Of a DNA stretch of 64,000 bases, positions 1-64,000 are shown piece by piece; position 1 is the first letter of the stretch, and each line of letters begins with the position of its first letter. The notes under the pieces are model-generated. The model searched no databases. It worked only from the letters and a program-made list of their open reading frames with translations, and had not been told where the DNA came from. This DNA is from Variovorax sp. Root318D1 (GTDB lineage: Bacteria > Pseudomonadota > Gammaproteobacteria > Burkholderiales > Burkholderiaceae_C): the NCBI RefSeq assembly GCF_001424835.1, contig NZ_LMCQ01000001.1:342284-406283 (forward strand), read 5' to 3'. The position numbers and the translations under genes are program-made.

Positions 1-433
1 CGGCAGACAGCGCGGCACCGAGCGCCGCCGCATCCTCGATGCTGCGCAGGGTGAACACGCCGGGCAGATCCGCACCCGGGATAGTGAGGCGGCGTGCCCG
101 TCCGCCGTTGCAGAGGATGAGCTTGTCGTAGGCAACGGGCTCTCCACGCGTGAGGCGAAGCTGCTTCGCCGCCCTGTCGATGAAGGTCGCGCCCACGTTC
201 GGCCGCCAGTCGATGCCGAGTGCATCGAAGGCTTCCGGTTTCAGCAGATGGGTCGTGTCCGCGTGGGCGTCTCCGGAGAGCACCGCCTTGGACAGCGGCG
301 GGCGCTCGTAGGGACGATGGGGCTCGTCGCCGATCAGGACCACGCGGCCCGCGAAGCCCTCGCTGCGCAGCGTCTGCGCGGCCCAGCCGCCGGCCTGGCC
401 GGCGCCCACGATGACGATGGTTTCGGTGGTCAT
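1..433 (-). CDS. Ferredoxin reductase of the Rieske oxygenase system (3' end outside window)
   Basis: FAD- and NAD(P)H-dependent reductase that should pass electrons to the Rieske ferredoxin encoded just upstream. About 144 codons are visible, from the ATG at 433; the rest lies beyond base 1. The N-terminus carries an FAD dinucleotide-binding fold (GAGQAG, residues 10-15) and then the RPPLSK segment typical of oxygenase-coupled ferredoxin reductases of the BphA4/AndAa type. It is the fourth gene of a large-small-ferredoxin-reductase operon, 34 nt after the ferredoxin. A plant-type (NagAa) reductase would start with a 2Fe-2S domain, which is absent here. Family call is firm; its natural partner is inferred from position. 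Confidence 0.85.
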   Translation of the reverse strand, partial: MTTETIVIVGAGQAGGWAAQTLRSEGFAGRVVLIGDEPHRPYERPPLSKAVLSGDAHADTTHLLKPEAFDALGIDWRPNVGATFIDRAAKQLRLTRGEPVAYDKLILCNGGRARRLTIPGADLPGVFTLRSIEDAAALGAALSA

Positions 434-467
434 GGGTGCAAAAAGGCCATGGAAGAAAGGAGAGGCA

Positions 468-785
468 TCAGTCCAGCGAGAGGAACACGCGGCCCGCGTC
501 GATCTTCACGGGGTACGAGCGGATCGCCTCGGTTACGGGGGCGCAGGTCGGCTTGCCGTTGCGCACGTCGAACTTGCCCTGGTGCAGGGGGCACTCGATC
601 TCGTGCCCTTCGAGGAAGCCCTCGCACAGGCGCGCATGGCCGTGGGTGCACACGTTGTCGGTCGCGTAGATCTGGCCGTCCACGTTGTACAGCGCGATGT
701 CGCGCCCGCCGACCACCATGCCGACCACATCATCGGTGGGCACCTCGTCGACGGTTGCGGCGTCGGTCCATTGGAATTCGCTCAT
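468..785 (-). CDS. Rieske [2Fe-2S] ferredoxin of ring-hydroxylating oxygenase
   Basis: A 105-residue soluble Rieske ferredoxin, the usual size for NagAb/NdoA-type electron carriers. The cluster ligands are plain: C46-T-H48 and C65-P-L-H68. It would shuttle electrons from the reductase gene downstream to the oxygenase encoded by the two genes upstream. The start ATG at 785 lies 8 nt after the small-subunit stop, so the genes are almost certainly co-transcribed and perhaps translationally coupled. An in-frame extension further upstream exists but would overlap the small-subunit gene, so the short start is preferred. Confidence 0.92.
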
Positions 786-793
786 GGCTGGCC

Positions 794-1264
794 TCAGAGG
801 GGATAGATGACGGAGTTGGGGATCATTTCGCTGTCGTAGATGACCTGGCGCGAGGCGAACTTCAGTCCCTGTTCGGTGCGCACGACCACGTCGATGTAGC
901 GACCCACGCTGAAGACGCTCGAGAGTTCGGACAGCTTGGTGCGGAACACCGCGTAGTTGGCTTCGCACTCGAAGCGGTCCGCCTCGGCCTTCAGCACGAG
1001 GGGCGTTCCGACGACGTGGCGCTGGTAGTAGGGGTCGTGGAACAAGGTCTCGCGAATGCCGTAGACCCGGTCCTTCAGCATGCCTTTGCTCTCGAACGAC
1101 AGCGTGGCCAGCGGAAAGCCGCGGTCGTAGTTCTCGCGCGGCTGCAGCCGGTAGCTGCAGTCGTCCGTGAAGAACTCCGGCCAGAGTTCCCATTCGCCGG
1201 AGCTCACGGCCTGGGCATAGCGGGCGTAGAGCTGGGTCAGGTCGAAGTAGTCCTGGAAGTTCAT
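794..1264 (-). CDS. nagH: Ring-hydroxylating oxygenase small (beta) subunit, NagH-like
   Basis: A 156-residue beta subunit of a Rieske oxygenase with the SnoaL/NTF2-like cone fold ([20 protein letters not shown] at the N-terminus, a Y-D-R-G-F segment in the middle). Beta subunits are structural partners of the alpha subunit. The start ATG follows the large-subunit stop by one base. Similarity to salicylate 5-hydroxylase NagH is judged by eye and by pairing with the NagG-like large subunit; an anthranilate dioxygenase AndAd-type partner is the alternative. Confidence 0.85.
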
Positions 1265-1265
1265 C

Positions 1266-2531
1266 TCAAGCCTCCATGACCTTGCGCCAGTACTCGTACA
1301 TGCCCCGGATCAGCGTCTCGGTCACCATGTGGTCCGTGTCGCCGACCTCGCGGCCGCCGAGTTCGGCAAGCGTGCGGTGGAAGGGCTTCTGTTCGAAGCC
1401 TTTCTGCGAAAGCTCGATCACCTCGCCGTCGTCGGCCGAGACGAAGCCTGCCGGACCGAAAAGGTTGGCCTGGCGCAGCCGCCGCTGTGTCATCGCATCC
1501 TCGTCGTCCTCGAAGCCGAAGTGCGTCCAGACGAAGTCGAAGGCGCCGGGGCCGCTCGGCTGGATGTGCCGGGTCGAGACGCTGTTGACCTGCTGCTGGA
1601 AGATCACGCTCGGGAACAGCGTCATCATCACCGCCGTGGGGCCCTTCCACCACGGCTCGGGCACGATGTCCAGGAAGCGGTCGTCGTTGAGCTTCATGCT
1701 TTCCTTGAAGCTCGACACCTGCGTGACTTCGTTGGCCTTGCCGCTGGCGCCGCGGGTCGAGATCATGGCGGCGTGCCGATGATGGCTGTCCATCTTGAGC
1801 TCCGACTTGTTGTCCGCACGCCAGAGCCCGAAGGTGACGAACCACGTATGCAGGAGGCCCGGGTGGTACGGGTCCTTGATGTTCTCCTGCATCAGCTTCC
1901 AGTTGCCGGGAATGCGCTGGCGGTTGTAGCCGAGGATCGTCAGCTTGCGGCCGTTGAACAGGCGGTCGAAGTAGCCCAGGATTTCCGGGCCCATGAAGTC
2001 TTCGAGCGACTCCACGTCCGCATCGAAGGACGCGAACACCACGCCGCCGCGGGTCGCGACCTTGAGTTTGTTGAGGCCGTGGTCGGCCGGCTTGAAGTCG
2101 GCCGGCATCCCGCCGTTGACCTTGCCGTCCTGCTTGACGCCGCGCCGGAAGGGCACGCCTTGCAGGTCGCCGCCCAGCGAATAATTCCACTGGTGGTAGG
2201 GGCAGGTGAAGCCGCTGGCCTTGCGGTTGCCGTGCCGCTCGCGGCAGAACTGCATGCCGCGGTGCGCGCACACGTTCTCCACCACGCTGATGGAGTCCTC
2301 GGCATCCCGCACCATGATCACCGAGCGTTCGCCGACGACGGTGCGCTTGAAATCGCCGACCTCCGGAATCTCGGCCTCCAGGCCCACGTAGCACCAGTGG
2401 CCGCGGTAGAACAGGCGCTCGAGCTCGCGCCGGTGCTGGTCGGCCTCGGTGTAGGCCATGAAGGGGATGCGGCTGGTGCCCTTGTCTTCCCAGTGGATCT
2501 TCTGGGGAAAGACTGCTGATGTGTCATCCAT
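1266..2531 (-). CDS. nagG: Ring-hydroxylating oxygenase large (alpha) subunit, NagG-like (salicylate 5-hydroxylase type)
   Basis: Catalytic alpha subunit, 421 residues. The Rieske domain has C88-A-H90 and C110-P-Y-H113. The mononuclear iron site follows, with bridging D220 and ligands H223 and H228 in the segment ENIKDPYHPGLLH. The C-terminal stretch DTDHMVTETLIRGMY is what I recall for NagG of Ralstonia U2, which hydroxylates salicylate to gentisate. The gene order large-small-ferredoxin-reductase, however, is that of andAcAdAbAa (anthranilate 1,2-dioxygenase), so the substrate (salicylate, anthranilate or a relative) is not settled. ATG at 2531 is chosen because GGAG lies 7 nt upstream. Divergent from a NahR-like regulator. 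No gentisate ring-cleavage gene is present in the window. Confidence 0.85.
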   Translation of the reverse strand: MDDTSAVFPQKIHWEDKGTSRIPFMAYTEADQHRRELERLFYRGHWCYVGLEAEIPEVGDFKRTVVGERSVIMVRDAEDSISVVENVCAHRGMQFCRERHGNRKASGFTCPYHQWNYSLGGDLQGVPFRRGVKQDGKVNGGMPADFKPADHGLNKLKVATRGGVVFASFDADVESLEDFMGPEILGYFDRLFNGRKLTILGYNRQRIPGNWKLMQENIKDPYHPGLLHTWFVTFGLWRADNKSELKMDSHHRHAAMISTRGASGKANEVTQVSSFKESMKLNDDRFLDIVPEPWWKGPTAVMMTLFPSVIFQQQVNSVSTRHIQPSGPGAFDFVWTHFGFEDDEDAMTQRRLRQANLFGPAGFVSADDGEVIELSQKGFEQKPFHRTLAELGGREVGDTDHMVTETLIRGMYEYWRKVMEA

Positions 2532-2603
2532 GTGTTGTCTCCTGTGCGGCCATGTTGCATGCGCCGCTCGTCTCGTGGTACCCGATGATCGACAGTTCGG
2601 CCC

Positions 2604-2620
2604 CATCGTTCAATAGAATG
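2604..2620. promoter_or_regulatory. Candidate NahR-like LysR binding site in divergent promoter
   Basis: The 129-bp gap between the oxygenase and the NahR-like gene holds CATCGTTCAATAGAATG. Read on the minus strand it has an ATTC half, a TTGAAC middle and GATG at the other end, loosely like the ATTCA...TGAT layout bound by NahR. It is the only dyad-like T/A-ended element I see there. The match is partial, so the call is weak. Confidence 0.3.
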
Positions 2621-2660
2621 TGCCGAATACCTCATATAGATTTCGCGAATGGGAGCCGGC

Positions 2661-3575
2661 GTGGAGCTCAAGGACATCGACCTCAACCTGCTGGTGGTGT
2701 TCAACCAGCTGCTCATCGATCGACGTGTGTCGAAGGTGGCGACGAATCTCGGCCTTTCGCAGCCGGGCGTGAGCAACGCGCTGGCGCGCCTGCGCAAGCT
2801 GACCGACGACCCCCTGTTTCTTCGCACGCCCAAGGGCATGGAACCGACGCCGTTCGCCGAACAGCTGGCCGCACCGACCGCGAGCGCGCTGCAAACGATC
2901 CATGCCGCGATCAACCAGCGCAGCTCGTTCGATCCCGCCACCTCGACGCGCGCCTTCACCATCGGCATGACCGACATCGGGGAGATCTACTTCCTGCCCA
3001 AGCTCATGAAAGAGCTGGCGCGCGTGGCGCCGGGCCTCTCGCTCAGCACCGTGCGCAACACGGCGGTCAATCTGCAGGACGAGATGGAGTCGGGTCACGT
3101 CACGCTTGCCATCGGCTTGCTGCCGCAGCTCAAGAGCGGTTATTTCCAGCGGCGATTGTTCAAGCAGCACTACGTCTGCATGTTTCGCAGCGGCCACGCG
3201 CTGGACAAGCGGCAGATTTCGCTGGCCGAGTTCTCGCAGGCCGACCACGTGGTCGTGGTGTCGGAGGGAACCGGCCACGGCAAGGCCGACGAGCTTCTCA
3301 GCCGCAAGAAGATCGATCGCAAGGTCGTGCTGACCGTGCCGCACTATGTGGCGGTCGGGCACATCCTGCACGACTCCGACCTGGTGGCCACCGTCCCCGA
3401 GCGGCTCGCTCAAGCGCTGGCCGGGCCCTTTGGCTTGTCATATGTCCGCCATCCCGCCAAGCTGCCGGAGATCGCGATCAGCCTGTTCTGGCATGGGCGG
3501 TTTCACCGCGATCCCGCCGTGGCCTGGATGCGTGCCTTGATCGTCCGGCTGCACGGGGAGGGCGCTTCCGCCTGA
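2661..3575 (+). CDS. LysR-family regulator of the NahR/NagR/LinR type
   Basis: 304 residues; N-terminal winged helix-turn-helix and a two-lobed effector-binding domain. The start (V/M)ELKDIDLNLLVVFNQLL and later segments TDIGEIYF and HYVCMFR match NahR closely. NahR itself answers to salicylate and activates naphthalene/salicylate operons. The GTG at 2661 is preferred to the ATG at 2649: it gives exactly the NahR-family N-terminus and has GGGAG 5 nt upstream. Divergent from the NagG-like operon, which it presumably activates in response to the aromatic substrate or an analogue. Confidence 0.9.
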   Translation: MELKDIDLNLLVVFNQLLIDRRVSKVATNLGLSQPGVSNALARLRKLTDDPLFLRTPKGMEPTPFAEQLAAPTASALQTIHAAINQRSSFDPATSTRAFTIGMTDIGEIYFLPKLMKELARVAPGLSLSTVRNTAVNLQDEMESGHVTLAIGLLPQLKSGYFQRRLFKQHYVCMFRSGHALDKRQISLAEFSQADHVVVVSEGTGHGKADELLSRKKIDRKVVLTVPHYVAVGHILHDSDLVATVPERLAQALAGPFGLSYVRHPAKLPEIAISLFWHGRFHRDPAVAWMRALIVRLHGEGASA

Positions 3576-3603
3576 GTTCAGGCCGACAGCGAGGGTGCCG
3601 GAC

Positions 3604-4416
3604 TCAAGCGCGCCACCCAAGGCGGCTGGATGCTTCTGCGGCCGCATGGCGAACGGCTGACGCGGCACTGGAGTTCCAGTCGGCTGAGAAACTGTCCTGA
3701 TGCCCCAGCGCCGTGATCACGATCACGGGTTCGCCGTCGTGATCGAGGACAGGGGCGCTGAAAGCGTTGACGCCGGGAATCGGCTTTCCCTCGGCGCGTG
3801 TGACGCCGTGGTCGCGGAGCTCCGCCACAGCCTCGCGCAGTTCCCTGGTCTTCGGCTTCAGCAGCGGTGCTTTCCGGTCTTCCGGATCGCCGAGCGCCAC
3901 CGCCATGGCCTTCTCGATGCGCTCGGCGGGCAGCACGGCCGCAAACGCGCGGCCGGTGGCCGTGCCGAGGATCGACATCACGGTGCCGGCGCGCATCGAG
4001 ACGTGCAGCGGTTCGCGCGCCTCGATCATCCGGATGATCGTCGGCCCGAAATTGCCCCAGATGGCCACCGCCACCGCGTGGCCGGTGGACGCCGCCAGCT
4101 GCTGCGCGATGGGCAGCACGACCCGGACGGGGTCCAGCTGGTGCAGGCACGTCAGTCCCAGCTGCAACGCGGCCGGGCCGAGCGCATAGCGGCCGGTTTC
4201 GGCTTCCTGTTCGATCAACCCGAGCTTGCCGAAGCTCACCAGGTACGGGTGGGCGCGTGAAGCGGGAAGACCGGATCGGCTCGAGAGGTCCCTGAGCGTC
4301 AGGGGCGTCTGGCTGTCGGCCAGCGCAAGCAGCAATCGCCCCCCCACCTCGATCGCCTGGACGGCCCGCTGCGCCTTGTCTTCCTTCGCGGCTTCTTCGG
4401 GATGGCTGTCTCGCAT
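3604..4416 (-). CDS. IclR-family transcriptional regulator
   Basis: 270 residues with an N-terminal winged helix (AVQAIEVGGRLL, then LTLRDLSSRSGLPASRAHPYL) and a C-terminal IclR effector domain. The domain has RAGTVMSILGTATGRAFAA and a late PGVNAFSAPVLD segment. IclR proteins bind palindromes near their own and adjacent promoters and sense small organic acids. It is divergent from the metallo-hydrolase/FAD monooxygenase operon and the intergenic region is full of TTTGC/GCAAA palindromes, so it most likely controls that operon. The second Met (4416) is chosen because AAAGG lies just upstream. Confidence 0.9.
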   Translation of the reverse strand: MRDSHPEEAAKEDKAQRAVQAIEVGGRLLLALADSQTPLTLRDLSSRSGLPASRAHPYLVSFGKLGLIEQEAETGRYALGPAALQLGLTCLHQLDPVRVVLPIAQQLAASTGHAVAVAIWGNFGPTIIRMIEAREPLHVSMRAGTVMSILGTATGRAFAAVLPAERIEKAMAVALGDPEDRKAPLLKPKTRELREAVAELRDHGVTRAEGKPIPGVNAFSAPVLDHDGEPVIVITALGHQDSFSADWNSSAASAVRHAAAEASSRLGWRA

Positions 4417-4512
4417 ATCACCTTTCAAGTTGCTGGAAGTCTAGTTCGCCGCCAACGACGAGATCTGCACGTGCAAACCGCCTGGCGTGGCCGATCGACC
4501 TAGGGAAAGTCC

Positions 4513-4579
4513 GCAAATCCATTTCGGCAAATCAGTTTGCCATAAACAAATTTGCGTTGCATACTGCAAATGCATTTGG
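4513..4579. promoter_or_regulatory. Palindrome cluster, probable IclR operator region
   Basis: An A/T-rich stretch in an otherwise G/C-rich region carries several dyads built from GCAAA/TTTGC. They are GGCAAATCAGTTTGCC (4526-4541, perfect 6-bp arms), CAAATTTG (4547-4554) and CAAATGCATTTG (4567-4578, perfect 12-bp palindrome), with a lone GCAAA at 4513. It sits 34-100 nt before the metallo-hydrolase ATG. Position and symmetry suit a multi-site operator for the divergent IclR regulator; which dyad is bound is unknown. Confidence 0.6.
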
Positions 4580-4612
4580 TTTAGACAAATACCGATCCGA
4601 AGGAGCCCCCGC

Positions 4613-5572
4613 ATGAACACCGCCAAGAAATTCGCCTCCCAAGCCGACCTCGAAGAAAAGCAGATCAGCTTCACGAGGCTCTCGGAACACGCCTGGGCCT
4701 ATACCGCCGAGGGCGACCCGAACACCGGCATCGTGATCGGTGACGACGCCGTGCTGGTAGCCGACACCCAAGCCACGCCGGCCATGGCGCAAGACGTGGT
4801 CAGGCGCATCCGCGAGGTGACCGACAAGCCGATCAAGTACGTGGTGCTCACGCACTATCACGCGGTGCGTGTGCTGGGCGCGAGCGGCTTCGCGCCGCAG
4901 CAGATCATCTCGAGCCAGGACACCCGCGACCTGATCGTCGAGCGCGGAGAGCAAGACAAGGCCAGCGAGATCGGCCGCTTTCCGCGCCTGTTCCAGAACG
5001 TCGAGACGGTGCCGCCGGGCCTGACCTGGCCCACCATGACCTTCACCGGCAAGATGACGCTGTGGCTCGGCAAGCTCGAGGTGCAACTGCTGCAGCTCGG
5101 CCGCGGCCACACCAAGGGCGACACCGTGGTCTGGCTGCCGCAGGACCGCGTGCTGCTCAGCGGCGACCTGGTCGAGTTCGATGCCACGCCCTACGCAGGG
5201 GATGCGTATTTCAAGGATTGGCCGCAGACGCTCGCGAACATCGCGGCGCTCAAGCCCGCCGCGCTGGTTCCGGGCCGCGGCCCCGCGCTGTCGGGCGAAG
5301 AACAGGTCGCAGCCGGCCTCAAGGCCACCGGCGATTTCATCGCCGACGTGCGCGCCTGCGTCGAAGCCGGCGTGGCCGCGGGCAAGGACCTCCATGCGGT
5401 CTACCAGGACACCTTCGCTCAGCTCAAGCCCAAGTACGGCCACTGGGTCATCTTCGACCACTGCATGCCGTTCGACGTGACGCGCTGCTACGACGAAGCC
5501 ACCCAGTACCCGGATCCGCGCATCTGGACGGCCGAGCGCGACGTCGAGATGTGGAAGACCCTCGAAGGCTGA
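4613..5572 (+). CDS. MBL-fold metallo-hydrolase with altered metal motif
   Basis: 319 residues of the metallo-beta-lactamase fold; substrate unknown. The usual THxHxDH metal motif reads TH81-Y-H83-A-V-R, so the Asp-His pair of the second metal site is missing. A downstream GHTKGDTVVWLP segment and LLSGDLVEF supply the later ligands. As I recall, this HYHAVRVLGA variant recurs in MBL proteins beside FAD monooxygenases, so it is a subfamily trait rather than damage. The start ATG at 4613 has GGAG 9 nt upstream. First gene of a likely operon with the FAD hydroxylase, DUF2783 protein and Bug receptor; a role in hydrolysing a ring-derived ester or thioester is a guess. Confidence 0.85.
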   Translation: MNTAKKFASQADLEEKQISFTRLSEHAWAYTAEGDPNTGIVIGDDAVLVADTQATPAMAQDVVRRIREVTDKPIKYVVLTHYHAVRVLGASGFAPQQIISSQDTRDLIVERGEQDKASEIGRFPRLFQNVETVPPGLTWPTMTFTGKMTLWLGKLEVQLLQLGRGHTKGDTVVWLPQDRVLLSGDLVEFDATPYAGDAYFKDWPQTLANIAALKPAALVPGRGPALSGEEQVAAGLKATGDFIADVRACVEAGVAAGKDLHAVYQDTFAQLKPKYGHWVIFDHCMPFDVTRCYDEATQYPDPRIWTAERDVEMWKTLEG

Positions 5573-5579
5573 TCGTCTT

Positions 5580-5680
5580 GCTCCCTCCCCTCCGGGGGAG
5601 GTTGGGGTGGGGGCAGGCAGAGCGCCAGATTCGAGCGCTGTCAGCCCCCATCCCAGCCTTCCCCCAGCGGGGGAAGGAGC
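5580..5680. repeat. REP-like inverted repeat, G/C-rich hairpin
   Basis: Two imperfect inverted arms, about 35 nt each, face each other across about 30 nt. The left arm (5580-5614) starts GCTCCCTCCCC and ends GGGGTGGGGGC; the right arm (5644-5680) starts GCCCCCATCCCAGCC and ends GGGGGAAGGAGC. This form is a common intergenic repeat in Comamonadaceae genomes, to my knowledge. It separates the metallo-hydrolase from the FAD monooxygenase and could stabilise or attenuate the transcript. Only one copy is seen in the window. Confidence 0.8.
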
Positions 5681-5711
5681 AATACAGAAGACAAGGACAC
5701 GGAGACAACAC

Positions 5712-7349
5712 GTGATCGACTACCAAAGCCTGCGCTTCGACTACAAGCGCCATCCCGACCAGGACGCCGCGGCGCCGGTGCGCCGCCCCGTGGTCGTCGT
5801 CGGCGCAGGCCCGGTGGGGTTGGCGCTGGCCATCGATCTGGCTCAGCACCAGATTCCGGTGGTCCTTCTGGACAACGACAACACGCTGTCCACCGGCTCC
5901 CGCGCCATCTGCTTCGCGAAGCGCACGCTGGAGATCTTCGATCGGCTCGGATGTGGCGAGCGCATGGTCGACAAGGGCGTGTCCTGGAACGTCGGCCGCG
6001 TGTTCTTCAAGAGCGAGGAGATCTACAGCTTCGACCTGTTGCCGGAAGCGGGCCATGCGCGCCCCGCCTTCATCAACCTGCAGCAGTATTACGTGGAAGG
6101 TTTTCTGGCCGAACGCGTGTCCGAGTTGCCGCTGATCGATCTGCGTTGGAAGAACAAGGTCACGGGCGTGGTGCAGCACGCAGACCACGTCGAGCTGACG
6201 ATCGAGACCCCCGACGGGGCGTACCAGCTCGAGGCTGATCATGTCGCGGCCTGCGATGGGAGCCGTTCGAGCATGCGCGGGTTGCTGGGGCTGGAGAGCA
6301 AGGGCCGCCAGTTCAAGGACCGCTTCCTCATTGCCGACGTGAAGATGAAGCTCGACCGGCCGGCCGAACGCTGGTTCTGGTTCGACCCCGAATTCCACCG
6401 CAACCAGAGCGTGCTGCTGCACATGCAGCCCGACAACGTCTGGCGCATCGACTTCCAGCTCGGCTGGGACGCCGACCCGGAAGAAGAGAAGAAGCCCGAG
6501 AGGATCATTCCCCGCGTCAAGGCGCTCTTGGGCGAAGACGCGCAGTTCGATCTCGAATGGGCGAGCGTCTATACCTTCTCGTGCCTGCGGATGGATCGGT
6601 TTCGGCAGGGCCGGGTGTTCTTCGCGGGCGATTCGGCGCACGGCGTTTCTCCGTTCGGCGCCCGCGGCGCCAACTCGGGCGTGCAGGATGCCGAGAACCT
6701 GGCGTGGAAGCTGGCCGCGGTCCTGCGGCGCCAGGCGCCCGACGCGCTGCTCGACAGCTATGGCCACGAACGCGAATACGCGGCCGACGAGAACATCCTC
6801 AACTCGACGCGCGCCACCGACTTCATCACGCCCAAGAGCGAGATCAGCAGATTGTTCCGGGACGCGGTGCTGGAGCTCGCGAAGTCACATGCCTTTGCGC
6901 GCACCCTGGTCAACAGCGGCCGGCTGTCCGTGCCGGCCACGCTGCGCACCTCGGCATTGAACACGCTGGACACCGACGCTTTCGAAGGGGGCATGGTGCC
7001 GGGCGCCGTGGCGGCGGACGCGCCAGTGATCCGCGCCGATGGCAAGGCGGGCTGGCTGCTGCGGGAAGCAGGGCGCTCTACGTTCACGGCGGTGGTGTTC
7101 GGCGATGGCGAGACGGCGGACCGCGCGGAGCGCGCCGTAACCGAAGCCGGCACCGCCGCAGGCGTACCCATCGCGACGGTGCGCATTCCGATCGATGAGG
7201 CTCACGCGATGGCGACTCGGCGTTATGACGCGCGGGACGGCACGGTCTACCTGCTGCGCCCCGACCAGCACGTGTGCGCGCGATGGCGCCGGGCCGACGC
7301 CGGCATCGTGCGTGCCGCGCTCGATCGCGCGATTTGCCGCAACGCCTGA
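5712..7349 (+). CDS. FAD-dependent aromatic monooxygenase (PHBH/MhpA class)
   Basis: 545-residue single-component class A flavoprotein hydroxylase using NAD(P)H and O2. It has the FAD fold GAGPVG at residues 31-36, the DG motif (ACDGSRSSMR) and the GD motif FFAGDSAHGVSPFGARGANSG. A thioredoxin-like C-terminal domain follows, as in MhpA and phenol hydroxylases. Start is the GTG at 5712, preceded by GGAGACAACAC, a spacer like that of the NagG-like gene. Followed at once by a DUF2783 gene, a known neighbour of this enzyme type. The substrate is an unidentified (hydroxy)aromatic acid. Confidence 0.88.
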   Translation: MIDYQSLRFDYKRHPDQDAAAPVRRPVVVVGAGPVGLALAIDLAQHQIPVVLLDNDNTLSTGSRAICFAKRTLEIFDRLGCGERMVDKGVSWNVGRVFFKSEEIYSFDLLPEAGHARPAFINLQQYYVEGFLAERVSELPLIDLRWKNKVTGVVQHADHVELTIETPDGAYQLEADHVAACDGSRSSMRGLLGLESKGRQFKDRFLIADVKMKLDRPAERWFWFDPEFHRNQSVLLHMQPDNVWRIDFQLGWDADPEEEKKPERIIPRVKALLGEDAQFDLEWASVYTFSCLRMDRFRQGRVFFAGDSAHGVSPFGARGANSGVQDAENLAWKLAAVLRRQAPDALLDSYGHEREYAADENILNSTRATDFITPKSEISRLFRDAVLELAKSHAFARTLVNSGRLSVPATLRTSALNTLDTDAFEGGMVPGAVAADAPVIRADGKAGWLLREAGRSTFTAVVFGDGETADRAERAVTEAGTAAGVPIATVRIPIDEAHAMATRRYDARDGTVYLLRPDQHVCARWRRADAGIVRAALDRAICRNA

Positions 7350-7361
7350 AGGATTCCTGCC

Positions 7362-7568
7362 ATGCCGCAAGCCACCACCGCGCACCTGACGACCGCACCG
7401 AACATCGATGCACCGGACGATTTCTACGAGGCACTGATCGAGGCGCACCAGGGCCTTTCCACGGACGAAAGCCACGCCTTCAATGCGCGGCTGGCGCTCG
7501 TCCTGGCCAATCACATCGGATCGCTGCCTGTGCTGCGCGAGGCCTTCGCCGCCGCAACACGCAGCTGA
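7362..7568 (+). CDS. DUF2783 domain protein
   Basis: 68-residue helical protein (LTTAPNIDAPDDFYEALIEAHQGLSTDESHAFNARLALVLANHIG) matching the DUF2783 pattern. Genes of this family commonly sit next to FAD-dependent aromatic hydroxylases, as here (12 nt after the stop). No catalytic residues stand out; a small accessory or assembly role for the monooxygenase is plausible but unproven. Confidence 0.85.
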   Translation: MPQATTAHLTTAPNIDAPDDFYEALIEAHQGLSTDESHAFNARLALVLANHIGSLPVLREAFAAATRS

Positions 7569-7600
7569 ACTACCAGTCACAACCACCGGAGACAAAACCC

Positions 7601-8557
7601 ATGATTCGCCTTTTCCTGACCGGCCTCGCATTGGCCGCAACCACCCATCTCGCCATTGCGCAAGACACCAAGCCCATCGAATGGGTGGTCGGCTACGCCG
7701 CAGGCGGCGGCTCCGACTCCGTCGCACGCGCCACGGCCGAGGCGATGTCAAAGAGCCTGGCCCGGCCCGTCGTCATCAACAACAAGCCAGGCGCGGCGAC
7801 CAACATCGCTGCCGACTATGTGGCCCGCTCGAAGGACTACGGCAGTGTCATGCTGACGGCCGACTTCGCAACGCTCGCAGCCAACCCGTTCCTGTTTTCC
7901 AAGCTCAGCTACAACGCCGAGAAGGACCTCACGCCGGTCGGCATGCTGGCGCGTTTTCCGCTCGTTCTGGTGGTCGGCCCCCAGGTGCCGGCAAAGAACT
8001 TCAAGGAATTCATCGCCTGGGCCAAGGCGCAACCCGGCGGTGTGAACTACGCCTCGGCCGGTGCCGGAAGTCCGCACCATCTGGCCACCGAGTTGCTGCG
8101 CGAAAAAACCGGCGTGACGATGACGCATGTCGCCTACCGCGGCGCCGCGCCCGCGATGCAGGACATCCTCGGCGGCCAGGTGCCTTTCATGATGGTCGAC
8201 ACGGCCAGCGGCAATCAGTTCGTGCTGGCGGGCAAGGTCAAGGCGATCGGTGTCGCAAGCGCCAAGCGCATCGCGACCTTGCCCGACGTGCCGACGCTGG
8301 CCGAACAAGGGCTGAGCGATTTCGAGGCCTATGCATGGCAGGGGCTTGCCGTGCCGAGCGGCACGCCCGCCGACACGGTGGCAAAGCTCAACAAGGCGCT
8401 GGTCGACGCGCTGAATTCGACGGCGGTGCAGGCACGTTTCCAGGCGCTGGGCGTGGAAGGGCTGCCGGGCACGCCGAACGACATGGCCAGGTATGTCAAG
8501 GACGAACGCGAACGTTGGGGCGGCCTCATCAAGGCGAACGGCATCAGGATCGATTGA
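7601..8557 (+). CDS. Bug/TctC-family periplasmic solute receptor
   Basis: 318 residues with a cleavable signal peptide (MIRLFLTGLALAATTHLAIA) and the Bug fold. Family marks are WVVGYAAGGGSD near the N-terminus, NNKPGAATNIAADYVA and AYRGAAPAMQDILGGQV. Bug proteins bind carboxylic or aromatic acids in the periplasm and deliver them to TctAB-type transporters, or act as sensors. No tctA/tctB is nearby, so this is an orphan receptor. Its place at the end of the FAD-monooxygenase operon suggests it binds that pathway's aromatic acid. Confidence 0.92.
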   Translation: MIRLFLTGLALAATTHLAIAQDTKPIEWVVGYAAGGGSDSVARATAEAMSKSLARPVVINNKPGAATNIAADYVARSKDYGSVMLTADFATLAANPFLFSKLSYNAEKDLTPVGMLARFPLVLVVGPQVPAKNFKEFIAWAKAQPGGVNYASAGAGSPHHLATELLREKTGVTMTHVAYRGAAPAMQDILGGQVPFMMVDTASGNQFVLAGKVKAIGVASAKRIATLPDVPTLAEQGLSDFEAYAWQGLAVPSGTPADTVAKLNKALVDALNSTAVQARFQALGVEGLPGTPNDMARYVKDERERWGGLIKANGIRID

Positions 8558-8579
8558 GGTTCCAGCCTGGCACGAACGT

Positions 8580-8894
8580 CTATGGCAGAGGGAGCTCGCG
8601 CATGAGGTTGCTGCGCACCCACGTGAACGCGCCGGACTGGACGTTGTTCGCTTGCCAGCGGCGGAATTCGGGATCGGCCGACAGCGGATCGGTGACCTTC
8701 GCGTATTCCGCCGCGTTCTCGAACTGCACGGTCAGAACATAGTTGCCCAGTTCGCCTGCGACCACGCTCCAAAGCTGAGGGCTGGGTGCGCCATGCTTCT
8801 TCCAGAGCGCCGCGCCCGCTTTCACGGCGTCCATGATGGCCTCGAGGTCGGCTCCGGGGCTGGGTCGCAGGACATATCGCGCTTCGTAGGCCAT
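8580..8894 (-). CDS. Small dimeric alpha/beta-barrel-like protein (NIPSNAP/Dabb-like)
   Basis: 104 residues, MAYEARYVLRPSPGADLEAIMDAV..., with a central ELGNYVLTVQFENAAEYAKVTD segment of the sort found in NIPSNAP and ABM-type ferredoxin-like proteins. Such proteins often sit in degradation clusters without a proven role. The inner ATG (8894) is chosen because GGAG lies 7 nt upstream; the longer start adds only six residues. Convergent with the Bug gene. Function not recognised. Confidence 0.7.
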   Translation of the reverse strand: MAYEARYVLRPSPGADLEAIMDAVKAGAALWKKHGAPSPQLWSVVAGELGNYVLTVQFENAAEYAKVTDPLSADPEFRRWQANNVQSGAFTWVRSNLMRELPLP

Positions 8895-9218
8895 AGAAGT
8901 CTCCTTCGTCATAGCAAGAGCGACATTGAAGCACCTGAGCGCTTGGCGGGCAATCGATGGCGCATCGCGGCCTACCGCACTTGAAGCCAGCCGCGGGCCA
9001 TCGTGAACATCTCCTTTTTTGTCGACATCGACTCGAACGCGAACCAGAACTGTCGCATGTGGCGTCTGAAGCGACGCTCCATGTCACTTTTTGGAGGCGA
9101 CGCGCGCGCTTTTCGCTGGCTGGGAAGTGGGCATGGATCGTGCGCCTTGTGCCCCGGCAAGTCCCCGGCAACGCGTCCCGGCGGCAGCTGATTCTCTTTC
9201 AATCAAAAAACGTTTTTC
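8895..9218. other. Intergenic region, no gene seen
   Basis: 324 bp between two divergently read genes. It should hold both promoters. Apart from the A/T-rich palindrome at its right end I see no conserved element, RNA or credible ORF. Confidence 0.5.
9206..9217. promoter_or_regulatory. Perfect A/T palindrome abutting the lipoprotein start codon
   Basis: AAAAACGTTTTT is a perfect 12-bp palindrome ending one base before the ATG at 9219. It takes the place where a Shine-Dalgarno sequence would be, and none is visible. It could be a protein-binding site or a small mRNA hairpin over the initiation region. Confidence 0.4.
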
Positions 9219-10514
9219 ATGATCATTTTTTCCCGACGGTGCGTTTCTGCACTGATGATTTCGGTGCTCCTGTTTGGCTGCGGTGGTGGAGGCGGAGGTG
9301 GTGGTACTCAAGGCGGGGGCTTGGCCGGCCTGATCGGCTTGGGCGGCAGCAGTGGTAGCCAAGGCGCCAATGGCGCCACCCAGGGTGGCGATAGCCAAAG
9401 TGGCGGAAGCACGGGAAGCACAGGGGGTACGGGCAGCACAGACGGCGTTTCTTCGCCCGTCGCGGCGACCACTGCGTTGGTGACCAGGCTCGGCAAGCCC
9501 GCTCGGGTGCTGCTCGGACTCGGCGCGGGCAATCCCCTCGATCAGATGAAAAGCCAGGACATTCATCCCGACATCGTGGACGCCTACCTCGTGGGTGTGG
9601 GTGCGGGCGCCTGGCCCACCTGGAACAGCCCCGATGGGGCGTACATCACCTACACCGCGCAGGCCATCCAGGCCTACGGCGCGATCCCGATGTTCACGCT
9701 GTACCAGATGACGGCGCTCGGCGAGGGCAATTTGAGCGGCATCAACGATGCGACTTTCATGAACAACTACTGGGCGCAGGTCCGGTTGATGTACCAGCGC
9801 ATTGCGGCCCTTGGTACGCCCGTTCTGATCAACCTGGAGCCGGACTTCTGGGGATTCGTTGCGGCCCAGGCGCCCGATCGCGATGCAACGCGGCTGGCGG
9901 CCGTCGTCAGCAGCCAGCCCGAATGCAGCGGGTTGCCCAACACCGCCGGGGGCCTCGGCCAATGCCTGGTGCGAATGGGCAGGCAGATCGCGCCCAAGGC
10001 GCTGGTGGGATTCCCGCCTGCCTTCTGGAGCGGCACCGCTGCCGCAATCGGCGCCCAGATGCGGGCGGTCGGCGCGCATCAGGCGGACTTCATCGTCGCC
10101 CAGACCAGCGACCGTGACGCGGGCTGCTGGGAGGTCCCGTCGCCTCCCGCGGAATGCACGGGCCGAAGCGGTCCGTTCTACTGGGACGCAAGCAACACCA
10201 CCAGCCCGAACTTCCATGAGTCGCAGCGCCAGATTTCGGACTATCGCGCCGCCCTGGGCAATGGGCTGCCGATCCTGTGGTGGCAAACGCCGATGGGTGT
10301 GCCGTCCGACACGCCCGGTGGCACCGACCTGCACTATCGCGACAACCATGTCGACTACATGCTGCGCAACGCCCAGGAATACGGTGACACCCACACGTTT
10401 GCATTCGTCTTCAGCGCCGGGGGGAGCGTTCAGACCTCGATCAGCACCGACGGCGGCCAGTTTGCGCGCCTTTCGGCTCAGTATCTTGCACGAGGCGGCG
10501 CCACTTTGAAGTAG
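9219..10514 (+). CDS. Secreted lipoprotein with glycine-rich linker; possible TIM-barrel hydrolase domain
   Basis: 431 residues. A lipoprotein signal peptide ends in the lipobox LFGC (Cys21), followed by eight glycines and a Gly/Ser/Thr linker to about residue 75. The globular part (from about residue 90) has LINLEPDFWG, FIVAQTSDRDAGCW and GLPILWWQTPMG, which read like strand-end acidic and aromatic residues of a TIM-barrel glycoside-hydrolase-like domain. Acidic E/D candidates are in LINLEPD. Probably anchored to the outer membrane. No family was recognised, so activity is unknown. It stands alone between a divergent small gene and a convergent LysR gene. Confidence 0.8.
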   Translation: MIIFSRRCVSALMISVLLFGCGGGGGGGGTQGGGLAGLIGLGGSSGSQGANGATQGGDSQSGGSTGSTGGTGSTDGVSSPVAATTALVTRLGKPARVLLGLGAGNPLDQMKSQDIHPDIVDAYLVGVGAGAWPTWNSPDGAYITYTAQAIQAYGAIPMFTLYQMTALGEGNLSGINDATFMNNYWAQVRLMYQRIAALGTPVLINLEPDFWGFVAAQAPDRDATRLAAVVSSQPECSGLPNTAGGLGQCLVRMGRQIAPKALVGFPPAFWSGTAAAIGAQMRAVGAHQADFIVAQTSDRDAGCWEVPSPPAECTGRSGPFYWDASNTTSPNFHESQRQISDYRAALGNGLPILWWQTPMGVPSDTPGGTDLHYRDNHVDYMLRNAQEYGDTHTFAFVFSAGGSVQTSISTDGGQFARLSAQYLARGGATLK

Positions 10515-10534
10515 CCATCGGCAAAGGCTGCGAT

Positions 10535-11452
10535 TCAGCAGCCCAGCTTTTCCGCCATCCGTTGCTGAAGATCGGCAAAGCTCGCGCGCACCGCGTCTGC
10601 CAACGCCGGCAGCAGCGGATTCGAATCCGTCTTCCTTCTCAGCAACACGAGCACCTCGCTGGCGGCCGGTGCGCGCAGGCGGCAGAAACTCACGCCCGCC
10701 GCGCCGAGCAGCGCGCACGAAGACGGCACCAAGGCCACGCCGAGCCCGGCACCGACCAGGTCGAGCACGCCATGCACCGTGCTCGCTTCGTAGCGGATGC
10801 GCGGGCTGAAGCCGGCCTTGGCGCAGAGGTAGATCGACTGGTCGAAGTACGCCGGACCCCGGTGCCGGGTGAAGGCGACGAAATCATGCTCGGCGAAGCT
10901 GCGCAGTTCGACCGGATTGCCGGCGCGGCGTGCTTGCTGCGGTGTCAGCGCAAGGCAAAAGGGATCGGGCATCTGCGCCGCGACCGTGAGGCGCGGATGA
11001 TGCGGCTTGCTGCGTGCGATTCCGGCATCGAGATGACCTGCGGCCACCGCCTCCGCCTGCTCGCTGCTGATCATCTCGCGCAGTTCGATATGCAGCGCCG
11101 GATGTTCTTTCTTGAGATGCCGGACCAGCTTCGGCAGCACCGTGCTGCTGGCAGAAGGCACGAAGCCGAGCGCCAGGTGGCCGCCGCTGGCGCTTCCCGT
11201 CACGGACTCCTTCATGCGCGCCGCGCGGTCGAGCAGGTACCGCGCTTCCGGCAGCAGCGATTCGCCTGCCGCCGTCAGGCGTACGCCCTTGGGATGGCGC
11301 ACAAAGAGCGCAGTGCCCATTTCCTCTTCGAGCTGCCGGATCTGCACCGACAGCGGTGGCTGCGCGATGAACAGCTTTTCCGCGGCCCGGCTCAGGTTGC
11401 CCGTTTCAGCCACGGCCACGAAGTAGCGCAGGTGCCTCAGTTCCATGCTCAT
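10535..11452 (-). CDS. LysR-family transcriptional regulator
   Basis: 305 residues; N-terminal helix-turn-helix MELRHLRYFVAVAETGNLSRAAEKLFIAQPPLS, typical of the BenM/CatR/CynR branch, and a LysR substrate-binding domain. Divergent from a Bug receptor, zinc dehydrogenase and DUF gene, which it presumably regulates. The ATG at 11452 (MSMELRH) has GGAG 6 nt upstream; the ATG at 11446 would give a start of the common MELRH type. The hairpin GGCTGC-N6-GCAGCC overlaps its stop codon and may help end transcription from both sides. Confidence 0.9.
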   Translation of the reverse strand: MSMELRHLRYFVAVAETGNLSRAAEKLFIAQPPLSVQIRQLEEEMGTALFVRHPKGVRLTAAGESLLPEARYLLDRAARMKESVTGSASGGHLALGFVPSASSTVLPKLVRHLKKEHPALHIELREMISSEQAEAVAAGHLDAGIARSKPHHPRLTVAAQMPDPFCLALTPQQARRAGNPVELRSFAEHDFVAFTRHRGPAYFDQSIYLCAKAGFSPRIRYEASTVHGVLDLVGAGLGVALVPSSCALLGAAGVSFCRLRAPAASEVLVLLRRKTDSNPLLPALADAVRASFADLQQRMAEKLGC

Positions 11453-11486
11453 GAAAAACTCCATATTCAGGAGGTATCGAGTCCAT

Positions 11487-11515
11487 AGCTTATCGGTGTT
11501 TGGCATATCGAAGCT
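11487..11515. promoter_or_regulatory. Inverted repeat in LysR/Bug divergent region
   Basis: AGCTT and AAGCT arms face each other across 19 nt between the LysR gene and the Bug gene, with ATCG copies just inside each arm on the same strand. The size suits a LysR footprint. Only 5-bp arms, so tentative. Confidence 0.3.
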
Positions 11516-11574
11516 CTGCGGCCAGAATTCGTGCATTCCAGGCGCAGGAGCGCCGGCACTGAATGGAGACACAC

Positions 11575-12534
11575 ATGAAGAAAGCTCTCGCCCTCCTGAC
11601 GGGTTGTGCATTCGCCCTGGCCGCGTCGGCCCAGGACTGGCCTGCCAAGCCGGTCAAGCTGGTGGTGCCCGCACCGGCCGGCAGCTCGCTCGACTTCATC
11701 GCCCGCACGCTGGGCGACAAGCTGCGCGAACGATGGAAGCAGCCGGTCGTGATCGACAACAAGGCCGGTGCGGGCGGCATGCTGGGCATGACCGCGGTTG
11801 CCAAGGCACCAGCCGATGGCTACACCCTGGGCGTCGGCTTCAACGGCCCGATCGCGTTCGGGCCGCACATGTACAAGAAGATGGCCTACGACCCCGCCAA
11901 GGACCTGCTGCCCATCGTGCTGACCTCGTCGCAACCCAACGTGCTGGCGGTTGCGGCCAGCATTCCGGCCAAGACCCTGCCCGAGTTCGTGGCCTGGGCC
12001 AAGAAGCAGGGCGGCAAGCTCAACTACGCCTCGGTGGGCGCCGGCAGCTCTTCGCACCTGACCATGGAGCTGTTCAGGAGTGTGGCGGGTTTCGACGCCA
12101 CGCATGTGCCGTTCGCCGGCTCGCCGCCGGCCGGTATTTCACTGGCTTCCGAAGAGACGCAGGCTCTCTTCACCGTGGCGCCTGCGCTGCTGCCGCTGAT
12201 CCAGGGCGGCCGCATCCGCCTGCTGGCCGCCACCAGCCTCCAGCGCACCGAAACCATGAAGGACCTGCCCACGGTCGCCGAGGCGGGCTACCCCGGTTTC
12301 GAAGCCTTGGCGTGGAACGGCCTGTTCAGCGCCGCCGGCACACCGCCGGAAGTTGTGCGCCGCATCAATGCCGACGTCAACGATGTCATGAAGGACAAGG
12401 GCGTGCGCGATGCTTTCGCCAAGCAGGGCCTGATCCTCGGCGGAGGCTCGCCCGACGAGTTCAAGACCTTCATCGCGGCCGAAAGCCTCAAGTGGGGCGC
12501 CATCATCAAGAAGGTCGGCATCAGCATCGACTGA
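11575..12534 (+). CDS. Bug/TctC-family periplasmic solute receptor
   Basis: 319 residues with a signal peptide (MKKALALLTGCAFALAASA) and the Bug hallmarks VVPAPAGSSLDFIARTL, IDNKAGAGGMLGMTAVAKAPADGYTL and HVPFAGSPPAG. The start ATG at 11575 has GGAG 6 nt upstream. No membrane components lie nearby. Followed 17 nt later by a zinc-dependent dehydrogenase, so its ligand is probably an acid whose catabolism involves alcohol or polyol oxidation. Confidence 0.92.
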   Translation: MKKALALLTGCAFALAASAQDWPAKPVKLVVPAPAGSSLDFIARTLGDKLRERWKQPVVIDNKAGAGGMLGMTAVAKAPADGYTLGVGFNGPIAFGPHMYKKMAYDPAKDLLPIVLTSSQPNVLAVAASIPAKTLPEFVAWAKKQGGKLNYASVGAGSSSHLTMELFRSVAGFDATHVPFAGSPPAGISLASEETQALFTVAPALLPLIQGGRIRLLAATSLQRTETMKDLPTVAEAGYPGFEALAWNGLFSAAGTPPEVVRRINADVNDVMKDKGVRDAFAKQGLILGGGSPDEFKTFIAAESLKWGAIIKKVGISID

Positions 12535-12551
12535 CGCCGGAATCAAGCACC

Positions 12552-13586
12552 ATGCAAGCCTTGCGCAAGACACGCCCGGAAGCGGGTCTCGAACTGGTTG
12601 ACATACCAGCGCCCGTGCCTGAAGCCGATTCGAGCGACGTCCTCGTGAAGGTCAGCGCCACCGGCATCTGCGGCAGCGACCTGCACGTGGACGACTGGAC
12701 GTCCAGCTATGCCTTCATCACCCAGAGCCTTCCGGTCACCATCGGGCACGAGTTCGTCGGGGTTGCACAGACCGGCCCCCTGGCCGGCCGGCGCGTGGTC
12801 GTTCGTCCCTCCGTGACCTGCGGCGCCTGCGCTGCTTGCGCCACGGGCGATCACGATGGCTGCGAGAAGCGCCGCGGCATCGGCATGACCCGCGATGGCG
12901 CTTTCGCGCCCTGGGTCAGGGTGCCCTTGCGCAACTGCGTGCCCGTGCCAGACAGCCTGAGCGACGAACTCGCGGCGCTCACCGAGCCGCTCACCATAGC
13001 GATGCAGGCGCTTCGCATCGCAGGCGACGTGGCCGGCAAGCGCGTGCTGGTGATGGGCCCGGGCACCATCGGCCAGGGGATCGCGGCGCTCGCGCGCCGC
13101 GCCGGTGCCGTGCAGCTCGTGGTCAGCGGCTGCCATGACGCAGCCCGGTTCGACGCACTGCGCCGGATGGGCTTCGATGCGCTGGTCGACGTGGCTGTGC
13201 AGCCGCTGGCCGAAGGCGCCCGGCAGCACACAGGCGGCGAACCCTTCGATCTCATATTCGAAGCGACGGGGGTGCCCGAAACCATCACGGAAGGCCTGGG
13301 GCTGCTGCGGCGCAATGGCATCGTGGTCGTCACCGGCATCCATGCCCGTCCGCTTCTGCTCGACCTGACACCGATGGTGCGCAACCAGCAACAATTGCGC
13401 GGCTCCTTTCGCCCGCCCGAATCCGACTGGCCCCTGGCCCTCGAACTGATGGGCCAGTTGGATGCCGTCATGCGCCCGATGGTCAGCCATGTCCTGCCGT
13501 TGTCGCAAGCCAAGGAGGGCTTTGCGCTGGCGCGCGCGAAGGCGGCGAGCAAGGTGCTCCTGAAGCCGGAAGCACGCGATGAATGA
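12552..13586 (+). CDS. Zinc-dependent medium-chain alcohol/polyol dehydrogenase
   Basis: 344 residues of the MDR superfamily, sorbitol/threonine dehydrogenase branch. The catalytic zinc site uses C40 and H66-E67, and the structural zinc site has four cysteines (C90, C93, C96, C104). The Rossmann fold has VLVMGPGTIGQG. It would oxidise a secondary alcohol or sugar acid with NAD(P)+. It overlaps the next gene by 8 nt and follows a Bug receptor, forming a three-gene operon divergent from LysR. The exact substrate cannot be read from the sequence. Confidence 0.88.
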   Translation: MQALRKTRPEAGLELVDIPAPVPEADSSDVLVKVSATGICGSDLHVDDWTSSYAFITQSLPVTIGHEFVGVAQTGPLAGRRVVVRPSVTCGACAACATGDHDGCEKRRGIGMTRDGAFAPWVRVPLRNCVPVPDSLSDELAALTEPLTIAMQALRIAGDVAGKRVLVMGPGTIGQGIAALARRAGAVQLVVSGCHDAARFDALRRMGFDALVDVAVQPLAEGARQHTGGEPFDLIFEATGVPETITEGLGLLRRNGIVVVTGIHARPLLLDLTPMVRNQQQLRGSFRPPESDWPLALELMGQLDAVMRPMVSHVLPLSQAKEGFALARAKAASKVLLKPEARDE

Positions 13587-14202
13587 CGACATGGCCGGCA
13601 CGGGCGCCGTGCTGGCGCTGTGGAACGACGTCACGCCCGACGTGGATGCCGAATACAACACGTGGCATGCGGGCGAGCACGTGCCCGAGCGGTTGACGGT
13701 CCCAGGCATGCTGTGGGGCCGACGCTACCGACGCGCGTGCAACAGCCTTGCGCCACGCTACCTCACGCTCTACGGCATGCGCGACGTACAGGTCCTGGAT
13801 AGCGATGCCTATCGCCTTCTGCTGAGCAGGCCCACGCCGATGAGCGCGCACATGCGCCCGCACCTGCGCAACCTGTCGCGCTGGGTGTGCGATGTCCGCG
13901 AGGCGCATGGTTTTCTGGCATCGACACACGTGGCCGTGTGGACCTTCGATGCGGAAGATGCGGCTCGCGCGTGCGCAGGTGCACAGGCGGAATCCTGCCC
14001 GCATGACCTTCTGCTCGCCCAGCGATCGCCCGACGCAGCGCCGCTGCCATGGCTCACGGGGAGCCAGGCGCAGGCGATCGAAGGAAGCTGGCTGTTGGCC
14101 ATGGGAATGCCCGGGCAGGTGATGGCTTCAGCGCAAGCCGTGCCGGGCGCAGTTCTGTACAAAACCCTTCCGGTCCAGCCGGCCCTGGCGCCCCGTCTCT
14201 GA
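13579..14202 (+). CDS. Dimeric alpha/beta-barrel-like protein of unknown function
   Basis: 207 residues, beginning with a segment (LALWNDVTPDVDAEYNTWHAGEHVPERLTVPG) typical of proteins with a ferredoxin-like barrel, where Trp-His-EH-ER residues line a pocket (DUF4286-like). Overlaps the zinc dehydrogenase gene by 8 nt, so it is co-translated with it. Similar proteins accompany Bug/dehydrogenase catabolic clusters. No catalytic function is established. Confidence 0.75.
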   Translation: MNDDMAGTGAVLALWNDVTPDVDAEYNTWHAGEHVPERLTVPGMLWGRRYRRACNSLAPRYLTLYGMRDVQVLDSDAYRLLLSRPTPMSAHMRPHLRNLSRWVCDVREAHGFLASTHVAVWTFDAEDAARACAGAQAESCPHDLLLAQRSPDAAPLPWLTGSQAQAIEGSWLLAMGMPGQVMASAQAVPGAVLYKTLPVQPALAPRL

Positions 14203-14248
14203 GCAGAGTCGTCTGCGCAGTGCGCCGTCGACTGTAGACTTCGCGGCC

Positions 14249-15877
14249 ATGTTTCGTCTCCGGTTGTCATTCGCTTTTGCGGTTCTTGTTGCGCTGGTGT
14301 GCTGCCAAGCGGCCTTTGTCTACTGGGGCTCCAATCGCGTCAATGAATACGCCGCGCACAGCCGGCTGACGAGCGACATTCTTTCCGAACTCCTCGAGAT
14401 TTCCGCCAACAAGCAGCGGTTGCGTGTGTGGGCTTCGCAGCGGCTCATGAATGCGGAAGCGACGCCGGGCGTCCGAGATCAGCTGCTCGAGCGAATGCGA
14501 GCCGGCGCGGCGCGGCTGGATGCCATGTCCCGCCTTCATCTGGACTCATGGCGGAAGGTGTCCTCGCGAGAAGAGATCGCCGTGCCGCAAGAGGCCTTTC
14601 AGCTGGTCGAGATCAGCAAGTTGCTGGATGGAAACATCCTCGAGGTACAGGCACAGCTGCAGGATTTGCAGCCGCTGTCGCCTGGCGCGGAGTTCCCGAA
14701 CGTCTGGCGGCAAGTGGCCCAGGTGTTCGACATGACCCAGGGCCGGGATCTTCGCGAGCTGCTCAACGGCGCCATCGAAGGACAGCGCAAGGCGGTTCCC
14801 ATTGCCCGCGCCGCGACCGAGCGAGGTCTGGACCGGCTCAGGCAGCAGGCGATTGCCATGGCGATCATCGCCCTTGTCGCGGCCGTGCTGTGGGCGCTGC
14901 ATCTGCGCGGGCGCCTCAAGCGCCCCCTGGAGCTGTTGCTGCAAGGGACGCGGGCACTGCAGTCCGGTAGCCTGGAGCACCGCATCGAACTTGCATCGGG
15001 CGATGAATTCGAAGTGGTGGCCCGCCATTTCAACCAGATGGCGGCGGAACTTCAGCAACATCGCCAGGAGGCCGACGAAGCCCGCCGGCGCCTGGAGGAT
15101 GCGGTCAGGGACCGGACGCAGGAGTTGCAGTCGGCCCATGACACGCTTCAGCTTCTGGATCATCGGCGGCGGCAACTCTTTGTCGATCTCAGCCATGAGT
15201 TGCGAACACCGGCCACCGCGATTCGCGGGGAGGCGGAGATCACGCTGCGCGGCGGCGACAAGCCCGTCGAGGAGTACCGGCAGGCCTTGAAGCGCATCGT
15301 CGGGACCGTTCAGCAGTTGACCCATGTGATTGGCGATCTGCTTCTGATCGCGCGGGCGGAAGCCGACCAGTTGGTGATCCAGCCGTCCCCCATGGATCTC
15401 TCGATGCTCCTGAGCGAAGCCGCCGAGCAGGGAGAAGCCCTGGCTGCAGTCCACGGGATTGCACTGGCCTACGAGCCGGCAGCGGAAATGGTCATGGTTC
15501 GCGCCGACGGCGACCGCCTGCGCCAGGCCGTGATGATCGTCCTGGACAACGCCATCCGCTATTCGCGCGTGAACGGCAAGGTGCACCTGGGCTGCAAGGT
15601 GGCCGGAGAAGAAGTCTCCATCGTGGTTCGCGACCACGGCATCGGCATCGACCAGGACGAGTTGCCGCGCGTGTTCGAGCGCTTCGTCCGCGGTCACCGG
15701 GCACGCGCTCATCGCGCGGATGGCAGCGGCATCGGCCTCTCCATTGCGCAGGCCATCGTCAAGGCCCATCGCGGGCGCATCGACATACGGAGCGCGCCGG
15801 AGGAGGGGACTGAAGTTCGTGTCGTCCTTGCGCGCCTGCCGATCCACGAACCCGAGGCCAGTGTCCAGCAGCCATGA
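14249..15877 (+). CDS. Membrane sensor histidine kinase
   Basis: 542 residues. TM1 about residues 5-27, a helical periplasmic sensor region to about 200, TM2 about 201-220, then HAMP (about 221-273). The HisKA domain follows with phospho-acceptor H316 in FVDLSHELRTP, then an HATPase_c domain with N-box DNAIRYS, DHGIGID and GSGIGLSIA. It should phosphorylate the response regulator whose gene overlaps its stop by 4 nt. The all-helical sensor domain gives no clue to the signal. Confidence 0.93.
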   Translation: MFRLRLSFAFAVLVALVCCQAAFVYWGSNRVNEYAAHSRLTSDILSELLEISANKQRLRVWASQRLMNAEATPGVRDQLLERMRAGAARLDAMSRLHLDSWRKVSSREEIAVPQEAFQLVEISKLLDGNILEVQAQLQDLQPLSPGAEFPNVWRQVAQVFDMTQGRDLRELLNGAIEGQRKAVPIARAATERGLDRLRQQAIAMAIIALVAAVLWALHLRGRLKRPLELLLQGTRALQSGSLEHRIELASGDEFEVVARHFNQMAAELQQHRQEADEARRRLEDAVRDRTQELQSAHDTLQLLDHRRRQLFVDLSHELRTPATAIRGEAEITLRGGDKPVEEYRQALKRIVGTVQQLTHVIGDLLLIARAEADQLVIQPSPMDLSMLLSEAAEQGEALAAVHGIALAYEPAAEMVMVRADGDRLRQAVMIVLDNAIRYSRVNGKVHLGCKVAGEEVSIVVRDHGIGIDQDELPRVFERFVRGHRARAHRADGSGIGLSIAQAIVKAHRGRIDIRSAPEEGTEVRVVLARLPIHEPEASVQQP

Positions 15878-16563
15878 ACAGAAGCATCCTGATCGTTGAA
15901 GACGACCCCCGCGTCGCGGATTTCCTGGTGCGCGGGCTGAAGGCTGAAGGCTTCGCGGTGCAGCATGCCCGAACCGGTCCGGACGGACTGGAGCTGGCGC
16001 GCCGGGGAGAACTCGCGCTTCTGATCCTGGACCTGATGCTGCCGGGCATCAACGGCCTGGAGCTGTGCCAGACCTTTCGCGCAGAGGGTGGACAGACGCC
16101 CGTGCTGATGCTGACCGCAATGAGCACGACCGAAGACAAGGTGAATGGGTTGCGACTCGGCGCCGATGACTACCTGACCAAACCCTTCGACTTCGAGGAG
16201 CTGCTCGCGCGCATCGAGGCACTGCTGCGCCGCGGTCGGGACCTCAGGCCGCAGGTCACGACATTGCAGGTGGCGGACCTGGTGCTGGACCGCGAGCGCA
16301 TGCGGGTCGAACGCGCGGGGCAGCCGATCACGCTCACCGCCAAGGAACTGGCCTTTCTCGAATTGCTCATGAGCGCACCCGGACGGGTCTACAGCCGCGA
16401 ACGCATCCTGGCCAATGTCTGGGGCACGCATGAAGATCCGCTCACCAATATCGTGGACGTCTACGTGCGGCGTCTTCGGATGAAGATCGACAGCGAGCAC
16501 GCGGTGCCACTGCTGCAGACCGTGCGCGGCCTGGGCTATCGGCTCAGCGAGACCGCGAGCTAG
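15874..16563 (+). CDS. OmpR/PhoB-family response regulator
   Basis: 229 residues: receiver domain with phospho-acceptor D53 in LILDLMLPG and the conserved Lys in DYLTKPFD, then a winged-helix DNA-binding domain ending LLQTVRGLGYRLSE. Its ATG overlaps the kinase stop (ATGA). Four phased GTTCATC repeats directly after the gene are the likely binding site, in front of the SnoaL-like gene. Confidence 0.95.
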   Translation: MNRSILIVEDDPRVADFLVRGLKAEGFAVQHARTGPDGLELARRGELALLILDLMLPGINGLELCQTFRAEGGQTPVLMLTAMSTTEDKVNGLRLGADDYLTKPFDFEELLARIEALLRRGRDLRPQVTTLQVADLVLDRERMRVERAGQPITLTAKELAFLELLMSAPGRVYSRERILANVWGTHEDPLTNIVDVYVRRLRMKIDSEHAVPLLQTVRGLGYRLSETAS

Positions 16564-16569
16564 GCAGTT

Positions 16570-16631
16570 GTTCATCGGGCGTTCATCTTCTGCTCAGGGC
16601 AGGTTCATCGCAGCGGCGATGGGCGTTCATT
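16570..16631. promoter_or_regulatory. Array of four helically phased GTTCATC repeats
   Basis: Direct repeats GTTCATC begin at 16570, 16581 and 16603, and GTTCATT at 16625. The spacings of 11, 22 and 22 bp put all copies on one face of the helix. OmpR-family regulators bind such tandem direct repeats with 10-11 bp spacing. The array ends 42 nt before the ATG of the SnoaL-like gene, right where an activator would sit. Confidence 0.7.
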
Positions 16632-16673
16632 CGGCCCTCGAACAATGAGTCCTGTATTCAACCACTTGCATGA

Positions 16674-17174
16674 ATGGACTCCTTGATGACCTCGCGTTTT
16701 CCCAAGCTTCTTTCCGCGTCCGCAGCGCTGGTGCTCTGCATGTCGACTTCCGTGTTCGCGCAGACCACCGCCTCGCAATCGACTTGTGCGCCCGCCGAGG
16801 AACGCCAGATCGCGGCGCTGTTCGATCGATGGAATGCCTCCTTGGCCACGCTGGACCCGGACAAGGTGGTCGCCAACTACGCGCCCGACGGCGTGCTGCT
16901 GGCCACGGTTTCGAACCAGCCTCGAACCACGCCGCCCCAGATCCGCGACTACTTCGTCAAGTTCCTCAAGGATGCGCCGCAAGGAAAGATCGACACGCGC
17001 ACGATCAAGGTCGGCTGCAACGTCGCGCAGGACATTGGCACCTACACCTTCAAGTTCAAGGACGGCAAGACGGTGCACGCCCGCTACACCTATGTATACG
17101 AATGGCTCAACGGCCAATGGCTGATCGCGCACCATCATTCATCGGCTATGCCTGAGAGCGTTGCGGCAAAATAA
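16674..17174 (+). CDS. Exported SnoaL/DUF4440-like protein
   Basis: 166 residues with a signal peptide ending near SVFA-Q (about residue 30) and an NTF2-like cone domain. Marks are ALFDRWNASLATLDPDKVVANYAPDGVLLATV, the SgcJ/EcaC and DUF4440 type, and a closing YVYEWLNGQWLIAHHHSS. Such domains bind small ligands; enzymatic activity is not assured. It probably responds to the two-component system just upstream, given the phased repeat array. An in-frame ATG at 16686 is an alternative start. Confidence 0.82.
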   Translation: MDSLMTSRFPKLLSASAALVLCMSTSVFAQTTASQSTCAPAEERQIAALFDRWNASLATLDPDKVVANYAPDGVLLATVSNQPRTTPPQIRDYFVKFLKDAPQGKIDTRTIKVGCNVAQDIGTYTFKFKDGKTVHARYTYVYEWLNGQWLIAHHHSSAMPESVAAK

Positions 17175-17206
17175 ACTTCCGACGCCGCCGAATCGATAGG
17201 ACTTCA

Positions 17207-17956
17207 ATGCTCGAACTCTTGACGGACCCTCAGGTCTGGATCGCCTTCGCCACCCTGACGGCACTCGAGCTGGTCCTTGGCATCGACAACATTATCTTCA
17301 TCGCCATCCTGGTCGACAAATTGCCTCCCGCCAATCGCGAGTTCGCGCGACGCGTCGGCCTGGTCTTGGCCATGGTCATGCGGATCGGCCTGCTGCTGGT
17401 TCTGGCCTGGATCGTCGGCCTGGTCGCTCCGCTTTTCTCGGTGTTCAACCAAGAAATATCGGGGCGAGACCTGGTCCTGATCCTGGGTGGCCTGTTCCTC
17501 ATCTGGAAGAGCACGACCGAGGTTCACCAATCGCTGGAGGGGGAGCATGAGCAGAAATCCAGCGCAGCCAAGGCGACCCTCGCCTCCGTGATGCTCCAGA
17601 TCGTGCTGGTCGATATGGTGTTCTCGCTGGACTCGATCATCACCGCGGTCGGGATGGTGGACGACGTGCGCATCATGATCGCTGCGGTGATTGCCTCCGT
17701 GCTGCTGATGATGCTGTTCGCCGGCCCCATCGGGCGCTTCGTCTCGGACCATCCCACCATCAAGATGCTGGCGCTGGCCTTCCTCGTGGTCGTGGGTGTC
17801 GTGCTCGTTGCGGAGGGCTTCGATCACCACGTGCCCAAGGGCTATGTTTACTTCGCAATGGCCTTTTCCGTGGGCGTGGAAATGCTCAATATCCGGATGC
17901 GCAAGAAAGCGGCCAAGGCCGTGAAGCTGCACCCGCCGCATATACCAGGCGATTGA
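17207..17956 (+). CDS. TerC-family integral membrane protein
   Basis: 249 residues with about seven membrane helices and the family's acidic membrane motifs ELVLGIDNIIFIAIL (N-terminus) and VDMVFSLDSIITAVGM (middle). TerC/Alx/MeeF-type proteins export or handle Mn2+ and other metals. The central cytoplasmic loop (EHEQKSSAAKA) divides two similar halves. No yybP-ykoY riboswitch is seen in the 32 nt before it. Follows the SnoaL-like gene closely, so read-through is possible. Confidence 0.93.
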   Translation: MLELLTDPQVWIAFATLTALELVLGIDNIIFIAILVDKLPPANREFARRVGLVLAMVMRIGLLLVLAWIVGLVAPLFSVFNQEISGRDLVLILGGLFLIWKSTTEVHQSLEGEHEQKSSAAKATLASVMLQIVLVDMVFSLDSIITAVGMVDDVRIMIAAVIASVLLMMLFAGPIGRFVSDHPTIKMLALAFLVVVGVVLVAEGFDHHVPKGYVYFAMAFSVGVEMLNIRMRKKAAKAVKLHPPHIPGD

Positions 17957-18004
17957 AGAAAACTGCGCTTCGGTCCCCGCGTTGAATGGGCGAGAGGGCG
18001 CTGC

Positions 18005-19285
18005 TCAGCTGTCCGCCGACTGGTGCAGATGCCGCCGCAGCCGCCGCACGTTGAGCAGCACCAGCAGTGCGATCACCGGCACCGCGACCAGCGTCACCGC
18101 GGTTTCGTGCCAGCCCATGGCTTTGGCCAAGGGCTTCAGCAGGTAGTTGCTGAGGCCGACGCCGTAGTAGGTCATGGCGATCACCGACAGGCCCTCGACC
18201 GTCTCCTGCAGCCGCAACTGCAGGCCCTGGCGCCGGTCGAGCGAACTGAGCAGCGCCTGGTTCTGGCGTTCGCGCTCGACTTCGGAGCGCGTCTGCAGCA
18301 ACTGCGCGGCGCGGGCAATCCGCTCTGACAACTGCGTCTGGCGGGCCGCCGTGGCGGCGCAGCTGTCCATGGCCGGACGAAACCGGCGCTCCAGAAATTC
18401 CGACAGCGGCTGCAGGCCCGGCACCAGCATCTCGCGCAGATCGACAAGCCGCTGGTTCACGATGCCGCTGTAGGCGCGGGTGGCCGCAAAGCGCGCACTG
18501 TTCTCGGCCATTGCATGCTCGACCTGCGCGGCCAGCGTGACGAGCTCGTGCAGCAGGACTTCGTCGCCATCCGTCGCATCGTGGAAGCGGGCCATGAGCG
18601 ACGACAGCTGGGTCTCCTCGGCTGCGATCTGCCCCATGCGGCGCGAGGCCAGGGGCAGGCTGAGCAGGGCCATCATGCGGTAGGTGTCGACTTCGATCAG
18701 GCGCTGGACGGTGCGGCCCGCGCGCCGCCGGTTCATGGCGTGGTCGAACACCAGGAAACGCGTCACGCCTTCTTTCGTGCGAAGGTCCGACACCACGGTG
18801 GCAGCGCCTTCGGCGACCCGGTTGCCCACCAGCAGATCGCTGCCGAAAAGCGGCGCCACCAAGCGCGCATGGGGCGGATCGCCAGGGCAGGGGAGCACGG
18901 CCAGCTGCGTTGCGGAGATCATGCGGCCGGGGAGCGAGGCCAGCCAATCGTGCGGCAGGGCATCGAGCCAGCCGGTGTCGAAAGCCTGGTCCATGGCGAG
19001 CTCGCCAAGATCGGTGAACACGGTGAAGGTGTGGAACTCCGTGTGGCGCTCCCAGCGCACGCGCAGCGCGCCGCACCGCACCTGGCACTGCGTGGCGGTG
19101 CCCGCTCCGGAGGCGTCGCCGCCCAGCCGCGCCAGATGCGCGATGCAAAGCGCGTCGTCGTCCGGGCCTTCGCGCAGCGTGGCAATGGCCAGCGCCGCAC
19201 CGGGCGTGGAAAGTGGCTCGAACGGGCGCGCGTGGATTTCGTCGGCCAGCTGCTGGCGTCCTTCCACTTCGGTCGGTAATTTCAA
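18005..19285 (-). CDS. DUF3422 family membrane protein, TTG start
   Basis: 426 residues starting (M)KLPTEVEGRQQLADEIHARPFEPL, the usual DUF3422 N-terminus. The C-terminal part has two hydrophobic segments (MTYYGVGLSNYLLKPLAKAMG, then VTLVAVPVIALLVLLNV) ending in a basic tail. The start is a TTG at 19285 with AGGAG 7 nt upstream; ATG or GTG starts exist only far upstream in sequence that does not fit the family. A coiled-coil-like region (SEVERERQNQALLSSLDRRQ) precedes the first TM. Function unknown. Confidence 0.85.
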   Translation of the reverse strand: MKLPTEVEGRQQLADEIHARPFEPLSTPGAALAIATLREGPDDDALCIAHLARLGGDASGAGTATQCQVRCGALRVRWERHTEFHTFTVFTDLGELAMDQAFDTGWLDALPHDWLASLPGRMISATQLAVLPCPGDPPHARLVAPLFGSDLLVGNRVAEGAATVVSDLRTKEGVTRFLVFDHAMNRRRAGRTVQRLIEVDTYRMMALLSLPLASRRMGQIAAEETQLSSLMARFHDATDGDEVLLHELVTLAAQVEHAMAENSARFAATRAYSGIVNQRLVDLREMLVPGLQPLSEFLERRFRPAMDSCAATAARQTQLSERIARAAQLLQTRSEVERERQNQALLSSLDRRQGLQLRLQETVEGLSVIAMTYYGVGLSNYLLKPLAKAMGWHETAVTLVAVPVIALLVLLNVRRLRRHLHQSADS

Positions 19286-19377
19286 TTGGGGGCTCCTGGA
19301 ACCGCATTGTTCCTCAAGCACCTGGAGATCTTGGGCCCGGGCGGCCGTCTGCGGCCGCTGCGAGGCCGGGGGGAGCC

Positions 19378-19617
19378 CTAGATTTGGGGCTCGCGCGGAA
19401 GTTCGAAAGCGAGGGTGACGAATGCCACCTCGGCCGCCTGGCGCGGGTCGCGATCGACATTCAGCGGATAGAGCGCCGCGGCCAGGGAGTCCAGCCATTC
19501 GCGGTCGACCGCGCCGTTGCAGCGATCGTAGAACGCGCTCCTGAATTCGTGCCACCACGCCTCAGCGGGAGGCAAGGCGCTTCCGGCGACGATGATGGGT
19601 TTGTCAGGCTTCCACAT
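19378..19617 (-). CDS. Small hypothetical protein
   Basis: 79 residues, MWKPDKPIIVAGSALPPAEAWWHEFRSAFYDRC..., with a regular amphipathic C-terminal half (EWLDSLAAALYPLNVDRDPRQAAEVAFVTLAFELP). The composition looks like a real protein and its stop is 92 nt before the DUF3422 start on the same strand, so it may head that transcript. No family recognised. Confidence 0.5.
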   Translation of the reverse strand: MWKPDKPIIVAGSALPPAEAWWHEFRSAFYDRCNGAVDREWLDSLAAALYPLNVDRDPRQAAEVAFVTLAFELPREPQI

Positions 19618-19640
19618 GGGCTCTGTGCATGTTGGTGTTC

Positions 19641-19663
19641 GGGCGCCAGCATGGCTGACGCCC
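19641..19663. other. Hairpin GGGCGCCAGC / GCTGACGCCC
   Basis: Ten-base arms with one mismatch around an ATG loop, upstream of the 79-residue gene. No T-tract follows on either strand, so it is not a standard terminator. It may be an operator or a 5' leader stem. Confidence 0.4.
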
Positions 19664-19911
19664 CAAATGCCGGCTGTTTGGGAATGTGAAATCTAGACCT
19701 TGTGCTCGCGTGGCGCACTCACTTGTTTATGTGAGACAACCATTTGGCAAAGCACAGGCCGGTTATCCGACGGGATTCCTGCGAGCCGCCCACCTCAATG
19801 CCCCTCAGTGGGGTATGTAAAAAGTTCACATTCCTGCCCATTGCCTTACCATCGCCTTACTGGTCATCGGTACGCCGGCCGCCCCTAGCCGGCTGCCTAC
19901 GAGGAGGAACC

Positions 19912-20127
19912 ATGGAGCCAGAGAAATCACCATTCGATGTGCTCGGCACGCATCCATATCCGCAACAACAGTGGCGGTGCGCCTTTGTGGCCGAGTGGGC
20001 CCGGCTGGCGGAAGGTTGCGCCGATGCGGCTCAAACGGCCGAAGCCGCCGCGGAACTTTATGCGCGGTATGGCGCGCGCAACCCAACGGAGGTCGCCCGC
20101 GAAGAGTGGGGCGGCCCCGCCGAGTGA
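19912..20127 (+). CDS. Small acidic hypothetical protein
   Basis: 71 residues, MEPEKSPFDVLGTHPYPQQQWRCAFVAEWARLAEGCADAAQTAEAAAELY.... A strong AGGAGG lies 5 nt before the ATG at 19912, a good sign of a real gene. Predicted mostly helical and soluble. A hairpin CCCC-TCAGT-GGGG lies about 100 nt upstream. No family recognised. Confidence 0.6.
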   Translation: MEPEKSPFDVLGTHPYPQQQWRCAFVAEWARLAEGCADAAQTAEAAAELYARYGARNPTEVAREEWGGPAE

Positions 20128-20350
20128 CCCGCGATTGCTGCTTTTACAGGCGCAGCATCGCGGCCCAGTCGTGGCAACGGTTTCCGGCGATGCGCACAGC
20201 TTTTTCCACCGTCTTATCCACCGCAATGGTGGAGAACTTGCCCTCTGAAAGTGGTGCGTCGGAGGGTGGCTCGACGAAAAGTTGTACACATTTGGTAGTA
20301 CATATGACCGATAACTAACCGCGCGTCGAGCTGGTGAAAGAGCCGACGTG

Positions 20351-20809
20351 CTATCCCATCATGGCCGCAGCCGCCCTGATGGCATCGCGAATGCGGCCGT
20401 AGGTGCCGCAGCGGCACACGTTCTCGATGGCATCGATTTCGGCGTCGGTGGGGTTGCGGGTGCGCCGCAACAGATCGACCGCCGCCATGATCTGCCCCGG
20501 TTGGCAGAAGCCGCATTGCGGCACGTCGAGGTTCATCCAGGCCTGCTGCACCGGATGCAGCGTGGTGCCGTTGGCCAGACCTTCGATGGTCGTCACCTGC
20601 CGGCCACGCACGTCGGCCACCCGGGTCGAGCAGGCGGTGACCGCCTTGCCGTCCACATGGCAGGTGCAGGCCTTGCACACGTTGATGCCGCAGCCGTACT
20701 TCGGGCCAGTGATGCCAAGCTTGTCGCGCAGCACCCACAGCAACGCCATGTCGTCGGGCGCCTCGACGTCGACGTTGCCGCCGTTCACCTTGAAAGATTG
20801 CACGGGCAT
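20351..20809 (-). CDS. [2Fe-2S] subunit of isoquinoline-1-oxidoreductase-type molybdenum hydroxylase
   Basis: 152 residues: an N-terminal plant-type ferredoxin domain (YGCGINVCKACTCHVDGKAVTAC) and a C-terminal four-helix [2Fe-2S] domain (CGFCQPGQIM, NVCRCGTYGRIRDAI). It passes electrons from the molybdopterin subunit encoded immediately upstream (11-nt gap). There is no FAD subunit, as in the IorAB family, so electrons probably go to a membrane cytochrome. The protein has no signal peptide and would be co-exported with the twin-arginine partner. Confidence 0.92.
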   Translation of the reverse strand: MPVQSFKVNGGNVDVEAPDDMALLWVLRDKLGITGPKYGCGINVCKACTCHVDGKAVTACSTRVADVRGRQVTTIEGLANGTTLHPVQQAWMNLDVPQCGFCQPGQIMAAVDLLRRTRNPTDAEIDAIENVCRCGTYGRIRDAIRAAAAMMG

Positions 20810-20820
20810 GATGGAGCTCC

Positions 20821-23013
20821 TCAGGTGCGGACCGGCACGGTGACCGGCGTGGGCAGCTTGCCCGGGGGGATGGGGGTGAAATCGACGGGGAAGTTCAGCG
20901 GAAAACTTCGCGGCTTCTTGCCGGTGGCGCGTGCATAGGCATTGGCGATTGCGCCCGAGCTGGCCGACAGGCCCACTTCGCCCAGACCGCCAATGGCCTC
21001 GCCACTGCTGGGCGGCATGATGATGACCTTCACGTCCTTCGGGTAGTTCTTCATCCGCGCAAAGTGGTACTGCGAGTAGCTGCCTTCCAGCGGCAGGCCG
21101 TTCTGGATGTGCAGGCCTGCCGTCAGCACGATGGAGATCGATTCGCACAGGCCGCCCTGCATCTGCGCCTCGATGCCCGAGGGGTTGATGGGCGTGCCGA
21201 CATCGATCGCGATGGTGGCGCGCGTCACCTTGAGGTCGGTCGGCACCCGCGCGTCGATCTCGACGATACAGGCCGTGAAGGACTTCGATTCCTGGTGCAC
21301 ACCCACGCCCTGGGCAAAGCCCGCCGGCATGGCCTTGCCCCATTGCGCAGCCTCGGCCACCGCCTTCAGCACCGCCCGTGCACGCGGCAGGCGCAAGTAT
21401 TCGAGGCGGAAGGCGACGGGGTCCTTGCGCAACGCCCTGGCCATCTCGTCGACCAGGATCTCTTCCACCAGGCGCGAGGGCTGGATGTGCACCGAACGGT
21501 AGGAGCAGGTGTTGATGTCCATCGCCACCGGCGTCAGCAACTTGGTGGTGACGCCGAAGTTGTACGGCGAGCTGACCATGGTCTTGAACATGGCCTGCTC
21601 GATGGCGAAGTTGCCCACCGTCTGCGGAAAACCGTTAGGCATTGCGATGGCCGCGGCGCCCAGCATCTCGCCGAAGCCATGGCGCGTATCGAGCCGCACG
21701 CCGGCGATGCGCTGCTCGAAAGAGATGACCTGGCCCAGCAGCATCGTCGCGCGCGCCCGATGAAACATGGGCGGGCGCACGCGGCCGTGGCGCATGTCGT
21801 CGGTGCGGTGGTACATGAGGCGGCAGGGCCGGCCCAGCGCCTTGGAGATCTGTACCGCTTGCAGCGTCGCGTCCCAGAACAGCCGGCGCCCGAAGGAGCC
21901 GCCCGAGGGCACGGCATGCACCTTGACCTTGTCCAGCGGCAAGCCCAGATCGGCTGCCACCGCCTGCTGCGTGACGATCGGGCTCTGCAGGCCGGACCAG
22001 ATCTCCGCCCGATCGGCGCGCACATCGGCGATGGCGCATTCCGTTTCCATCGGGCAGTGCGAGACCGCCGCGAACTCGAACTCTCCCTCGACCGTCAGCG
22101 CGCCCAACGGCGGCAGCAGGAAGGGCAGCAGCGCGGATTTCAGCTTCTGCTGGATACTGGCGTTGGACTCGCCGGCGACGGAGCTTGCGCTCCAGGTGAC
22201 GTCGAGTGCATTCACCGCGGCCCAGGCCTGGCCGAATGTTTCGGCCATCACCGCCACGCCGGGCGGCGTGGGCACGATGCCGTTCGTGGCGGGAATCGGC
22301 GCGATGCCCAGAACGCCCGGCATCCCCATCACCGCGGTCGTGTTGTTGATGCGAACGAACTGGCCGTTGATGGTCGGTGGCCGGCACACCATGGTGGGCT
22401 TCGCGTCGGGCACGGCCTGGTCGAGCGTGAACTTCTTGCGTCCGGTCACGATGTCCAGCGCGTCGAGCCGCGTCACGCGCTGGCCGACCACCGCGCTTCC
22501 GGAACCCGAGGGCTGTCCACCCAAACCGCCGAGCAACGGCATGCCCGCATGCAGTGACCGCACGCTCGACGAGCCGCCAGTGAGCTGGTTGTAGAACAGC
22601 TCGGGGCTGGCGTCGGCGGAGCCGACCTCGATCGCGTTCAGCGGCAGACCCAGCTTGTCAGCCAGCATCATGGCGGCGGCGGTCGCGATGCCTTGGCCTG
22701 ATTCGAAGCGCGGAAGCTCCAGACGGACGCGGCCGTTCCCGATGTTGCTGACCTTGACCAGCGGCATGGTCGGCAGCGCCGTCACCGTCACTGCATCGCC
22801 GATGTCGAGCTGGTCGGTCGTGTCGGGTGGCGTCATCGGCAGTATCGCGGCGTTGGCCGACGAGGGGGCCGCCAGCCCGCCGAGTCCGGCGGCGGCTGAC
22901 AGCAGGGGCGCGGAAGCCGCGTAGCCCAGCAGGTTGCGCCTGCGCATGCCCGGCGATTCGTCATCGTGATGCGGTGCACTCGCGGGGCCCGCGGCGGATT
23001 CCGGATGTTCCAT
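20821..23013 (-). CDS. Molybdopterin-binding subunit, IorB-type (isoquinoline oxidoreductase beta / aldehyde dehydrogenase)
   Basis: 730 residues of the xanthine oxidase superfamily, IorB branch. The N-terminus has a twin-arginine signal (MRRRNLLGYAASAPLLSAAAGLGG, from about residue 23), so the mature enzyme is periplasmic. Molybdenum cofactor contacts are GGSFGRR and the catalytic Glu in GGLGEVGLSASSGAIANA near the C-terminus. ATG at 23013 has AGGAG upstream. Such enzymes hydroxylate N-heterocycles or oxidise aldehydes. Maturation factors (XdhC/CoxI) are not in the window. Divergent from a Crp/Fnr regulator. Confidence 0.9.
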   Translation of the reverse strand: MEHPESAAGPASAPHHDDESPGMRRRNLLGYAASAPLLSAAAGLGGLAAPSSANAAILPMTPPDTTDQLDIGDAVTVTALPTMPLVKVSNIGNGRVRLELPRFESGQGIATAAAMMLADKLGLPLNAIEVGSADASPELFYNQLTGGSSSVRSLHAGMPLLGGLGGQPSGSGSAVVGQRVTRLDALDIVTGRKKFTLDQAVPDAKPTMVCRPPTINGQFVRINNTTAVMGMPGVLGIAPIPATNGIVPTPPGVAVMAETFGQAWAAVNALDVTWSASSVAGESNASIQQKLKSALLPFLLPPLGALTVEGEFEFAAVSHCPMETECAIADVRADRAEIWSGLQSPIVTQQAVAADLGLPLDKVKVHAVPSGGSFGRRLFWDATLQAVQISKALGRPCRLMYHRTDDMRHGRVRPPMFHRARATMLLGQVISFEQRIAGVRLDTRHGFGEMLGAAAIAMPNGFPQTVGNFAIEQAMFKTMVSSPYNFGVTTKLLTPVAMDINTCSYRSVHIQPSRLVEEILVDEMARALRKDPVAFRLEYLRLPRARAVLKAVAEAAQWGKAMPAGFAQGVGVHQESKSFTACIVEIDARVPTDLKVTRATIAIDVGTPINPSGIEAQMQGGLCESISIVLTAGLHIQNGLPLEGSYSQYHFARMKNYPKDVKVIIMPPSSGEAIGGLGEVGLSASSGAIANAYARATGKKPRSFPLNFPVDFTPIPPGKLPTPVTVPVRT

Positions 23014-23076
23014 CCTTGTCTCCTGTCTTCTGGTTGTGGCGAACAGGAGTCAATATGTCATGATCGCCGCGCCAAA

Positions 23077-23096
23077 AATGTCGTTTCAGAGACATT
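23077..23096. promoter_or_regulatory. Inverted repeat AATGTC-N8-GACATT, probable Crp/Fnr-type operator
   Basis: A perfect 6-bp-arm dyad with an 8-nt centre sits in the 168-bp divergent region between the molybdenum enzyme operon and the Crp/Fnr gene. Length and symmetry fit the 2-fold sites bound by Crp/Fnr dimers. It is 64 nt from the IorB-type ATG and could repress or activate either gene. Confidence 0.55.
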
Positions 23097-23181
23097 ACTT
23101 ACGGGCGTGTTCGCCGGCTTCCCCACGAGGGCCGGCGCGCGCAGAAGAGCGAGCAATCAACAAGCGAGTGGGGAAGCACGT

Positions 23182-23895
23182 ATGCCGTCGAAGGCCATGG
23201 AGAGCATGCTCCGCGAGAGCTTATGGGCGAAGACCCTGACGGACGAGGAGCTCGACCGCGTGGTGCGGGAATCGCATGAGCGCGAGGTGCCGGTTGCCGG
23301 CTTCGTCATGCGCCAGGGCGAGCCGGCCGATCTCTGGTTCGGCATCATCGAAGGCCTCGTGAAGATGTCGGTCTCGCAGGCCGATGGCCGCGTCTCCACT
23401 TTCACGGGCGTTACCGCTGGCGGCTGGGCCGGCGAAGGCTCGCTGCTGAATCCCGGCCCGTGGCGTTATGACGGCGTGGCCATGCGCGCGACGCGCGTGG
23501 CCTGCGTGCCGCGCCACACCTTCGAGCGCCTGGTGTCGACGAACCTCGGTTTCAATCGGTTCCTGCTGTCGCACATCAACGCCCGCCTGAGCCTGTTCAT
23601 CGGACTCATGGAGTTCGACCGCTTGCTGGGCCCCGACGCGCGTGTCGCACGCTGCCTGGCCAGTCTGTTCGATCCGATTCTCTACCCACAGGCGAGCAGC
23701 TTCGTGCGCCTGAGCCAGGATGAGATCGGGCTCTTGTCGGCCGTCTCTCGCCAGCGCGCCAACAGGGCGCTGCATGAGCTCGAGCGCGCGGGCTTGCTGC
23801 GGGTGGAGCATGGCGGCGTCGAGGTGATCGACCTGGGAGGCCTGCGCAGCTACCTTGGGGAGGAGGGCGCCCTGGCGCCGTCGCCTCGCCGCTGA
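23182..23895 (+). CDS. Crp/Fnr-family transcriptional regulator
   Basis: 237 residues: cyclic-nucleotide-binding-like beta barrel (residues about 20-140) and a C-terminal winged helix (LSQDEIGLLSAVSRQRANRALHELERAGLLRVEHGGVEVID). No N-terminal cysteine cluster, so it is not an oxygen-sensing Fnr. Similar regulators pair with aromatic or heterocycle oxidation genes in this bacterial group. Divergent from the IorAB-type operon. The ATG at 23182 is preferred over much longer in-frame starts, whose extra residues do not look like the family. Confidence 0.88.
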   Translation: MPSKAMESMLRESLWAKTLTDEELDRVVRESHEREVPVAGFVMRQGEPADLWFGIIEGLVKMSVSQADGRVSTFTGVTAGGWAGEGSLLNPGPWRYDGVAMRATRVACVPRHTFERLVSTNLGFNRFLLSHINARLSLFIGLMEFDRLLGPDARVARCLASLFDPILYPQASSFVRLSQDEIGLLSAVSRQRANRALHELERAGLLRVEHGGVEVIDLGGLRSYLGEEGALAPSPRR

Positions 23896-24016
23896 GAGTC
23901 GAAGGCTCGCTTCAAGATCATTCTTCTCGAAGAATTGGGCGTAGCTACAAGCCCGAAGTACAGAGGCTCCTTGGAACGCGGATCCGCGACGTATTCGGGC
24001 AATAAGGCCGGGCTCG

Positions 24017-25390
24017 TCAAATCGACTTGGTCGAGCGTCGTAGCTCGCGGTACAGCGTCGCGCGGCTGATGCCCAGCCGGCGCGCCGCCTCGTCCTTGTC
24101 GCCGGCGGTCTCCGCGAGCGTCTTCTGGATGCAGGCATCGCGCTCGCGGTCAAGATGTGCTTGCAAGGTGGTCGTCGCCGTTGGTCCTCGCTGGCCGGCA
24201 ACGGCCTGCGGGTGCTTCGCGGCGGGCACTTCCGGCAGCCCGGGCTCGCCCGAGAGCAGGAAGCGCAGCAGCGCGGCTTCCAACTGCCGCACGTTGCCCG
24301 GCCAGTCGAAGGCCTGCCATCGCGCGCGAACAGATGGGGGCACGCGGCGCCCCGGCAGGCCTTCGCGCAGCGCAATGCGCTCCAGCAGCTGCTCGGCCAA
24401 CCACTCGAGGTCGTCGCGCTCGCGCAGCGCGGGCATGTGCACGCCGAGCACATTGAGCCGGTAGTACAGGTCGGCCCTGAACTGGCCCGCGTCCACACGC
24501 TCTTGAAGGTCGCGGTGGGTGGCGCAGACGACGCGGGTGTCGATCGGGATCGGCGAGACGCCGCCTACGCGCACGATCTCCTGGTTCTGTACGGCGCGCA
24601 GGAGGCTGGCCTGCAGGCTGAGGGGCATGTCGCCGATCTCGTCGAGAAACAGCGTGCCGCCGCTCGCGAGTTCGAACTTGCCCGGCTTGCCGCGTGTCCG
24701 GGCGCCGGTGAAGGCACCGCCTTCGTAACCGAAGAGCTCCGCATCGATCAGCGATTCGGGAATGGACGCGCAGTTGACCCACACGAACGGGCGCCGGGCG
24801 CGCGGCGACAGCGCATGGATCGCGTTGGCTGCCAGTTCCTTTCCGCTGCCGGTTTCGCCCTGGACGAGCACGGGCAGCGAGAGCGGCGCGGCCTGTTCGA
24901 TGGCCGCGCGCACCGCGTCCATCCGGGTGCCTTGGCCCAGGATGTCGTCGATGCCGTAGCGCGTGGTCCACGGCGTGGGAGGGCTATGGATGGCGCGCCC
25001 CTGGTCGCCGACGACCGCCACCGCCTTCTTCAGCGCCGCCATGTTGGAGAACAGCGCCAAACCGACCGCGCCGATGATTCGCTCGTCCTGGTAGACGGGC
25101 ACCTGCCGCGCGAGCAACTGGTGGCCCCGCACTTCGAGCGGCATCATGGTCACGGAGAGATCTCCGCGCGCCACGTGGTGCAGGCGCGTCTTCGGCGACA
25201 CGACATCGGTGATGTGCCGGCCGATGAAATCTTCCTGCGGGCCGCCCAGCAGGCGGCAGTAGGGCGCATTGATGAGCACGACGCGGCCGTTGGTATCGAC
25301 AGCCACCAGGCAATCGGACACATGGTCGAGCACGCGGCGCAGGAACTCTGCCTCGTTCTGGCCGGAGCCGAACCATTCGGGAAAGGGCAT
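24017..25390 (-). CDS. Sigma-54-dependent activator, PAS-AAA+-Fis (AcoR/XylR-like)
   Basis: 457 residues. An N-terminal PAS domain (DHVSDCLVAVDTNGRVVLINAPYCRLLG) senses the inducer. The AAA+ domain has Walker A GETGSGKE, the sigma-54 contact loop GAFTGA and Walker B GGTLFLDEIGD. A Fis-type helix-turn-helix (DEAARRLGISRATLYRELRR) ends the protein. Divergent from the hydrolase / transporter / nitrile hydratase genes, which have a -24/-12-like element. A GTG at 25426 would add 12 residues; the ATG at 25390 is preferred. Confidence 0.92.
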   Translation of the reverse strand: MPFPEWFGSGQNEAEFLRRVLDHVSDCLVAVDTNGRVVLINAPYCRLLGGPQEDFIGRHITDVVSPKTRLHHVARGDLSVTMMPLEVRGHQLLARQVPVYQDERIIGAVGLALFSNMAALKKAVAVVGDQGRAIHSPPTPWTTRYGIDDILGQGTRMDAVRAAIEQAAPLSLPVLVQGETGSGKELAANAIHALSPRARRPFVWVNCASIPESLIDAELFGYEGGAFTGARTRGKPGKFELASGGTLFLDEIGDMPLSLQASLLRAVQNQEIVRVGGVSPIPIDTRVVCATHRDLQERVDAGQFRADLYYRLNVLGVHMPALRERDDLEWLAEQLLERIALREGLPGRRVPPSVRARWQAFDWPGNVRQLEAALLRFLLSGEPGLPEVPAAKHPQAVAGQRGPTATTTLQAHLDRERDACIQKTLAETAGDKDEAARRLGISRATLYRELRRSTKSI

Positions 25391-25527
25391 TTTTTGTCTC
25401 GTGATTGCGACGTTGGGACTCAACACTGAGACTAAGGCATGCGCTCCAGGCCGTCAATCGAAGCCGTGGTGAGCATTTCTTCAAGCAAATCAAGCACTTG
25501 TCGAAATTGCGAAGAGGTCGGTCCAGC

Positions 25528-25542
25528 GGGCCTCGGATTTGC
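25528..25542 (+). promoter_or_regulatory. Candidate sigma-54 (-24/-12) promoter
   Basis: GGGCCTCGGATTTGC keeps the essential GG-N10-GC spacing and the TTTGC -12 half; the -24 half is a poorer match to TGGCAC. It lies about 65 nt before the alpha/beta hydrolase ATG and points at the nitrile hydratase gene set. The neighbouring sigma-54 activator gene makes the call more likely. Confidence 0.45.
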
Positions 25543-25606
25543 TCTGTGCCCTCCGCCCGCATTCGAAGCGGCGCGGCGGCTTCCGTCCTTTCACCTGGAA
25601 ATGCAC

Positions 25607-26398
25607 ATGAACGACATCATTTCAATCGGAGACATGCACGTGCGCGTGGCGGGCCACGGCCCGGCGCTCGTCTTTTGCCACGGCTTCACCACAACCGGCG
25701 AGTTCTGGCGCGAGCAGATGGGCGCGTTCTCGCGCGATCACCGAATGGTGGTGCCCGATCTGCCCGGCCATGGCCGCTCGGCATCGCCACGCTCCCGCCG
25801 CTACACGATCGACGCGTTCGTGAACGACCTCGTGCTGCTGTTCGACAAGCTGCGTCTCGACGACGCCATCCTGGTGGGGCTGTCGATGGGCGGCACGATC
25901 GCCCAGCGTTTCGCGCTCGCGCACCGGAGCCGCTTGCGCGCGCTGGTGCTGGTGGGCGCCACGCCGCACGGGCTCGGCCCCGACGTGAACGTGAAGAATG
26001 TGCTGCACGCCATCGACACCCTCGGCGTCACTGCGGCGAGCCAGGCGGTGATCGACCGCTCGTTCGCTTCCGCCGCCTCGGCCGAACTGGTCGCCTTTGC
26101 GCGCGACCAGGTGGCGCAGACACCGGAATTCGTCGCCCGCGAAGCCATCGTCTCGCTGAACGAGGCCGACAGCCGGGCGCAGCTCGCACGCCTGGCATTG
26201 CCGACGCTCGTCGTCTGCGGCGAGGAGGACGCCATCACGCCGCCGGCCGAGTCGCATGCGCTCGCCGCCGGCATTCCCGGCGCGACACTGCAGCTGGTGC
26301 CCAGCGCCGCGCACTTCCCGATGCTCGAGCAGCCCGAGCGTTTCAATGCGATCCTGCGCGACTTCATCGCTCGCGTTGACAACCGGAGCGGCGCTTGA
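25607..26398 (+). CDS. Alpha/beta-fold hydrolase (PcaD-like)
   Basis: 263 residues with the full catalytic set: nucleophile S93 in GLSMGG, Asp in CGEEDAITPP and His in SAAHFPML. The PGHGRS turn is typical of the 3-oxoadipate enol-lactonase/haloperoxidase group. As first gene of the likely sigma-54 operon it may act on an ester, lactone or amide formed from the nitrile-derived compound. The usual amidase partner of nitrile hydratase is not in this operon. ATG at 25607 is chosen; an ATG two codons earlier is equally possible. Confidence 0.85.
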   Translation: MNDIISIGDMHVRVAGHGPALVFCHGFTTTGEFWREQMGAFSRDHRMVVPDLPGHGRSASPRSRRYTIDAFVNDLVLLFDKLRLDDAILVGLSMGGTIAQRFALAHRSRLRALVLVGATPHGLGPDVNVKNVLHAIDTLGVTAASQAVIDRSFASAASAELVAFARDQVAQTPEFVAREAIVSLNEADSRAQLARLALPTLVVCGEEDAITPPAESHALAAGIPGATLQLVPSAAHFPMLEQPERFNAILRDFIARVDNRSGA

Positions 26399-26430
26399 CG
26401 CGCGTCCGCCATACATCAAGGAGTATGGAC

Positions 26431-28101
26431 ATGACAACAGCAGTTGAGACTTCCCCCGCCACCCCCGAGCGTTCGCGTGAAACGCGCCGAGTGGTCTTCG
26501 CCGCCGCGCTCGGCACCGTATTCGAGTGGTATGACTTTTTCATCTACGGCAGCCTTGCCGTGTTCTTCGGCGGGTTGTTCTTTCCGAAGGGCAACGAGTC
26601 GGCGGCCATCCTCGCGTCGCTTGCGACCTTCGGCGCAGGCTTCGTGCTGAGGCCCTTCGGTGCGATCGTCTTCGGGCGACTGGGCGATCTGGTCGGGCGC
26701 AAGAAGACCTTCCTGGTGACGATGATGATCATGGGCATTGCCACCGCCACGATCGGATTCCTGCCGACGTTTGAAACCATCGGCTGGGCCGCGCCCGCCA
26801 TCTTGGTGCTGCTGCGTCTTCTTCAAGGCCTGGCAATTGGCGGCGAGTTCGGCGGTGCCGTCACCTACATCGCCGAGCATTCCGATCCGCGGCGCCGCGG
26901 CTTCATGACGAGCTGGCTGCAGATCACCGGCACCATTGGGTTGCTTGTTTCGCTGGGCGTGATCCTGGCGCTGCGCTCGTCGATGTCCGTCGAGTCTTTC
27001 GCCTTGTGGGGATGGCGCGTGCCGTTCCTGCTGTCCATCGGGCTGCTCGCGTATTCGCTGTATGTACGCATGCGGCTGGAGGAGTCGCCGGTGTTCCTCG
27101 AGATGAAGGCGCACGGCAAGGGCTCGCGAAACCCGGTCAAGGACACCTTCGGCGATCCGCGCACCCTGCGCATCGTGCTGGTGACGATCTTCGGCGCCGT
27201 GGCCGGGCAGGCGGTGATCTGGTACACCGCGCACTTCTACAGCTTGCAGTTCCTCACCGCGACGCTCAAGCTGCCGCCGCAGTCCGCCTACGCCTACCTC
27301 ACGATCGCCCTGGTGCTGGCCACGCCATTCTTCGTGCTTTTCGGTTGGCTGTCCGACCTGATCGGGCGCAAGTGGATCATGCTGACGGGTTGCTTGCTCT
27401 CCGCGATCCTGTTCATGCCGCTTTTCCAGGGCATGGCCAAGTACGGCAATCCGGCCCTGGAGGAGTTCCGCGCCCGCACCCAGGTCGTCATCCAAGGCGG
27501 CGATTGCAGCGAGGACCAGTCCTTCATCGGCCAGCTGTTCCAGCCGAAGGCGACCAAGCCGTGCACGCGCGCCCGCTCGTTCCTGGCCGCGCAAGGCGTG
27601 CCGTACACCTTGCAGCCGCAGGCGGGCGAGCTGCAGTTCGTGGTCGCCGAAACGACGCTGACCGGTTTCGATGAAGCGGCACTGCGCCGCGTGCTGGTGG
27701 AGCGCGGCATGCCGCTCACGGCGGATCCGGCACGCGTGAATGCGCCCATGGTCGTGCTGATGCTGTTCGTGCTGGTCTTCCTCGCGACCATGGTGTACGG
27801 TCCGATGGGCGCGTTCCTCGTCGAGCAGTTTCCGACGCAGGTGCGCTACAGCGGCGTCTCCGTGGCTCTGCAGTTCGGCAACGGCTGGATCGGCGGCTTC
27901 GCGCCGTTCATCGCCACTGCGATGGTCGTGAGCAGCGGCGACATCTTCCGCGGCCTCATCTACACGATTGCCGTAGCGCTGCTTACGCTGGTGATCGGTG
28001 CGTTCTGCATTCGTGACCGCCGGGGGCTTGACATGCGCGAGCCCGTAGCCGCATCGGAAACGCCGCCTGCCGCTTCGAAGCTCGCTGCGTCGCAACAGTA
28101 G
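26431..28101 (+). CDS. MFS transporter, metabolite:H+ symporter (ShiA/ProP) family, with large extra loop
   Basis: 556 residues, 12 expected membrane helices. Family signature FEWYDFFIYGSLAVFFG at the N-terminus, GRLGDLVGRKKTF after TM2 and GGEFGGAVTYIAEHSDPRRRG near TM5. A segment of about 90 residues rich in polar groups with two cysteines (GGDCSEDQ and ATKPCTR) interrupts the helices after TM8 or so; long MHS members share such loops. The ATG at 26431 has AAGGAG 7 nt upstream. Probably imports the acid, amide or nitrile that induces the operon. Confidence 0.9.
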   Translation: MTTAVETSPATPERSRETRRVVFAAALGTVFEWYDFFIYGSLAVFFGGLFFPKGNESAAILASLATFGAGFVLRPFGAIVFGRLGDLVGRKKTFLVTMMIMGIATATIGFLPTFETIGWAAPAILVLLRLLQGLAIGGEFGGAVTYIAEHSDPRRRGFMTSWLQITGTIGLLVSLGVILALRSSMSVESFALWGWRVPFLLSIGLLAYSLYVRMRLEESPVFLEMKAHGKGSRNPVKDTFGDPRTLRIVLVTIFGAVAGQAVIWYTAHFYSLQFLTATLKLPPQSAYAYLTIALVLATPFFVLFGWLSDLIGRKWIMLTGCLLSAILFMPLFQGMAKYGNPALEEFRARTQVVIQGGDCSEDQSFIGQLFQPKATKPCTRARSFLAAQGVPYTLQPQAGELQFVVAETTLTGFDEAALRRVLVERGMPLTADPARVNAPMVVLMLFVLVFLATMVYGPMGAFLVEQFPTQVRYSGVSVALQFGNGWIGGFAPFIATAMVVSSGDIFRGLIYTIAVALLTLVIGAFCIRDRRGLDMREPVAASETPPAASKLAASQQ

Positions 28102-28112
28102 CCCGGACCGCC

Positions 28113-29135
28113 ATGGCTCCCGCCAAGATCCCCGTCACGATCGTCACCGGCTTCCTCGGGGCCGGCAAGACCACGCTCGTGAACCACCTGCTGGCGCAGT
28201 GCAGCGGCACCTACATCGGCATCATCGTCAACGAGTTCGGCGAGGTCGGCATCGATGGGCAGCTGATCGTCGCCGATGACCAGCCGCTGATCGAGATCAC
28301 CAATGGCTGCGTCTGCTGCACGGTGCGAAAGGACCTGACAGCGGCGGTGAACGAGCTCCTGGAACGCGCCGAACGCCCGATCGAGCGGCTGATCATCGAG
28401 ACCTCCGGCCTGGCCGATCCCGCTCCGGTGCTGCAGAGCTTTCTTGCCGATCCCGCCTTGTTGCAACTCGTGGAACTCGAGTCGGTGGTCACCGTCGCCG
28501 ATGCCCGTCACATCCTGCTCCATATCGGCGACGACATCGTGCGCGAGCAGATCGCCTTCGCCGACGTGATCGTGCTCAACAAAGTCGAGATCCCCAGCGC
28601 ACCAGAGCTGGAGCAACTCGAGAGAGCACTGCGCCGGCTGAATCCGCCCGCGCACCTGGTCCGGACCGAGCGAGCGCAGGTTTCGGCCGCCGAGCTGCTG
28701 GGCACGAAGCGCTTCTCGCTGCCGCACGTGCTGTCGATCGAACCCGATCTGCTGGACGGCGAGGCGCATGACCACGAGCACGACACCTCGATCGTCTCGT
28801 GCTGCATTGAAACCGATGGTGCAATCGATCCGGAGCGGTTCAGCCGCTGGATGAACCAGCTGGTCCAACGCGAAGGCGCGCGGCTGATGCGCACGAAGGG
28901 CGTGCTTCACTTCGACGGCGAGGCGCGGCAGTTCCACTGTCACAGCGTGCACATGCTGCTCGATGCACGGCCTGGGCGGCGGTGGGGCCCCGACGAGCCG
29001 CGCCGCAGCAAGCTGGTCTTCATCGGGCGGGAACTGGCGGGCGACGCCTTGCGCGAGGGCTTTCTCGGATGCCTGGCGGTTCAGCCTGAACGAACGCCGG
29101 CTCCTGCCGCCGAATCTGAAATGGAGCATCCATGA
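28113..29135 (+). CDS. CobW/P47K-family GTPase, probable nitrile hydratase metallochaperone
   Basis: 340 residues. Walker A GFLGAGKTT (residues 13-21), metal-binding motif C66-V-C68-C69, switch/Walker B segment IIETSGLADP and guanine motif LNKVE. The CobW C-terminal domain follows, with a His-rich stretch (HDHEHD). COG0523 GTPases load metals into target enzymes. Its stop overlaps the nitrile hydratase beta start (ATGA), so it very probably helps cobalt insertion. P47K activators are better known with iron-type enzymes, so the pairing with a cobalt-type site is notable. Confidence 0.9.
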   Translation: MAPAKIPVTIVTGFLGAGKTTLVNHLLAQCSGTYIGIIVNEFGEVGIDGQLIVADDQPLIEITNGCVCCTVRKDLTAAVNELLERAERPIERLIIETSGLADPAPVLQSFLADPALLQLVELESVVTVADARHILLHIGDDIVREQIAFADVIVLNKVEIPSAPELEQLERALRRLNPPAHLVRTERAQVSAAELLGTKRFSLPHVLSIEPDLLDGEAHDHEHDTSIVSCCIETDGAIDPERFSRWMNQLVQREGARLMRTKGVLHFDGEARQFHCHSVHMLLDARPGRRWGPDEPRRSKLVFIGRELAGDALREGFLGCLAVQPERTPAPAAESEMEHP

Positions 29136-29899
29136 AACTTCAGCATGCGCTGGGCGGTCTCGAGAACCTCGGGCCTGTGAGCGTCGAAACGCGAGTCTTC
29201 GTGCAGGAATGGGAGAAGCGCATCTTCGGCATCCACACGGTGATGATGGCCGAGAGCGCCCACCTCGCAGAGGCATTGCCCAGATATCCGATGGCCAGCT
29301 TGCCCACCACGTTCAAGCACACCTGGACCTGGGCCTCGCTGCGCACCGGTGCCGAGGGCATGCAGCCCTTCGAGTACTTCAAGTTCCGCTACTACGAGAA
29401 GTGGCTGATGGGCATCAGCCAGTTTTTTGTCGACAAGGGGTACATCACCGCCGAAGAGCTGGCGCAGTTGACTGCACGCTACCGCGCCCAGCCGGACGCA
29501 CTGCTTCCTGAGCGACCGAACGAAGCGATCAAACGCCAGATCGTCGACTACCTTCTGCAAGGCGATTCCAGCCTGCGGCCGCTGCCGCATGCACCGCGGT
29601 TCACGGTCGGCCAGACGGTGCAGGTGGCCGACCCCGCGGCGGCCGACCACACGCGGCTACCCGGCTACTTGCGCAACAAGAAGGGCACTGTCCGCGAGGT
29701 ATACCCGGGCGCCTTCGAGTATTTCTGCTCGACAGGACCGGACGGGTTGGAAGGACCGATGCCGGTGTACCGCGTTGCGTTCGATGCGCGCGACATCTGG
29801 GGTCCCGACCTCTGCGAACCGAATACGACGATCTACGCCGACCTCTTCGAGGTCTACCTGCAATGTCGAACGCCCAAGGAAGAAGAGAAAACGCCATGA
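29132..29899 (+). CDS. nthB: Nitrile hydratase beta subunit
   Basis: 255 residues. The N-terminal helical arm and the C-terminal SH3-like barrel (FTVGQTVQVADPAAADHTRLPGYLRNKKGTV) match nitrile hydratase beta. It pairs with alpha to hydrate nitriles to amides. The gene precedes alpha, the order used by high-mass cobalt-type enzymes. It overlaps cobW-like by 4 nt and alpha by 4 nt, a translationally coupled set. The DLCEPNTTIYADLFEVYL ending is typical. Confidence 0.95.
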   Translation: MKLQHALGGLENLGPVSVETRVFVQEWEKRIFGIHTVMMAESAHLAEALPRYPMASLPTTFKHTWTWASLRTGAEGMQPFEYFKFRYYEKWLMGISQFFVDKGYITAEELAQLTARYRAQPDALLPERPNEAIKRQIVDYLLQGDSSLRPLPHAPRFTVGQTVQVADPAAADHTRLPGYLRNKKGTVREVYPGAFEYFCSTGPDGLEGPMPVYRVAFDARDIWGPDLCEPNTTIYADLFEVYLQCRTPKEEEKTP

Positions 29900-30525
29900 T
29901 CAGCGATCTGTTCAAGTACAACGACGAGCGCGAAGCGGCGAGTGCCGCGAAGGTGCGCGCGCTGGAGGCCCTGCTGATCGAGAAAGGCGTGATCGGCAGC
30001 GACTCGGTCGATGCGGTGCTCGATCATTTCGAGAAGATCGCGGGACCGTTCAACGGCGCGCGCATCGTTGCGCGGGCATGGGTCGATCCGGCCTACAAGG
30101 AGCGCTTGCTCGCCGACACCCCCAAGGCCATTGCCGAACTTCAGCTGCCATTGGGCATGGAGGGCGCCGAAGGTGAGCACATGGCCGCAGTGGCCAACGG
30201 TCCGGGTGTGCACAACCTGATCATCTGCACGCTCTGTTCCTGCTATCCGTGGCCGGTGCTTGGGCTGCCGCCGTACTGGTACAAGGATCCGGTGTTCCGC
30301 GCCCGAGGCGTGCGCGAGCCGCGAGCAGTCTTGCGCGAGTTCGGCGTGCCGATAAGCGATCACATCGAAGTGAAGGTGTGGGACAGCAGCGCGCAGATCC
30401 GCTGGTTCGTTGTGCCTGAGCGGCCCGCCAACACTGATGGCTTCAGCGAAGAGCAACTGGCTGCGCTGGTCACGCCAGAGGCGATGATGGGCGTCGCGCT
30501 GGTACCGCCGCCTATAGCGGCCTGA
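29896..30525 (+). CDS. nthA: Nitrile hydratase alpha subunit, cobalt type
   Basis: 209 residues from the ATG at 29896. The metal claw is C111-T-L-C114-S-C116; Thr at the second position marks cobalt-type enzymes (iron types have Ser). The following YPWPVLGLPP and YWYKD segments complete the active site. The two inner cysteine positions (114 and 116) would be oxidised in the mature enzyme. A 4-nt overlap with beta gives the start; an earlier in-frame ATG (29863) would sit deep in the beta gene. Confidence 0.95.
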   Translation: MISDLFKYNDEREAASAAKVRALEALLIEKGVIGSDSVDAVLDHFEKIAGPFNGARIVARAWVDPAYKERLLADTPKAIAELQLPLGMEGAEGEHMAAVANGPGVHNLIICTLCSCYPWPVLGLPPYWYKDPVFRARGVREPRAVLREFGVPISDHIEVKVWDSSAQIRWFVVPERPANTDGFSEEQLAALVTPEAMMGVALVPPPIAA

Positions 30526-30536
30526 GGCGGAGTGCC

Positions 30537-30884
30537 ATGTTCACTCGCTTCGAGGAATATGCAGCTTCTCAGATGTTGGGCCATGCCGACTCGCCGCCGC
30601 GCAACCAGGGCAAGCTGTTTTTTGCAGAGGCCTGGCAACGGCAGCTCTTCGGGTTGACGCTGGCCGTGGCCAAGCAGGGGCACTTCGACTGGGAGGACTT
30701 CCGCCAGCACTTGATTGAATCGATCGGCGACTGGGAACGGCTCGACTGCACTGCGCAGCCGCCCTGGGACTACTACGAGCGGTTCTTTGGGGCGCTGCTG
30801 CAGGTTCTGGCGCGGCAGCAGGTGGTCACTGAAGGCGAACTGGCCTGGGTCCTGGCCGATCGGCCGTTGCGGAGCCATGAATGA
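30537..30884 (+). CDS. Nitrile hydratase accessory protein (P14K/NHase activator family)
   Basis: 115 residues resembling the N-terminal arm of the beta subunit (NQGKLFFAEAWQRQLFGLTLAVAKQGHFDWEDFRQHLIESI). Such proteins act as self-subunit-swapping chaperones that deliver cobalt-loaded alpha subunit to apoenzyme. Start ATG 11 nt after the alpha stop; its stop overlaps the cobalt transporter start. Confidence 0.9.
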   Translation: MFTRFEEYAASQMLGHADSPPRNQGKLFFAEAWQRQLFGLTLAVAKQGHFDWEDFRQHLIESIGDWERLDCTAQPPWDYYERFFGALLQVLARQQVVTEGELAWVLADRPLRSHE

Positions 30885-31714
30885 ACGCCGAGTGGCCGTC
30901 CTTTTCGGGCTTGGTCCTGATGTTCGCTTTGGGGTTGCGGCACGGGTTGGACCCGGACCACATTGCCTGTATCGACGGACTGACCTGGCGGGCACTCAAT
31001 CATTCGCACGCCCATGCAGGTTGGATTGGGACCTTGTTCGCGCTCGGTCACGGCCTGCTGGTCACGCTGATCGCGGTGGCCGTCAGCAAGCTGGCGCTGC
31101 ACTTCGATCCGCCGGCTCTTGTGGTGACCGTTTTCGGATGGATTCCCACCTTGCTGCTGATCGTGGTTGGTTGCCTCAATCTGCGCCTGCTGTTGCGCAG
31201 GGACGAGGCCTACGCGCCGACTGGTTGGAGAATGAGCCTGATCCCTGCGCGCTTGCGGCAGCAGACGAGTGCCTGGTCGGTGGTGGTCATCGGCGTGCTG
31301 TTCGCCACCGTCTTCGATACCGCCACACAGGCGGCAGCCTGGGGCTACGTCGCCAGCAACAAGAACGGCGGTGCATGGGCTGCCTTGCTCGCGGGGATGA
31401 CCTTCACGGCAGGAATGATGGTCACCGATACGCTGGACGGCCGCATCATCTGCCGGATCGGCCGAGGCATCGAAAATCCCGAGGCAGGGCGCCGCGTGCG
31501 CCGGACACTGGGCTGGCTCATCGTTGCCATCTCATTTGGCGTAGCTGTCTACAACCTGGCCAAGGCGTTGTTGCCGGAAGTCGAACTCGACGACATGGCG
31601 TTTTCATTCGCCGGCGCTGCGCTGATTGTTGTCATGCTGGGCATCTGGGCGTGGAGTACCAGGCGCGCACGCAGTGCGCGAGCGGCCGTCATGCCGTCGG
31701 CTGGCGCACCCTAG
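30881..31714 (+). CDS. NiCoT-family nickel/cobalt permease (NhlF/HoxN-like)
   Basis: 277 residues with about eight membrane helices. The signature helix reads LGLRHGLDPDHIACIDGLT, the HX4DH-type metal site of NiCoT transporters, and LGHGLLVTLIAV and the TQAAAWG segment follow. In Rhodococcus, NhlF supplies cobalt to nitrile hydratase, and linkage here says the same. It overlaps the accessory gene by 4 nt and ends the operon; a cobalamin riboswitch starts about 65 nt after its stop. Confidence 0.93.
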   Translation: MNAEWPSFSGLVLMFALGLRHGLDPDHIACIDGLTWRALNHSHAHAGWIGTLFALGHGLLVTLIAVAVSKLALHFDPPALVVTVFGWIPTLLLIVVGCLNLRLLLRRDEAYAPTGWRMSLIPARLRQQTSAWSVVVIGVLFATVFDTATQAAAWGYVASNKNGGAWAALLAGMTFTAGMMVTDTLDGRIICRIGRGIENPEAGRRVRRTLGWLIVAISFGVAVYNLAKALLPEVELDDMAFSFAGAALIVVMLGIWAWSTRRARSARAAVMPSAGAP

Positions 31715-31779
31715 TGCCCGAGGCGGCGGCGCGCAAGACAACCGGGCAGCGCATCGCGCGAGCGGAGGTGACCGCTGTG

Positions 31780-32012
31780 ATCAGCCCGTTGGTGCTCGCT
31801 TCGTCTTTCCGGTCGAAGCGGTTCAACGGGAATCAGGAGGGGTGGTGCGGCAAGCCATCGCGCGCCCTAACCTGAGCTGCCCCCGCAACGTTAAGCGAAC
31901 GTGAGCCCTCGTGCTCGCCGCTCGTGTCTGTAGCCCACTAGGCAATCCGCGCAATCTGCGCGGCCTGGGAAGGGAACACGGGTCGTCTTCGCCAGCCCGG
32001 ATACCCGCTTTC
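31780..32012 (+). promoter_or_regulatory. Cobalamin riboswitch (class I)
   Basis: All main conserved blocks occur in order on the plus strand. They are GGTGCTCGC (31791), AACGGGAATCAGG (31825), the B12 box GAGCTGCCCCCGCAACG (31873-31889), then CCCACTAGG (31934), CTGGGAAGG (31964) and the closing GCCAGCCCGGATACCCGC (31991-32008). The CAGG/CCTG arms flank a long variable P3 stem. The downstream gene is an AraC/GyrI regulator 180 nt away, not a B12 or cobalt gene, while a cobalt permease lies directly upstream. So it looks orphaned or rearranged. Confidence 0.85.
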
Positions 32013-32191
32013 TCGTGCGGCTGCGGGCTCGTGGTCGCTTTCTCGGGTTCCGCAAACGTCTTGTCGTCCTGGCCACTCTGACTGGCACGCGGCCACAGTT
32101 GGCAACGAACGGACTTTCGCGGCCAGTCTGGGCCTGAGAGTCGCAAGATCGGCTAAGCAGACCGCCCGCGGCAGCGGCACACTTGGCAGTG

Positions 32192-33052
32192 ATGAGAACT
32201 GATCGAGCTGAGCAGAACTACAGGGTCCGTGTCGCGCGCATCGTTGCCGTGATCGTTGCTGACCCGATGGCGGAGCATCGCCTTGAAGATCTGGCGCGCA
32301 TGGCGCATTTCTCCCCGTACCACTTCCACCGCGTCTACAGCAGCGTCGCCGGCGAGACCGTTGCTGCGACAGTGCGTCGCGTGCGCTTGGCGCTTGCGAC
32401 ACGTATGTTGGAGAACAGCGTCCAGAGCATCACTCAGGTAGCTCTGGCCGTAGGCTATGAGAGCCCGCAGGCGTTCACGCGTGCCTTCGGCCAATTCACC
32501 GGCCAGTCCCCAAGCGAGTTCAAGGGGCAGATGCACCGGCTGGAATTGAACGCCGATGAGGCGCGGCACGAATCTGACCCCCAGGCAGCACCAACCGTGC
32601 GGATAGTCGATCGCCCCGCGCAGCGTGTGTATGCGCTGCGGCATCGCGGGCCACTTGCCACCATTCCTCACACGCAAAGGCGGCTGCACCTTCATTGCGC
32701 CACCAACGCCGTGTCGGAATCGCTCGGGGCGTCTTATGGCGATTCCGAGGACGCTGAGGGCTTCAGGTACTACGCTGCGGCCTCGTCGCCCGAGCCTTGG
32801 CCTGTCGTTGACGCAGAGATCGAAATGCTGGACATCCCGGCCGGCCGTTACGCGCTGCACTGCCTTGCCGGCCCTTACGCCCGTATCAGCGCGGCGATCA
32901 ATGCGCTCTACAGCCGGTGGCTGCCGGGTAGTGGCTATGAACCGGACGATCGGCCGACGTTGGAGCACTACATGAACTCTCCGCGCACCGCCACCCAAGC
33001 GGACCTGCGCACCGACCTGTTGATCCCCATTCGTTCCGCGAGCGCCCAATGA
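32192..33052 (+). CDS. AraC-family regulator with GyrI-like effector domain
   Basis: 286 residues: N-terminal AraC double helix-turn-helix (HRLEDLARMAHFSPYHFHRVYSSVAGET, ITQVALAVGYESPQAFTRAFGQFTGQSPSEF), then a GyrI-like domain (VRIVDRPAQRVYALRHRGP) of the Rob/SbmC type that binds cationic drugs or other ligands. Its 3' end overlaps the secreted hydrolase start by 4 nt. It lies 180 nt after a cobalamin riboswitch, in principle within reach of it. ATG at 32192 is preferred to the TTG three codons upstream. Confidence 0.9.
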   Translation: MRTDRAEQNYRVRVARIVAVIVADPMAEHRLEDLARMAHFSPYHFHRVYSSVAGETVAATVRRVRLALATRMLENSVQSITQVALAVGYESPQAFTRAFGQFTGQSPSEFKGQMHRLELNADEARHESDPQAAPTVRIVDRPAQRVYALRHRGPLATIPHTQRRLHLHCATNAVSESLGASYGDSEDAEGFRYYAAASSPEPWPVVDAEIEMLDIPAGRYALHCLAGPYARISAAINALYSRWLPGSGYEPDDRPTLEHYMNSPRTATQADLRTDLLIPIRSASAQ

Positions 33053-34011
33053 GCCCGACCCGTCTTTTTTCTCTCGCCGCCACGCTGTGCCTGGCGACAA
33101 CCCTGGCGCATGCCGCCGGTTTCGGTTTCATCGAGGTGCCCGCCGGCAATGATGGTCCGGCGTTGCGTGGTGCGGTTTGGACGCCTTGCAAGGCCCCAGC
33201 TGGCCGCATCGCACTCGACCAATTGGCGATTGATGGAGTGAAGGATTGCCCGATCGAAGGAACAAGGCTCCCTCTCATCATCGTGTCGCATGGTCAAGGT
33301 GGCTCGCTTCTCGGGCATCACGACACCGCGAGCGCTCTCGCGGACGCCGGCTTCGTCGTCGCGTCGATCAGCCACGCAGGCGACAACTTCCAGGATCGGA
33401 GCCGCCGGGACGATCTGTTGATATTCACCTCACGCCCTGCGGACATGAAGCGGTTGGCCGACTACATGCTCGGGGCCTGGGCTGGAGGTCCGAAGCTGAA
33501 TCCGGATCGAGTAGGGATTTTCGGTTTCTCGCGAGGAGGCTACACGGGCCTGGTTGCGGCCGGCGCTGTGCCGAATTTCAAGCTGCGCGATGATCTTTGC
33601 CCGCCGCTCTCGTTCAGACCGCTTTGCCGGAAGATCCGTGGCGATGAGCAACCCCCTCCGCCCGTGCCAGACCCGCGCATCAAGGCGGCCGTGATCGTCG
33701 ATCCGCTGAGCTTCTTCAATGCCGAGGGGCTGAAAGGTGTGGCGGTGCCGATTCAACTGTGGGCTTCTCAGCATGGAGGCGACGGGGTCACGCCGCAGAG
33801 CGTGGAAGCAGTTCGCCGCGATTTGCCCAAGCCTCCCGACTGGCATGTAGCGGCCAACGCCGCACACTTCGCCTTTCTTGCGCCATGCACGCCTGCGCTG
33901 ACCCGGGCTGCGCCTGAGATCTGTGCCGACAAAGCCGGATTTGACCGCGTGGCCTTCCACAGCGCGTTCAACAGCGACGTGGTGGGCTTCTTTCGCCGCA
34001 CGCTTCAATAG
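33049..34011 (+). CDS. Exported alpha/beta hydrolase (dienelactone-hydrolase/PAF-acetylhydrolase-like)
   Basis: 320 residues with a signal peptide (cleavage near AHA-AGFG, residue 22). It has an oxyanion segment VSHGQGGS and nucleophile S161 in GFSRGG; a His in NAAHFAFL likely completes the triad. Proteins of this build are annotated as predicted dienelactone hydrolases. Co-transcribed with the AraC/GyrI gene (4-nt overlap). Two cysteine-containing insertions (DLCPPLSFRPLC; PCTPALTRAAPEIC) suggest periplasmic disulfides. Confidence 0.85.
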   Translation: MSPTRLFSLAATLCLATTLAHAAGFGFIEVPAGNDGPALRGAVWTPCKAPAGRIALDQLAIDGVKDCPIEGTRLPLIIVSHGQGGSLLGHHDTASALADAGFVVASISHAGDNFQDRSRRDDLLIFTSRPADMKRLADYMLGAWAGGPKLNPDRVGIFGFSRGGYTGLVAAGAVPNFKLRDDLCPPLSFRPLCRKIRGDEQPPPPVPDPRIKAAVIVDPLSFFNAEGLKGVAVPIQLWASQHGGDGVTPQSVEAVRRDLPKPPDWHVAANAAHFAFLAPCTPALTRAAPEICADKAGFDRVAFHSAFNSDVVGFFRRTLQ

Positions 34012-34036
34012 CTCGTATACCAATAGGCGCCCGCTT

Positions 34037-34156
34037 CGAAGAGCGGTGGGGGCAGGGGACTCGCTGCTGTTCGAAGCGACCGCGCTGCATGGGATCGAGG
34101 CGATTCAGACTGGGCCGGTGTCGTACCTGTCGGTGGTGTTCACGCTGCGCGAATGA
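34037..34156 (+). pseudogene. C-terminal stub of a cupin-domain regulator
   Basis: About 37 codons reading GDSLLFEATALHGIEAIQTGPVSYLSVVFTLRE and then a stop. This looks like the last strands of a cupin such as those in XRE-cupin regulators. Nothing upstream continues the domain; the preceding gene ends 25 nt earlier in the same frame. Best read as a gene truncated by deletion. Confidence 0.5.
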
Positions 34157-34495
34157 GCCGGACCCAAGCAACTGGAGAGCCGATGGCGCAGCCATGTTGA
34201 CGTGCTCTCAGGGCTCTCGTTCGTCGCCTGGAGCGTTCGCGGCCGGGGACACGCGGGCCCTCTGGATTGGCCGCACGCTCTCGGCTCGCGCGGAGGCAAT
34301 CCGGCCGACCTTTCTCACAATGATGGCGGACTTGAGTGATTGGGAGAGCTTCTCGCCAAGTCCGGGCAGTTCGAATTCGCGAGGAGAAGTGCGGCGACGA
34401 GGAACGAGGTCGCACGTGGTATCGGAGCCTGGGCCCTGCCCGGTGCGCCTGCTTCTGTATGGGGGCGCCGGGCGTTGTTCTCGCCTGCAAGGGGG
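34157..34495. other. Intergenic region, no supported gene
   Basis: About 340 bp between the cupin stub and the hipA stop. Several ORFs are open because of base composition, but none has a ribosome site or recognisable sequence. Probably decayed DNA linked to the cupin stub. Confidence 0.45.
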
Positions 34496-35833
34496 TCAGT
34501 TTGAAGGCATGCTCTCGAGCGTATCCACCGCGGCCTGCAGCCCCTCCAGCACACGCTCGGCCACCCATGGCGAGAAGTTCTTGGGCAATTGCGCCTGCAC
34601 TTCGCGGATCGCGCTGGGCGTGCGCTCAATCAACTGCTGGATGATGGCTTCGGCGTCGCGGGCATAGCCCACCTGCTGGGCGGTGCTGTTGAAATGCCGG
34701 CGCTGGATGGTGGCCATGGTGTAGTGCTTGTTCTTGCCGAGAAGCGCCATGGCCATCTTCACATCGCGTGGCGCCCACTGGTTGGGGCCCTTGCCGAGGA
34801 TGGGGTAGGTCGACATCACGTCATACATCTTCGTCAATTGGAAGCCGCCGCCGGCCAGCAGATGGATGCTGAAGTTCTTCGCGTGTCCATCCGGTGCGCG
34901 CAGCAGCCAGAACAGGACCTGTGAGGCCATCAACGTGCGCATGTCATCCGGAGCGGTCGCGGATTGTTGCAGCAGCGAAAAGAGCTTGCGCAGGCCAGGC
35001 CCTCCTTCGTTCTCGTACTTCACCAGGGGCGAGGTGCCCGTGGCTTGGCAGAAGTCTTCTTGGGGCAGTCGCAGGATGCGGCCGTTCGAGGTGCGCCTGT
35101 CGAAGCGTTCGACCACAAGGACGCGCTGTTTTCCGAACGAGGTGATGGTCGCGTCTGCAGTGGGTAGCCCGTACGCGCGCAGCAGCTTCAGGCAGAGCCA
35201 CTCGTTGTCCACGGAGGTGGAGAAGTCGGCCTGGAGTCCGCCGATCAGGCCCAGGGGGAGCTTGAAAATGTGTGTGGTAGGCGTGGTGCCCCGAGGCTTG
35301 TGCCAGGCGCCGTTCCACCATAAATAGGCGTCCTTTTCCTGCGCGCCGGCCAGCGAAATGCGGAAGTCGTCGTTTGGGTCGCCCGATGCGTCGAACTTGT
35401 CGGGGTTGACGACGCCCAGCAGGTGCCGCTCGATGGACTCGTCGTCGACGCGCACCGCTTGCACCTGATCGACGGCCGTTGGTGTCTCGGCCTCATCGAG
35501 GAGCTGAATGGCGCCCACGCAGTCGCGCCCGATGGCGCGTAGAAGGTCGAAGGCGTCTACCGAGCCCGTCTTGAAGCGCGCCGCCACGCGCTTGCGAATG
35601 GCATTGCTGTCGGGCAACAGGTTGTCAAAGTAGTGCTCGACGGCGGTGCCCTTGATGGGCTCGTTGTGCGGGTTGAAGGGCAGGGACAGGGACAGCGGGC
35701 GACCGACGTCCGAGCGAACCCAGGCGTCGTCGTAGTGAAGCTCCACGTCGCCGCGCGCGGGGATTGTCCAGCGGCCGACGCGTTCACCGTTGGACCAGAG
35801 GCCAAGGGTCTGACTGTGTGACCGACGGCCCAT
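34496..35833 (-). CDS. hipA: HipA-family kinase toxin
   Basis: 445 residues. HipA N-terminal domain, then the kinase core: P-loop-like ISLAGAQEKDAYL, catalytic RAPDGHAKNFSIH and metal-binding YDVMSTYP. HipA phosphorylates glutamyl-tRNA synthetase in E. coli and causes growth arrest when free of HipB. Start ATG is one base after the hipB stop. All catalytic motifs are present, so the toxin is probably active. Confidence 0.93.
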   Translation of the reverse strand: MGRRSHSQTLGLWSNGERVGRWTIPARGDVELHYDDAWVRSDVGRPLSLSLPFNPHNEPIKGTAVEHYFDNLLPDSNAIRKRVAARFKTGSVDAFDLLRAIGRDCVGAIQLLDEAETPTAVDQVQAVRVDDESIERHLLGVVNPDKFDASGDPNDDFRISLAGAQEKDAYLWWNGAWHKPRGTTPTTHIFKLPLGLIGGLQADFSTSVDNEWLCLKLLRAYGLPTADATITSFGKQRVLVVERFDRRTSNGRILRLPQEDFCQATGTSPLVKYENEGGPGLRKLFSLLQQSATAPDDMRTLMASQVLFWLLRAPDGHAKNFSIHLLAGGGFQLTKMYDVMSTYPILGKGPNQWAPRDVKMAMALLGKNKHYTMATIQRRHFNSTAQQVGYARDAEAIIQQLIERTPSAIREVQAQLPKNFSPWVAERVLEGLQAAVDTLESMPSN

Positions 35834-35834
35834 C

Positions 35835-36098
35835 TCACCACTCCGTCGTGCGTGGCCTGTCCGCTGGCGCGCCGCGCGCCCCCAACTTCAGGTCGAGGCC
35901 GAGCGCCGAGCACCAGGTCAGGAGTTGCTTGAAGCTCAACTCGTCAGGATGAAGTTCGAGGTAGGAAACTCGGTTCTGGCTGAGGTTCAATTTGGAGCCG
36001 ATGGCCGCCTGGTTCAGCTTCAGTCGTTTGCGCGTGCTGCGCAGCAGCTGTCCTAGCTGATCACCAGATACCAGAGGTTGGGCGGGAAGCGCGTCCAT
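35835..36098 (-). CDS. hipB: HipB-family antitoxin / repressor
   Basis: 87 residues with an XRE helix-turn-helix (LGQLLRSTRKRLKLNQAAIGSKLNLSQNRVSYLELHPDELSFKQLLTWCSALGLDLKL). It should neutralise HipA and repress the operon through the direct repeats just upstream. Antitoxin-first order is the hipBA rule. Confidence 0.92.
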   Translation of the reverse strand: MDALPAQPLVSGDQLGQLLRSTRKRLKLNQAAIGSKLNLSQNRVSYLELHPDELSFKQLLTWCSALGLDLKLGARGAPADRPRTTEW

Positions 36099-36146
36099 GG
36101 GTTATGGGTTAGCCGAACTTGTGATATTTCCAGTTTATCTCTAATG

Positions 36147-36208
36147 CAGCTAAACGTCAAATATCTGAAATTCAGCTAAACGGAGAATAGCTTAAATGCA
36201 GCTACTCG
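36147..36208. promoter_or_regulatory. Three direct repeats spaced 26 bp, probable HipB operator
   Basis: CAGCTAAACG at 36147 and again at 36173, then CAGCTACTCG at 36199, each exactly 26 bp apart in an A/T-rich stretch upstream of hipB. A related inverted half, GGTTAGCCG, sits near 36107. The third copy lies in the 3' end of the neighbouring LysR gene. hipBA operons elsewhere are controlled by several HipB sites in series, so this array is the likely operator. Confidence 0.6.
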
Positions 36209-37109
36209 GCGGCCGGCAAACCTCCAGCACCACCCCGCGCAGCCACCGATGCGCAGGATCTCGATCAAGACGCGGATGCCACATCTGCGACACGGTGATC
36301 TGCTCCGTCGGCATCGGCAGCGGGAACGAGCGCAGCGTGCCCCGCGCCCTCAGGTGTTCAAAGTACGAGGACGGTATCAATGCAATTAACTCAGTCGCGG
36401 CCGCTATCGACAAGGCGGTGCTGAAGCTGGGCACCACGACTGCGGTATTGCGCACCAGGCCCATCGCTGCGAGCGCGTCGTCCACCGGTCCCACAGTCCG
36501 GCCATGGCGTGAAGTGACCACGTGGTCGCAGGCAGCGTAGCGCTCGGCAGTGATCTCGGGATCGGCGAGCAGGGGATGGCCCTGACGCACTACCGCGATG
36601 AATCGGTCGCGATAGAGCGCCTGAACGCGTACCTCCGGACCCGACTCGCCGAGAACGCCGACATCCAGATCGAGCAATCCCTCGCGCAGGGGGCGAACGT
36701 CCTTGTCGGGCTTGGGCGCGAAGCGCAGGCGAACGCCGGGCGCTTCGCGCGCGGCGCGCGCCACCAGCTGATGCGCGAAGGCCTCGATGAAGCCGTCGTT
36801 GGCCCGTATGGTGAACAAATGCTGGAGCGTGCGGGGGTCCATGCTCGTGCCGGCGGGCTGAAGCACCGCGCACGACTCCTGCACCAGCTCCCTGACGCGG
36901 TCGCGCAGTGCCAGCGCATGCGGCGTGAGCACCATGGCGCGACCGGCGCGCACGAGGAGCTGGTCCCCGGTTGATTCCCGCAACCGCGCGAGCGCCCGGC
37001 TCATCGCCGACTCGCTCAGGCCCAGGCGCTCGGCAGCTTTCGCGACGCTGCCCTCGGAAAGAAGTGCGTTCAACGCAAACAGCAGGTTCAGGTCGGCATC
37101 TGTCGGCAT
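36192..37109 (-). CDS. LysR-family transcriptional regulator
   Basis: 305 residues; helix-turn-helix DADLNLLFALNALLSEGSVAKAAERLGLSESAMSRALARLR of the NodD/LeuO/YbeF-like branch and a LysR effector domain. Divergent from a DHA2-type efflux gene, which it likely controls. Its last codons contain the third hipB-region repeat, so its 3' end abuts the hipBA control region. Confidence 0.9.
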   Translation of the reverse strand: MPTDADLNLLFALNALLSEGSVAKAAERLGLSESAMSRALARLRESTGDQLLVRAGRAMVLTPHALALRDRVRELVQESCAVLQPAGTSMDPRTLQHLFTIRANDGFIEAFAHQLVARAAREAPGVRLRFAPKPDKDVRPLREGLLDLDVGVLGESGPEVRVQALYRDRFIAVVRQGHPLLADPEITAERYAACDHVVTSRHGRTVGPVDDALAAMGLVRNTAVVVPSFSTALSIAAATELIALIPSSYFEHLRARGTLRSFPLPMPTEQITVSQMWHPRLDRDPAHRWLRGVVLEVCRPPSSCI

Positions 37110-37324
37110 GCCCGAAACCTAGCACGGCCGCGAGGATTTCGGCAGGCGCCGCATGCAGGGACAAGCTGCGCGCCGCGCGCTGTGCAAGCCATGCGCGCAG
37201 TCCTAAGCTGGCTTGGCGCGATAGAGCGTGCCTCTTTCAGTCGTCCAATCATGTTGTCATTTACGCTTCGACCGAACTCTTCTTTCACCATTGCCCGCAC
37301 CGTCGAAACCCAAGAGGTGAAGAC

Positions 37325-38698
37325 GTGAGTGCAGTGCATGACGCCGATGGTCTGCCTCTACCGCGGCGCTACGCAGCCGTCGCCGCGATCCTGGGTGCAG
37401 GCGTGCTGGTGGTGCTCGACGGCGCCATCGCCAACATCGCGCTGCCAGCCATTGCCCAGCAATTGCAGGCGACACCCGCCGATGCCGTCTGGATCATCAC
37501 CGCCTACCAATTGGCCGTGGTCATGTTCCTGTTGCCGGCTTCTGCTGTCGGGGAGAGGTTCGGGTATCGACGGGTCTTCGCTGGCGGCGTCGCGCTGTTC
37601 ACCGCGGCGTCGGTGTTGTGCGCGTTGGCCCCGTCGCTGCCATGGCTCGTGACCGCGAGGTGCCTTCAGGGCCTGGGCAGTGCGGCCGTGATGCCCCTTG
37701 GACTGGCGTTGTTGCGCTTCACTTATCCGCGTCGATTGCTGGCGCGCTCGATCGCCTGGAACGCGCTCGCCGTCGCGGCCGCTTCAGCGTCGGGCCCCAC
37801 CCTTGGCGCTTTCATACTCTCTGCGGCAAGTTGGCCGTGGCTCTTTGCGGTGAATCTACCGATCGGCCTCCTCGTGCTCGCCGCCTGCGCGGGGTTGCCG
37901 AGCCCGCCGCGCTCGGTGCACCGCATCGACGTCTGGAGCATCGCGCTCAACGCGGTCATGTTCGCCTCTTTCGTGCTGGGGAGTGACCGGCTTGCGGTGC
38001 ATCCGTTGCACGGCGGCGCGTTGCTCGCGTTGTCGGCCGTTTGCATGGTCTTGCTGGTACGGCGCGAGATGCCAAAAGCGGCGCCGTTGATCCCGCTCGA
38101 CCTGCTGCGCGTGCATCCCTTTCGGGTCTCGATCGTTGCCTCCGTGTGCTGCTTCACCGGCCAGATGGCCAGCCTTGTGGCGCTGCCGTTCTACCTCCAG
38201 CACGAGCTCGGCCAGAGCGCGGTGACCGCCGGCCTCTTGCTGACCCCCTGGCCTCTGGCGGTGATGCTGGCTGCGCCGCTGTCGGCACGCCTGGCCCAGC
38301 GCGTGCCGAGCGCGTGGCTGTGCGCGGCCGGAAGTGCGTGCTTCGCGAGCGGTGTGGCCCTGTGTGCCCTGTGGCCGCTGCACGGCAAAACGGCTTTACC
38401 GATCGTTGTGTTCACGAGCCTCGCCGGCCTGGGCTTCGGCTTCTTTCAGACGCCGAACAACCAGAACATGCTGCTCTCGGCACCCAAGGAACGCAGCGGC
38501 GCGGCCGGTGGCGCACAAGGCACCGCCCGACTCACGGGGTTGACCCTCGGCAGCCTGTTGATGAGCTTGATGTTCGGACTGCTGTCGGCGCACCGTGCCG
38601 TGCACTGGGGCCTGACGATCGCGGCCCTGGCCGCGTTGGCCGGGAGTGTGGTGAGCTTGCTCAGGAGCCCTGCAAGGGCGGGGCTGCGTGATCGATAG
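37325..38698 (+). CDS. MFS efflux transporter, DHA2 (EmrB/SmvA) family
   Basis: 457 residues, about 14 membrane helices. Motifs: VVLDGAIANIALPAIA in TM1, GERFGYRRVF after TM2 and RCLQGLGSAAVMPLGLAL in TM4. Drug-type proton antiporter. Start is the GTG at 37325 with GAGGTGAA just upstream; no ATG fits. Divergent from LysR (215-bp gap). Confidence 0.9.
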   Translation: MSAVHDADGLPLPRRYAAVAAILGAGVLVVLDGAIANIALPAIAQQLQATPADAVWIITAYQLAVVMFLLPASAVGERFGYRRVFAGGVALFTAASVLCALAPSLPWLVTARCLQGLGSAAVMPLGLALLRFTYPRRLLARSIAWNALAVAAASASGPTLGAFILSAASWPWLFAVNLPIGLLVLAACAGLPSPPRSVHRIDVWSIALNAVMFASFVLGSDRLAVHPLHGGALLALSAVCMVLLVRREMPKAAPLIPLDLLRVHPFRVSIVASVCCFTGQMASLVALPFYLQHELGQSAVTAGLLLTPWPLAVMLAAPLSARLAQRVPSAWLCAAGSACFASGVALCALWPLHGKTALPIVVFTSLAGLGFGFFQTPNNQNMLLSAPKERSGAAGGAQGTARLTGLTLGSLLMSLMFGLLSAHRAVHWGLTIAALAALAGSVVSLLRSPARAGLRDR

Positions 38699-38971
38699 CG
38701 GCAGGCCAGGTGCGCCTGAGGCATTCGATGAGTTCCCGAGCGGCGAGCGGCCTTCCCACCTCACGATCCCACGACCTCGCTACCATCGAGCGCTGCCCGG
38801 CTTCTGCACATCGATGCACCAGACAGGCGGCGTGCGCTCTGCGATATGGATGGGTCAAGCGGCAGCGGAAGTGCGGATCACGCATGAGCGGAAATCCACA
38901 CCGAAGATGCGCCGCGCAGTCCGACGTGGCGAACTCCAAGGTCAGTACAGGTTGGGACATAGCGCGGAATC

Positions 38972-39526
38972 CTATTCGACCCGAATGAGTTGCTCGTTCT
39001 CGAACTCGCACGAAAATCCGTGTTCGCTTTCCCACGGGCATTGGCATCTGAATTGGAGTTGTCTCGGTCCTACGTCTCTCCAAGGCAGCGCAAGTTCCCA
39101 GTGATTGCATTGAAGGAGCAGTGGGGCGACCAATGCAACAGGCTTGAAGTCGTCGTGGCCGTAATCGATGCACTCGATGCACTCATGGTAGTGCCCGAGA
39201 ACCGCCTGGGCGACATGCGATTCAATCGTCGCAATCTCCTGCAGATAGGCGTGGTATGCATCGATCTGCAATTGCGTGAACTCGCCCTCCTTGCATCTGC
39301 CGGCCAACACTTCGGCCCAATCGGCCGAGTTGATGCAAACAGTGAGGGCGTTGGCAGAGCCCATGAATGGTTGCCTTTCCGATAGCTCCCATATTTCCCC
39401 TATAGGCTCGGGCGTTACGGTGAGTCCAAATCTCGGAAGCCACATGGGATCCACGTCGTAGGCATAGACGCAGTTGAAGTGTCCCAGGACGGGATGCCGT
39501 AGCTCTTTCTTGCTGGATGGATTCAT
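38972..39526 (-). CDS. Hypothetical protein (immunity-like)
   Basis: 184 residues, acidic and cysteine-containing, no signal peptide or membrane segment. The C-terminus (FRCQCPWESEHGFSCEFENEQLIRVE) has the WExEHG...F.....I.VE look of single-domain proteins found near polymorphic toxins. Base composition is visibly less G+C-rich than neighbours. No toxin gene is adjacent. Function not assigned. Confidence 0.65.
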   Translation of the reverse strand: MNPSSKKELRHPVLGHFNCVYAYDVDPMWLPRFGLTVTPEPIGEIWELSERQPFMGSANALTVCINSADWAEVLAGRCKEGEFTQLQIDAYHAYLQEIATIESHVAQAVLGHYHECIECIDYGHDDFKPVALVAPLLLQCNHWELALPWRDVGPRQLQFRCQCPWESEHGFSCEFENEQLIRVE

Positions 39527-39627
39527 GGATGCGCTGTTGCGTGTGCCCGCTCGTTGGAAGGGTTGGGAGTCAGGATAGCTGCTGGCGCGAAAGCCGTTGT
39601 CACTGCGACAGAAGTTCGCTTCAACAC

Positions 39628-39876
39628 TTACGGCCTGCGCCAGAGGTTGAACGCAAACTTGCTAAGGAAAGCGCCGACAACCACAAGAAGAATGCAGGGA
39701 ACGAAGATTCCGCCCCCATCGGCCTCCACACCTGCGGCCGTGTAGCCCGGCATTCCCGCGGAAGACGGCGCGTACTCGGCACCAAAGTAGAACTTTGCAG
39801 TGACGATCAGCAGCCAGATTGCAATACCGAAACACCCCAGAGCGCCGGCTCCGATCAACAAGGCCATCACACGCAC
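39628..39876 (-). CDS. Small two-helix membrane protein
   Basis: 82 residues with two hydrophobic segments (ALLIGAGALGCFGIAIWLLIV and GIFVPCILLVVVGAFL) and a short basic tail. GTG at 39876 has AGGGGGAA 7 nt upstream. Starts 12 nt after the stop of the secreted protein gene, so the two are co-transcribed. No family recognised. Confidence 0.6.
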   Translation of the reverse strand: MRVMALLIGAGALGCFGIAIWLLIVTAKFYFGAEYAPSSAGMPGYTAAGVEADGGGIFVPCILLVVVGAFLSKFAFNLWRRP

Positions 39877-39888
39877 GAGATCTTCCCC

Positions 39889-40452
39889 CTAAGAAACCCA
39901 CCAGTCCTGCACCAGGAATGGCCTGCTTTGCCCCGGCACGTACACCATGATGTGCCCTCGCCCGCACAGTGGGCCGCAACGTGTGCCCAGGTAGCGGATG
40001 GCCACTGCGGCGATCGGGTGCCTCGAGTCGTTCACCAAGACCGCGGAGGTGCCGCTCTCCAGGGCGGCCAAAACCACGGCGCTCGCCTCGCCATCCAAGG
40101 CCCCGTTGACTTGCGTACAGCCGTTCTCGCCCTTGCCGGCGGTCGCGGCCGACAGCAGTGCGGATGCCCGCTGACTTTCGATGAATGCAAGCCGTTCTGC
40201 CTCCGTCGTCCACGGGGAGGACTGGACGGCGGCTTTCCTGGCCAGCTCCTGCCGATCGAGAAGCACGGTGACGCCGCTCAACGTGATCGAAAGACAATCC
40301 CGAGGTGGCGTGGGACGCTGGGCGACCGTGCGGGTCTCGTCCACGTCGGTGCCCGATGCGGGGCGATCGACTGGCGCTGCAAGGAGGACTGTGGAAGCAA
40401 GCATTGGCACCATGGCAAACAGTGTTCTGCGACACAACGATTGGAAAGACAT
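39889..40452 (-). CDS. Hypothetical exported protein
   Basis: 187 residues from the ATG at 40452; signal peptide MSFQSLCRRTLFAMVPMLASTVLLA. The mature part has four cysteines (DCLSITL; ENGCTQ; TRCGPLCGRG) and a YVPGQSRPFLVQDWW end. The same frame stays open for another 180 nt upstream, where it runs into a gene remnant, so the N-terminus is uncertain. Function unknown. Confidence 0.55.
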   Translation of the reverse strand: MSFQSLCRRTLFAMVPMLASTVLLAAPVDRPASGTDVDETRTVAQRPTPPRDCLSITLSGVTVLLDRQELARKAAVQSSPWTTEAERLAFIESQRASALLSAATAGKGENGCTQVNGALDGEASAVVLAALESGTSAVLVNDSRHPIAAVAIRYLGTRCGPLCGRGHIMVYVPGQSRPFLVQDWWVS

Positions 40453-40479
40453 CTTGTACATGGACCGCATGGCTGTCAG

Positions 40480-40832
40480 GTTGTGCGACTTGAGGAACTC
40501 TCCAGTGAAACACAGACCCGGGAGAAGTCGCACAGGGTCAGGTCTTTTATGGTGGATGGTAAAGGTGAGCGTGGCGGCATCCCAGAAGCTGAAGTCGGGA
40601 TGCGGGTCGGAATACGGTGTCAGCAGGTTCACCCACTCTTCGAGCTGTCCAAAGCACTGCCCAACGAGCTCCGGCAGGGTGGCGTCGTGTGCCCAAGCCT
40701 TCCACAGGTTCAGGACATGTGGTCGGTCGAGGTGAAGACCACGAAGCGATCTTCAACAGCGCACAGGTTGTATGACTCACGCCAAGCGCGAACAATAGAG
40801 AGATCCTCGGCACACCGGAACCGCCTGCCGCA
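40480..40832 (-). pseudogene. Frameshifted gene remnant
   Basis: Two overlapping minus-strand frames read like one protein. Upstream: EDLSIVRAWRESYNLCAVED then RFVVFTSTDHMS and a stop at 40710. Downstream: HVLNLWKAWAHDATLPELVG, then QCFGQLEEWVNLLTPYSDPH and WDAATLTFTIHH. Both frames are open in 40713-40752, so a single indel there would join them. No start or family found. It resembles a small cytoplasmic immunity-type protein. Confidence 0.45.
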
Positions 40833-40835
40833 CGA

Positions 40836-41759
40836 TCAGGGTGCCCGAACCGCCGTCTGCCATTCGGAGGATGCGATCTTTTCCGCAGTCATGCCAAGAA
40901 GGGTTTCGACTGCCTGGAGAATCGCCGGCGTCCGTGGGCGCTCACGCGATCTGGCGATCACCCATTCGATCCGCAGGCCGCGGATCGGCGTCGCCGTGAT
41001 GTAACGGCTCAGCAGCTGATCGTTCACTGCGGAATATGGCAGCACTGTGTAGCCCACCCCGCGGCGGATCAGATCCAGCATCATCGCGACCATGTCGGCC
41101 TCCATGACGGGGCTGACGTCGAGCCCGCTGGCGGAAAGGGCACGGTCGACAATGAGTCGGAGGCTGTTTGGATAGCCGGTCAGGATCAGCGGCTGCGTCC
41201 CGACCCGGCGAATGTTCACCGGACGGCGGGGGTCGAGCCTGGCTTCCGGCGGGCCCACCCAGCACAACGCCTCGGATGCCAGCGGAAGCACCTCGAACGG
41301 CTCCAGGGCCTCCAGGCTGGACACCACGGCGATGTCGATTTCACCGGCGCCGAGCGCGTCGCGCATCGCCTTCGAGGTGCCTTCGTGCAGCGACAGGTGC
41401 ACCTTGGGAAAGCTGCGGTGGTATTGGGCTGCGGCCGGCGCGATGAGCATGGGGCGCAGCGATGGCGGCGCGCCGATGCGCAGCGGCCCGGTGGCCTCGT
41501 TCGCCGCCGCGCCGACGGCGCCTTTGAGCTCATCGGCCGCATGCAGCAGCGCGGAGGCACGGCCGACAAGGACGATGCCGGCCTCCGTCAACCGGACCCC
41601 GCGCGCCTGTCGCTCGAACAGCTCGACGCCCAGGTGCTCTTCGAGCAGCTTGATCTGCCGGCTCAGTGCGGACTGCGTGATCCAGGCCTTGGAACTCGCA
41701 GCGGTGAGGCTTCGTGTGTGCGCCACGTGAAGGAAGTAGCGAAGCTGGCGAAGGTCCAT
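40836..41759 (-). CDS. LysR-family transcriptional regulator
   Basis: 307 residues; helix-turn-helix MDLRQLRYFLHVAHTRSLTAASSKAWITQSALSRQIKLLEEHLG (CynR/GltC-like) and an effector domain (GPLRIGAPPSLRPMLIAPAAAQYHRSFPKVHL). Divergent from the NIPSNAP / cupin / Bug / CMD operon, which it presumably controls. Confidence 0.92.
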   Translation of the reverse strand: MDLRQLRYFLHVAHTRSLTAASSKAWITQSALSRQIKLLEEHLGVELFERQARGVRLTEAGIVLVGRASALLHAADELKGAVGAAANEATGPLRIGAPPSLRPMLIAPAAAQYHRSFPKVHLSLHEGTSKAMRDALGAGEIDIAVVSSLEALEPFEVLPLASEALCWVGPPEARLDPRRPVNIRRVGTQPLILTGYPNSLRLIVDRALSASGLDVSPVMEADMVAMMLDLIRRGVGYTVLPYSAVNDQLLSRYITATPIRGLRIEWVIARSRERPRTPAILQAVETLLGMTAEKIASSEWQTAVRAP

Positions 41760-41800
41760 GGTCGATCGAGCGATCTAATTTGGGAATGGGAGGGATGAAT

Positions 41801-41828
41801 ATTATGCGTTTGTGTTCGGCCTCGTAAT
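41801..41828. promoter_or_regulatory. Dyad ATTATG / CGTAAT in LysR divergent promoter
   Basis: ATTATG and CGTAAT form an imperfect dyad 28 bp end to end in an A/T-rich patch 34 nt before the NIPSNAP ATG. Size and A/T ends suit a LysR recognition site. Tentative. Confidence 0.35.
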
Positions 41829-41861
41829 TTCCTACTCTTCGGCTCGAAAGAGGCTTCACAC

Positions 41862-42482
41862 ATGATTCACGAGTACCGCACCTACACCATCACACCCGGC
41901 GAACTGCACCTGTATCTGGCGCTGGCCGAAACCAGGGTCCAGCCTACGCGGCAGGACCGCTACGGCCGGCTCGCGGCGTTCTGGACCAGCGAGTTCGGCG
42001 TGCTGAACCAGGTCCATCACATCTGGGAGTACGAGTCCATCGACCAGCGGCAAGCGCTGCGCCGCGAGCTGTCGCAGAACCAAACCTGGTGCGACGATTT
42101 CCTGGCCGGGGCATGGCCGACGATGCAGCGCCAGGAGGTTCGCTTCATGCTGCCGCAGATGCCGCTCGCGGATGTCGGCGTGGGCAACGTCTTCTACGAA
42201 CGCCGGATCTACCGCTGTCCGGCCGGCAAGTTCGCCGCCTTGTGCGCGGCGGTCATGGCCCGGCCACGCAATGCACAGGCCAGGCTCTTGGGTGTGTGGA
42301 TCAGCGAGACGCCGCAACCCAACGAGATCGTCGAGATCGTCGCCTACCCAGGCTTCGGCGAGCGCCTGGCCGACGCCACGACAACCGCACCGCAGCGCGA
42401 GTGGCTGCATACGCACAAGCTGCTGCTGCAGGAGATTGAATCGACCGTCCTGCTGCCCATCGGAATTTCCCCGGTTCAGTAA
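41862..42482 (+). CDS. NIPSNAP-family protein
   Basis: 206 residues with two ferredoxin-like halves (MIHEYRTYTITPGELHLYLALAE at the start; FYERRIYRCPAGKFAALCAAV in the middle), the NIPSNAP/Dabb pattern. Often found in catabolic operons with Bug receptors. First gene of a four-gene set; next start is 18 nt after its stop. Catalytic function not known. Confidence 0.88.
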   Translation: MIHEYRTYTITPGELHLYLALAETRVQPTRQDRYGRLAAFWTSEFGVLNQVHHIWEYESIDQRQALRRELSQNQTWCDDFLAGAWPTMQRQEVRFMLPQMPLADVGVGNVFYERRIYRCPAGKFAALCAAVMARPRNAQARLLGVWISETPQPNEIVEIVAYPGFGERLADATTTAPQREWLHTHKLLLQEIESTVLLPIGISPVQ

Positions 42483-42500
42483 CCCCGCCCATCCATCGCC

Positions 42501-43091
42501 ATGACCGACATCAAGCAACTTCGGACCATCCAGGTATCTCACGCCGAGATGCTCAAGAACCTCGCCCTCTTCCGGGACCTCAAGCCCCAGTCGAGCTACT
42601 ACAAGACGGACCAGGGCATCCCCGCCGAGGCCTACGAGACCGTGACGGCCAAGACCCTGTACACCGTGATGGCGCCTTCGACGGCCGCCGGCCCGATGTC
42701 CGCGACACCCGCCATCGTGACGGGCGACAACCTGTCGGTGATCATTGCCGAGTGCCCTCCGGGCGACAAGCCGATGCTGCACGCCCACTTCTTCACCGTG
42801 GAGCACTTCTTCTGCTTGAGCGGGAGGTTCCGCGTGCGATGGGGCGACGAGGGAGAGAACGAGCTTGCGCTCGAGCCCTTCGACATGGTCCGCATTCCGC
42901 CGGGTGTCTGCCGCGACTTCACGAACACGACCGACCAGACGGCATACCTGCTGGTGTTCATCAGCGGCAAGAGCGAGGCGGACTACAACGACATCGCTTT
43001 CGCGCCCGGCGAATCCGCCGCGTTCAAACAGCGGTTCGGCCAAGACGTTGCGGACAAGCTGGAAACCATCGGCTTCAGCTTCCTTCGATAG
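42501..43091 (+). CDS. Cupin-domain protein
   Basis: 196 residues with a single cupin barrel: motif 1 HAHFFTVEHFFCLSGRFRVRWG gives two His and a Glu metal ligand, and motif 2 has PPGVCRDFTNTT without the usual His. The N-terminal 70 residues are an extension. May be a metal-dependent dioxygenase or isomerase in the pathway. 6-nt gap to the Bug gene. Confidence 0.85.
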   Translation: MTDIKQLRTIQVSHAEMLKNLALFRDLKPQSSYYKTDQGIPAEAYETVTAKTLYTVMAPSTAAGPMSATPAIVTGDNLSVIIAECPPGDKPMLHAHFFTVEHFFCLSGRFRVRWGDEGENELALEPFDMVRIPPGVCRDFTNTTDQTAYLLVFISGKSEADYNDIAFAPGESAAFKQRFGQDVADKLETIGFSFLR

Positions 43092-43097
43092 CCTATC

Positions 43098-44087
43098 ATG
43101 AACCCACGCCGTCGCTTCACCAATGGCCTCGTCGCCAGCACGCTCCTCGCACTGCCCCTGTTCGCGGGCGCGCAGGGCTGGCCCACGAAGCCCATCACGC
43201 TCGTCATTCCTTTTCCACCGGGCAATACCGCGGACCTGGTAGCGCGCGCCCTGCAAGAGCCGCTGCGCCAGGCCCTGGGGCAGGCCGTGGTGGTCGACAA
43301 CCGGCCCGGCGCCGGAGGCAATCTGGCGCTGCAGGCGGTCGCACGCGCCGCCAATGACGGCCATACGCTGCTGGTCACCACCGGTTCGCCGCTGGTCATC
43401 AACCCGGCGCTCTACAAAACCCCCGGATTCGATGCCGAGCGGGATTTCGCGCCCGTGGCCGTCGTGGGCTCGATCCCGATGGTGTTGATCGCGCGCAAGG
43501 ACCTGCCGGTGACCAGCTTTGCCGAGCTTGTCGGCTACCTGCGCGCCAACGCGTCGACAGTGAGCTTCGCCTCTGTCGGACAGGGAACGTTCACGCATCT
43601 CGGAATGGAACTGTTGTCCCGTTCGCTGGGGCTCAGGTTGACACATGTTCCCTACAAGGGCGCCAGCGCCGCGCACGCGGACCTGATAGGCGGCCGGGTG
43701 GACATCATGTTCGACAGCGTGGCTTCTTCCCACGTGGTGCTGAAGGCCGGGCGCGTGAAGCCGCTTGCGGTGTCGGCCCCGGTTCGCACGCCCTTCCTGC
43801 CGGACGTCCCGACCATCATGGAGGCCGGTGGCGCCGATCTCCAGGGGTTCGAGGTCACGGTGTGGACTGGCGTCTTCGCCCCGGCCGGCACGCCGCAGAA
43901 CGTGGTGCAGCGGGTCAACGAGGAAGTCAACCGCCAGCTGCGATCCGAAGCGTTTAAGGCCCGCATGGCAGCGCAGCTCATCCGGGCCGACGATCCCATG
44001 TCGCCGGCCGACTTCGCCGCCCGGGTCAAGGCCGATCGCGCGCGCTGGACCTCGGTCGCCCGCAGCAACAACGTGGAGCTGCAATGA
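43098..44087 (+). CDS. Bug/TctC-family periplasmic solute receptor
   Basis: 329 residues with signal peptide (MNPRRRFTNGLVASTLLALPLFAGA) and Bug motifs VIPFPPGNTADLVARALQEPLRQ and HVPYKGASAAHADLIGG. Orphan receptor, no TctAB genes near. Overlaps the next gene by 4 nt. Binds the substrate of the NIPSNAP/cupin/CMD pathway, by inference. Confidence 0.93.
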   Translation: MNPRRRFTNGLVASTLLALPLFAGAQGWPTKPITLVIPFPPGNTADLVARALQEPLRQALGQAVVVDNRPGAGGNLALQAVARAANDGHTLLVTTGSPLVINPALYKTPGFDAERDFAPVAVVGSIPMVLIARKDLPVTSFAELVGYLRANASTVSFASVGQGTFTHLGMELLSRSLGLRLTHVPYKGASAAHADLIGGRVDIMFDSVASSHVVLKAGRVKPLAVSAPVRTPFLPDVPTIMEAGGADLQGFEVTVWTGVFAPAGTPQNVVQRVNEEVNRQLRSEAFKARMAAQLIRADDPMSPADFAARVKADRARWTSVARSNNVELQ

Positions 44088-44815
44088 AGACGCGCGAGGC
44101 CGGTCTCGGTGCGTTGGACGCGATCTACCGGGGGCTGGGCGCGCGCGACATCTTCGCGCGCACCGGCGTGAGCGATGCCGACAAGGCGCTCATGCGCATC
44201 TCCGCGCTGCTGGGCGTCGGCCACACCGGCTCGCTCTTGCGCGAGGCCTTGGTCGATGCACTGGCGAACGCGCTCACCGGCGTCCAGTCCGAAGACCTGA
44301 TCATCCACCTGGCGTCGTACGTGGGCATCGCCCGTGCCCACGACGCGATGCGCATGCTCGCATCGACACTGGAAGCGTTGGGGCATGCGCACGATGTGGG
44401 CACGTCGGCCGATACGCACGCCGGCAAGCCGTTGGCAGAACGCTTCACATCGGGAATGGCGCAGTACGCGCGGCTCGACGGCCCCCGGGCGCACCAGCAG
44501 CTTGCGTTCTACGATGAGCTGTCGCCCGACCACTACCGCTACGCGATGGGAATGTTCGGCTGCACGTTCGACCGGCCGTCCCTGGACGTGCGGGCACGCG
44601 AGATCGCCACGGTGAGCGTGCTGGCGGCCATGGGCACAGCGCCCGGCCAACTGGGCTTTCATGCGCGCGTGGCACTCGGGCAGGGCGTGGAGAAGACGCT
44701 GCTGCCCGAAATCCTGCTCTACGTGCAGCTGTTCGCGGGGCTCCCGGCGGCGAACAACGCCGCCACGGTGCTGCGCGACCTGGTCGTGGCGCCTTTGCGG
44801 CCCGGGTCTGTCTGA
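44084..44815 (+). CDS. Carboxymuconolactone decarboxylase-like protein, two CMD domains
   Basis: 243 residues made of two AhpD/CMD-like helical repeats (first: SALLGVGHTGSLLREALVDALANALTGVQSEDLIIHLASYVGIARAHDAM; second: REIATVSVLAAMGTAPGQLGFHARVALGQGV). The CxxC of AhpD peroxidases is absent, so a decarboxylase or lyase role is more likely. Translationally coupled to the Bug gene. Confidence 0.85.
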   Translation: MKTREAGLGALDAIYRGLGARDIFARTGVSDADKALMRISALLGVGHTGSLLREALVDALANALTGVQSEDLIIHLASYVGIARAHDAMRMLASTLEALGHAHDVGTSADTHAGKPLAERFTSGMAQYARLDGPRAHQQLAFYDELSPDHYRYAMGMFGCTFDRPSLDVRAREIATVSVLAAMGTAPGQLGFHARVALGQGVEKTLLPEILLYVQLFAGLPAANNAATVLRDLVVAPLRPGSV

Positions 44816-44889
44816 CGAGCCAAGCTGGAGCATCAGAAAATCGGTTCGAAGTGCGGGGACGGACGCACATGCAGCGACAGGAGGAACGC

Positions 44890-45774
44890 ATGTCCATCAG
44901 GCCCCTCGTCGGGAGCGGTGAGATCGTCGAGCGCGTTGCGTCGACGAGGTCGGCGCTCGATATGTCCTGGCTCGACGGAAGAGTGCGCCTGGACCATCGC
45001 CACTGGCAGTCCGCGGAGACGGACGTCGTGTGGACAGCGCCCCAGCACCTGCTCGTACTCACGGACAGCGGACGCACGGCGCGAACCCTGATGCGCGCGA
45101 ACGGCAAGGTCGTCTACGACGGCGCCGACTACGCGGGCGCGCTGACCTTCGTGCCGGCAGGGACCGAGCGGCGCAACGTCTATCTGGATGCCCGCCTGTC
45201 CTATACGGCGCTGTGGATCGACCCAAGTTTCGGAAGCTCGGCCTTGCCGGACGGCATCGGCATCACCAACGCGCGCGACGAGGTCCTGCGTGTCCTGATC
45301 GCCAGCCTGCGCGACGAACTGCTGGCCGGCTGGGGCCCGTCGGTGGGCTATGTGGAGCATCTGACCGCGCTCGTCCTGGATCGGCTGGCAGCCGTCGGCG
45401 GCCGGGCCGCATCGCCGCTCCCGCCGGCGCGGCACGCCGCGCTTTCTCGCCCGGCCAGCGAAAGGGTGCGCGACTATGTGCGTGCCCATGTGGGGACGGA
45501 TCTCTCGATCAAAGACATGGCCGCCGTCGCCGGCCTCGCCCCGGACAGTTTCGCGCGGCGTTTCAAGGCGACGACCGGCATGTCTCCCTATGCGTTCGTT
45601 CTGGAGGAGCGCGTGCGGCAGGCCGAAGCCCTGCTGGCCGAAACTCGCGAGCCCATCGGCGGCATTGCCATCCAGCTCGGCTTTGCCAGCCAGAGCCACC
45701 TGACGTCCACGTTCCGGCGGCAACGCGGGATCACGCCGCTGGCCTTTCGCGCGAATTTCATTCCGCGATCCTGA
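44890..45774 (+). CDS. AraC-family transcriptional regulator
   Basis: 294 residues; N-terminal cupin-like sensing domain and a C-terminal pair of helix-turn-helices (LSIKDMAAVAGLAPDSFARRFKATTGMSPYAFVL; IGGIAIQLGFASQSHLTSTFRRQRGITPLAFRANF). ATG at 44890 has AGGAGG 5 nt upstream, better than longer starts. In front of and co-directional with the PaoABC-type operon, which it likely regulates. Confidence 0.9.
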   Translation: MSIRPLVGSGEIVERVASTRSALDMSWLDGRVRLDHRHWQSAETDVVWTAPQHLLVLTDSGRTARTLMRANGKVVYDGADYAGALTFVPAGTERRNVYLDARLSYTALWIDPSFGSSALPDGIGITNARDEVLRVLIASLRDELLAGWGPSVGYVEHLTALVLDRLAAVGGRAASPLPPARHAALSRPASERVRDYVRAHVGTDLSIKDMAAVAGLAPDSFARRFKATTGMSPYAFVLEERVRQAEALLAETREPIGGIAIQLGFASQSHLTSTFRRQRGITPLAFRANFIPRS

Positions 45775-45927
45775 CAAGCCTCCCGGTTTCTGAAAGACGG
45801 CACGCCACGCGTCTTCGCATACTTTCATCGCAAGAAGAAACCGGCTTCCGTTGGCGAAAGGGCTCGATGCCCGATGCCGCCGATCCCGGGACCGGCGAAT
45901 CAACCCTCTCAAGGTGACAGACACACG

Positions 45928-46620
45928 ATGACTCCATCCGACGACGATGCCCTGACGCGCAATGCGACCGTCACGCGCCGCGAATTCCTGGCCGACACCG
46001 GCGTGACCGGTGGTGCGGCAGCGCTGATGCCGATGTGGTCCAACCCGGCGCGGGCGCAAGCCGGACGCGAAGACGGTGCAGCCGCCTTTGCCGAGATCGC
46101 ATTGCGCATCAACGGCCGCGAGCACCGGTTGAACGTGGACACCCGCACGACGCTGCTGGACCTGCTGCGCGAGAACCTCGCACTGACCGGCACCAAGAAA
46201 GGCTGCGACCACGGGCAATGCGGTGCGTGCACCGTGCTGGTGGAAGGGCGTCGGATCAATTCCTGTCTCGCGCTTGCCGTGCTGCATGACGGCGCGGCGC
46301 TCACCACCATCGAGGGCCTGGCGCGCGGCGATGCGCTGCATCCGGTGCAGGCCGCCTTCATCGAGAACGACGGCTTCCAGTGCGGGTACTGCACCCCGGG
46401 GCAGATCTGCTCGGCCGTGGGCATGCTGGACGAAGCCGCCAGGGGCGCGGCGAGTTTCGTGACACCGGACGTGCGGGCGAGCGGGCAGGTGGAGCTGACC
46501 GATGCCGAGATTCGCGAGAGGATGTCCGGCAACATCTGCCGATGCGGCGCGTATCAGGGCATCGTGTCCGCGGTCAGGTCGGTGGCCCTGCCCACGGGCC
46601 GCCGGAGGGCTCGCGCATGA
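45928..46620 (+). CDS. paoA: Aldehyde oxidoreductase [2Fe-2S] subunit (PaoA/YagT-like)
   Basis: 230 residues with a twin-arginine signal (TRREFLADTGVTGGAAALMP, residues about 16-35). Two [2Fe-2S] sites follow (GCDHGQCGACTVL with RRINSC; GYCTPGQICS with NICRCGAY). A PaoA-type TAT signal exports the assembled heterotrimer to the periplasm. ATG at 45928 chosen because it starts just ahead of the TAT motif; the preceding spacer has AAGGTGACAG. Overlaps paoB by 4 nt. Confidence 0.9.
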   Translation: MTPSDDDALTRNATVTRREFLADTGVTGGAAALMPMWSNPARAQAGREDGAAAFAEIALRINGREHRLNVDTRTTLLDLLRENLALTGTKKGCDHGQCGACTVLVEGRRINSCLALAVLHDGAALTTIEGLARGDALHPVQAAFIENDGFQCGYCTPGQICSAVGMLDEAARGAASFVTPDVRASGQVELTDAEIRERMSGNICRCGAYQGIVSAVRSVALPTGRRRARA

Positions 46621-47627
46621 AGCCCTTCGCGTACCTTCGCCCGGCCGACGAAAGCGCAGCCATCGAGGCGGCCAGCCGCGAACCCCGCTCGACGATGTTC
46701 ATCGCCGGCGGCACCAATCTCGTCGATCTCATGAAGGAGGGCGTGGCCACGCCCGGCCGGCTGGTCGACCTGAACCGCCTGCCGCTCTCGCGCATCGAAA
46801 CCACGGCCCGGGGGCTGCGCCTGGGGGCGCTCGCCCGCAACAGCGACACCGCCAACCACGCCGCGGTGCGGCAACGCTACCCGCTGCTGAGCCAGGCCAT
46901 CCTCGCCGGCGCGTCGGGTCAGTTGCGCAACGTCGCCACCAACGGCGGCAACCTGCGCCAGCGCACGCGTTGTCCCTATTTCTACGATGTGAACCAGCCC
47001 TGCAACAAGCGCCTGCCGGGCTCGGGCTGCGGCGCGCTGCAGGGCTTCAATCGCCACCACGCGGTGCTGGGGGCGAGCGAGCAGTGCATCGCCACCTACC
47101 CGGGCGACATGGCGCAGGCCCTGCACGCGCTGGAGGCCACGGTGCAGGTGCGAGGCCCGGACGGCCGCCGCGCCATTCCCATTGCCGATTTCCACCGGCT
47201 GCCCGGCAACGAGCCGCAGCACGACGCGAACCTCGCGCCCGGCGAACTGATCACCGCGATCGACCTGCCCGCCGATGCGGCGCGCTTCGCCTCGCGCTCC
47301 GTCTACCTGAAGGTCCGCGAGCGCGCGAGCTACGCCTTTGCCTTGGTGTCGGTCGCTGCCGCGGTGGACATGGACGGCGACCGGATCCGCGAGGCGCGCC
47401 TGTGCCTGGGCGGCGTGGCGCACAAGCCCTGGCGGGTGCGGGAGGCGGAGGCGATGCTCAAGGGTGCCCGCCCCGGCGCAGCCACGCTGCGGGCCGCCGC
47501 CGAGGCCGGGCTTGCAGAAGCCAGGCCGCGCGCGCACAACGGGTTCAAGGTCGAGCTCGCCCAGCGCCTGCTGGTGCGCGCGATCTCGCAGCTGACCCTC
47601 GACCACGCGACGGAGCGCCGCGCATGA
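46617..47627 (+). CDS. paoB: Aldehyde oxidoreductase FAD/[4Fe-4S] subunit (PaoB/YagS-like)
   Basis: 336 residues. FAD-binding CO dehydrogenase flavoprotein fold: FIAGGTNLVDLMKEGV and TNGGNLRQRTRCPYF. The insertion with RCPYFYDVNQPCNKRLPGSGCGA carries the cysteines of the extra [4Fe-4S] cluster that marks PaoB. Overlaps both neighbours (ATGA each side), a tightly coupled operon. Confidence 0.92.
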   Translation: MKPFAYLRPADESAAIEAASREPRSTMFIAGGTNLVDLMKEGVATPGRLVDLNRLPLSRIETTARGLRLGALARNSDTANHAAVRQRYPLLSQAILAGASGQLRNVATNGGNLRQRTRCPYFYDVNQPCNKRLPGSGCGALQGFNRHHAVLGASEQCIATYPGDMAQALHALEATVQVRGPDGRRAIPIADFHRLPGNEPQHDANLAPGELITAIDLPADAARFASRSVYLKVRERASYAFALVSVAAAVDMDGDRIREARLCLGGVAHKPWRVREAEAMLKGARPGAATLRAAAEAGLAEARPRAHNGFKVELAQRLLVRAISQLTLDHATERRA

Positions 47628-49804
47628 GGCCCAATGCGCAACCTGTCGTCGGCCAGGCCGTCTCGCGCGTCGACGGCCGCCTCAAGGTGACGGGCCAGGC
47701 GCGATATGCCGCGGAGTTCCCTTTCGACGGGCTGGTGCATGCGGTGGCGCTGAACAGCAGCATCGCGGCCGGCACCATCCGCGACATCGACACCCGTGCG
47801 GCCGAACGCCTGCCCGGCGTGCTGGCCGTCATCACCCACCGGAATGCGCCGCGTATGCCGGCGCAAGAGAGGCAGACGCCGCAGAACCGGCTGACCCGCG
47901 CGGTCCCGGTGCTGCAGGACAGCCAGATTCACCACCACGGGCAGTTCATCGGCATCGTGGTGGCCGAGACGATCGAGCAGGCCCGCCACGCGGCAAGGCT
48001 GGTGGCGGTGAGCTACGACGCGCGGCAGCCGGCCGTCGTCTTCGACGACCATATCGAGAACGCGTATGCGCCGCCCGTCGTGAATGCGGGGATCAAGACC
48101 GACTCGGCGCACGGCAACGCGGATGCCGGCCTAGCGGCGTCGGCGATGCGCGTGGATGCGGTGTACGACACGCCCATCGAGCACCACCACCCGATGGAGT
48201 CGCACTCGACCATCGCCGTCTGGGACGGCGACCACGTGACCGTGCACCATTCGCTGCAGATGGTGATGGAAGCCGTGCCGACGATCGCAGCCACCTTCGA
48301 GATCCCGCGCGAGAACGTGCGTGTGCATTCGCCTTTCGTCGGCGGCGGCTTCGGCAGCAAGATACAGACGCGCGACAACGCGGTGCTCGCCATCCTGGCG
48401 GCGCGCATCGTGCGCCGGCCGGTGAAGCTCATGCTGACGCGCCAGCAGATGTTCATGAACGTCGGCTTGCGCCAGCACAACCGGCAGCAGATCAGGCTGG
48501 GCGCGGACGCCGACGGCCGCCTGCGGGCCGTGGTCCACGAGACGATGACCCACACCTCGATGACCGAGGAGTTCGTCGAGCAGACGGGTGTGATGGCCCG
48601 GATGATGTATGCCACGCCGAACTCGCGCGTCACGCACCGCGTGTTCCGGCTGAACGTGCAGACGCCCAAGTGGACGCGCGCTCCGGGCGAGGCGCCGGCG
48701 AGTTTCGCGCTCGAATCGGCGATCGACGAACTCGCGGCGGCGATGAAGCTCGATCCGATCGCGCTGCGGCTGCGCAACGACACACCGATGGACGCCGATA
48801 CCGGCCTGCCGTTCTCGTCGCGCTCACTGGCCGAGGCCCTGCGCCTGGGCGCGGAGCGATTCGGATGGCATCAGCGCAAGGCCGAGCCGCGCGCCACGAA
48901 ACGCGGGCACTGGCTGATCGGCCATGGGGTGGCGGCATCGTCGCGCGGCGCGCCATTCCGCGGCGCATCGGCCAGGGTGAGCATCACCCGCCGCAGCCGC
49001 GTGGACGTGCGTGCACTGGTGGAAATGGCCGCCACCGACATCGGCACCGGCAGCTACACCATCGTGGCGCAGGCGGCGGCGGACGCGCTGGGGCTGCCGC
49101 TGGACCGCGTGGAGGTGCGGCTGGGCGACTCGGCCCTGCCGCGCACGCCCGGCTCGGGTGGGTCGTGGGGGGCGGCCACCTTCACTGCGGCCGCGCAGGC
49201 GGCGTGCCGCCAGGCGATGGACGAATTGCAGGCGCGCTCGACCCTGAGGTTCGTGCGCCGACCCACGGTGGCCGAGCTGATGCAGGCCGCCGGCGTGAAC
49301 GCCCATTCGGCCAGCGTCGACATGCCCGGCCCGGACCCTGCCAAGGCCACGCATTCGCACTACACCTTCGGCGCGAATTTCTGCGAGGTTTGGGTCGACG
49401 AGGACCTGGGCATCGTGAAGATCCCCCGCTTCACGGCGGCGATCGCTGCCGGCCGCATCCTCAACCCGAAGACCGCGCGCTCGCAGATCGTGGGCGGCAT
49501 CGTCTGGGGGCTGGGCAACGCGCTGATGGAAGAGTCGGTGCTCGAGACGCGGGACGGCAGCTTCATCACCCGCACGCTGGCCGACTACCACGTGCCGGTG
49601 AGCCTGGACATCGGCGACATCGATGTCGTGTTCGTGCCGGAGACCGATCCGCGCGTGAACCCGATGGGCGCCAAGGGCATCGGCGAGATCGGTGTGATCA
49701 GCGTCGCCGCCGCGGTGGCGAATGCGGTCTACAACGCGACGGGGCGGCGGGTGCGCTCGCTGCCGCTGACGCCGGATAAGGTGCTTGCGGGAGCCACGGG
49801 CTGA
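47624..49804 (+). CDS. paoC: Aldehyde oxidoreductase molybdopterin-cytosine-dinucleotide subunit (PaoC/YagR-like)
   Basis: 726 residues; xanthine oxidase-family catalytic subunit. Motifs: VGQAVSRVDGRLKVTGQARYAAEF at the start, FVGGGFGSKIQTRDN for cofactor binding and GAKGIGEIGVISVAAAVANAV with the catalytic Glu near the C-terminus. Oxidises aromatic aldehydes to acids in the periplasm in E. coli. The maturation gene paoD (XdhC-like) is absent downstream, where a decayed region starts. A much longer ORF in this frame is only an accident of base composition. Confidence 0.92.
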   Translation: MRPNAQPVVGQAVSRVDGRLKVTGQARYAAEFPFDGLVHAVALNSSIAAGTIRDIDTRAAERLPGVLAVITHRNAPRMPAQERQTPQNRLTRAVPVLQDSQIHHHGQFIGIVVAETIEQARHAARLVAVSYDARQPAVVFDDHIENAYAPPVVNAGIKTDSAHGNADAGLAASAMRVDAVYDTPIEHHHPMESHSTIAVWDGDHVTVHHSLQMVMEAVPTIAATFEIPRENVRVHSPFVGGGFGSKIQTRDNAVLAILAARIVRRPVKLMLTRQQMFMNVGLRQHNRQQIRLGADADGRLRAVVHETMTHTSMTEEFVEQTGVMARMMYATPNSRVTHRVFRLNVQTPKWTRAPGEAPASFALESAIDELAAAMKLDPIALRLRNDTPMDADTGLPFSSRSLAEALRLGAERFGWHQRKAEPRATKRGHWLIGHGVAASSRGAPFRGASARVSITRRSRVDVRALVEMAATDIGTGSYTIVAQAAADALGLPLDRVEVRLGDSALPRTPGSGGSWGAATFTAAAQAACRQAMDELQARSTLRFVRRPTVAELMQAAGVNAHSASVDMPGPDPAKATHSHYTFGANFCEVWVDEDLGIVKIPRFTAAIAAGRILNPKTARSQIVGGIVWGLGNALMEESVLETRDGSFITRTLADYHVPVSLDIGDIDVVFVPETDPRVNPMGAKGIGEIGVISVAAAVANAVYNATGRRVRSLPLTPDKVLAGATG

Positions 49805-49959
49805 GCTGTTGGTTTCCCCGATCTCTGTCCGCCTCGGAGTTTGGTCTAGAGGGCCAGCCCAAGACATTGTTTTTTGCCCGCTTTTTTGCAGCACTGTGTG
49901 ATCAACGACTTACCTGTCTTCTGATCCACCAGTCTGTTCCCCTTGGGCAAGAGAGGAGG

Positions 49960-50180
49960 GCCGGACGGCGCAGAGGTTGCGCGACAGCGACTTTCTGGTG
50001 GCCAGGCCGTTCTGGGTTTTCAACGTTGCGCAGATCGACGGCCTCCCGCCTGAGCTTGGCGAAAGCGGCACGGGTGAGATGTCGCCATCGCCTTCCAGTG
50101 CCGTCGAGCGGGCACTGCGACGGATCGGTAGGTGCGAGGCGAAGGTCTGCTATGGCTTTGAAGGGGCCATGTATCTGCCC
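49960..50180 (+). pseudogene. Decayed fragment of an ArdC-like antirestriction protein
   Basis: In one plus-strand frame the sequence reads FWVFNVAQIDGLPPEL, then about 40 residues later EAKVCYGFEGAMYLP. In ArdC (DUF1738 / ArdC N-terminal plus zincin) proteins the segment YTVFNVDQIEGLP is followed by ADIRHGGNRAYYSP at about the same spacing. There is no start codon or zincin HELTH motif, so it is a remnant. Such genes travel with plasmids and ICEs. Confidence 0.5.
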
Positions 50181-50420
50181 TGGTCTGCGCGATTCACTGA
50201 TGGCCTCGGTGGCCCAATCGATAGGATTCACTCCAGCTGAGCGTCCGCTCGGCCGCTACCCGTATACCGGCTGCGTTGGCTCAGTGCAGCAGATAGAAGC
50301 GATAGTCCGAACCGCCTGCGGCCGCTCCCCTTCGACAGCCTCTTGCCAGCGGGGCGAAACGCCCCATCCGCAGAATGAAGCGCAACGCTCTTGCGATGAT
50401 GACCATGGTGTGTGCGCTGC
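50181..50420. other. Intergenic region, no gene recognised
   Basis: 240 bp after the ArdC-like remnant. On the minus strand a short frame ends in GGSDYRFYLLH and a stop at 50281, but no family could be assigned. Probably more decayed DNA of mobile origin. Confidence 0.35.
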
Positions 50421-52022
50421 TTAGGCTCCGCGCCGCAGGACCTTGCCCGGTCGTGCCTCGGTTAGCGAAGCGTCGCGCATCACGGCAGTTCCGTTGACAA
50501 AAACGTGAGCCACACCCGTCGACTTGACGTTCGGGTTTTCCAACGTGGAGTGACATTGGATTCGATCGAGATCGAAGACTGCGAGGTCCGCGTAGTATCC
50601 CGCCCGGAGTTCTCCCCGCTGCTCCAGCCGGAAACGCCGTGCGGGAGTCCAGGTCAGTCGCCCTACCGCCTCGACAATATCCAGGACGCGCTGATCTCTC
50701 ACGTACTTCTGAAGGAACGACGCTGCCCACGAGAAAGCGATCGGCGAGAAGCGCAGGTCTTTCAAAGCGCCCACTTCACTGACGGACACGCCATCGGAAA
50801 TCACCATGCAGTCGGGCTGCCGGATCAACGTATCAATGTCAGCTTGGCTCGATACCCGTCCGCACCACATCAAGCGAGACATCTCGGCGCCTTCTTCCAG
50901 GAGGAGGTCGCAGATGCAATCCCAAGGCGTGGATTGCCGCTCGGCGGCAATCTGCTGAATGGTTTTTCCCATGTAAGACGGGTTCGCTCCGCAATGGTAG
51001 AGAACCAGCAAGTCCCACCGGTGGTCGGCAAGCAACTTCCAGTTGGGAAATGCGTTCTCCTGCAAGCGCGCACGGGAAGGTCCGGGTCGCAGTAGGGACC
51101 GCAGTTCGTCGCTTGGCAGCTCAAGTGCCCAAGTCGGGAGAGATGCAATGACTTTCGTGGGCCCCCATTCATCGGGAATGACATCGAAGCCCACATCGGC
51201 GCCATCGTCGCGCGCCCAGCGCACCATCTCCAGCAGACGATCCGCCGCGCCCTGCGGCGCGCCGTACTTCGGAGCTATGTGAGACAGCTGGAGTTTGGAC
51301 CGGGTCGTGCGAGCGATGCCGAGCGCTTCACCCACTCCCATTTCGATCAACCAGTCGCGGTTGCGGACGTGACTGGCGTACACCACGTCGAACTCCGCCG
51401 CAATCGCACCTGCCTCCAAGAGTTCCACGGCGGTCGCATGCATGCCTGGCGCGTACTCCAGTCCAGTGGAGATACCAATCGCGCCGTCGTCAAGAGCTTG
51501 GCGCAGATACTTCCCCATCGCTGAGAGTTCGTCCGCACCGGCTGCGGAACTAGCTGTTCCCTTGACAGCAAGGCGAACCGTACCGTGGCCCACGTATGAA
51601 GCGACGTTCAATACGGGACGCGTGGCTTGGAGCACGTCGAGGTATTCGGCGAACGTCCTCCAGGTGATCTCTGTCGAATCCTGCACCGCGAGAAGGTGCT
51701 TCCTCAGCAAAATAGGGTCGGCGCAAGGTGCACAGCTATGACCGCAATTGCCGGCGATCTCGGTCGTGACTCCCTGCGTGATCTGACTTTGGCCACCGGA
51801 ATCCTTGAGAAACGCAGCATCCGAGTGGGTATGAATATCGATGAACCCAGGTGCAACGATCAAGCCAGAGCAGTCGATCCTCTGACGCGCCGGTGCGTCG
51901 ACGATGCCTTGCTGCACCCACACGATCCGTTCGCCTGCGATGGCCACCGTGCCCACGAAGGGCTCCGCTTGGCCCTCGCTCGCGACAACCTGGCCGCCGA
52001 CGAGTAGGTAATCGATCATCAT
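50421..52022 (-). CDS. N-acyl-D-amino-acid deacylase (D-aminoacylase) family amidohydrolase
   Basis: 533 residues of the amidohydrolase superfamily, D-aminoacylase branch. Metal and catalytic residues: H64-T-H66-S-D, C93 in GNCGHSCAP, His in YASHVRNRD, His in LQLSHIAP and Asp in VISDGVSVSE. It hydrolyses N-acyl-D-amino acids or similar amides. 10 nt after the Bug receptor stop on the same strand. It begins the block of peptide- and amide-like catabolic genes. Confidence 0.9.
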   Translation of the reverse strand: MMIDYLLVGGQVVASEGQAEPFVGTVAIAGERIVWVQQGIVDAPARQRIDCSGLIVAPGFIDIHTHSDAAFLKDSGGQSQITQGVTTEIAGNCGHSCAPCADPILLRKHLLAVQDSTEITWRTFAEYLDVLQATRPVLNVASYVGHGTVRLAVKGTASSAAGADELSAMGKYLRQALDDGAIGISTGLEYAPGMHATAVELLEAGAIAAEFDVVYASHVRNRDWLIEMGVGEALGIARTTRSKLQLSHIAPKYGAPQGAADRLLEMVRWARDDGADVGFDVIPDEWGPTKVIASLPTWALELPSDELRSLLRPGPSRARLQENAFPNWKLLADHRWDLLVLYHCGANPSYMGKTIQQIAAERQSTPWDCICDLLLEEGAEMSRLMWCGRVSSQADIDTLIRQPDCMVISDGVSVSEVGALKDLRFSPIAFSWAASFLQKYVRDQRVLDIVEAVGRLTWTPARRFRLEQRGELRAGYYADLAVFDLDRIQCHSTLENPNVKSTGVAHVFVNGTAVMRDASLTEARPGKVLRRGA

Positions 52023-52032
52023 GCTGGTTGGC

Positions 52033-53004
52033 TCAGTTGTCGATGCGAATGTTCTTCGCCTTGATCAGGCCGGACCAACGTCCTTCTTCGGCCGCAATGA
52101 AGCGAGAGAACTCGCCGGCATTCCGGGGTTGGACCACCATGCCCCGGCCTCGCAGGTCTTGCAGCACCGCGGGGTCCTTGAGGACTTCTAGGATTTCCTT
52201 CGAAAGGTAATCCTTGATGGCAGAGGGCGTCTTGGCGGGCGCCGCGATGCCGTACCAGAGTGAAACGTCGATTCCAGGGAGGCCCTGTTCTGCAAGGGTT
52301 GGGACGTCAGGGAAAGAGTCCATCCGCTTGTCCACGGTGACTCCGAGTATCTTCACCTTGCCCGATTTTGCGAGCTCAGTGGCACTCAGCGCCGACAGGA
52401 ACATGAGATCGATCTGTCCGCTGAACACTTGGGTCAGCGCAGGAGCGGTACCCGGAAAGGGAACGTGCAAGAGTTCCACGTGTGCGGCCTGCTCCATCAA
52501 TGCGATAGCGGCGTGCGCGGTGCTTCCAACCCCCCAGCTTGCTGCGGAGACCGAGCCGGGCTGTTGCTTTGCCACGCGAACGAGATCCGGAACACTGGCA
52601 GCCTTCGAGCTCGGGTTGGCAACAAGCGCAAAAGGCATGATGCCCATGAATGCCACCGGGTCCAGATCCTTCGAGGTATAGCTGATGTTCTTGTACACCA
52701 TCGGGTTCAGCACGTTTGTCTCCGGCAGTGCCAACATGAGGGTATAGCCGTCAGGCTGCGCACGAGCGACGGCCGTCGTGCCGACGATTCCGTTCGCGCC
52801 GGGCTTGTTGTCCACCACCACCTGTTGGTTTATTCGCTCCGAAAGCTTCAAGGCCATCAGCCGCGCAATACCGTCCGTGTTGCCCCCTGCGCTCCAAGGC
52901 ACGACCAGCCTGATCGGTCGGGATGGGAACTTGTCAGGCTGTGCTGAAGCCGGCAGAAGGATGGCCGCCAGCAGGGCACCAAATGCGAGATTGCGGAAAG
53001 ACAT
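52033..53004 (-). CDS. Bug/TctC-family periplasmic solute receptor
   Basis: 323 residues; signal peptide MSFRNLAFGALLAAILLPASA and Bug motifs LVVPWSAGGNTDGIARLM, NKPGANGIVGTTAVARAQPDGYTL and HVPFPGTAPALTQVFSGQI. Precedes the D-aminoacylase gene, so it may bind an N-acyl amino acid. The inner ATG (53004) fits the signal peptide and has AGGA 8 nt upstream. Orphan receptor. Confidence 0.92.
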   Translation of the reverse strand: MSFRNLAFGALLAAILLPASAQPDKFPSRPIRLVVPWSAGGNTDGIARLMALKLSERINQQVVVDNKPGANGIVGTTAVARAQPDGYTLMLALPETNVLNPMVYKNISYTSKDLDPVAFMGIMPFALVANPSSKAASVPDLVRVAKQQPGSVSAASWGVGSTAHAAIALMEQAAHVELLHVPFPGTAPALTQVFSGQIDLMFLSALSATELAKSGKVKILGVTVDKRMDSFPDVPTLAEQGLPGIDVSLWYGIAAPAKTPSAIKDYLSKEILEVLKDPAVLQDLRGRGMVVQPRNAGEFSRFIAAEEGRWSGLIKAKNIRIDN

Positions 53005-53251
53005 GGTAGCGTTCCTAGATGGTGAAAACCTTAATCTAGTTAGAACGATTTCTGTCTCACGTGCCACTTTGTCGGAAAGGGAAAGACCGGTTGCGGGTTT
53101 TCGGATGAACTACTCATCGCGGGGCAAAAGGTGACGCGCCGATGCGCCAGGCAGGACACGCAGGTCCGGGTTTTCTCAAACCGCAAGGTCAGGGGAGGGC
53201 AGGCGTGCGCAAGGTCACGCGGCTGCGTCGTCAGGTGCCAGGCGAAGACGC

Positions 53252-53662
53252 TCAACCCTCAGTGGCAGACCACGACGAACTCGCATTGTCCCAGCGTGCA
53301 ATTCGGCCATCACGGACTTGAAGAATCTCGATGGCTCGAGTGTGCTGCAGCGTCGAGTGTTCAGTCGACTTCCAGCTCAATCGTGCGTCGGAGATAACGA
53401 GATCGCCGGCGACTGCGCGAACAGTCTTGCGAAGGTCGTAGTGGGTGTATCTTGAGTACCGCTCACGGACGAAGGGGCGCAGTTGCTCTTTCCCGGTCAG
53501 GACGACGGCACCGAGGTCGGCGATCACGTCGTCCGTGAAGATATCCAGAATGCGATCAGTATCCAAGCTGCTGACGGCCGCCACCACTTGATCCAGCCAA
53601 ATCTGTGCGGTCTCCGCATCGAGGGCTGCACTGCCTTTTTGATAGCTCTTCCAATCGGTCAT
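53252..53662 (-). CDS. SnoaL/NTF2-like protein
   Basis: 136 residues; cone-fold pattern with IWLDQVVAAVSSLDTDRILDIFTDDVIADLGAVVLTGKEQLRPFV and a closing ILQVRDGRIARWDN. No signal peptide. ATG at 53662 has GGAG upstream and follows the gamma-glutamyltransferase-like stop by 47 nt. Ligand-binding or isomerase-type role; no clear catalytic residue. Confidence 0.8.
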   Translation of the reverse strand: MTDWKSYQKGSAALDAETAQIWLDQVVAAVSSLDTDRILDIFTDDVIADLGAVVLTGKEQLRPFVRERYSRYTHYDLRKTVRAVAGDLVISDARLSWKSTEHSTLQHTRAIEILQVRDGRIARWDNASSSWSATEG

Positions 53663-53709
53663 GGGGTGTATCTCCAGTAAACAAAGGTGGAATGGGGATG
53701 CCGTGGCGA

Positions 53710-55323
53710 TCAAGCCTCGTAAGCCACACCGTCGCGGCCAGGGTCGGCGCCACCCTCGATGCGTTCGCCGTTGATGCGGATCCCGTGCACAGAAGCAATC
53801 GTGTACCCGAACGGATTGCGAACCACTTCGTAGCCCAGACTCTCAAGCGGCCGGGACACGGAGCGTGGAATCCGATTCGAAATATCGATGATGTTGCTCG
53901 TGGACGAGAAGCGCGGCGCAGACACGGCCTCTTGCATGCTCATCTCATAATCCGCGACGTTCAGGATCGCTTGCAGCACGCCCATCGCGATTTGCGTTCC
54001 GCCCGGCGCACCAAGCACAATTTCGGGCTCGTCTCCGCGGAATACGATGGTGGGACAGGCCGAAGTGAACCTTGCCTTTCCGGGGGCGATGCTGCCCGTT
54101 CTGCCTGGTCGCGGGTCGAACACGCCCATGCAACCGTTGTACATGAAGCCGAGGCCGGGCGTCATCACACCGGACGGCATCGCGAGCGAATGCGTGATGG
54201 CAACACAGTTGCGTTCACCATCCACCACGGACAGGTGCGTCGTGTCCTTTGGAACAGGGGCCCCCAATTTGAGACGGGGCACGTCGGCCTTCTCGCCGGC
54301 ATTGATCGCGGCAGCAGCCTGCGCCGCGTAAGCCTTGGAGAGCAGGCGATCCAGCGGCATCTCTAGAAAAGCCGGGTCACCGAGATGCCGGTCTTTGTCG
54401 ATGGTGGCGCGCTTCATGGCCTCACACACGATGCGGATGTATTCCGGCGTGTTGTGCCCGAGCGCCGTCAGGTCGAACTGCTCCAGGATGTTGAGCATCT
54501 GGAGCAGCATCGCGCCACCGCCGGGAGGCTGGTTGGTGGTGATGCGTCGGTCCCTGTAGCTTCCTACCAGCGGAGCGTTCTCGCGTGGTGCGTAGGTCGC
54601 GAGATCTTGCAAGGACAGCAGGCCGCCGTGGGCGGCCAGGTCCTCCACCATGCGATGGGCGAGTTCACCTCGGTAGAAGGACACTGCGCCATCACGCGAG
54701 ATCGTTTCCAGCGTGTTCGCATAGTCCGGATTTCGCAGCGGTGTGCCGATGGTCTTGGGCGTGCCGTCCGGCCGGCAGAAAAGTTCGCGACCAGCGGCCG
54801 AGTACAGGAGCCGCTCAATGTTGCTTGCTCGACCGGCGAGCGGCTCGTCGATCCAGAACGCATACATCGCCGGCCGTACCATGAATCCGTTCCGGGCCCA
54901 TGCAATGGCAGGTGCGACCACTTCTTTCCATGGGAGGCGGCCATGCCGCGCGTGCAGGCGCGCTAGCCCGCTGAGCGTTCCTGGAACGGCGATGGCTTGG
55001 TAGCCGATGTCGTTCAAGCGGCCCTTGATCCTGAACCCAAAGCCGTCGCGCGTCTCGCCCTCCAGCAAGTGCTCCCACATGTCTGATCGAGCGCTAAGCG
55101 GCGCGGGAGCGTGGAAGTCCACATACTCATGGATGCCGGCTTTTGGGCGGTATACGGCGGCCGTGCCGAAGCCGCCAATGCTGCACATCAGCGGATCCAC
55201 CACGGTCTGCACAAGGGCGCAGGCGACTGCCGCGTCGACCGCGCTTCCGCCTGCGCGCAGAATCTCAACGCCGGACTCGGCCGCTTCAGGCTGCGGACAG
55301 CTCACCATTCCTTTGCTGCTCAT
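53710..55323 (-). CDS. Gamma-glutamyltransferase-family Ntn hydrolase
   Basis: 537 residues, no signal peptide. The self-processing site is DTTHLSVVDGERNCVAITHSL with probable nucleophile T361. SGVMTPGLGFMYNGCMGVFDPRPGRTGSIAPGKARFTSACPTIVF supplies the lid-region and Gly-rich contacts. Members without export signals may act as acylases on gamma-glutamyl-like amides. On the same strand as the deacylase/Bug/NTF2 genes. Confidence 0.88.
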   Translation of the reverse strand: MSSKGMVSCPQPEAAESGVEILRAGGSAVDAAVACALVQTVVDPLMCSIGGFGTAAVYRPKAGIHEYVDFHAPAPLSARSDMWEHLLEGETRDGFGFRIKGRLNDIGYQAIAVPGTLSGLARLHARHGRLPWKEVVAPAIAWARNGFMVRPAMYAFWIDEPLAGRASNIERLLYSAAGRELFCRPDGTPKTIGTPLRNPDYANTLETISRDGAVSFYRGELAHRMVEDLAAHGGLLSLQDLATYAPRENAPLVGSYRDRRITTNQPPGGGAMLLQMLNILEQFDLTALGHNTPEYIRIVCEAMKRATIDKDRHLGDPAFLEMPLDRLLSKAYAAQAAAAINAGEKADVPRLKLGAPVPKDTTHLSVVDGERNCVAITHSLAMPSGVMTPGLGFMYNGCMGVFDPRPGRTGSIAPGKARFTSACPTIVFRGDEPEIVLGAPGGTQIAMGVLQAILNVADYEMSMQEAVSAPRFSSTSNIIDISNRIPRSVSRPLESLGYEVVRNPFGYTIASVHGIRINGERIEGGADPGRDGVAYEA

Positions 55324-55402
55324 GTCGACTCCTGTAGCAAGTTAAGCCCACGGCACCACTGGCACGCTGCCGCTAAGCCGGGCGACGTAAGCTATGGGAA
55401 CG

Positions 55403-56098
55403 TCATGCGTCCGGAGTGTTGTTGACCTCTTGCCGTTCCACACTGGGCAGCTTCTCGTACTCCTCGATATACCGCGGCACGGGGACGTCCTGCCGACCGT
55501 GCGGATCGCGGATGGCACCCGCGAAGACCTGCTTGATCAGCAGTTCGCCGGCCCAGCAATCGCGGTCCAGATCGAACTCAAAATCCGTTGGCGGCCCCGA
55601 CCGCATCTTTGCAACTGCCTCGACGATGGGAATGCGCATCACCGTCGTGCTGTTCAACTCCTTGGAGTTCGGAGGCCTCACATCGGCGAAACGGCCTTTG
55701 AGGACGTGGCGCGCGTAGGCCTCGAAAGAGGCGATTTTCTCCTGTGTATCCGTCACTTCTTCTGGCCGCCCCAACACCACGACCGAACGGTAGTTGACGG
55801 AGTGGTTGTAGAGCGCACGTGCCAGAACCAGTCCATCCACATGAGTGACGAGGACGCACACCTCCCCGCTCAGCGCCGCGCTGAGCATGGTGCTCTGGTT
55901 GGAGCCGTGAATGTAGATGTAGTCACCCATCCGGCCATAGCCGGTCGGCAGCACGCGCGGTGCTCCTTCATGGACATAGGCCACATTGCACATGAAACCC
56001 TCGTCAAGAATGGCCCGAATAGCATCCTTGTCGTAGATCCCACGGTGAGGGCGCCGGGTCAGCGTGGTCCGGTCAGTCGCTTCGTACTTGTCACTCAT
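55403..56098 (-). CDS. PNPOx-like flavin/pyridoxine-oxidase fold protein
   Basis: 231 residues; the split-barrel FMN-binding fold of the pyridoxamine 5'-phosphate oxidase-like superfamily (DKDAIRAILDEGFMCNVAYVHEGAPRVLPTGYGRMGDYIYIHGS). ATG at 56098 has AAGGAAAACAG upstream. Two AAGTGGCCT boxes lie about 100 nt before it, shared with the MocR/amidase region. Substrate unknown. Confidence 0.8.
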   Translation of the reverse strand: MSDKYEATDRTTLTRRPHRGIYDKDAIRAILDEGFMCNVAYVHEGAPRVLPTGYGRMGDYIYIHGSNQSTMLSAALSGEVCVLVTHVDGLVLARALYNHSVNYRSVVVLGRPEEVTDTQEKIASFEAYARHVLKGRFADVRPPNSKELNSTTVMRIPIVEAVAKMRSGPPTDFEFDLDRDCWAGELLIKQVFAGAIRDPHGRQDVPVPRYIEEYEKLPSVERQEVNNTPDA

Positions 56099-56193
56099 CT
56101 GTTTTCCTTCGGATTGCGGGCCTTTGTTGCCCTGAACGGTGCGAAAGATGCTCCCGTACCACGCCATTTTTGACGGACCTGAATTGCAGCATC

Positions 56194-56225
56194 AGGCCAC
56201 TTCACCGCTTCGGTGCAGGCCACTT
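56194..56225. promoter_or_regulatory. Two AGGCCACTT repeats 23 bp apart (probable MocR boxes)
   Basis: AGGCCACTT at 56194 and 56217 (AAGTGGCCT on the minus strand) sit upstream of the PNPOx-like gene and after the amidase. The same 8-bp core AAGTGGCC recurs in the amidase/MocR divergent region. MocR-type regulators bind such paired short repeats. Confidence 0.6.
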
Positions 56226-56250
56226 CGTACAGCGCCAGCAAGGGTCGCGC

Positions 56251-57732
56251 TCAAGCTTCATTCGGGGGCGTCCTGTCGGTAGGTCGCTGCGCAATGAAGT
56301 CAGCGCGGATCTGCTCGTATGCCGCTCCTGCACGCAGTACCTTGGCGTCGCCGCCGTACGGGCCGATCAGCTGGATACCCATCGGCCAACGGCCGTTCGG
56401 ATGGAAGCCCGCGGGCACCACCAAGGCAGGCAAGCCGCCCAGAGTGGCATAGATTGCGGACTCCATCCAGCGGTGGTAGGTGTCCATCTCGCGTCCCGCG
56501 ATCTGTTTGGGCCAGCGCTCCTTCGCGTTAAACGGCCAACACTGCGCGGAGGGCAGCACGAGCAGGTCCCACTGATCCAGCATGGTGCGCATGTGCTGGT
56601 AGTAATTCGTGCGAACCTGGCTTGCCTGACGGAAATCGGTGAAGCTCATGCCGCGCGAGCACTCGTACTCCCACTGAGCCTCCGGCTTGATCTTCTCCTT
56701 GGCACCTGGCAGTTGCATGAGCGCCCCGACACGTGGCCCCGTGCCTGCGCGGCGCCAAGTCAGCCAGCATTCCCACAGCTGCTTGGGATCGAACCCCAAT
56801 GGCACCTCCTCGACCACGGCGCCCGCCGCTTCGAGGTGACGCAGCGCTTCGCGACAGGCGTCCAGCACACCGGTTTCCATAGCGAGGTGGCCGCCCAGGT
56901 CGCCCAGCCAGCCTATGCGCATGCCGCGGAGAATCCCCGGATCGACGGCCTCGTTTTCCTTCCAGCCCAAAGGCATCTGCATGGAGAGCGGCGAGCGTGG
57001 ATCGAAACCGCTTTGTGTGGTCAAAAGCCGCCCGACATCGCGGATGCTACGGCCCATGGGACCCTCGTTCGAGAGCAGGTCGATCCACACGTCCGACATT
57101 CCAGCCTGGGGTACTCTTCCTTGTGACGGGCGCATACCGAAGACGTGGTTCCAGCCTGCCGGGTTCCGCAGTGAACCCATTCCATCTGAGCCGTCCGCGA
57201 CCGGGAGCATGCGCTGCGCCAGGGAAACGGCCGCCCCTCCGCTGCTGCCGCCGGCGCTCACTGCCGGATCCCATGCATTGCGGGTCACACCCCACAGAGT
57301 GCTGAACGTATGCGAGCCCAGCCCGAACTCAGGCGTCGTCGTCTTGCCAATCACGATGCAGCCTGCGGCCTTCATGCGTGCGGTCAGGATGGAGTCGCTC
57401 GTCGGCATATTGCTGGCCAGTAGCTCGCAACCTTTGGTGGTGGGGAAGCCAACGACGTCTGCGAAATCCTTAACGGCCATGGGGATGCCATGCAGCCAGC
57501 CCCGCACCTTGCCGCTGGCCAGGTCGGCGTCAGCAGCATCGGCTTCAGCCAATAGCTTCTCGACCGGAGCCATGTTGACGATAGTGTTGAAGATGGGGTT
57601 GAGCGCATGAATGCGATCGACCGTGGCCTGCATCAGCTCGCGGCAAGAGAACGACCGGCGCCGCAGGCCATCGGCGAGTTCGGAAGCCGTCAGGTCGGTC
57701 AAGGCAGGCCTCACGGAGGCGGTTTCACTCAT
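56251..57732 (-). CDS. Amidase-signature-family amidase
   Basis: 493 residues with the Ser-cisSer-Lys triad: K88 in MAVKDF, cis-Ser S163 in SAGGSSGG and nucleophile S187 in DGSDGMGSLRNPA. Hydrolyses an amide to acid and ammonia. ATG at 57732 has AAGGAG 5 nt upstream. Divergent from the MocR regulator gene and preceded by AAGTGGCC boxes. Far from the nitrile hydratase, so functional coupling to it is unlikely. Confidence 0.92.
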   Translation of the reverse strand: MSETASVRPALTDLTASELADGLRRRSFSCRELMQATVDRIHALNPIFNTIVNMAPVEKLLAEADAADADLASGKVRGWLHGIPMAVKDFADVVGFPTTKGCELLASNMPTSDSILTARMKAAGCIVIGKTTTPEFGLGSHTFSTLWGVTRNAWDPAVSAGGSSGGAAVSLAQRMLPVADGSDGMGSLRNPAGWNHVFGMRPSQGRVPQAGMSDVWIDLLSNEGPMGRSIRDVGRLLTTQSGFDPRSPLSMQMPLGWKENEAVDPGILRGMRIGWLGDLGGHLAMETGVLDACREALRHLEAAGAVVEEVPLGFDPKQLWECWLTWRRAGTGPRVGALMQLPGAKEKIKPEAQWEYECSRGMSFTDFRQASQVRTNYYQHMRTMLDQWDLLVLPSAQCWPFNAKERWPKQIAGREMDTYHRWMESAIYATLGGLPALVVPAGFHPNGRWPMGIQLIGPYGGDAKVLRAGAAYEQIRADFIAQRPTDRTPPNEA

Positions 57733-57783
57733 CATTTCTCCTTGGGCTGCGGCAGGGCTCGTAGCGGAATCCGCCCGCATCGA

Positions 57784-57815
57784 GCCACTTAGCGCCGTCT
57801 GTCATATAAGTGGCC
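57784..57815. promoter_or_regulatory. Inverted repeat GCCACTT / AAGTGGC in amidase-MocR divergent region
   Basis: GCCACTT (57784-57790) and AAGTGGC (57808-57814) face each other across 17 nt. A further GGCCACTT lies at 57902-57909 beside the chosen MocR start. This matches the boxes before the PNPOx-like gene, so one regulator likely controls both. Confidence 0.65.
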
Positions 57816-57912
57816 CGCCCGAATGCATCTTCAGCGGGCCATACTCGGCTCCATGCCGAGGCTTCTTGGCGCATTCTTGACGGTGAACAGCGCGATGGAC
57901 GGGCCACTTCCA

Positions 57913-59487
57913 ATGGATGAATCGAACCACTTCGGTGCACAGCCCAAGCCCCGGCGACGGCGAGCGCGGGTGTCCAGGGCACGCCTGCTTGAGTTCCTGG
58001 TGATCAACCGGCAAAGCCCGGTGACCGTGGTGGACCAGGTTGCCACCGGGATTGAACATCTGATCGTCACCGGCGGCCTGAAATCAGGCGACCTCCTGCC
58101 GTCCACGCGCGAGCTCGCCCGAACGCTCGACATCGGCAGGGCCACTGCGCTCAGTGTCATCGCTAGGCTCAGCGCGGAAGGATTCGTCGAGACCCGCGTC
58201 GGCTCTGGCTCGAGAGTGCGCGAGCGATCAGCCGACTTGTTGACCGGGAGTGCCGCGCCCGCGCCAAGCTCGCTCAAACGCAGCCAGGTGCCGGGCGCTG
58301 TGGCCATTCAGCAGCAGGTTGCCTTGCTGGACAACTTGCCAAAGCATGTCTCGCGCAGTACCAGTTTGATGGATTTGCAGAGCCTGTCGGTGGCTACGCC
58401 TTTCGCACCAGGGATGCCGGCAATCGATCAGTTCCCCTATCACTCCTGGAGCGACTTCTGTGCAAAGTCCTGGAAGCACGCGACGGCCGCCATGCTGGAA
58501 ACTCGCGACCCGGCCGGCTACAGGCCGCTTCGGGAGGCACTTGCTGGCTACCTGGCGAGTGCACGTGGGGTACGTTGCACGGCGGACCAGATCATCATTG
58601 TCTCTGGCGCTCAGCACGCGTTCGATCTCACCTTGCGCGTGCTGACGCAGCCGGGTGACCAGGTGTTAATTGAGGATCCGGGCTTCCTTGGCGCCAGGAA
58701 TGCCATGCTGTCGGCGGGATTGAATCTGAGGGGGGTCCCGTTAGATGAAGAAGGTGTCGTGGTGCCGGACGACAACGGCGGCGCCAAGCTGCTCTACACC
58801 ACCCCGTCGCACCAGTATCCGATGGGTAGAACCATGAGCCTGGCGCGCCGCCGGGCACTCCTGGAGTGGGCGCACCGGACATCCTGCTTCATCTTCGAAG
58901 ACGACTACAGCAGCGAATTTCGGTATGACGGCAAGCCTTTGCCCTCCCTGCAGGGGTCTGACGAGTACAGCCGGGTGATCTACGCGGGAACGTTCAACAA
59001 GATCATGTTCCCGTCCTTGAGGCTGGGTTACCTCGTCGTCCCGGAAGAACTCGTTGATGTTTTCCTGAGTATCCGAACCTGGTCGGACGGCTGTCCTCCG
59101 GGCGTGATCCAGGCAGCCATGCTCCAGTTCATCGAACGGGGAGCTTTTTACTCGCACATCCGCCGGTTGCGAGAGATCTACGCAGCACGCCACTCGCTGC
59201 TGTGCGAGCTGATCTCCCAGAGGATGGGCCTGATGCTGTCGGTCATCTCGGATCCGGCTGGACTGAACCTCGCGGCGGTCGCGAAGCGCCCGATGGACGA
59301 CGTGGCCCTCTCACGCCGTGCTCGCAATGCGAATATCGTCTGTCCGCCCCTGTCTCAGTACTTCGTCCATGTGGAACCGCAATGTGGGTTCCAGTTTGGC
59401 TTCGCTTCGAGCAACGAGGCTCAGATGAAGGCGGCCATCGATCGACTCGAAGTGGTCTGGGGCCAAGGCGCGTCGACTGCTACTTAA
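57913..59487 (+). CDS. MocR-family regulator (GntR helix-turn-helix fused to aminotransferase-like domain)
   Basis: 524 residues: GntR winged helix (ATGIEHLIVTGGLKSGDLLPSTRELARTLDIGRATALSVIARLSAEGFV) and a type I aminotransferase-like domain with PLP lysine K363 in GTFNKIMFPSLRLGY. MocR proteins sense PLP or amino compounds. Divergent from the amidase. Starts at 57853, 57895 and 57913 are all possible; 57913 is chosen to match family N-termini, but no start has a clear ribosome site. Confidence 0.88.
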   Translation: MDESNHFGAQPKPRRRRARVSRARLLEFLVINRQSPVTVVDQVATGIEHLIVTGGLKSGDLLPSTRELARTLDIGRATALSVIARLSAEGFVETRVGSGSRVRERSADLLTGSAAPAPSSLKRSQVPGAVAIQQQVALLDNLPKHVSRSTSLMDLQSLSVATPFAPGMPAIDQFPYHSWSDFCAKSWKHATAAMLETRDPAGYRPLREALAGYLASARGVRCTADQIIIVSGAQHAFDLTLRVLTQPGDQVLIEDPGFLGARNAMLSAGLNLRGVPLDEEGVVVPDDNGGAKLLYTTPSHQYPMGRTMSLARRRALLEWAHRTSCFIFEDDYSSEFRYDGKPLPSLQGSDEYSRVIYAGTFNKIMFPSLRLGYLVVPEELVDVFLSIRTWSDGCPPGVIQAAMLQFIERGAFYSHIRRLREIYAARHSLLCELISQRMGLMLSVISDPAGLNLAAVAKRPMDDVALSRRARNANIVCPPLSQYFVHVEPQCGFQFGFASSNEAQMKAAIDRLEVVWGQGASTAT

Positions 59488-59570
59488 CTGGTCTGAGGAA
59501 CTGGCGCGAAGTGGCATGCAGCAGGAGACCTTCGATGCTTACGCTTGTCGCATCACGAAGGGAACAGCTT

Positions 59571-60332
59571 ATGCTTCAGACTCGAATTGGCTACGAACTT
59601 GCTCAAGATGACACAGAGGCACGCCGCCTAGCGCTGATCGTGCTACGCACGGACCGCACCATCGAGGGCGAGGTGCGATCGAGCCTTCCAACCTCGCAGC
59701 CGGTCTCCCTGTACCACAGTCGCATCTTCAACGACTTCGAGATCTCCGCCGCGACCTTGGAAGCCATGTCGGACCTGCTGCAGCCGACGGCGGCCTTGAT
59801 CCCTGCCGAGTTCAAGCCGCATGTGGTGGGATACGGCTGCACGTCTGCCACGATGCTCCTCGGCGAGGAGCGGATCGCAAGCATCATCCGCCAGGCACAT
59901 CCCGACGTGCAAGTGACCGAACCGGTCACTGCCTGCGTTGCGGCATGCAAGTCGCTGGGGATGAAGAAAATCAGGCTGGTCACTCCCTACGAGAACGCGG
60001 TGAACCGGAAAATCGTGGACGGACTTCGTGCCCGCGGGCTGGACGTAGAGTCCGTGGTTTCGTTCGAGGAGCCCGACGACCTGAAAGTGGGCGTGATCTC
60101 CACGAACAGCGTGGTCGAGGCCGCCGTCCATGCGGGCGGTGGAGTGAAGCCGGACGTCGATGGTGTCTTCATCTCATGCACCACGCTGCCGACCTTCAGT
60201 GCCATTCCGATCATCGAGCGCCTCACGGGCAAGCCCGCGACTTCAAGCAATCATGCGCTGGCATGGCACATGCAGAAGCTTGCCGGCATCAAGAAGTTCC
60301 AGAGCTCGCTCGGACGCCTCTACGCAGACTAG
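59571..60332 (+). CDS. Asp/Glu racemase or maleate isomerase-like protein
   Basis: 253 residues; two cysteines in the family positions, C90 (VGYGCTSATMLLGEE) and C203 (FISCTTLPTF). These are the catalytic pair of Asp/Glu racemases, maleate isomerase and arylmalonate decarboxylase relatives. Follows the MocR gene and precedes threonine dehydratase, so racemising or isomerising an amino acid or diacid is plausible. An upstream ATG (59535) with AGGAG is an alternative start, adding 12 residues. Confidence 0.85.
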   Translation: MLQTRIGYELAQDDTEARRLALIVLRTDRTIEGEVRSSLPTSQPVSLYHSRIFNDFEISAATLEAMSDLLQPTAALIPAEFKPHVVGYGCTSATMLLGEERIASIIRQAHPDVQVTEPVTACVAACKSLGMKKIRLVTPYENAVNRKIVDGLRARGLDVESVVSFEEPDDLKVGVISTNSVVEAAVHAGGGVKPDVDGVFISCTTLPTFSAIPIIERLTGKPATSSNHALAWHMQKLAGIKKFQSSLGRLYAD

Positions 60333-60418
60333 CCGTGGCAGGCGTCCTCCGACGGAGTTCCCGCCTCTTGCGACATGCTTCGCCGCCGCAACTTCGTCCG
60401 TGAGAACGCCGTCACCTT

Positions 60419-61960
60419 ATGCTCGAACTCGACGAATACCTGAAGAGGATACTCACGGCCCGTGTGTACGACGTGGCCGTGGAAACCCCTTTGCAGCCTG
60501 CCAGAGAGTTGTCGAGTCGGCTCGGCAATCAGGTTCTCCTGAAGCGCGAAGACCAGCAGGCCGTGTTCAGCTTCAAGCTCCGAGGCGCCTACAACAAGAT
60601 CGCACAGTTGTCGCCCGAGGAGATGCGTCGCGGGGTGATCTGTGCTTCTGCGGGTAACCATGCTCAAGGTGTCGCACTTGCCGCGCGGCGCTTGGGCGCG
60701 ACTGCAGTCATCGTCATGCCTGTTACCGCGCCACGAGTCAAGATCGAGGCGGTCAAGGGACTGGGGGGCACCGTGGTGCTGCACGGGGAGAGCTACGCCG
60801 AGGCGTACGCTCATGCCCTGGAACTACAGGAGGCAGAGGGGTTGACGTTTGTGCATCCGTTCGACGACCCCGATGTGATCGCCGGGCAAGGCACGGTAGG
60901 GATGGAGATCCTGACGCAGCATCAGGCGCCGCTGCACGCCGTGTTCGTGCCAGTCGGCGGCGGCGGGTTGATCGCTGGCGTCGCTGCGTACGTCAAGGCG
61001 GTCCGCCCGGAGGTTCAAGTGATCGGGGTGCAGACCATCGACTCGGATGCCATGGCGCGATCGGCTCTAGCTCGCAAACGCGTCACACTGGACGACGTGG
61101 GCTTGTTCTCGGATGGAACAGCCGTGAAGCAGGTGGGCGCGGAGACCTTTCGCATCGCCAGCAGCCTTGTGGACGACTATGTCACGGTGGATACGGACGC
61201 CATCTGTGCGGCGATCAAGGATGTATTCACCGACACTCGCAGCATCGTGGAACCGGCCGGGGCGCTGGCAGTGGCCGCCGTGAAGCAGTACGTCAAACAG
61301 CGAAAGACGCGCGGAGAGACGTATGTAGCCATTCTCAGCGGCGCCAACATGAACTTCGACAGGCTCCGGTTCGTTGCAGAACGGGCGGAGATCGGTGAAG
61401 AGCGGGAGGGCCTGCTCGCGGTCACGCTTCCCGAATCACCTGGAAGCCTGTTGCGCCTGTGCAAGACCATCGAAGCCCTGTCCGGCCCCGCCCGCAGCAT
61501 CACGGAACTCAAGTACCGTGTATGCGACGCCGAGAATGCCTCGGTGCTGGTCGGGCTGACGATCCACTCCGCAGGGGAAACGGCACGCGTTGCGGAAGTC
61601 CTGACGCAGGCTCGCTTCTCCGCCCAAGATCTGACGCACGATGAACTGGCCAAGGAGCACATGCGGCACATGGTGGGCGGGCGCTCGCCGCTCGCTGCGG
61701 GCGAGCGTGTGATGCAGTTCGTCTTTCCGGAGCGTCCGGGTGCCTTGATGCAATTTCTCTCGTCATTGCCGCCCAACTGGAACATCACGATGTTCCACTA
61801 CCGCAACCAAGGCGCCGACTATGGCCGGGTGTTGGTTGGCCTGCAGGCGCCCAGCCCGGACGAGGACGATTTCCACCGTGTTCTAGAGAGAGTTGGCTAT
61901 CCGCATGAGGAGCTCACGTCCGTTCCTTCATACCGGCTTTTCCTGGGACCACGCAGCTAA
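60419..61960 (+). CDS. ilvA: Threonine ammonia-lyase (threonine dehydratase), biosynthetic type
   Basis: 513 residues; PLP lysine K53 in FSFKLRGAYNK, the Gly-rich phosphate loop VPVGGGGLIAG and a C-terminal regulatory part with two ACT-like repeats (GLLAVTLPESPGSLLRLC; ERVMQFVFPERPGALMQFL). Deaminates threonine or serine. In this block it may act on the amino acids released by the hydrolases rather than on isoleucine synthesis; a core ilvA probably exists elsewhere. Confidence 0.9.
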   Translation: MLELDEYLKRILTARVYDVAVETPLQPARELSSRLGNQVLLKREDQQAVFSFKLRGAYNKIAQLSPEEMRRGVICASAGNHAQGVALAARRLGATAVIVMPVTAPRVKIEAVKGLGGTVVLHGESYAEAYAHALELQEAEGLTFVHPFDDPDVIAGQGTVGMEILTQHQAPLHAVFVPVGGGGLIAGVAAYVKAVRPEVQVIGVQTIDSDAMARSALARKRVTLDDVGLFSDGTAVKQVGAETFRIASSLVDDYVTVDTDAICAAIKDVFTDTRSIVEPAGALAVAAVKQYVKQRKTRGETYVAILSGANMNFDRLRFVAERAEIGEEREGLLAVTLPESPGSLLRLCKTIEALSGPARSITELKYRVCDAENASVLVGLTIHSAGETARVAEVLTQARFSAQDLTHDELAKEHMRHMVGGRSPLAAGERVMQFVFPERPGALMQFLSSLPPNWNITMFHYRNQGADYGRVLVGLQAPSPDEDDFHRVLERVGYPHEELTSVPSYRLFLGPRS

Positions 61961-62096
61961 AGGCACGATCAGACGTCGCCCGGTGCCCGTGCGAGCCCCG
62001 ACTTGTGCGGGGGCCGAGTAACTCGGGTCAAGGTTCGGAAACGCCTCAGTGTCTCTCTTCGCCAATTTTCATCAGCGTCATAACACCTTGATCTAT

Positions 62097-62927
62097 ATGG
62101 CAAACCGTACATCTATAAAACAAGTGATCCTCTTCGTTGGCGGCGGCCAAATGGCATCAGCCTTGATTGGAGCGTTACTGAAGGATGACTGGCCTGCCGA
62201 CAGCATCGTGGTGCTTGATCCTTCGGTTGCGCAACGTGCGACTATTTCTGAGACTTTTGGAGTTCGCACGCTGCCAGAACCTCATGAGGAATTGGGAGCG
62301 GCAACGACAGTTATATGGGCCGTCAAGCCGCAGGTGTTGGCTGACGCTATGCGGCAGGTTCTTCCACACTTGTCGGATCCGCTGCATATCAGCATTGCAG
62401 CAGGTGTCAGATCAGACACTCTGGCGCAACACGCCCGTTCCGATCGGATCATTCGAGTAATGCCCAACACCTCCGTCCTGGTCGGCGCAGGCGTTTGTGG
62501 CATGTGTGCTGGCCGGAACGCGAAATCTGAAGACAAAGCTCTTGCTGAAGCAATACTTACCCCGACGGGGTATTACTTCTGGGTCCAATGCGACGACCAG
62601 CTGGACGCCGTCACAGCCGTCAGTGGCAGTGGTCCGGCATACGTATTCCACTTCATGTCCGCCTTTCAAAAGGCGGCGCAAGCAATCGGCTTCGATGAAA
62701 GCACGTCGCGTGAGCTTGTGCTACAGGTCGTTGGTGGTGCAGTGAAACAAGCCAGTTCAAGCCAACATTCTTTTGATACGCTTCAACAAAACGTGACGTC
62801 AAAAAGAGGAACAACCGAAGCCGCGATTGCCGTGCTAAACGAGTCTGGCACAGCTTCCGCCTTAAATTGCGCTGTTCGGGCCGCGAAAGAAAGGGCGACA
62901 GCGCTCGCTGATGAGCTGTCCCGCTAA
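62097..62927 (+). CDS. proC: Pyrroline-5-carboxylate reductase
   Basis: 276 residues; Rossmann fold VGGGQMASALIGALL and the P5CR signature (DAVTAVSGSGPAYVFHFMSAFQKAA, TSKRGTTEAAI). Reduces pyrroline-5-carboxylate to proline with NAD(P)H. Codon use is plainly less G/C-biased than its neighbours, so it arrived separately. No good ribosome site precedes ATG at 62097. A core proC is expected elsewhere, so this may serve a side function or be idle. Confidence 0.88.
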   Translation: MANRTSIKQVILFVGGGQMASALIGALLKDDWPADSIVVLDPSVAQRATISETFGVRTLPEPHEELGAATTVIWAVKPQVLADAMRQVLPHLSDPLHISIAAGVRSDTLAQHARSDRIIRVMPNTSVLVGAGVCGMCAGRNAKSEDKALAEAILTPTGYYFWVQCDDQLDAVTAVSGSGPAYVFHFMSAFQKAAQAIGFDESTSRELVLQVVGGAVKQASSSQHSFDTLQQNVTSKRGTTEAAIAVLNESGTASALNCAVRAAKERATALADELSR

Positions 62928-62969
62928 CAGCTCACGCGAACACAGAGAAGCATTTAAGGCATCACGCGA

Positions 62970-63063
62970 TCACGCCACGCGGCCGCCGTCCACTGGCATT
63001 GCCACGCTTGTGGTAAAGGCGGCGGCGTCGTTGAGAAGATAGGGCAGGGCCACGACGATCCCT
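62970..63063 (-). pseudogene. C-terminal fragment of a short-chain dehydrogenase/reductase
   Basis: Reads IVVALPYLLNDAAAFTTSVAMPVDGGRVA and a stop, the standard SDR ending (LxSDxASFVTGxxxPVDGG). RLGEPEG, the usual preceding segment, is present but one frame off, so an indel lies near 63063. The part upstream is TraG-like, not SDR. Confidence 0.65.
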
Positions 63064-63089
63064 CGGGCTCACCGAGGCGGTCATGGGTG

Positions 63090-63260
63090 GCTCCGGCGTG
63101 GACCACGGCCGAGCCGGGCCACGACAGCAGCGTGGGCACCACGAGGCCCACGGCCTTGCCAGATCGTGTCGGGACGAAGCCCATCACGTGTCCTGGTCCG
63201 TCGTGGCGCACATAGCCGTCACGGGCCGGCCGTCTATTTGCAGAAATGTGTTCGTTAGGA
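63090..63260 (-). pseudogene. Fragment of TraG/VirD4 conjugation coupling protein
   Basis: Reads GYVRHDGPGHVMGFVPTRSG followed by KAVGLVVPTLLSWPGSAVVH. TraG proteins have YLRHDGPEHVL, then the Walker A block APTRSGKGVGLV and PTLLSWPGSAVVHD. The next residues are no longer TraG, and the frame passes into the SDR remnant. Only the nucleotide-binding tip survives, so it is a relic of a conjugative element. Confidence 0.7.
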
Positions 63261-63549
63261 CCCGGCGCTAAGTCGTTGACCTAGAACGAACCGGTATTTC
63301 CGAGTGAACAGTTTCGTCGCGCATTTCTTGTCACAAATCCGTTCGTCGGATGTCGCTCTCGCAAATTGTGTTCGCGAGATACCGCATGGGACTTGTCGCG
63401 ACGTCTTCACGCTTCACTTGCGGGCGCTGATTAGGGCACGATGCCGCGCGGAATGGGCAGATACCTGCCGCCGGGACGGCCTTCAACGAAGTTTTGATGA
63501 CCCAGTGGCCCGGTGGATGGGGGGCACTCCGAATAACAACCAGCAGTAG
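63261..63549. other. Intergenic region, no gene recognised
   Basis: About 290 bp. An 81-residue ORF (63304-63549, plus) has no family resemblance and probably lies in decayed DNA of the same relic. No promoter or RNA element seen. Confidence 0.4.
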
Positions 63550-64000
63550 TTATCCGCGGGTTATCCCGGCGGGTTTCTTCGCCCTTTTCGCGGCGCGCTG
63601 CCGCTGCAAGGCGCGTGCCGGGGCTACGTCGTGCTGGCTCGCCCGCAGGGTGAAATCGCACGTCTTGACCGCCAGCTCGACGATGCGCGCCAGCGCGGGG
63701 CTGACGTTGTCGCGCCGGTAGACCGCGCTGTACACCAGCGGCGGCGGCATCGGATCGCTCTTCACAACGCGCAGCAGGCCGCTCCGGATGTCTGGTCGCA
63801 CATAGTCGAGCGCCTGCTGGCTCAGGCCGAAGCCGCTGATGGTCAGTTCACGCAGGACGGTCGTGCTGTTCGTCAGCATGACCTTGCCGAAGCGAAAGCC
63901 GTGCTCCGCGCGCCAGGCTTCGTAAAACCTGTTCTTCGAGGCGCCCACGGGCTGCTCGATCACGGGGTAGTCGGCAAACTCGTGCGGCTTCAGTGCGCGG
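63550..64000 (-). CDS. LysR-family regulator, C-terminal part (5' end outside window)
   Basis: About 149 codons: the second half of a LysR substrate-binding domain (VMLTNSTTVLRELTISGFGLSQQALDYVRPDIRSGLLRVVKSDPMPPPLVYSAVYRRDNVSPALARIVELAVKTC). The helix-turn-helix lies beyond base 64000. A basic tail (RQRAAKRAKKPAG) follows the domain. Targets unknown. Confidence 0.85.
   Translation of the reverse strand, partial: RALKPHEFADYPVIEQPVGASKNRFYEAWRAEHGFRFGKVMLTNSTTVLRELTISGFGLSQQALDYVRPDIRSGLLRVVKSDPMPPPLVYSAVYRRDNVSPALARIVELAVKTCDFTLRASQHDVAPARALQRQRAAKRAKKPAGITRG

Follow-up and report, generated by a model that had tools for sequence, protein, structure and literature searches.

Why should a cobalamin riboswitch stand between a cobalt-type nitrile hydratase cluster and a gene for an AraC-type regulator? 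The question is raised by the 64,000-nucleotide stretch of Variovorax sp. Root318D1 analysed here, called the window below. The first-pass annotation of this DNA had placed a class I cobalamin riboswitch on its + strand, with the conserved blocks in order, and had offered two explanations: either the riboswitch lost its gene by rearrangement, or it makes a B12-sensitive link to the regulator. The covariance-model search that the annotation proposed as a check bore out the identification itself. An Rfam scan of the whole 64-kb window returned RF00174 (Cobalamin) at 31775-32026 on the + strand with 48.5 bits and an E-value of 4.6e-9, the gathering cut-off being 31.5 bits, and this was the sole match at gathering thresholds. 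The core helices and conserved blocks follow in order in both model alignments, with a few non-standard pairs, one of them at G31891T. The aptamer is not complete, however: where the model places the 3' arm of P1, the sequence is unrelated. Among 25 cobalamin riboswitches in 11 genomes, the window copy has the lowest Rfam score.

The genes on either side are those that the first-pass annotation had described. Upstream, all on the + strand, lie genes for a CobW-type GTPase (28113-29135), the beta (29132-29899) and alpha (29863-30525) subunits of nitrile hydratase and a nitrile hydratase accessory protein (30537-30884), identified from open reading frames with Pfam and NCBIfam. The last gene of the cluster, also on the + strand, encodes a NicO-type (NiCoT) nickel/cobalt permease (30881-31714, Pfam NicO), and its end is 60 nt from the start of the RF00174 match. 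The translated alpha subunit carries CTLCSC, which we take to be the signature of a cobalt-type nitrile hydratase. A sigma-54-dependent activator-like protein, recognized by eye from its translation, is encoded divergently beside the cluster (24017-25426, - strand). Downstream of the riboswitch, Pfam places an AraC-type regulator with a GyrI-like domain (32183-33052, + strand) and then a hydrolase-like gene with a sub-threshold DLH match, where a working cobalamin riboswitch would have a gene of B12 or cobalt metabolism. Further along, a HipA-like gene (34496-36098, - strand, Pfam) is preceded by a small gene that looks helix-turn-helix-like by eye.

The element in other Variovorax genomes

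We compared window positions 31400-32600 with 101 Variovorax genomes, including its own (G000), at E-values up to 1e-12, and found a full-length match in its own genome only. The riboswitch piece recurs in seven of the 100 others, at 92-95% identity in G030 (Variovorax sp. OV700), G083 (V. paradoxus DS1452) and G084, 86% in G024 and G027, and 77-79% in G026 and G112. It extends from 31697 in the first five of these (31687 in G024) and from 31788 in the last two, and the BLAST match ends at 32008 in every one of the seven. The piece to the left of the riboswitch has matches in G030, G083, G064 and G071 (Variovorax sp. J22R193) and, at 72-74%, in G119, G007 and G102, while the cluster at 28113-30884 has collinear DNA in G083, G030 and G064.

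The first-pass annotation had suggested looking in related genomes for a btuB/cbtA-like gene behind this locus, and the comparison did bring up B12 genes there: CobN and CbiC/CobH are encoded downstream of the riboswitch, on the same strand and contig, in all seven relatives. The gene order in DS1452 is nitrile hydratase, NicO permease, a riboswitch A (93.7 bits with Rfam), TonB receptor, PepSY_TM, a riboswitch B (64.5 bits), cobB, cobW and cobN, and riboswitch B is the element found in the window. The permease piece and the riboswitch B piece lie on one strand of this genome, collinear and 4.24 kb apart. Two cobalamin riboswitches (locus L048, 13868-14128 and 9650-9902, - strand) thus flank the TonB receptor and PepSY_TM genes directly after the nitrile hydratase-NicO cluster, which makes a cobalt enzyme, a cobalt permease and B12 synthesis genes neighbours in DS1452. 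A different arrangement is seen in G084 (locus L050, 8076-11116, - strand), where gyrB precedes a PepSY scrap and the riboswitch B-cob operon and the site holds no TonB or PepSY genes. Because gyrB stands there, this genome is rearranged at the left side too, and it is a separate rearrangement.

The state of the RNA and the AraC/GyrI gene

Aligned to its seven relatives and to RF00174, the window element is a 3'-truncated cobalamin aptamer at 31775-32008 on the + strand, corresponding to riboswitch B. In the relatives the segment after GGATACC reads GGCCAACGAGG (GGCCAATGAGG in G026) and holds the P1 partner of the 5' GTTGG. In the window this 3' arm is replaced after the junction, and the closing helix is absent. 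The window's P1 arms pair at -8.0 kcal/mol, no better than shuffled arms (-8.3 kcal/mol), although this control is weak, with the 5% level reached by only 7 of 18 relatives and G112_B likewise no better than its shuffles (0.65). The duplex is -13.2 kcal/mol or stronger in 16 of the 18 relatives tested, out of 24, six without the anchor motif having been left out; G026_B (-9.0 kcal/mol) and G112_B (-8.9 kcal/mol) also have weak duplexes. When the window sequence was ended at 32008, its Rfam score rose to 50.2 bits over model positions 1-171 of 189, so that it clears the cut-off either way. The same cut lowered G030 from 73 to 58.8 bits and G084 from 67 to 56.2 bits. The 3' side therefore adds nothing to the window copy and 11-14 bits to intact ones.

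A second element is missing beyond P1. Past the aptamer, at an equal distance, all seven B-type relatives keep CCTGCGGGGAAGCGGG, within which GCGGGG is the exact reverse complement of the aptamer's CCCCGC. The hexamer lies at +51 in all seven and at +60 to +76 in 11 of the 12 other non-A-type copies (18 of 24 compared overall), and is lacking in the five A-type copies and G064_C1. By itself it turns up in 11-42% of shuffled leaders, and it is the fixed +51 position in seven of seven that carries weight. A kissing loop between L5 and L13 has been described for cobalamin riboswitches (PMC10907184). Going by complementarity and by analogy with that loop, the GCGGGG element of the relatives is probably the expression platform, with GCGGGG as the L5-L13 kissing partner. 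In the window no GCGGGG was found within 190 nt, so that a recognizable platform of this kind, in which a loop would pair with L5, is lacking.

The core that remains is well preserved, with 4-5 differences in 221 pre-junction positions to each of the three nearest relatives. At 31891 (+ strand), where all 24 of the other riboswitches compared have a G, the window has a T, giving a non-standard pair in the model (alignment and NC line). Before the junction it departs at 31820 and 31891 from columns in which all seven other B types agree. Left out in turn, the three closest relatives depart at none, one and none of theirs (G030 0 of 177, G083 1 of 178, G084 0 of 177), and the other B types at more (G024 3 of 180, G027 2 of 179, G026 15 of 192, G112 4 of 181), so that only beside its three closest relatives are the two departures of the window conspicuous. 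When all copies are taken together, the window copy differs at 5 of 79 columns, of which 31891 alone lies before the junction, compared with 15 of 83 for G064_C1 and 3 of 81 for G026_B.

With the core in this condition, one could suppose that the AraC/GyrI gene, which starts on the same strand about 175-185 nt past 32008, captured the riboswitch and now responds to B12, with a new expression platform lying in 32009-32190. We consider this very unlikely, given that the P1 3' arm and the GCGGGG element are gone and the invariant G at 31891 is mutated. Between the aptamer and the AraC gene we found neither a sigma-70-like promoter nor a terminator-like site; across 31500-32400 there is no sigma-70-like promoter, and the sole terminator-like site, at 31612, lies ahead of the aptamer. 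The leader folds only somewhat better than its shuffles (z of -1.74, with 6 of 100 shuffles as good). Nor is the gene part of the relatives' cob neighbourhood. The AraC piece matches G096 at 92%, in DNA from 32126 on, and 20 other genus genomes at 70-79%; of the loci in these 21 genomes, 12 were scanned, and their fetched flanks contain no cobalamin riboswitch. (Four of the 12, L043, L044, L045 and L046, adjoin two tRNA genes with equal scores.) With the P1 arm and the probable expression platform lost and 12 of 12 scanned AraC loci free of riboswitches, we set the capture aside, and the B12-sensitive link to the regulator suggested by the first-pass annotation finds no support.

It would be just as surprising if the truncated aptamer folded and bound cobalamin without P1, acting as a B12 sensor in a transcript running from the nitrile hydratase and permease genes into the AraC/GyrI gene, its target changed after loss of the operon. 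Were the fragment still to act, it would illustrate the way in which riboswitches acquire new targets.

Break points and remaining B12 genes

The left join lies at 31696/31697, where the permease is fused to the tail of a PepSY gene. Homology to the permeases of G083 and G030 ends at 31693 and 31696, respectively; the window follows the G030 permease to GTCATGCCG and continues with the PepSY tail TCGGCTGGCGC. What precedes the riboswitch (31697-31774, + strand) is all that is left of a PepSY_TM gene, its 3' end, with matches in G030, G083, G084, G024 and G027; the counterpart gene in G083 is PepSY_TM by Pfam. The last permease codons, from about 31697, therefore derive from the scar. A few bases (GTCAT) are common to both parents at the join, as in deletion by short homology.

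Approaching the right junction, the window is identical to G030 and G083 through GGATACC (32005); beyond it the sequences diverge, the BLAST match carrying on to 32008. Sequence comparisons place here the junction and about 117 nt of unplaced DNA (32006-32125), which replace the P1 3' arm and the cob operon leader. A search for the origin of 32009-32125 gave no match in plasmids and, in 399 genomes of the family, nothing beyond its own DNA except seven weak hits, each only some 22-50 nt long. Within the genus, matches start at 32126 in G096 and at 32137 in G007, and G080 matches over 27 nt. Past the cob region of G083, 40 kb of sequence contain nothing matching the window at an E-value of 1e-8. 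As seen from G083, the right break is thus no simple deletion, and the DNA to its right was brought in from another place by rearrangement.

Sharp edges on both sides, and right-hand DNA unlike the cob neighbourhood of G083, would also be expected if a small riboswitch piece had been inserted as a moved fragment between the nitrile hydratase cluster and the AraC region. However, the same two pieces are collinear and 4.24 kb apart in G083, so that a deletion needs fewer steps at the left, and no CobN or CbiC match is left anywhere in the genome, which makes an inserted fragment highly improbable. Scarcely credible is an assembly error, since the junction, though known from this genome alone among those searched, falls within a contig of 568 kb, and the genome, whose listed completeness is 99.99%, lacks CobN and CbiC throughout.

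That genome (5.75 Mb in 25 contigs) gave no match to either CobN or CbiC/CobH anywhere. It holds two cobalamin riboswitches, the window copy and one at C3:18210-18458 (68.1 bits), which by eye precedes a TonB receptor-like gene. When the 11 kb of G083 from riboswitch A to cobN were compared with it, a 312-nt relic was found at 93% identity; the rest consisted of short matches, part of cobB at 68% in C3, and pieces resembling CobW, among them the CobW gene of the window's nitrile hydratase cluster. The 312-nt piece is the only one to recur at high identity over length. CobN absence is common in the genus, as CobN was found above the cut-off in 44 of 101 genomes. From the CobN and CbiC markers we infer that B12 synthesis has probably been lost in this strain. 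Two markers do not prove loss of the whole pathway, because either can occur alone, G071 having CobN without a CbiC match and G064 CbiC without CobN.

Origin of the truncated riboswitch

Taken together, the evidence argues that the riboswitch is very probably the 3'-truncated relic of a lost B12 operon, left by deletion and rearrangement. Direct observations are the homology, the gene order of relatives, the two break points and a genome without CobN or CbiC matches, and they lend strong support to the first explanation of the first-pass annotation, loss of the gene by rearrangement: in relatives, the riboswitch leads a cob operon that is absent here. The ancestor would have carried, in one orientation, the cobalt nitrile hydratase cluster with its NicO permease, a riboswitch-controlled TonB receptor and PepSY_TM, and further on another cobalamin riboswitch at the head of a B12-synthesis operon, cobB-cobW-cobN-cobH. 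Loss of about 4.2 kb by deletion would have brought the permease up against the PepSY tail. A second break would have cut the second riboswitch just past its GGAUACC segment, swapping the P1 3' arm, expression platform and cob genes for DNA carrying the AraC/GyrI gene. The RNA that remains probably no longer switches a gene.

These changes appear to be losses in this lineage, and recent ones. Neighbouring genes differ at 17.7% of their fourfold-degenerate sites from G030 and at 16.7% from G083. Assigning roughly half of this to the window's own branch predicts, for 221 aptamer positions free of constraint, some 19 changes since that split. Positions 31820, 31891 and 31930 differ from all three closest relatives; because G024 and G027 share the window base at 31930, two changes are clearly the window's own. 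The core differs less than neutral drift along the entire branch would predict, so the loss looks recent relative to the split, or else some constraint remains; this argument is a rough one.

As such, the locus is a clear example of an operon lost while its riboswitch persisted, and it would mark where one Variovorax lineage gave up the CobN-dependent route to B12. It is also a warning that a riboswitch match above the cut-off is not by itself grounds to infer B12 regulation of a gene. In the titles and abstract openings of the literature searched, we found no cobalamin riboswitch stranded by operon loss or tied to nitrile hydratase, and we do not claim its absence from print.

Compared with the RF00174 aptamer, the window keeps the core in order and scores above the curated cut-off, but it is without the P1 3' arm, a recognized expression platform and a downstream cobalamin gene, and one model pair is broken at an otherwise invariant base. 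The other riboswitch of the same genome, at C3:18210-18458, belongs to the same Rfam family; in contrast to the window copy, it has pairing P1 arms (-19.6 kcal/mol) and GCGGGG, and leads its receptor-like gene (by eye). With riboswitch B of G083, G030 and the other Variovorax genomes, the window shares the element itself, 77-95% identical, but whereas those copies have a conserved leader with CobN and CbiC behind it, the window copy ends at 32008 before an AraC gene.
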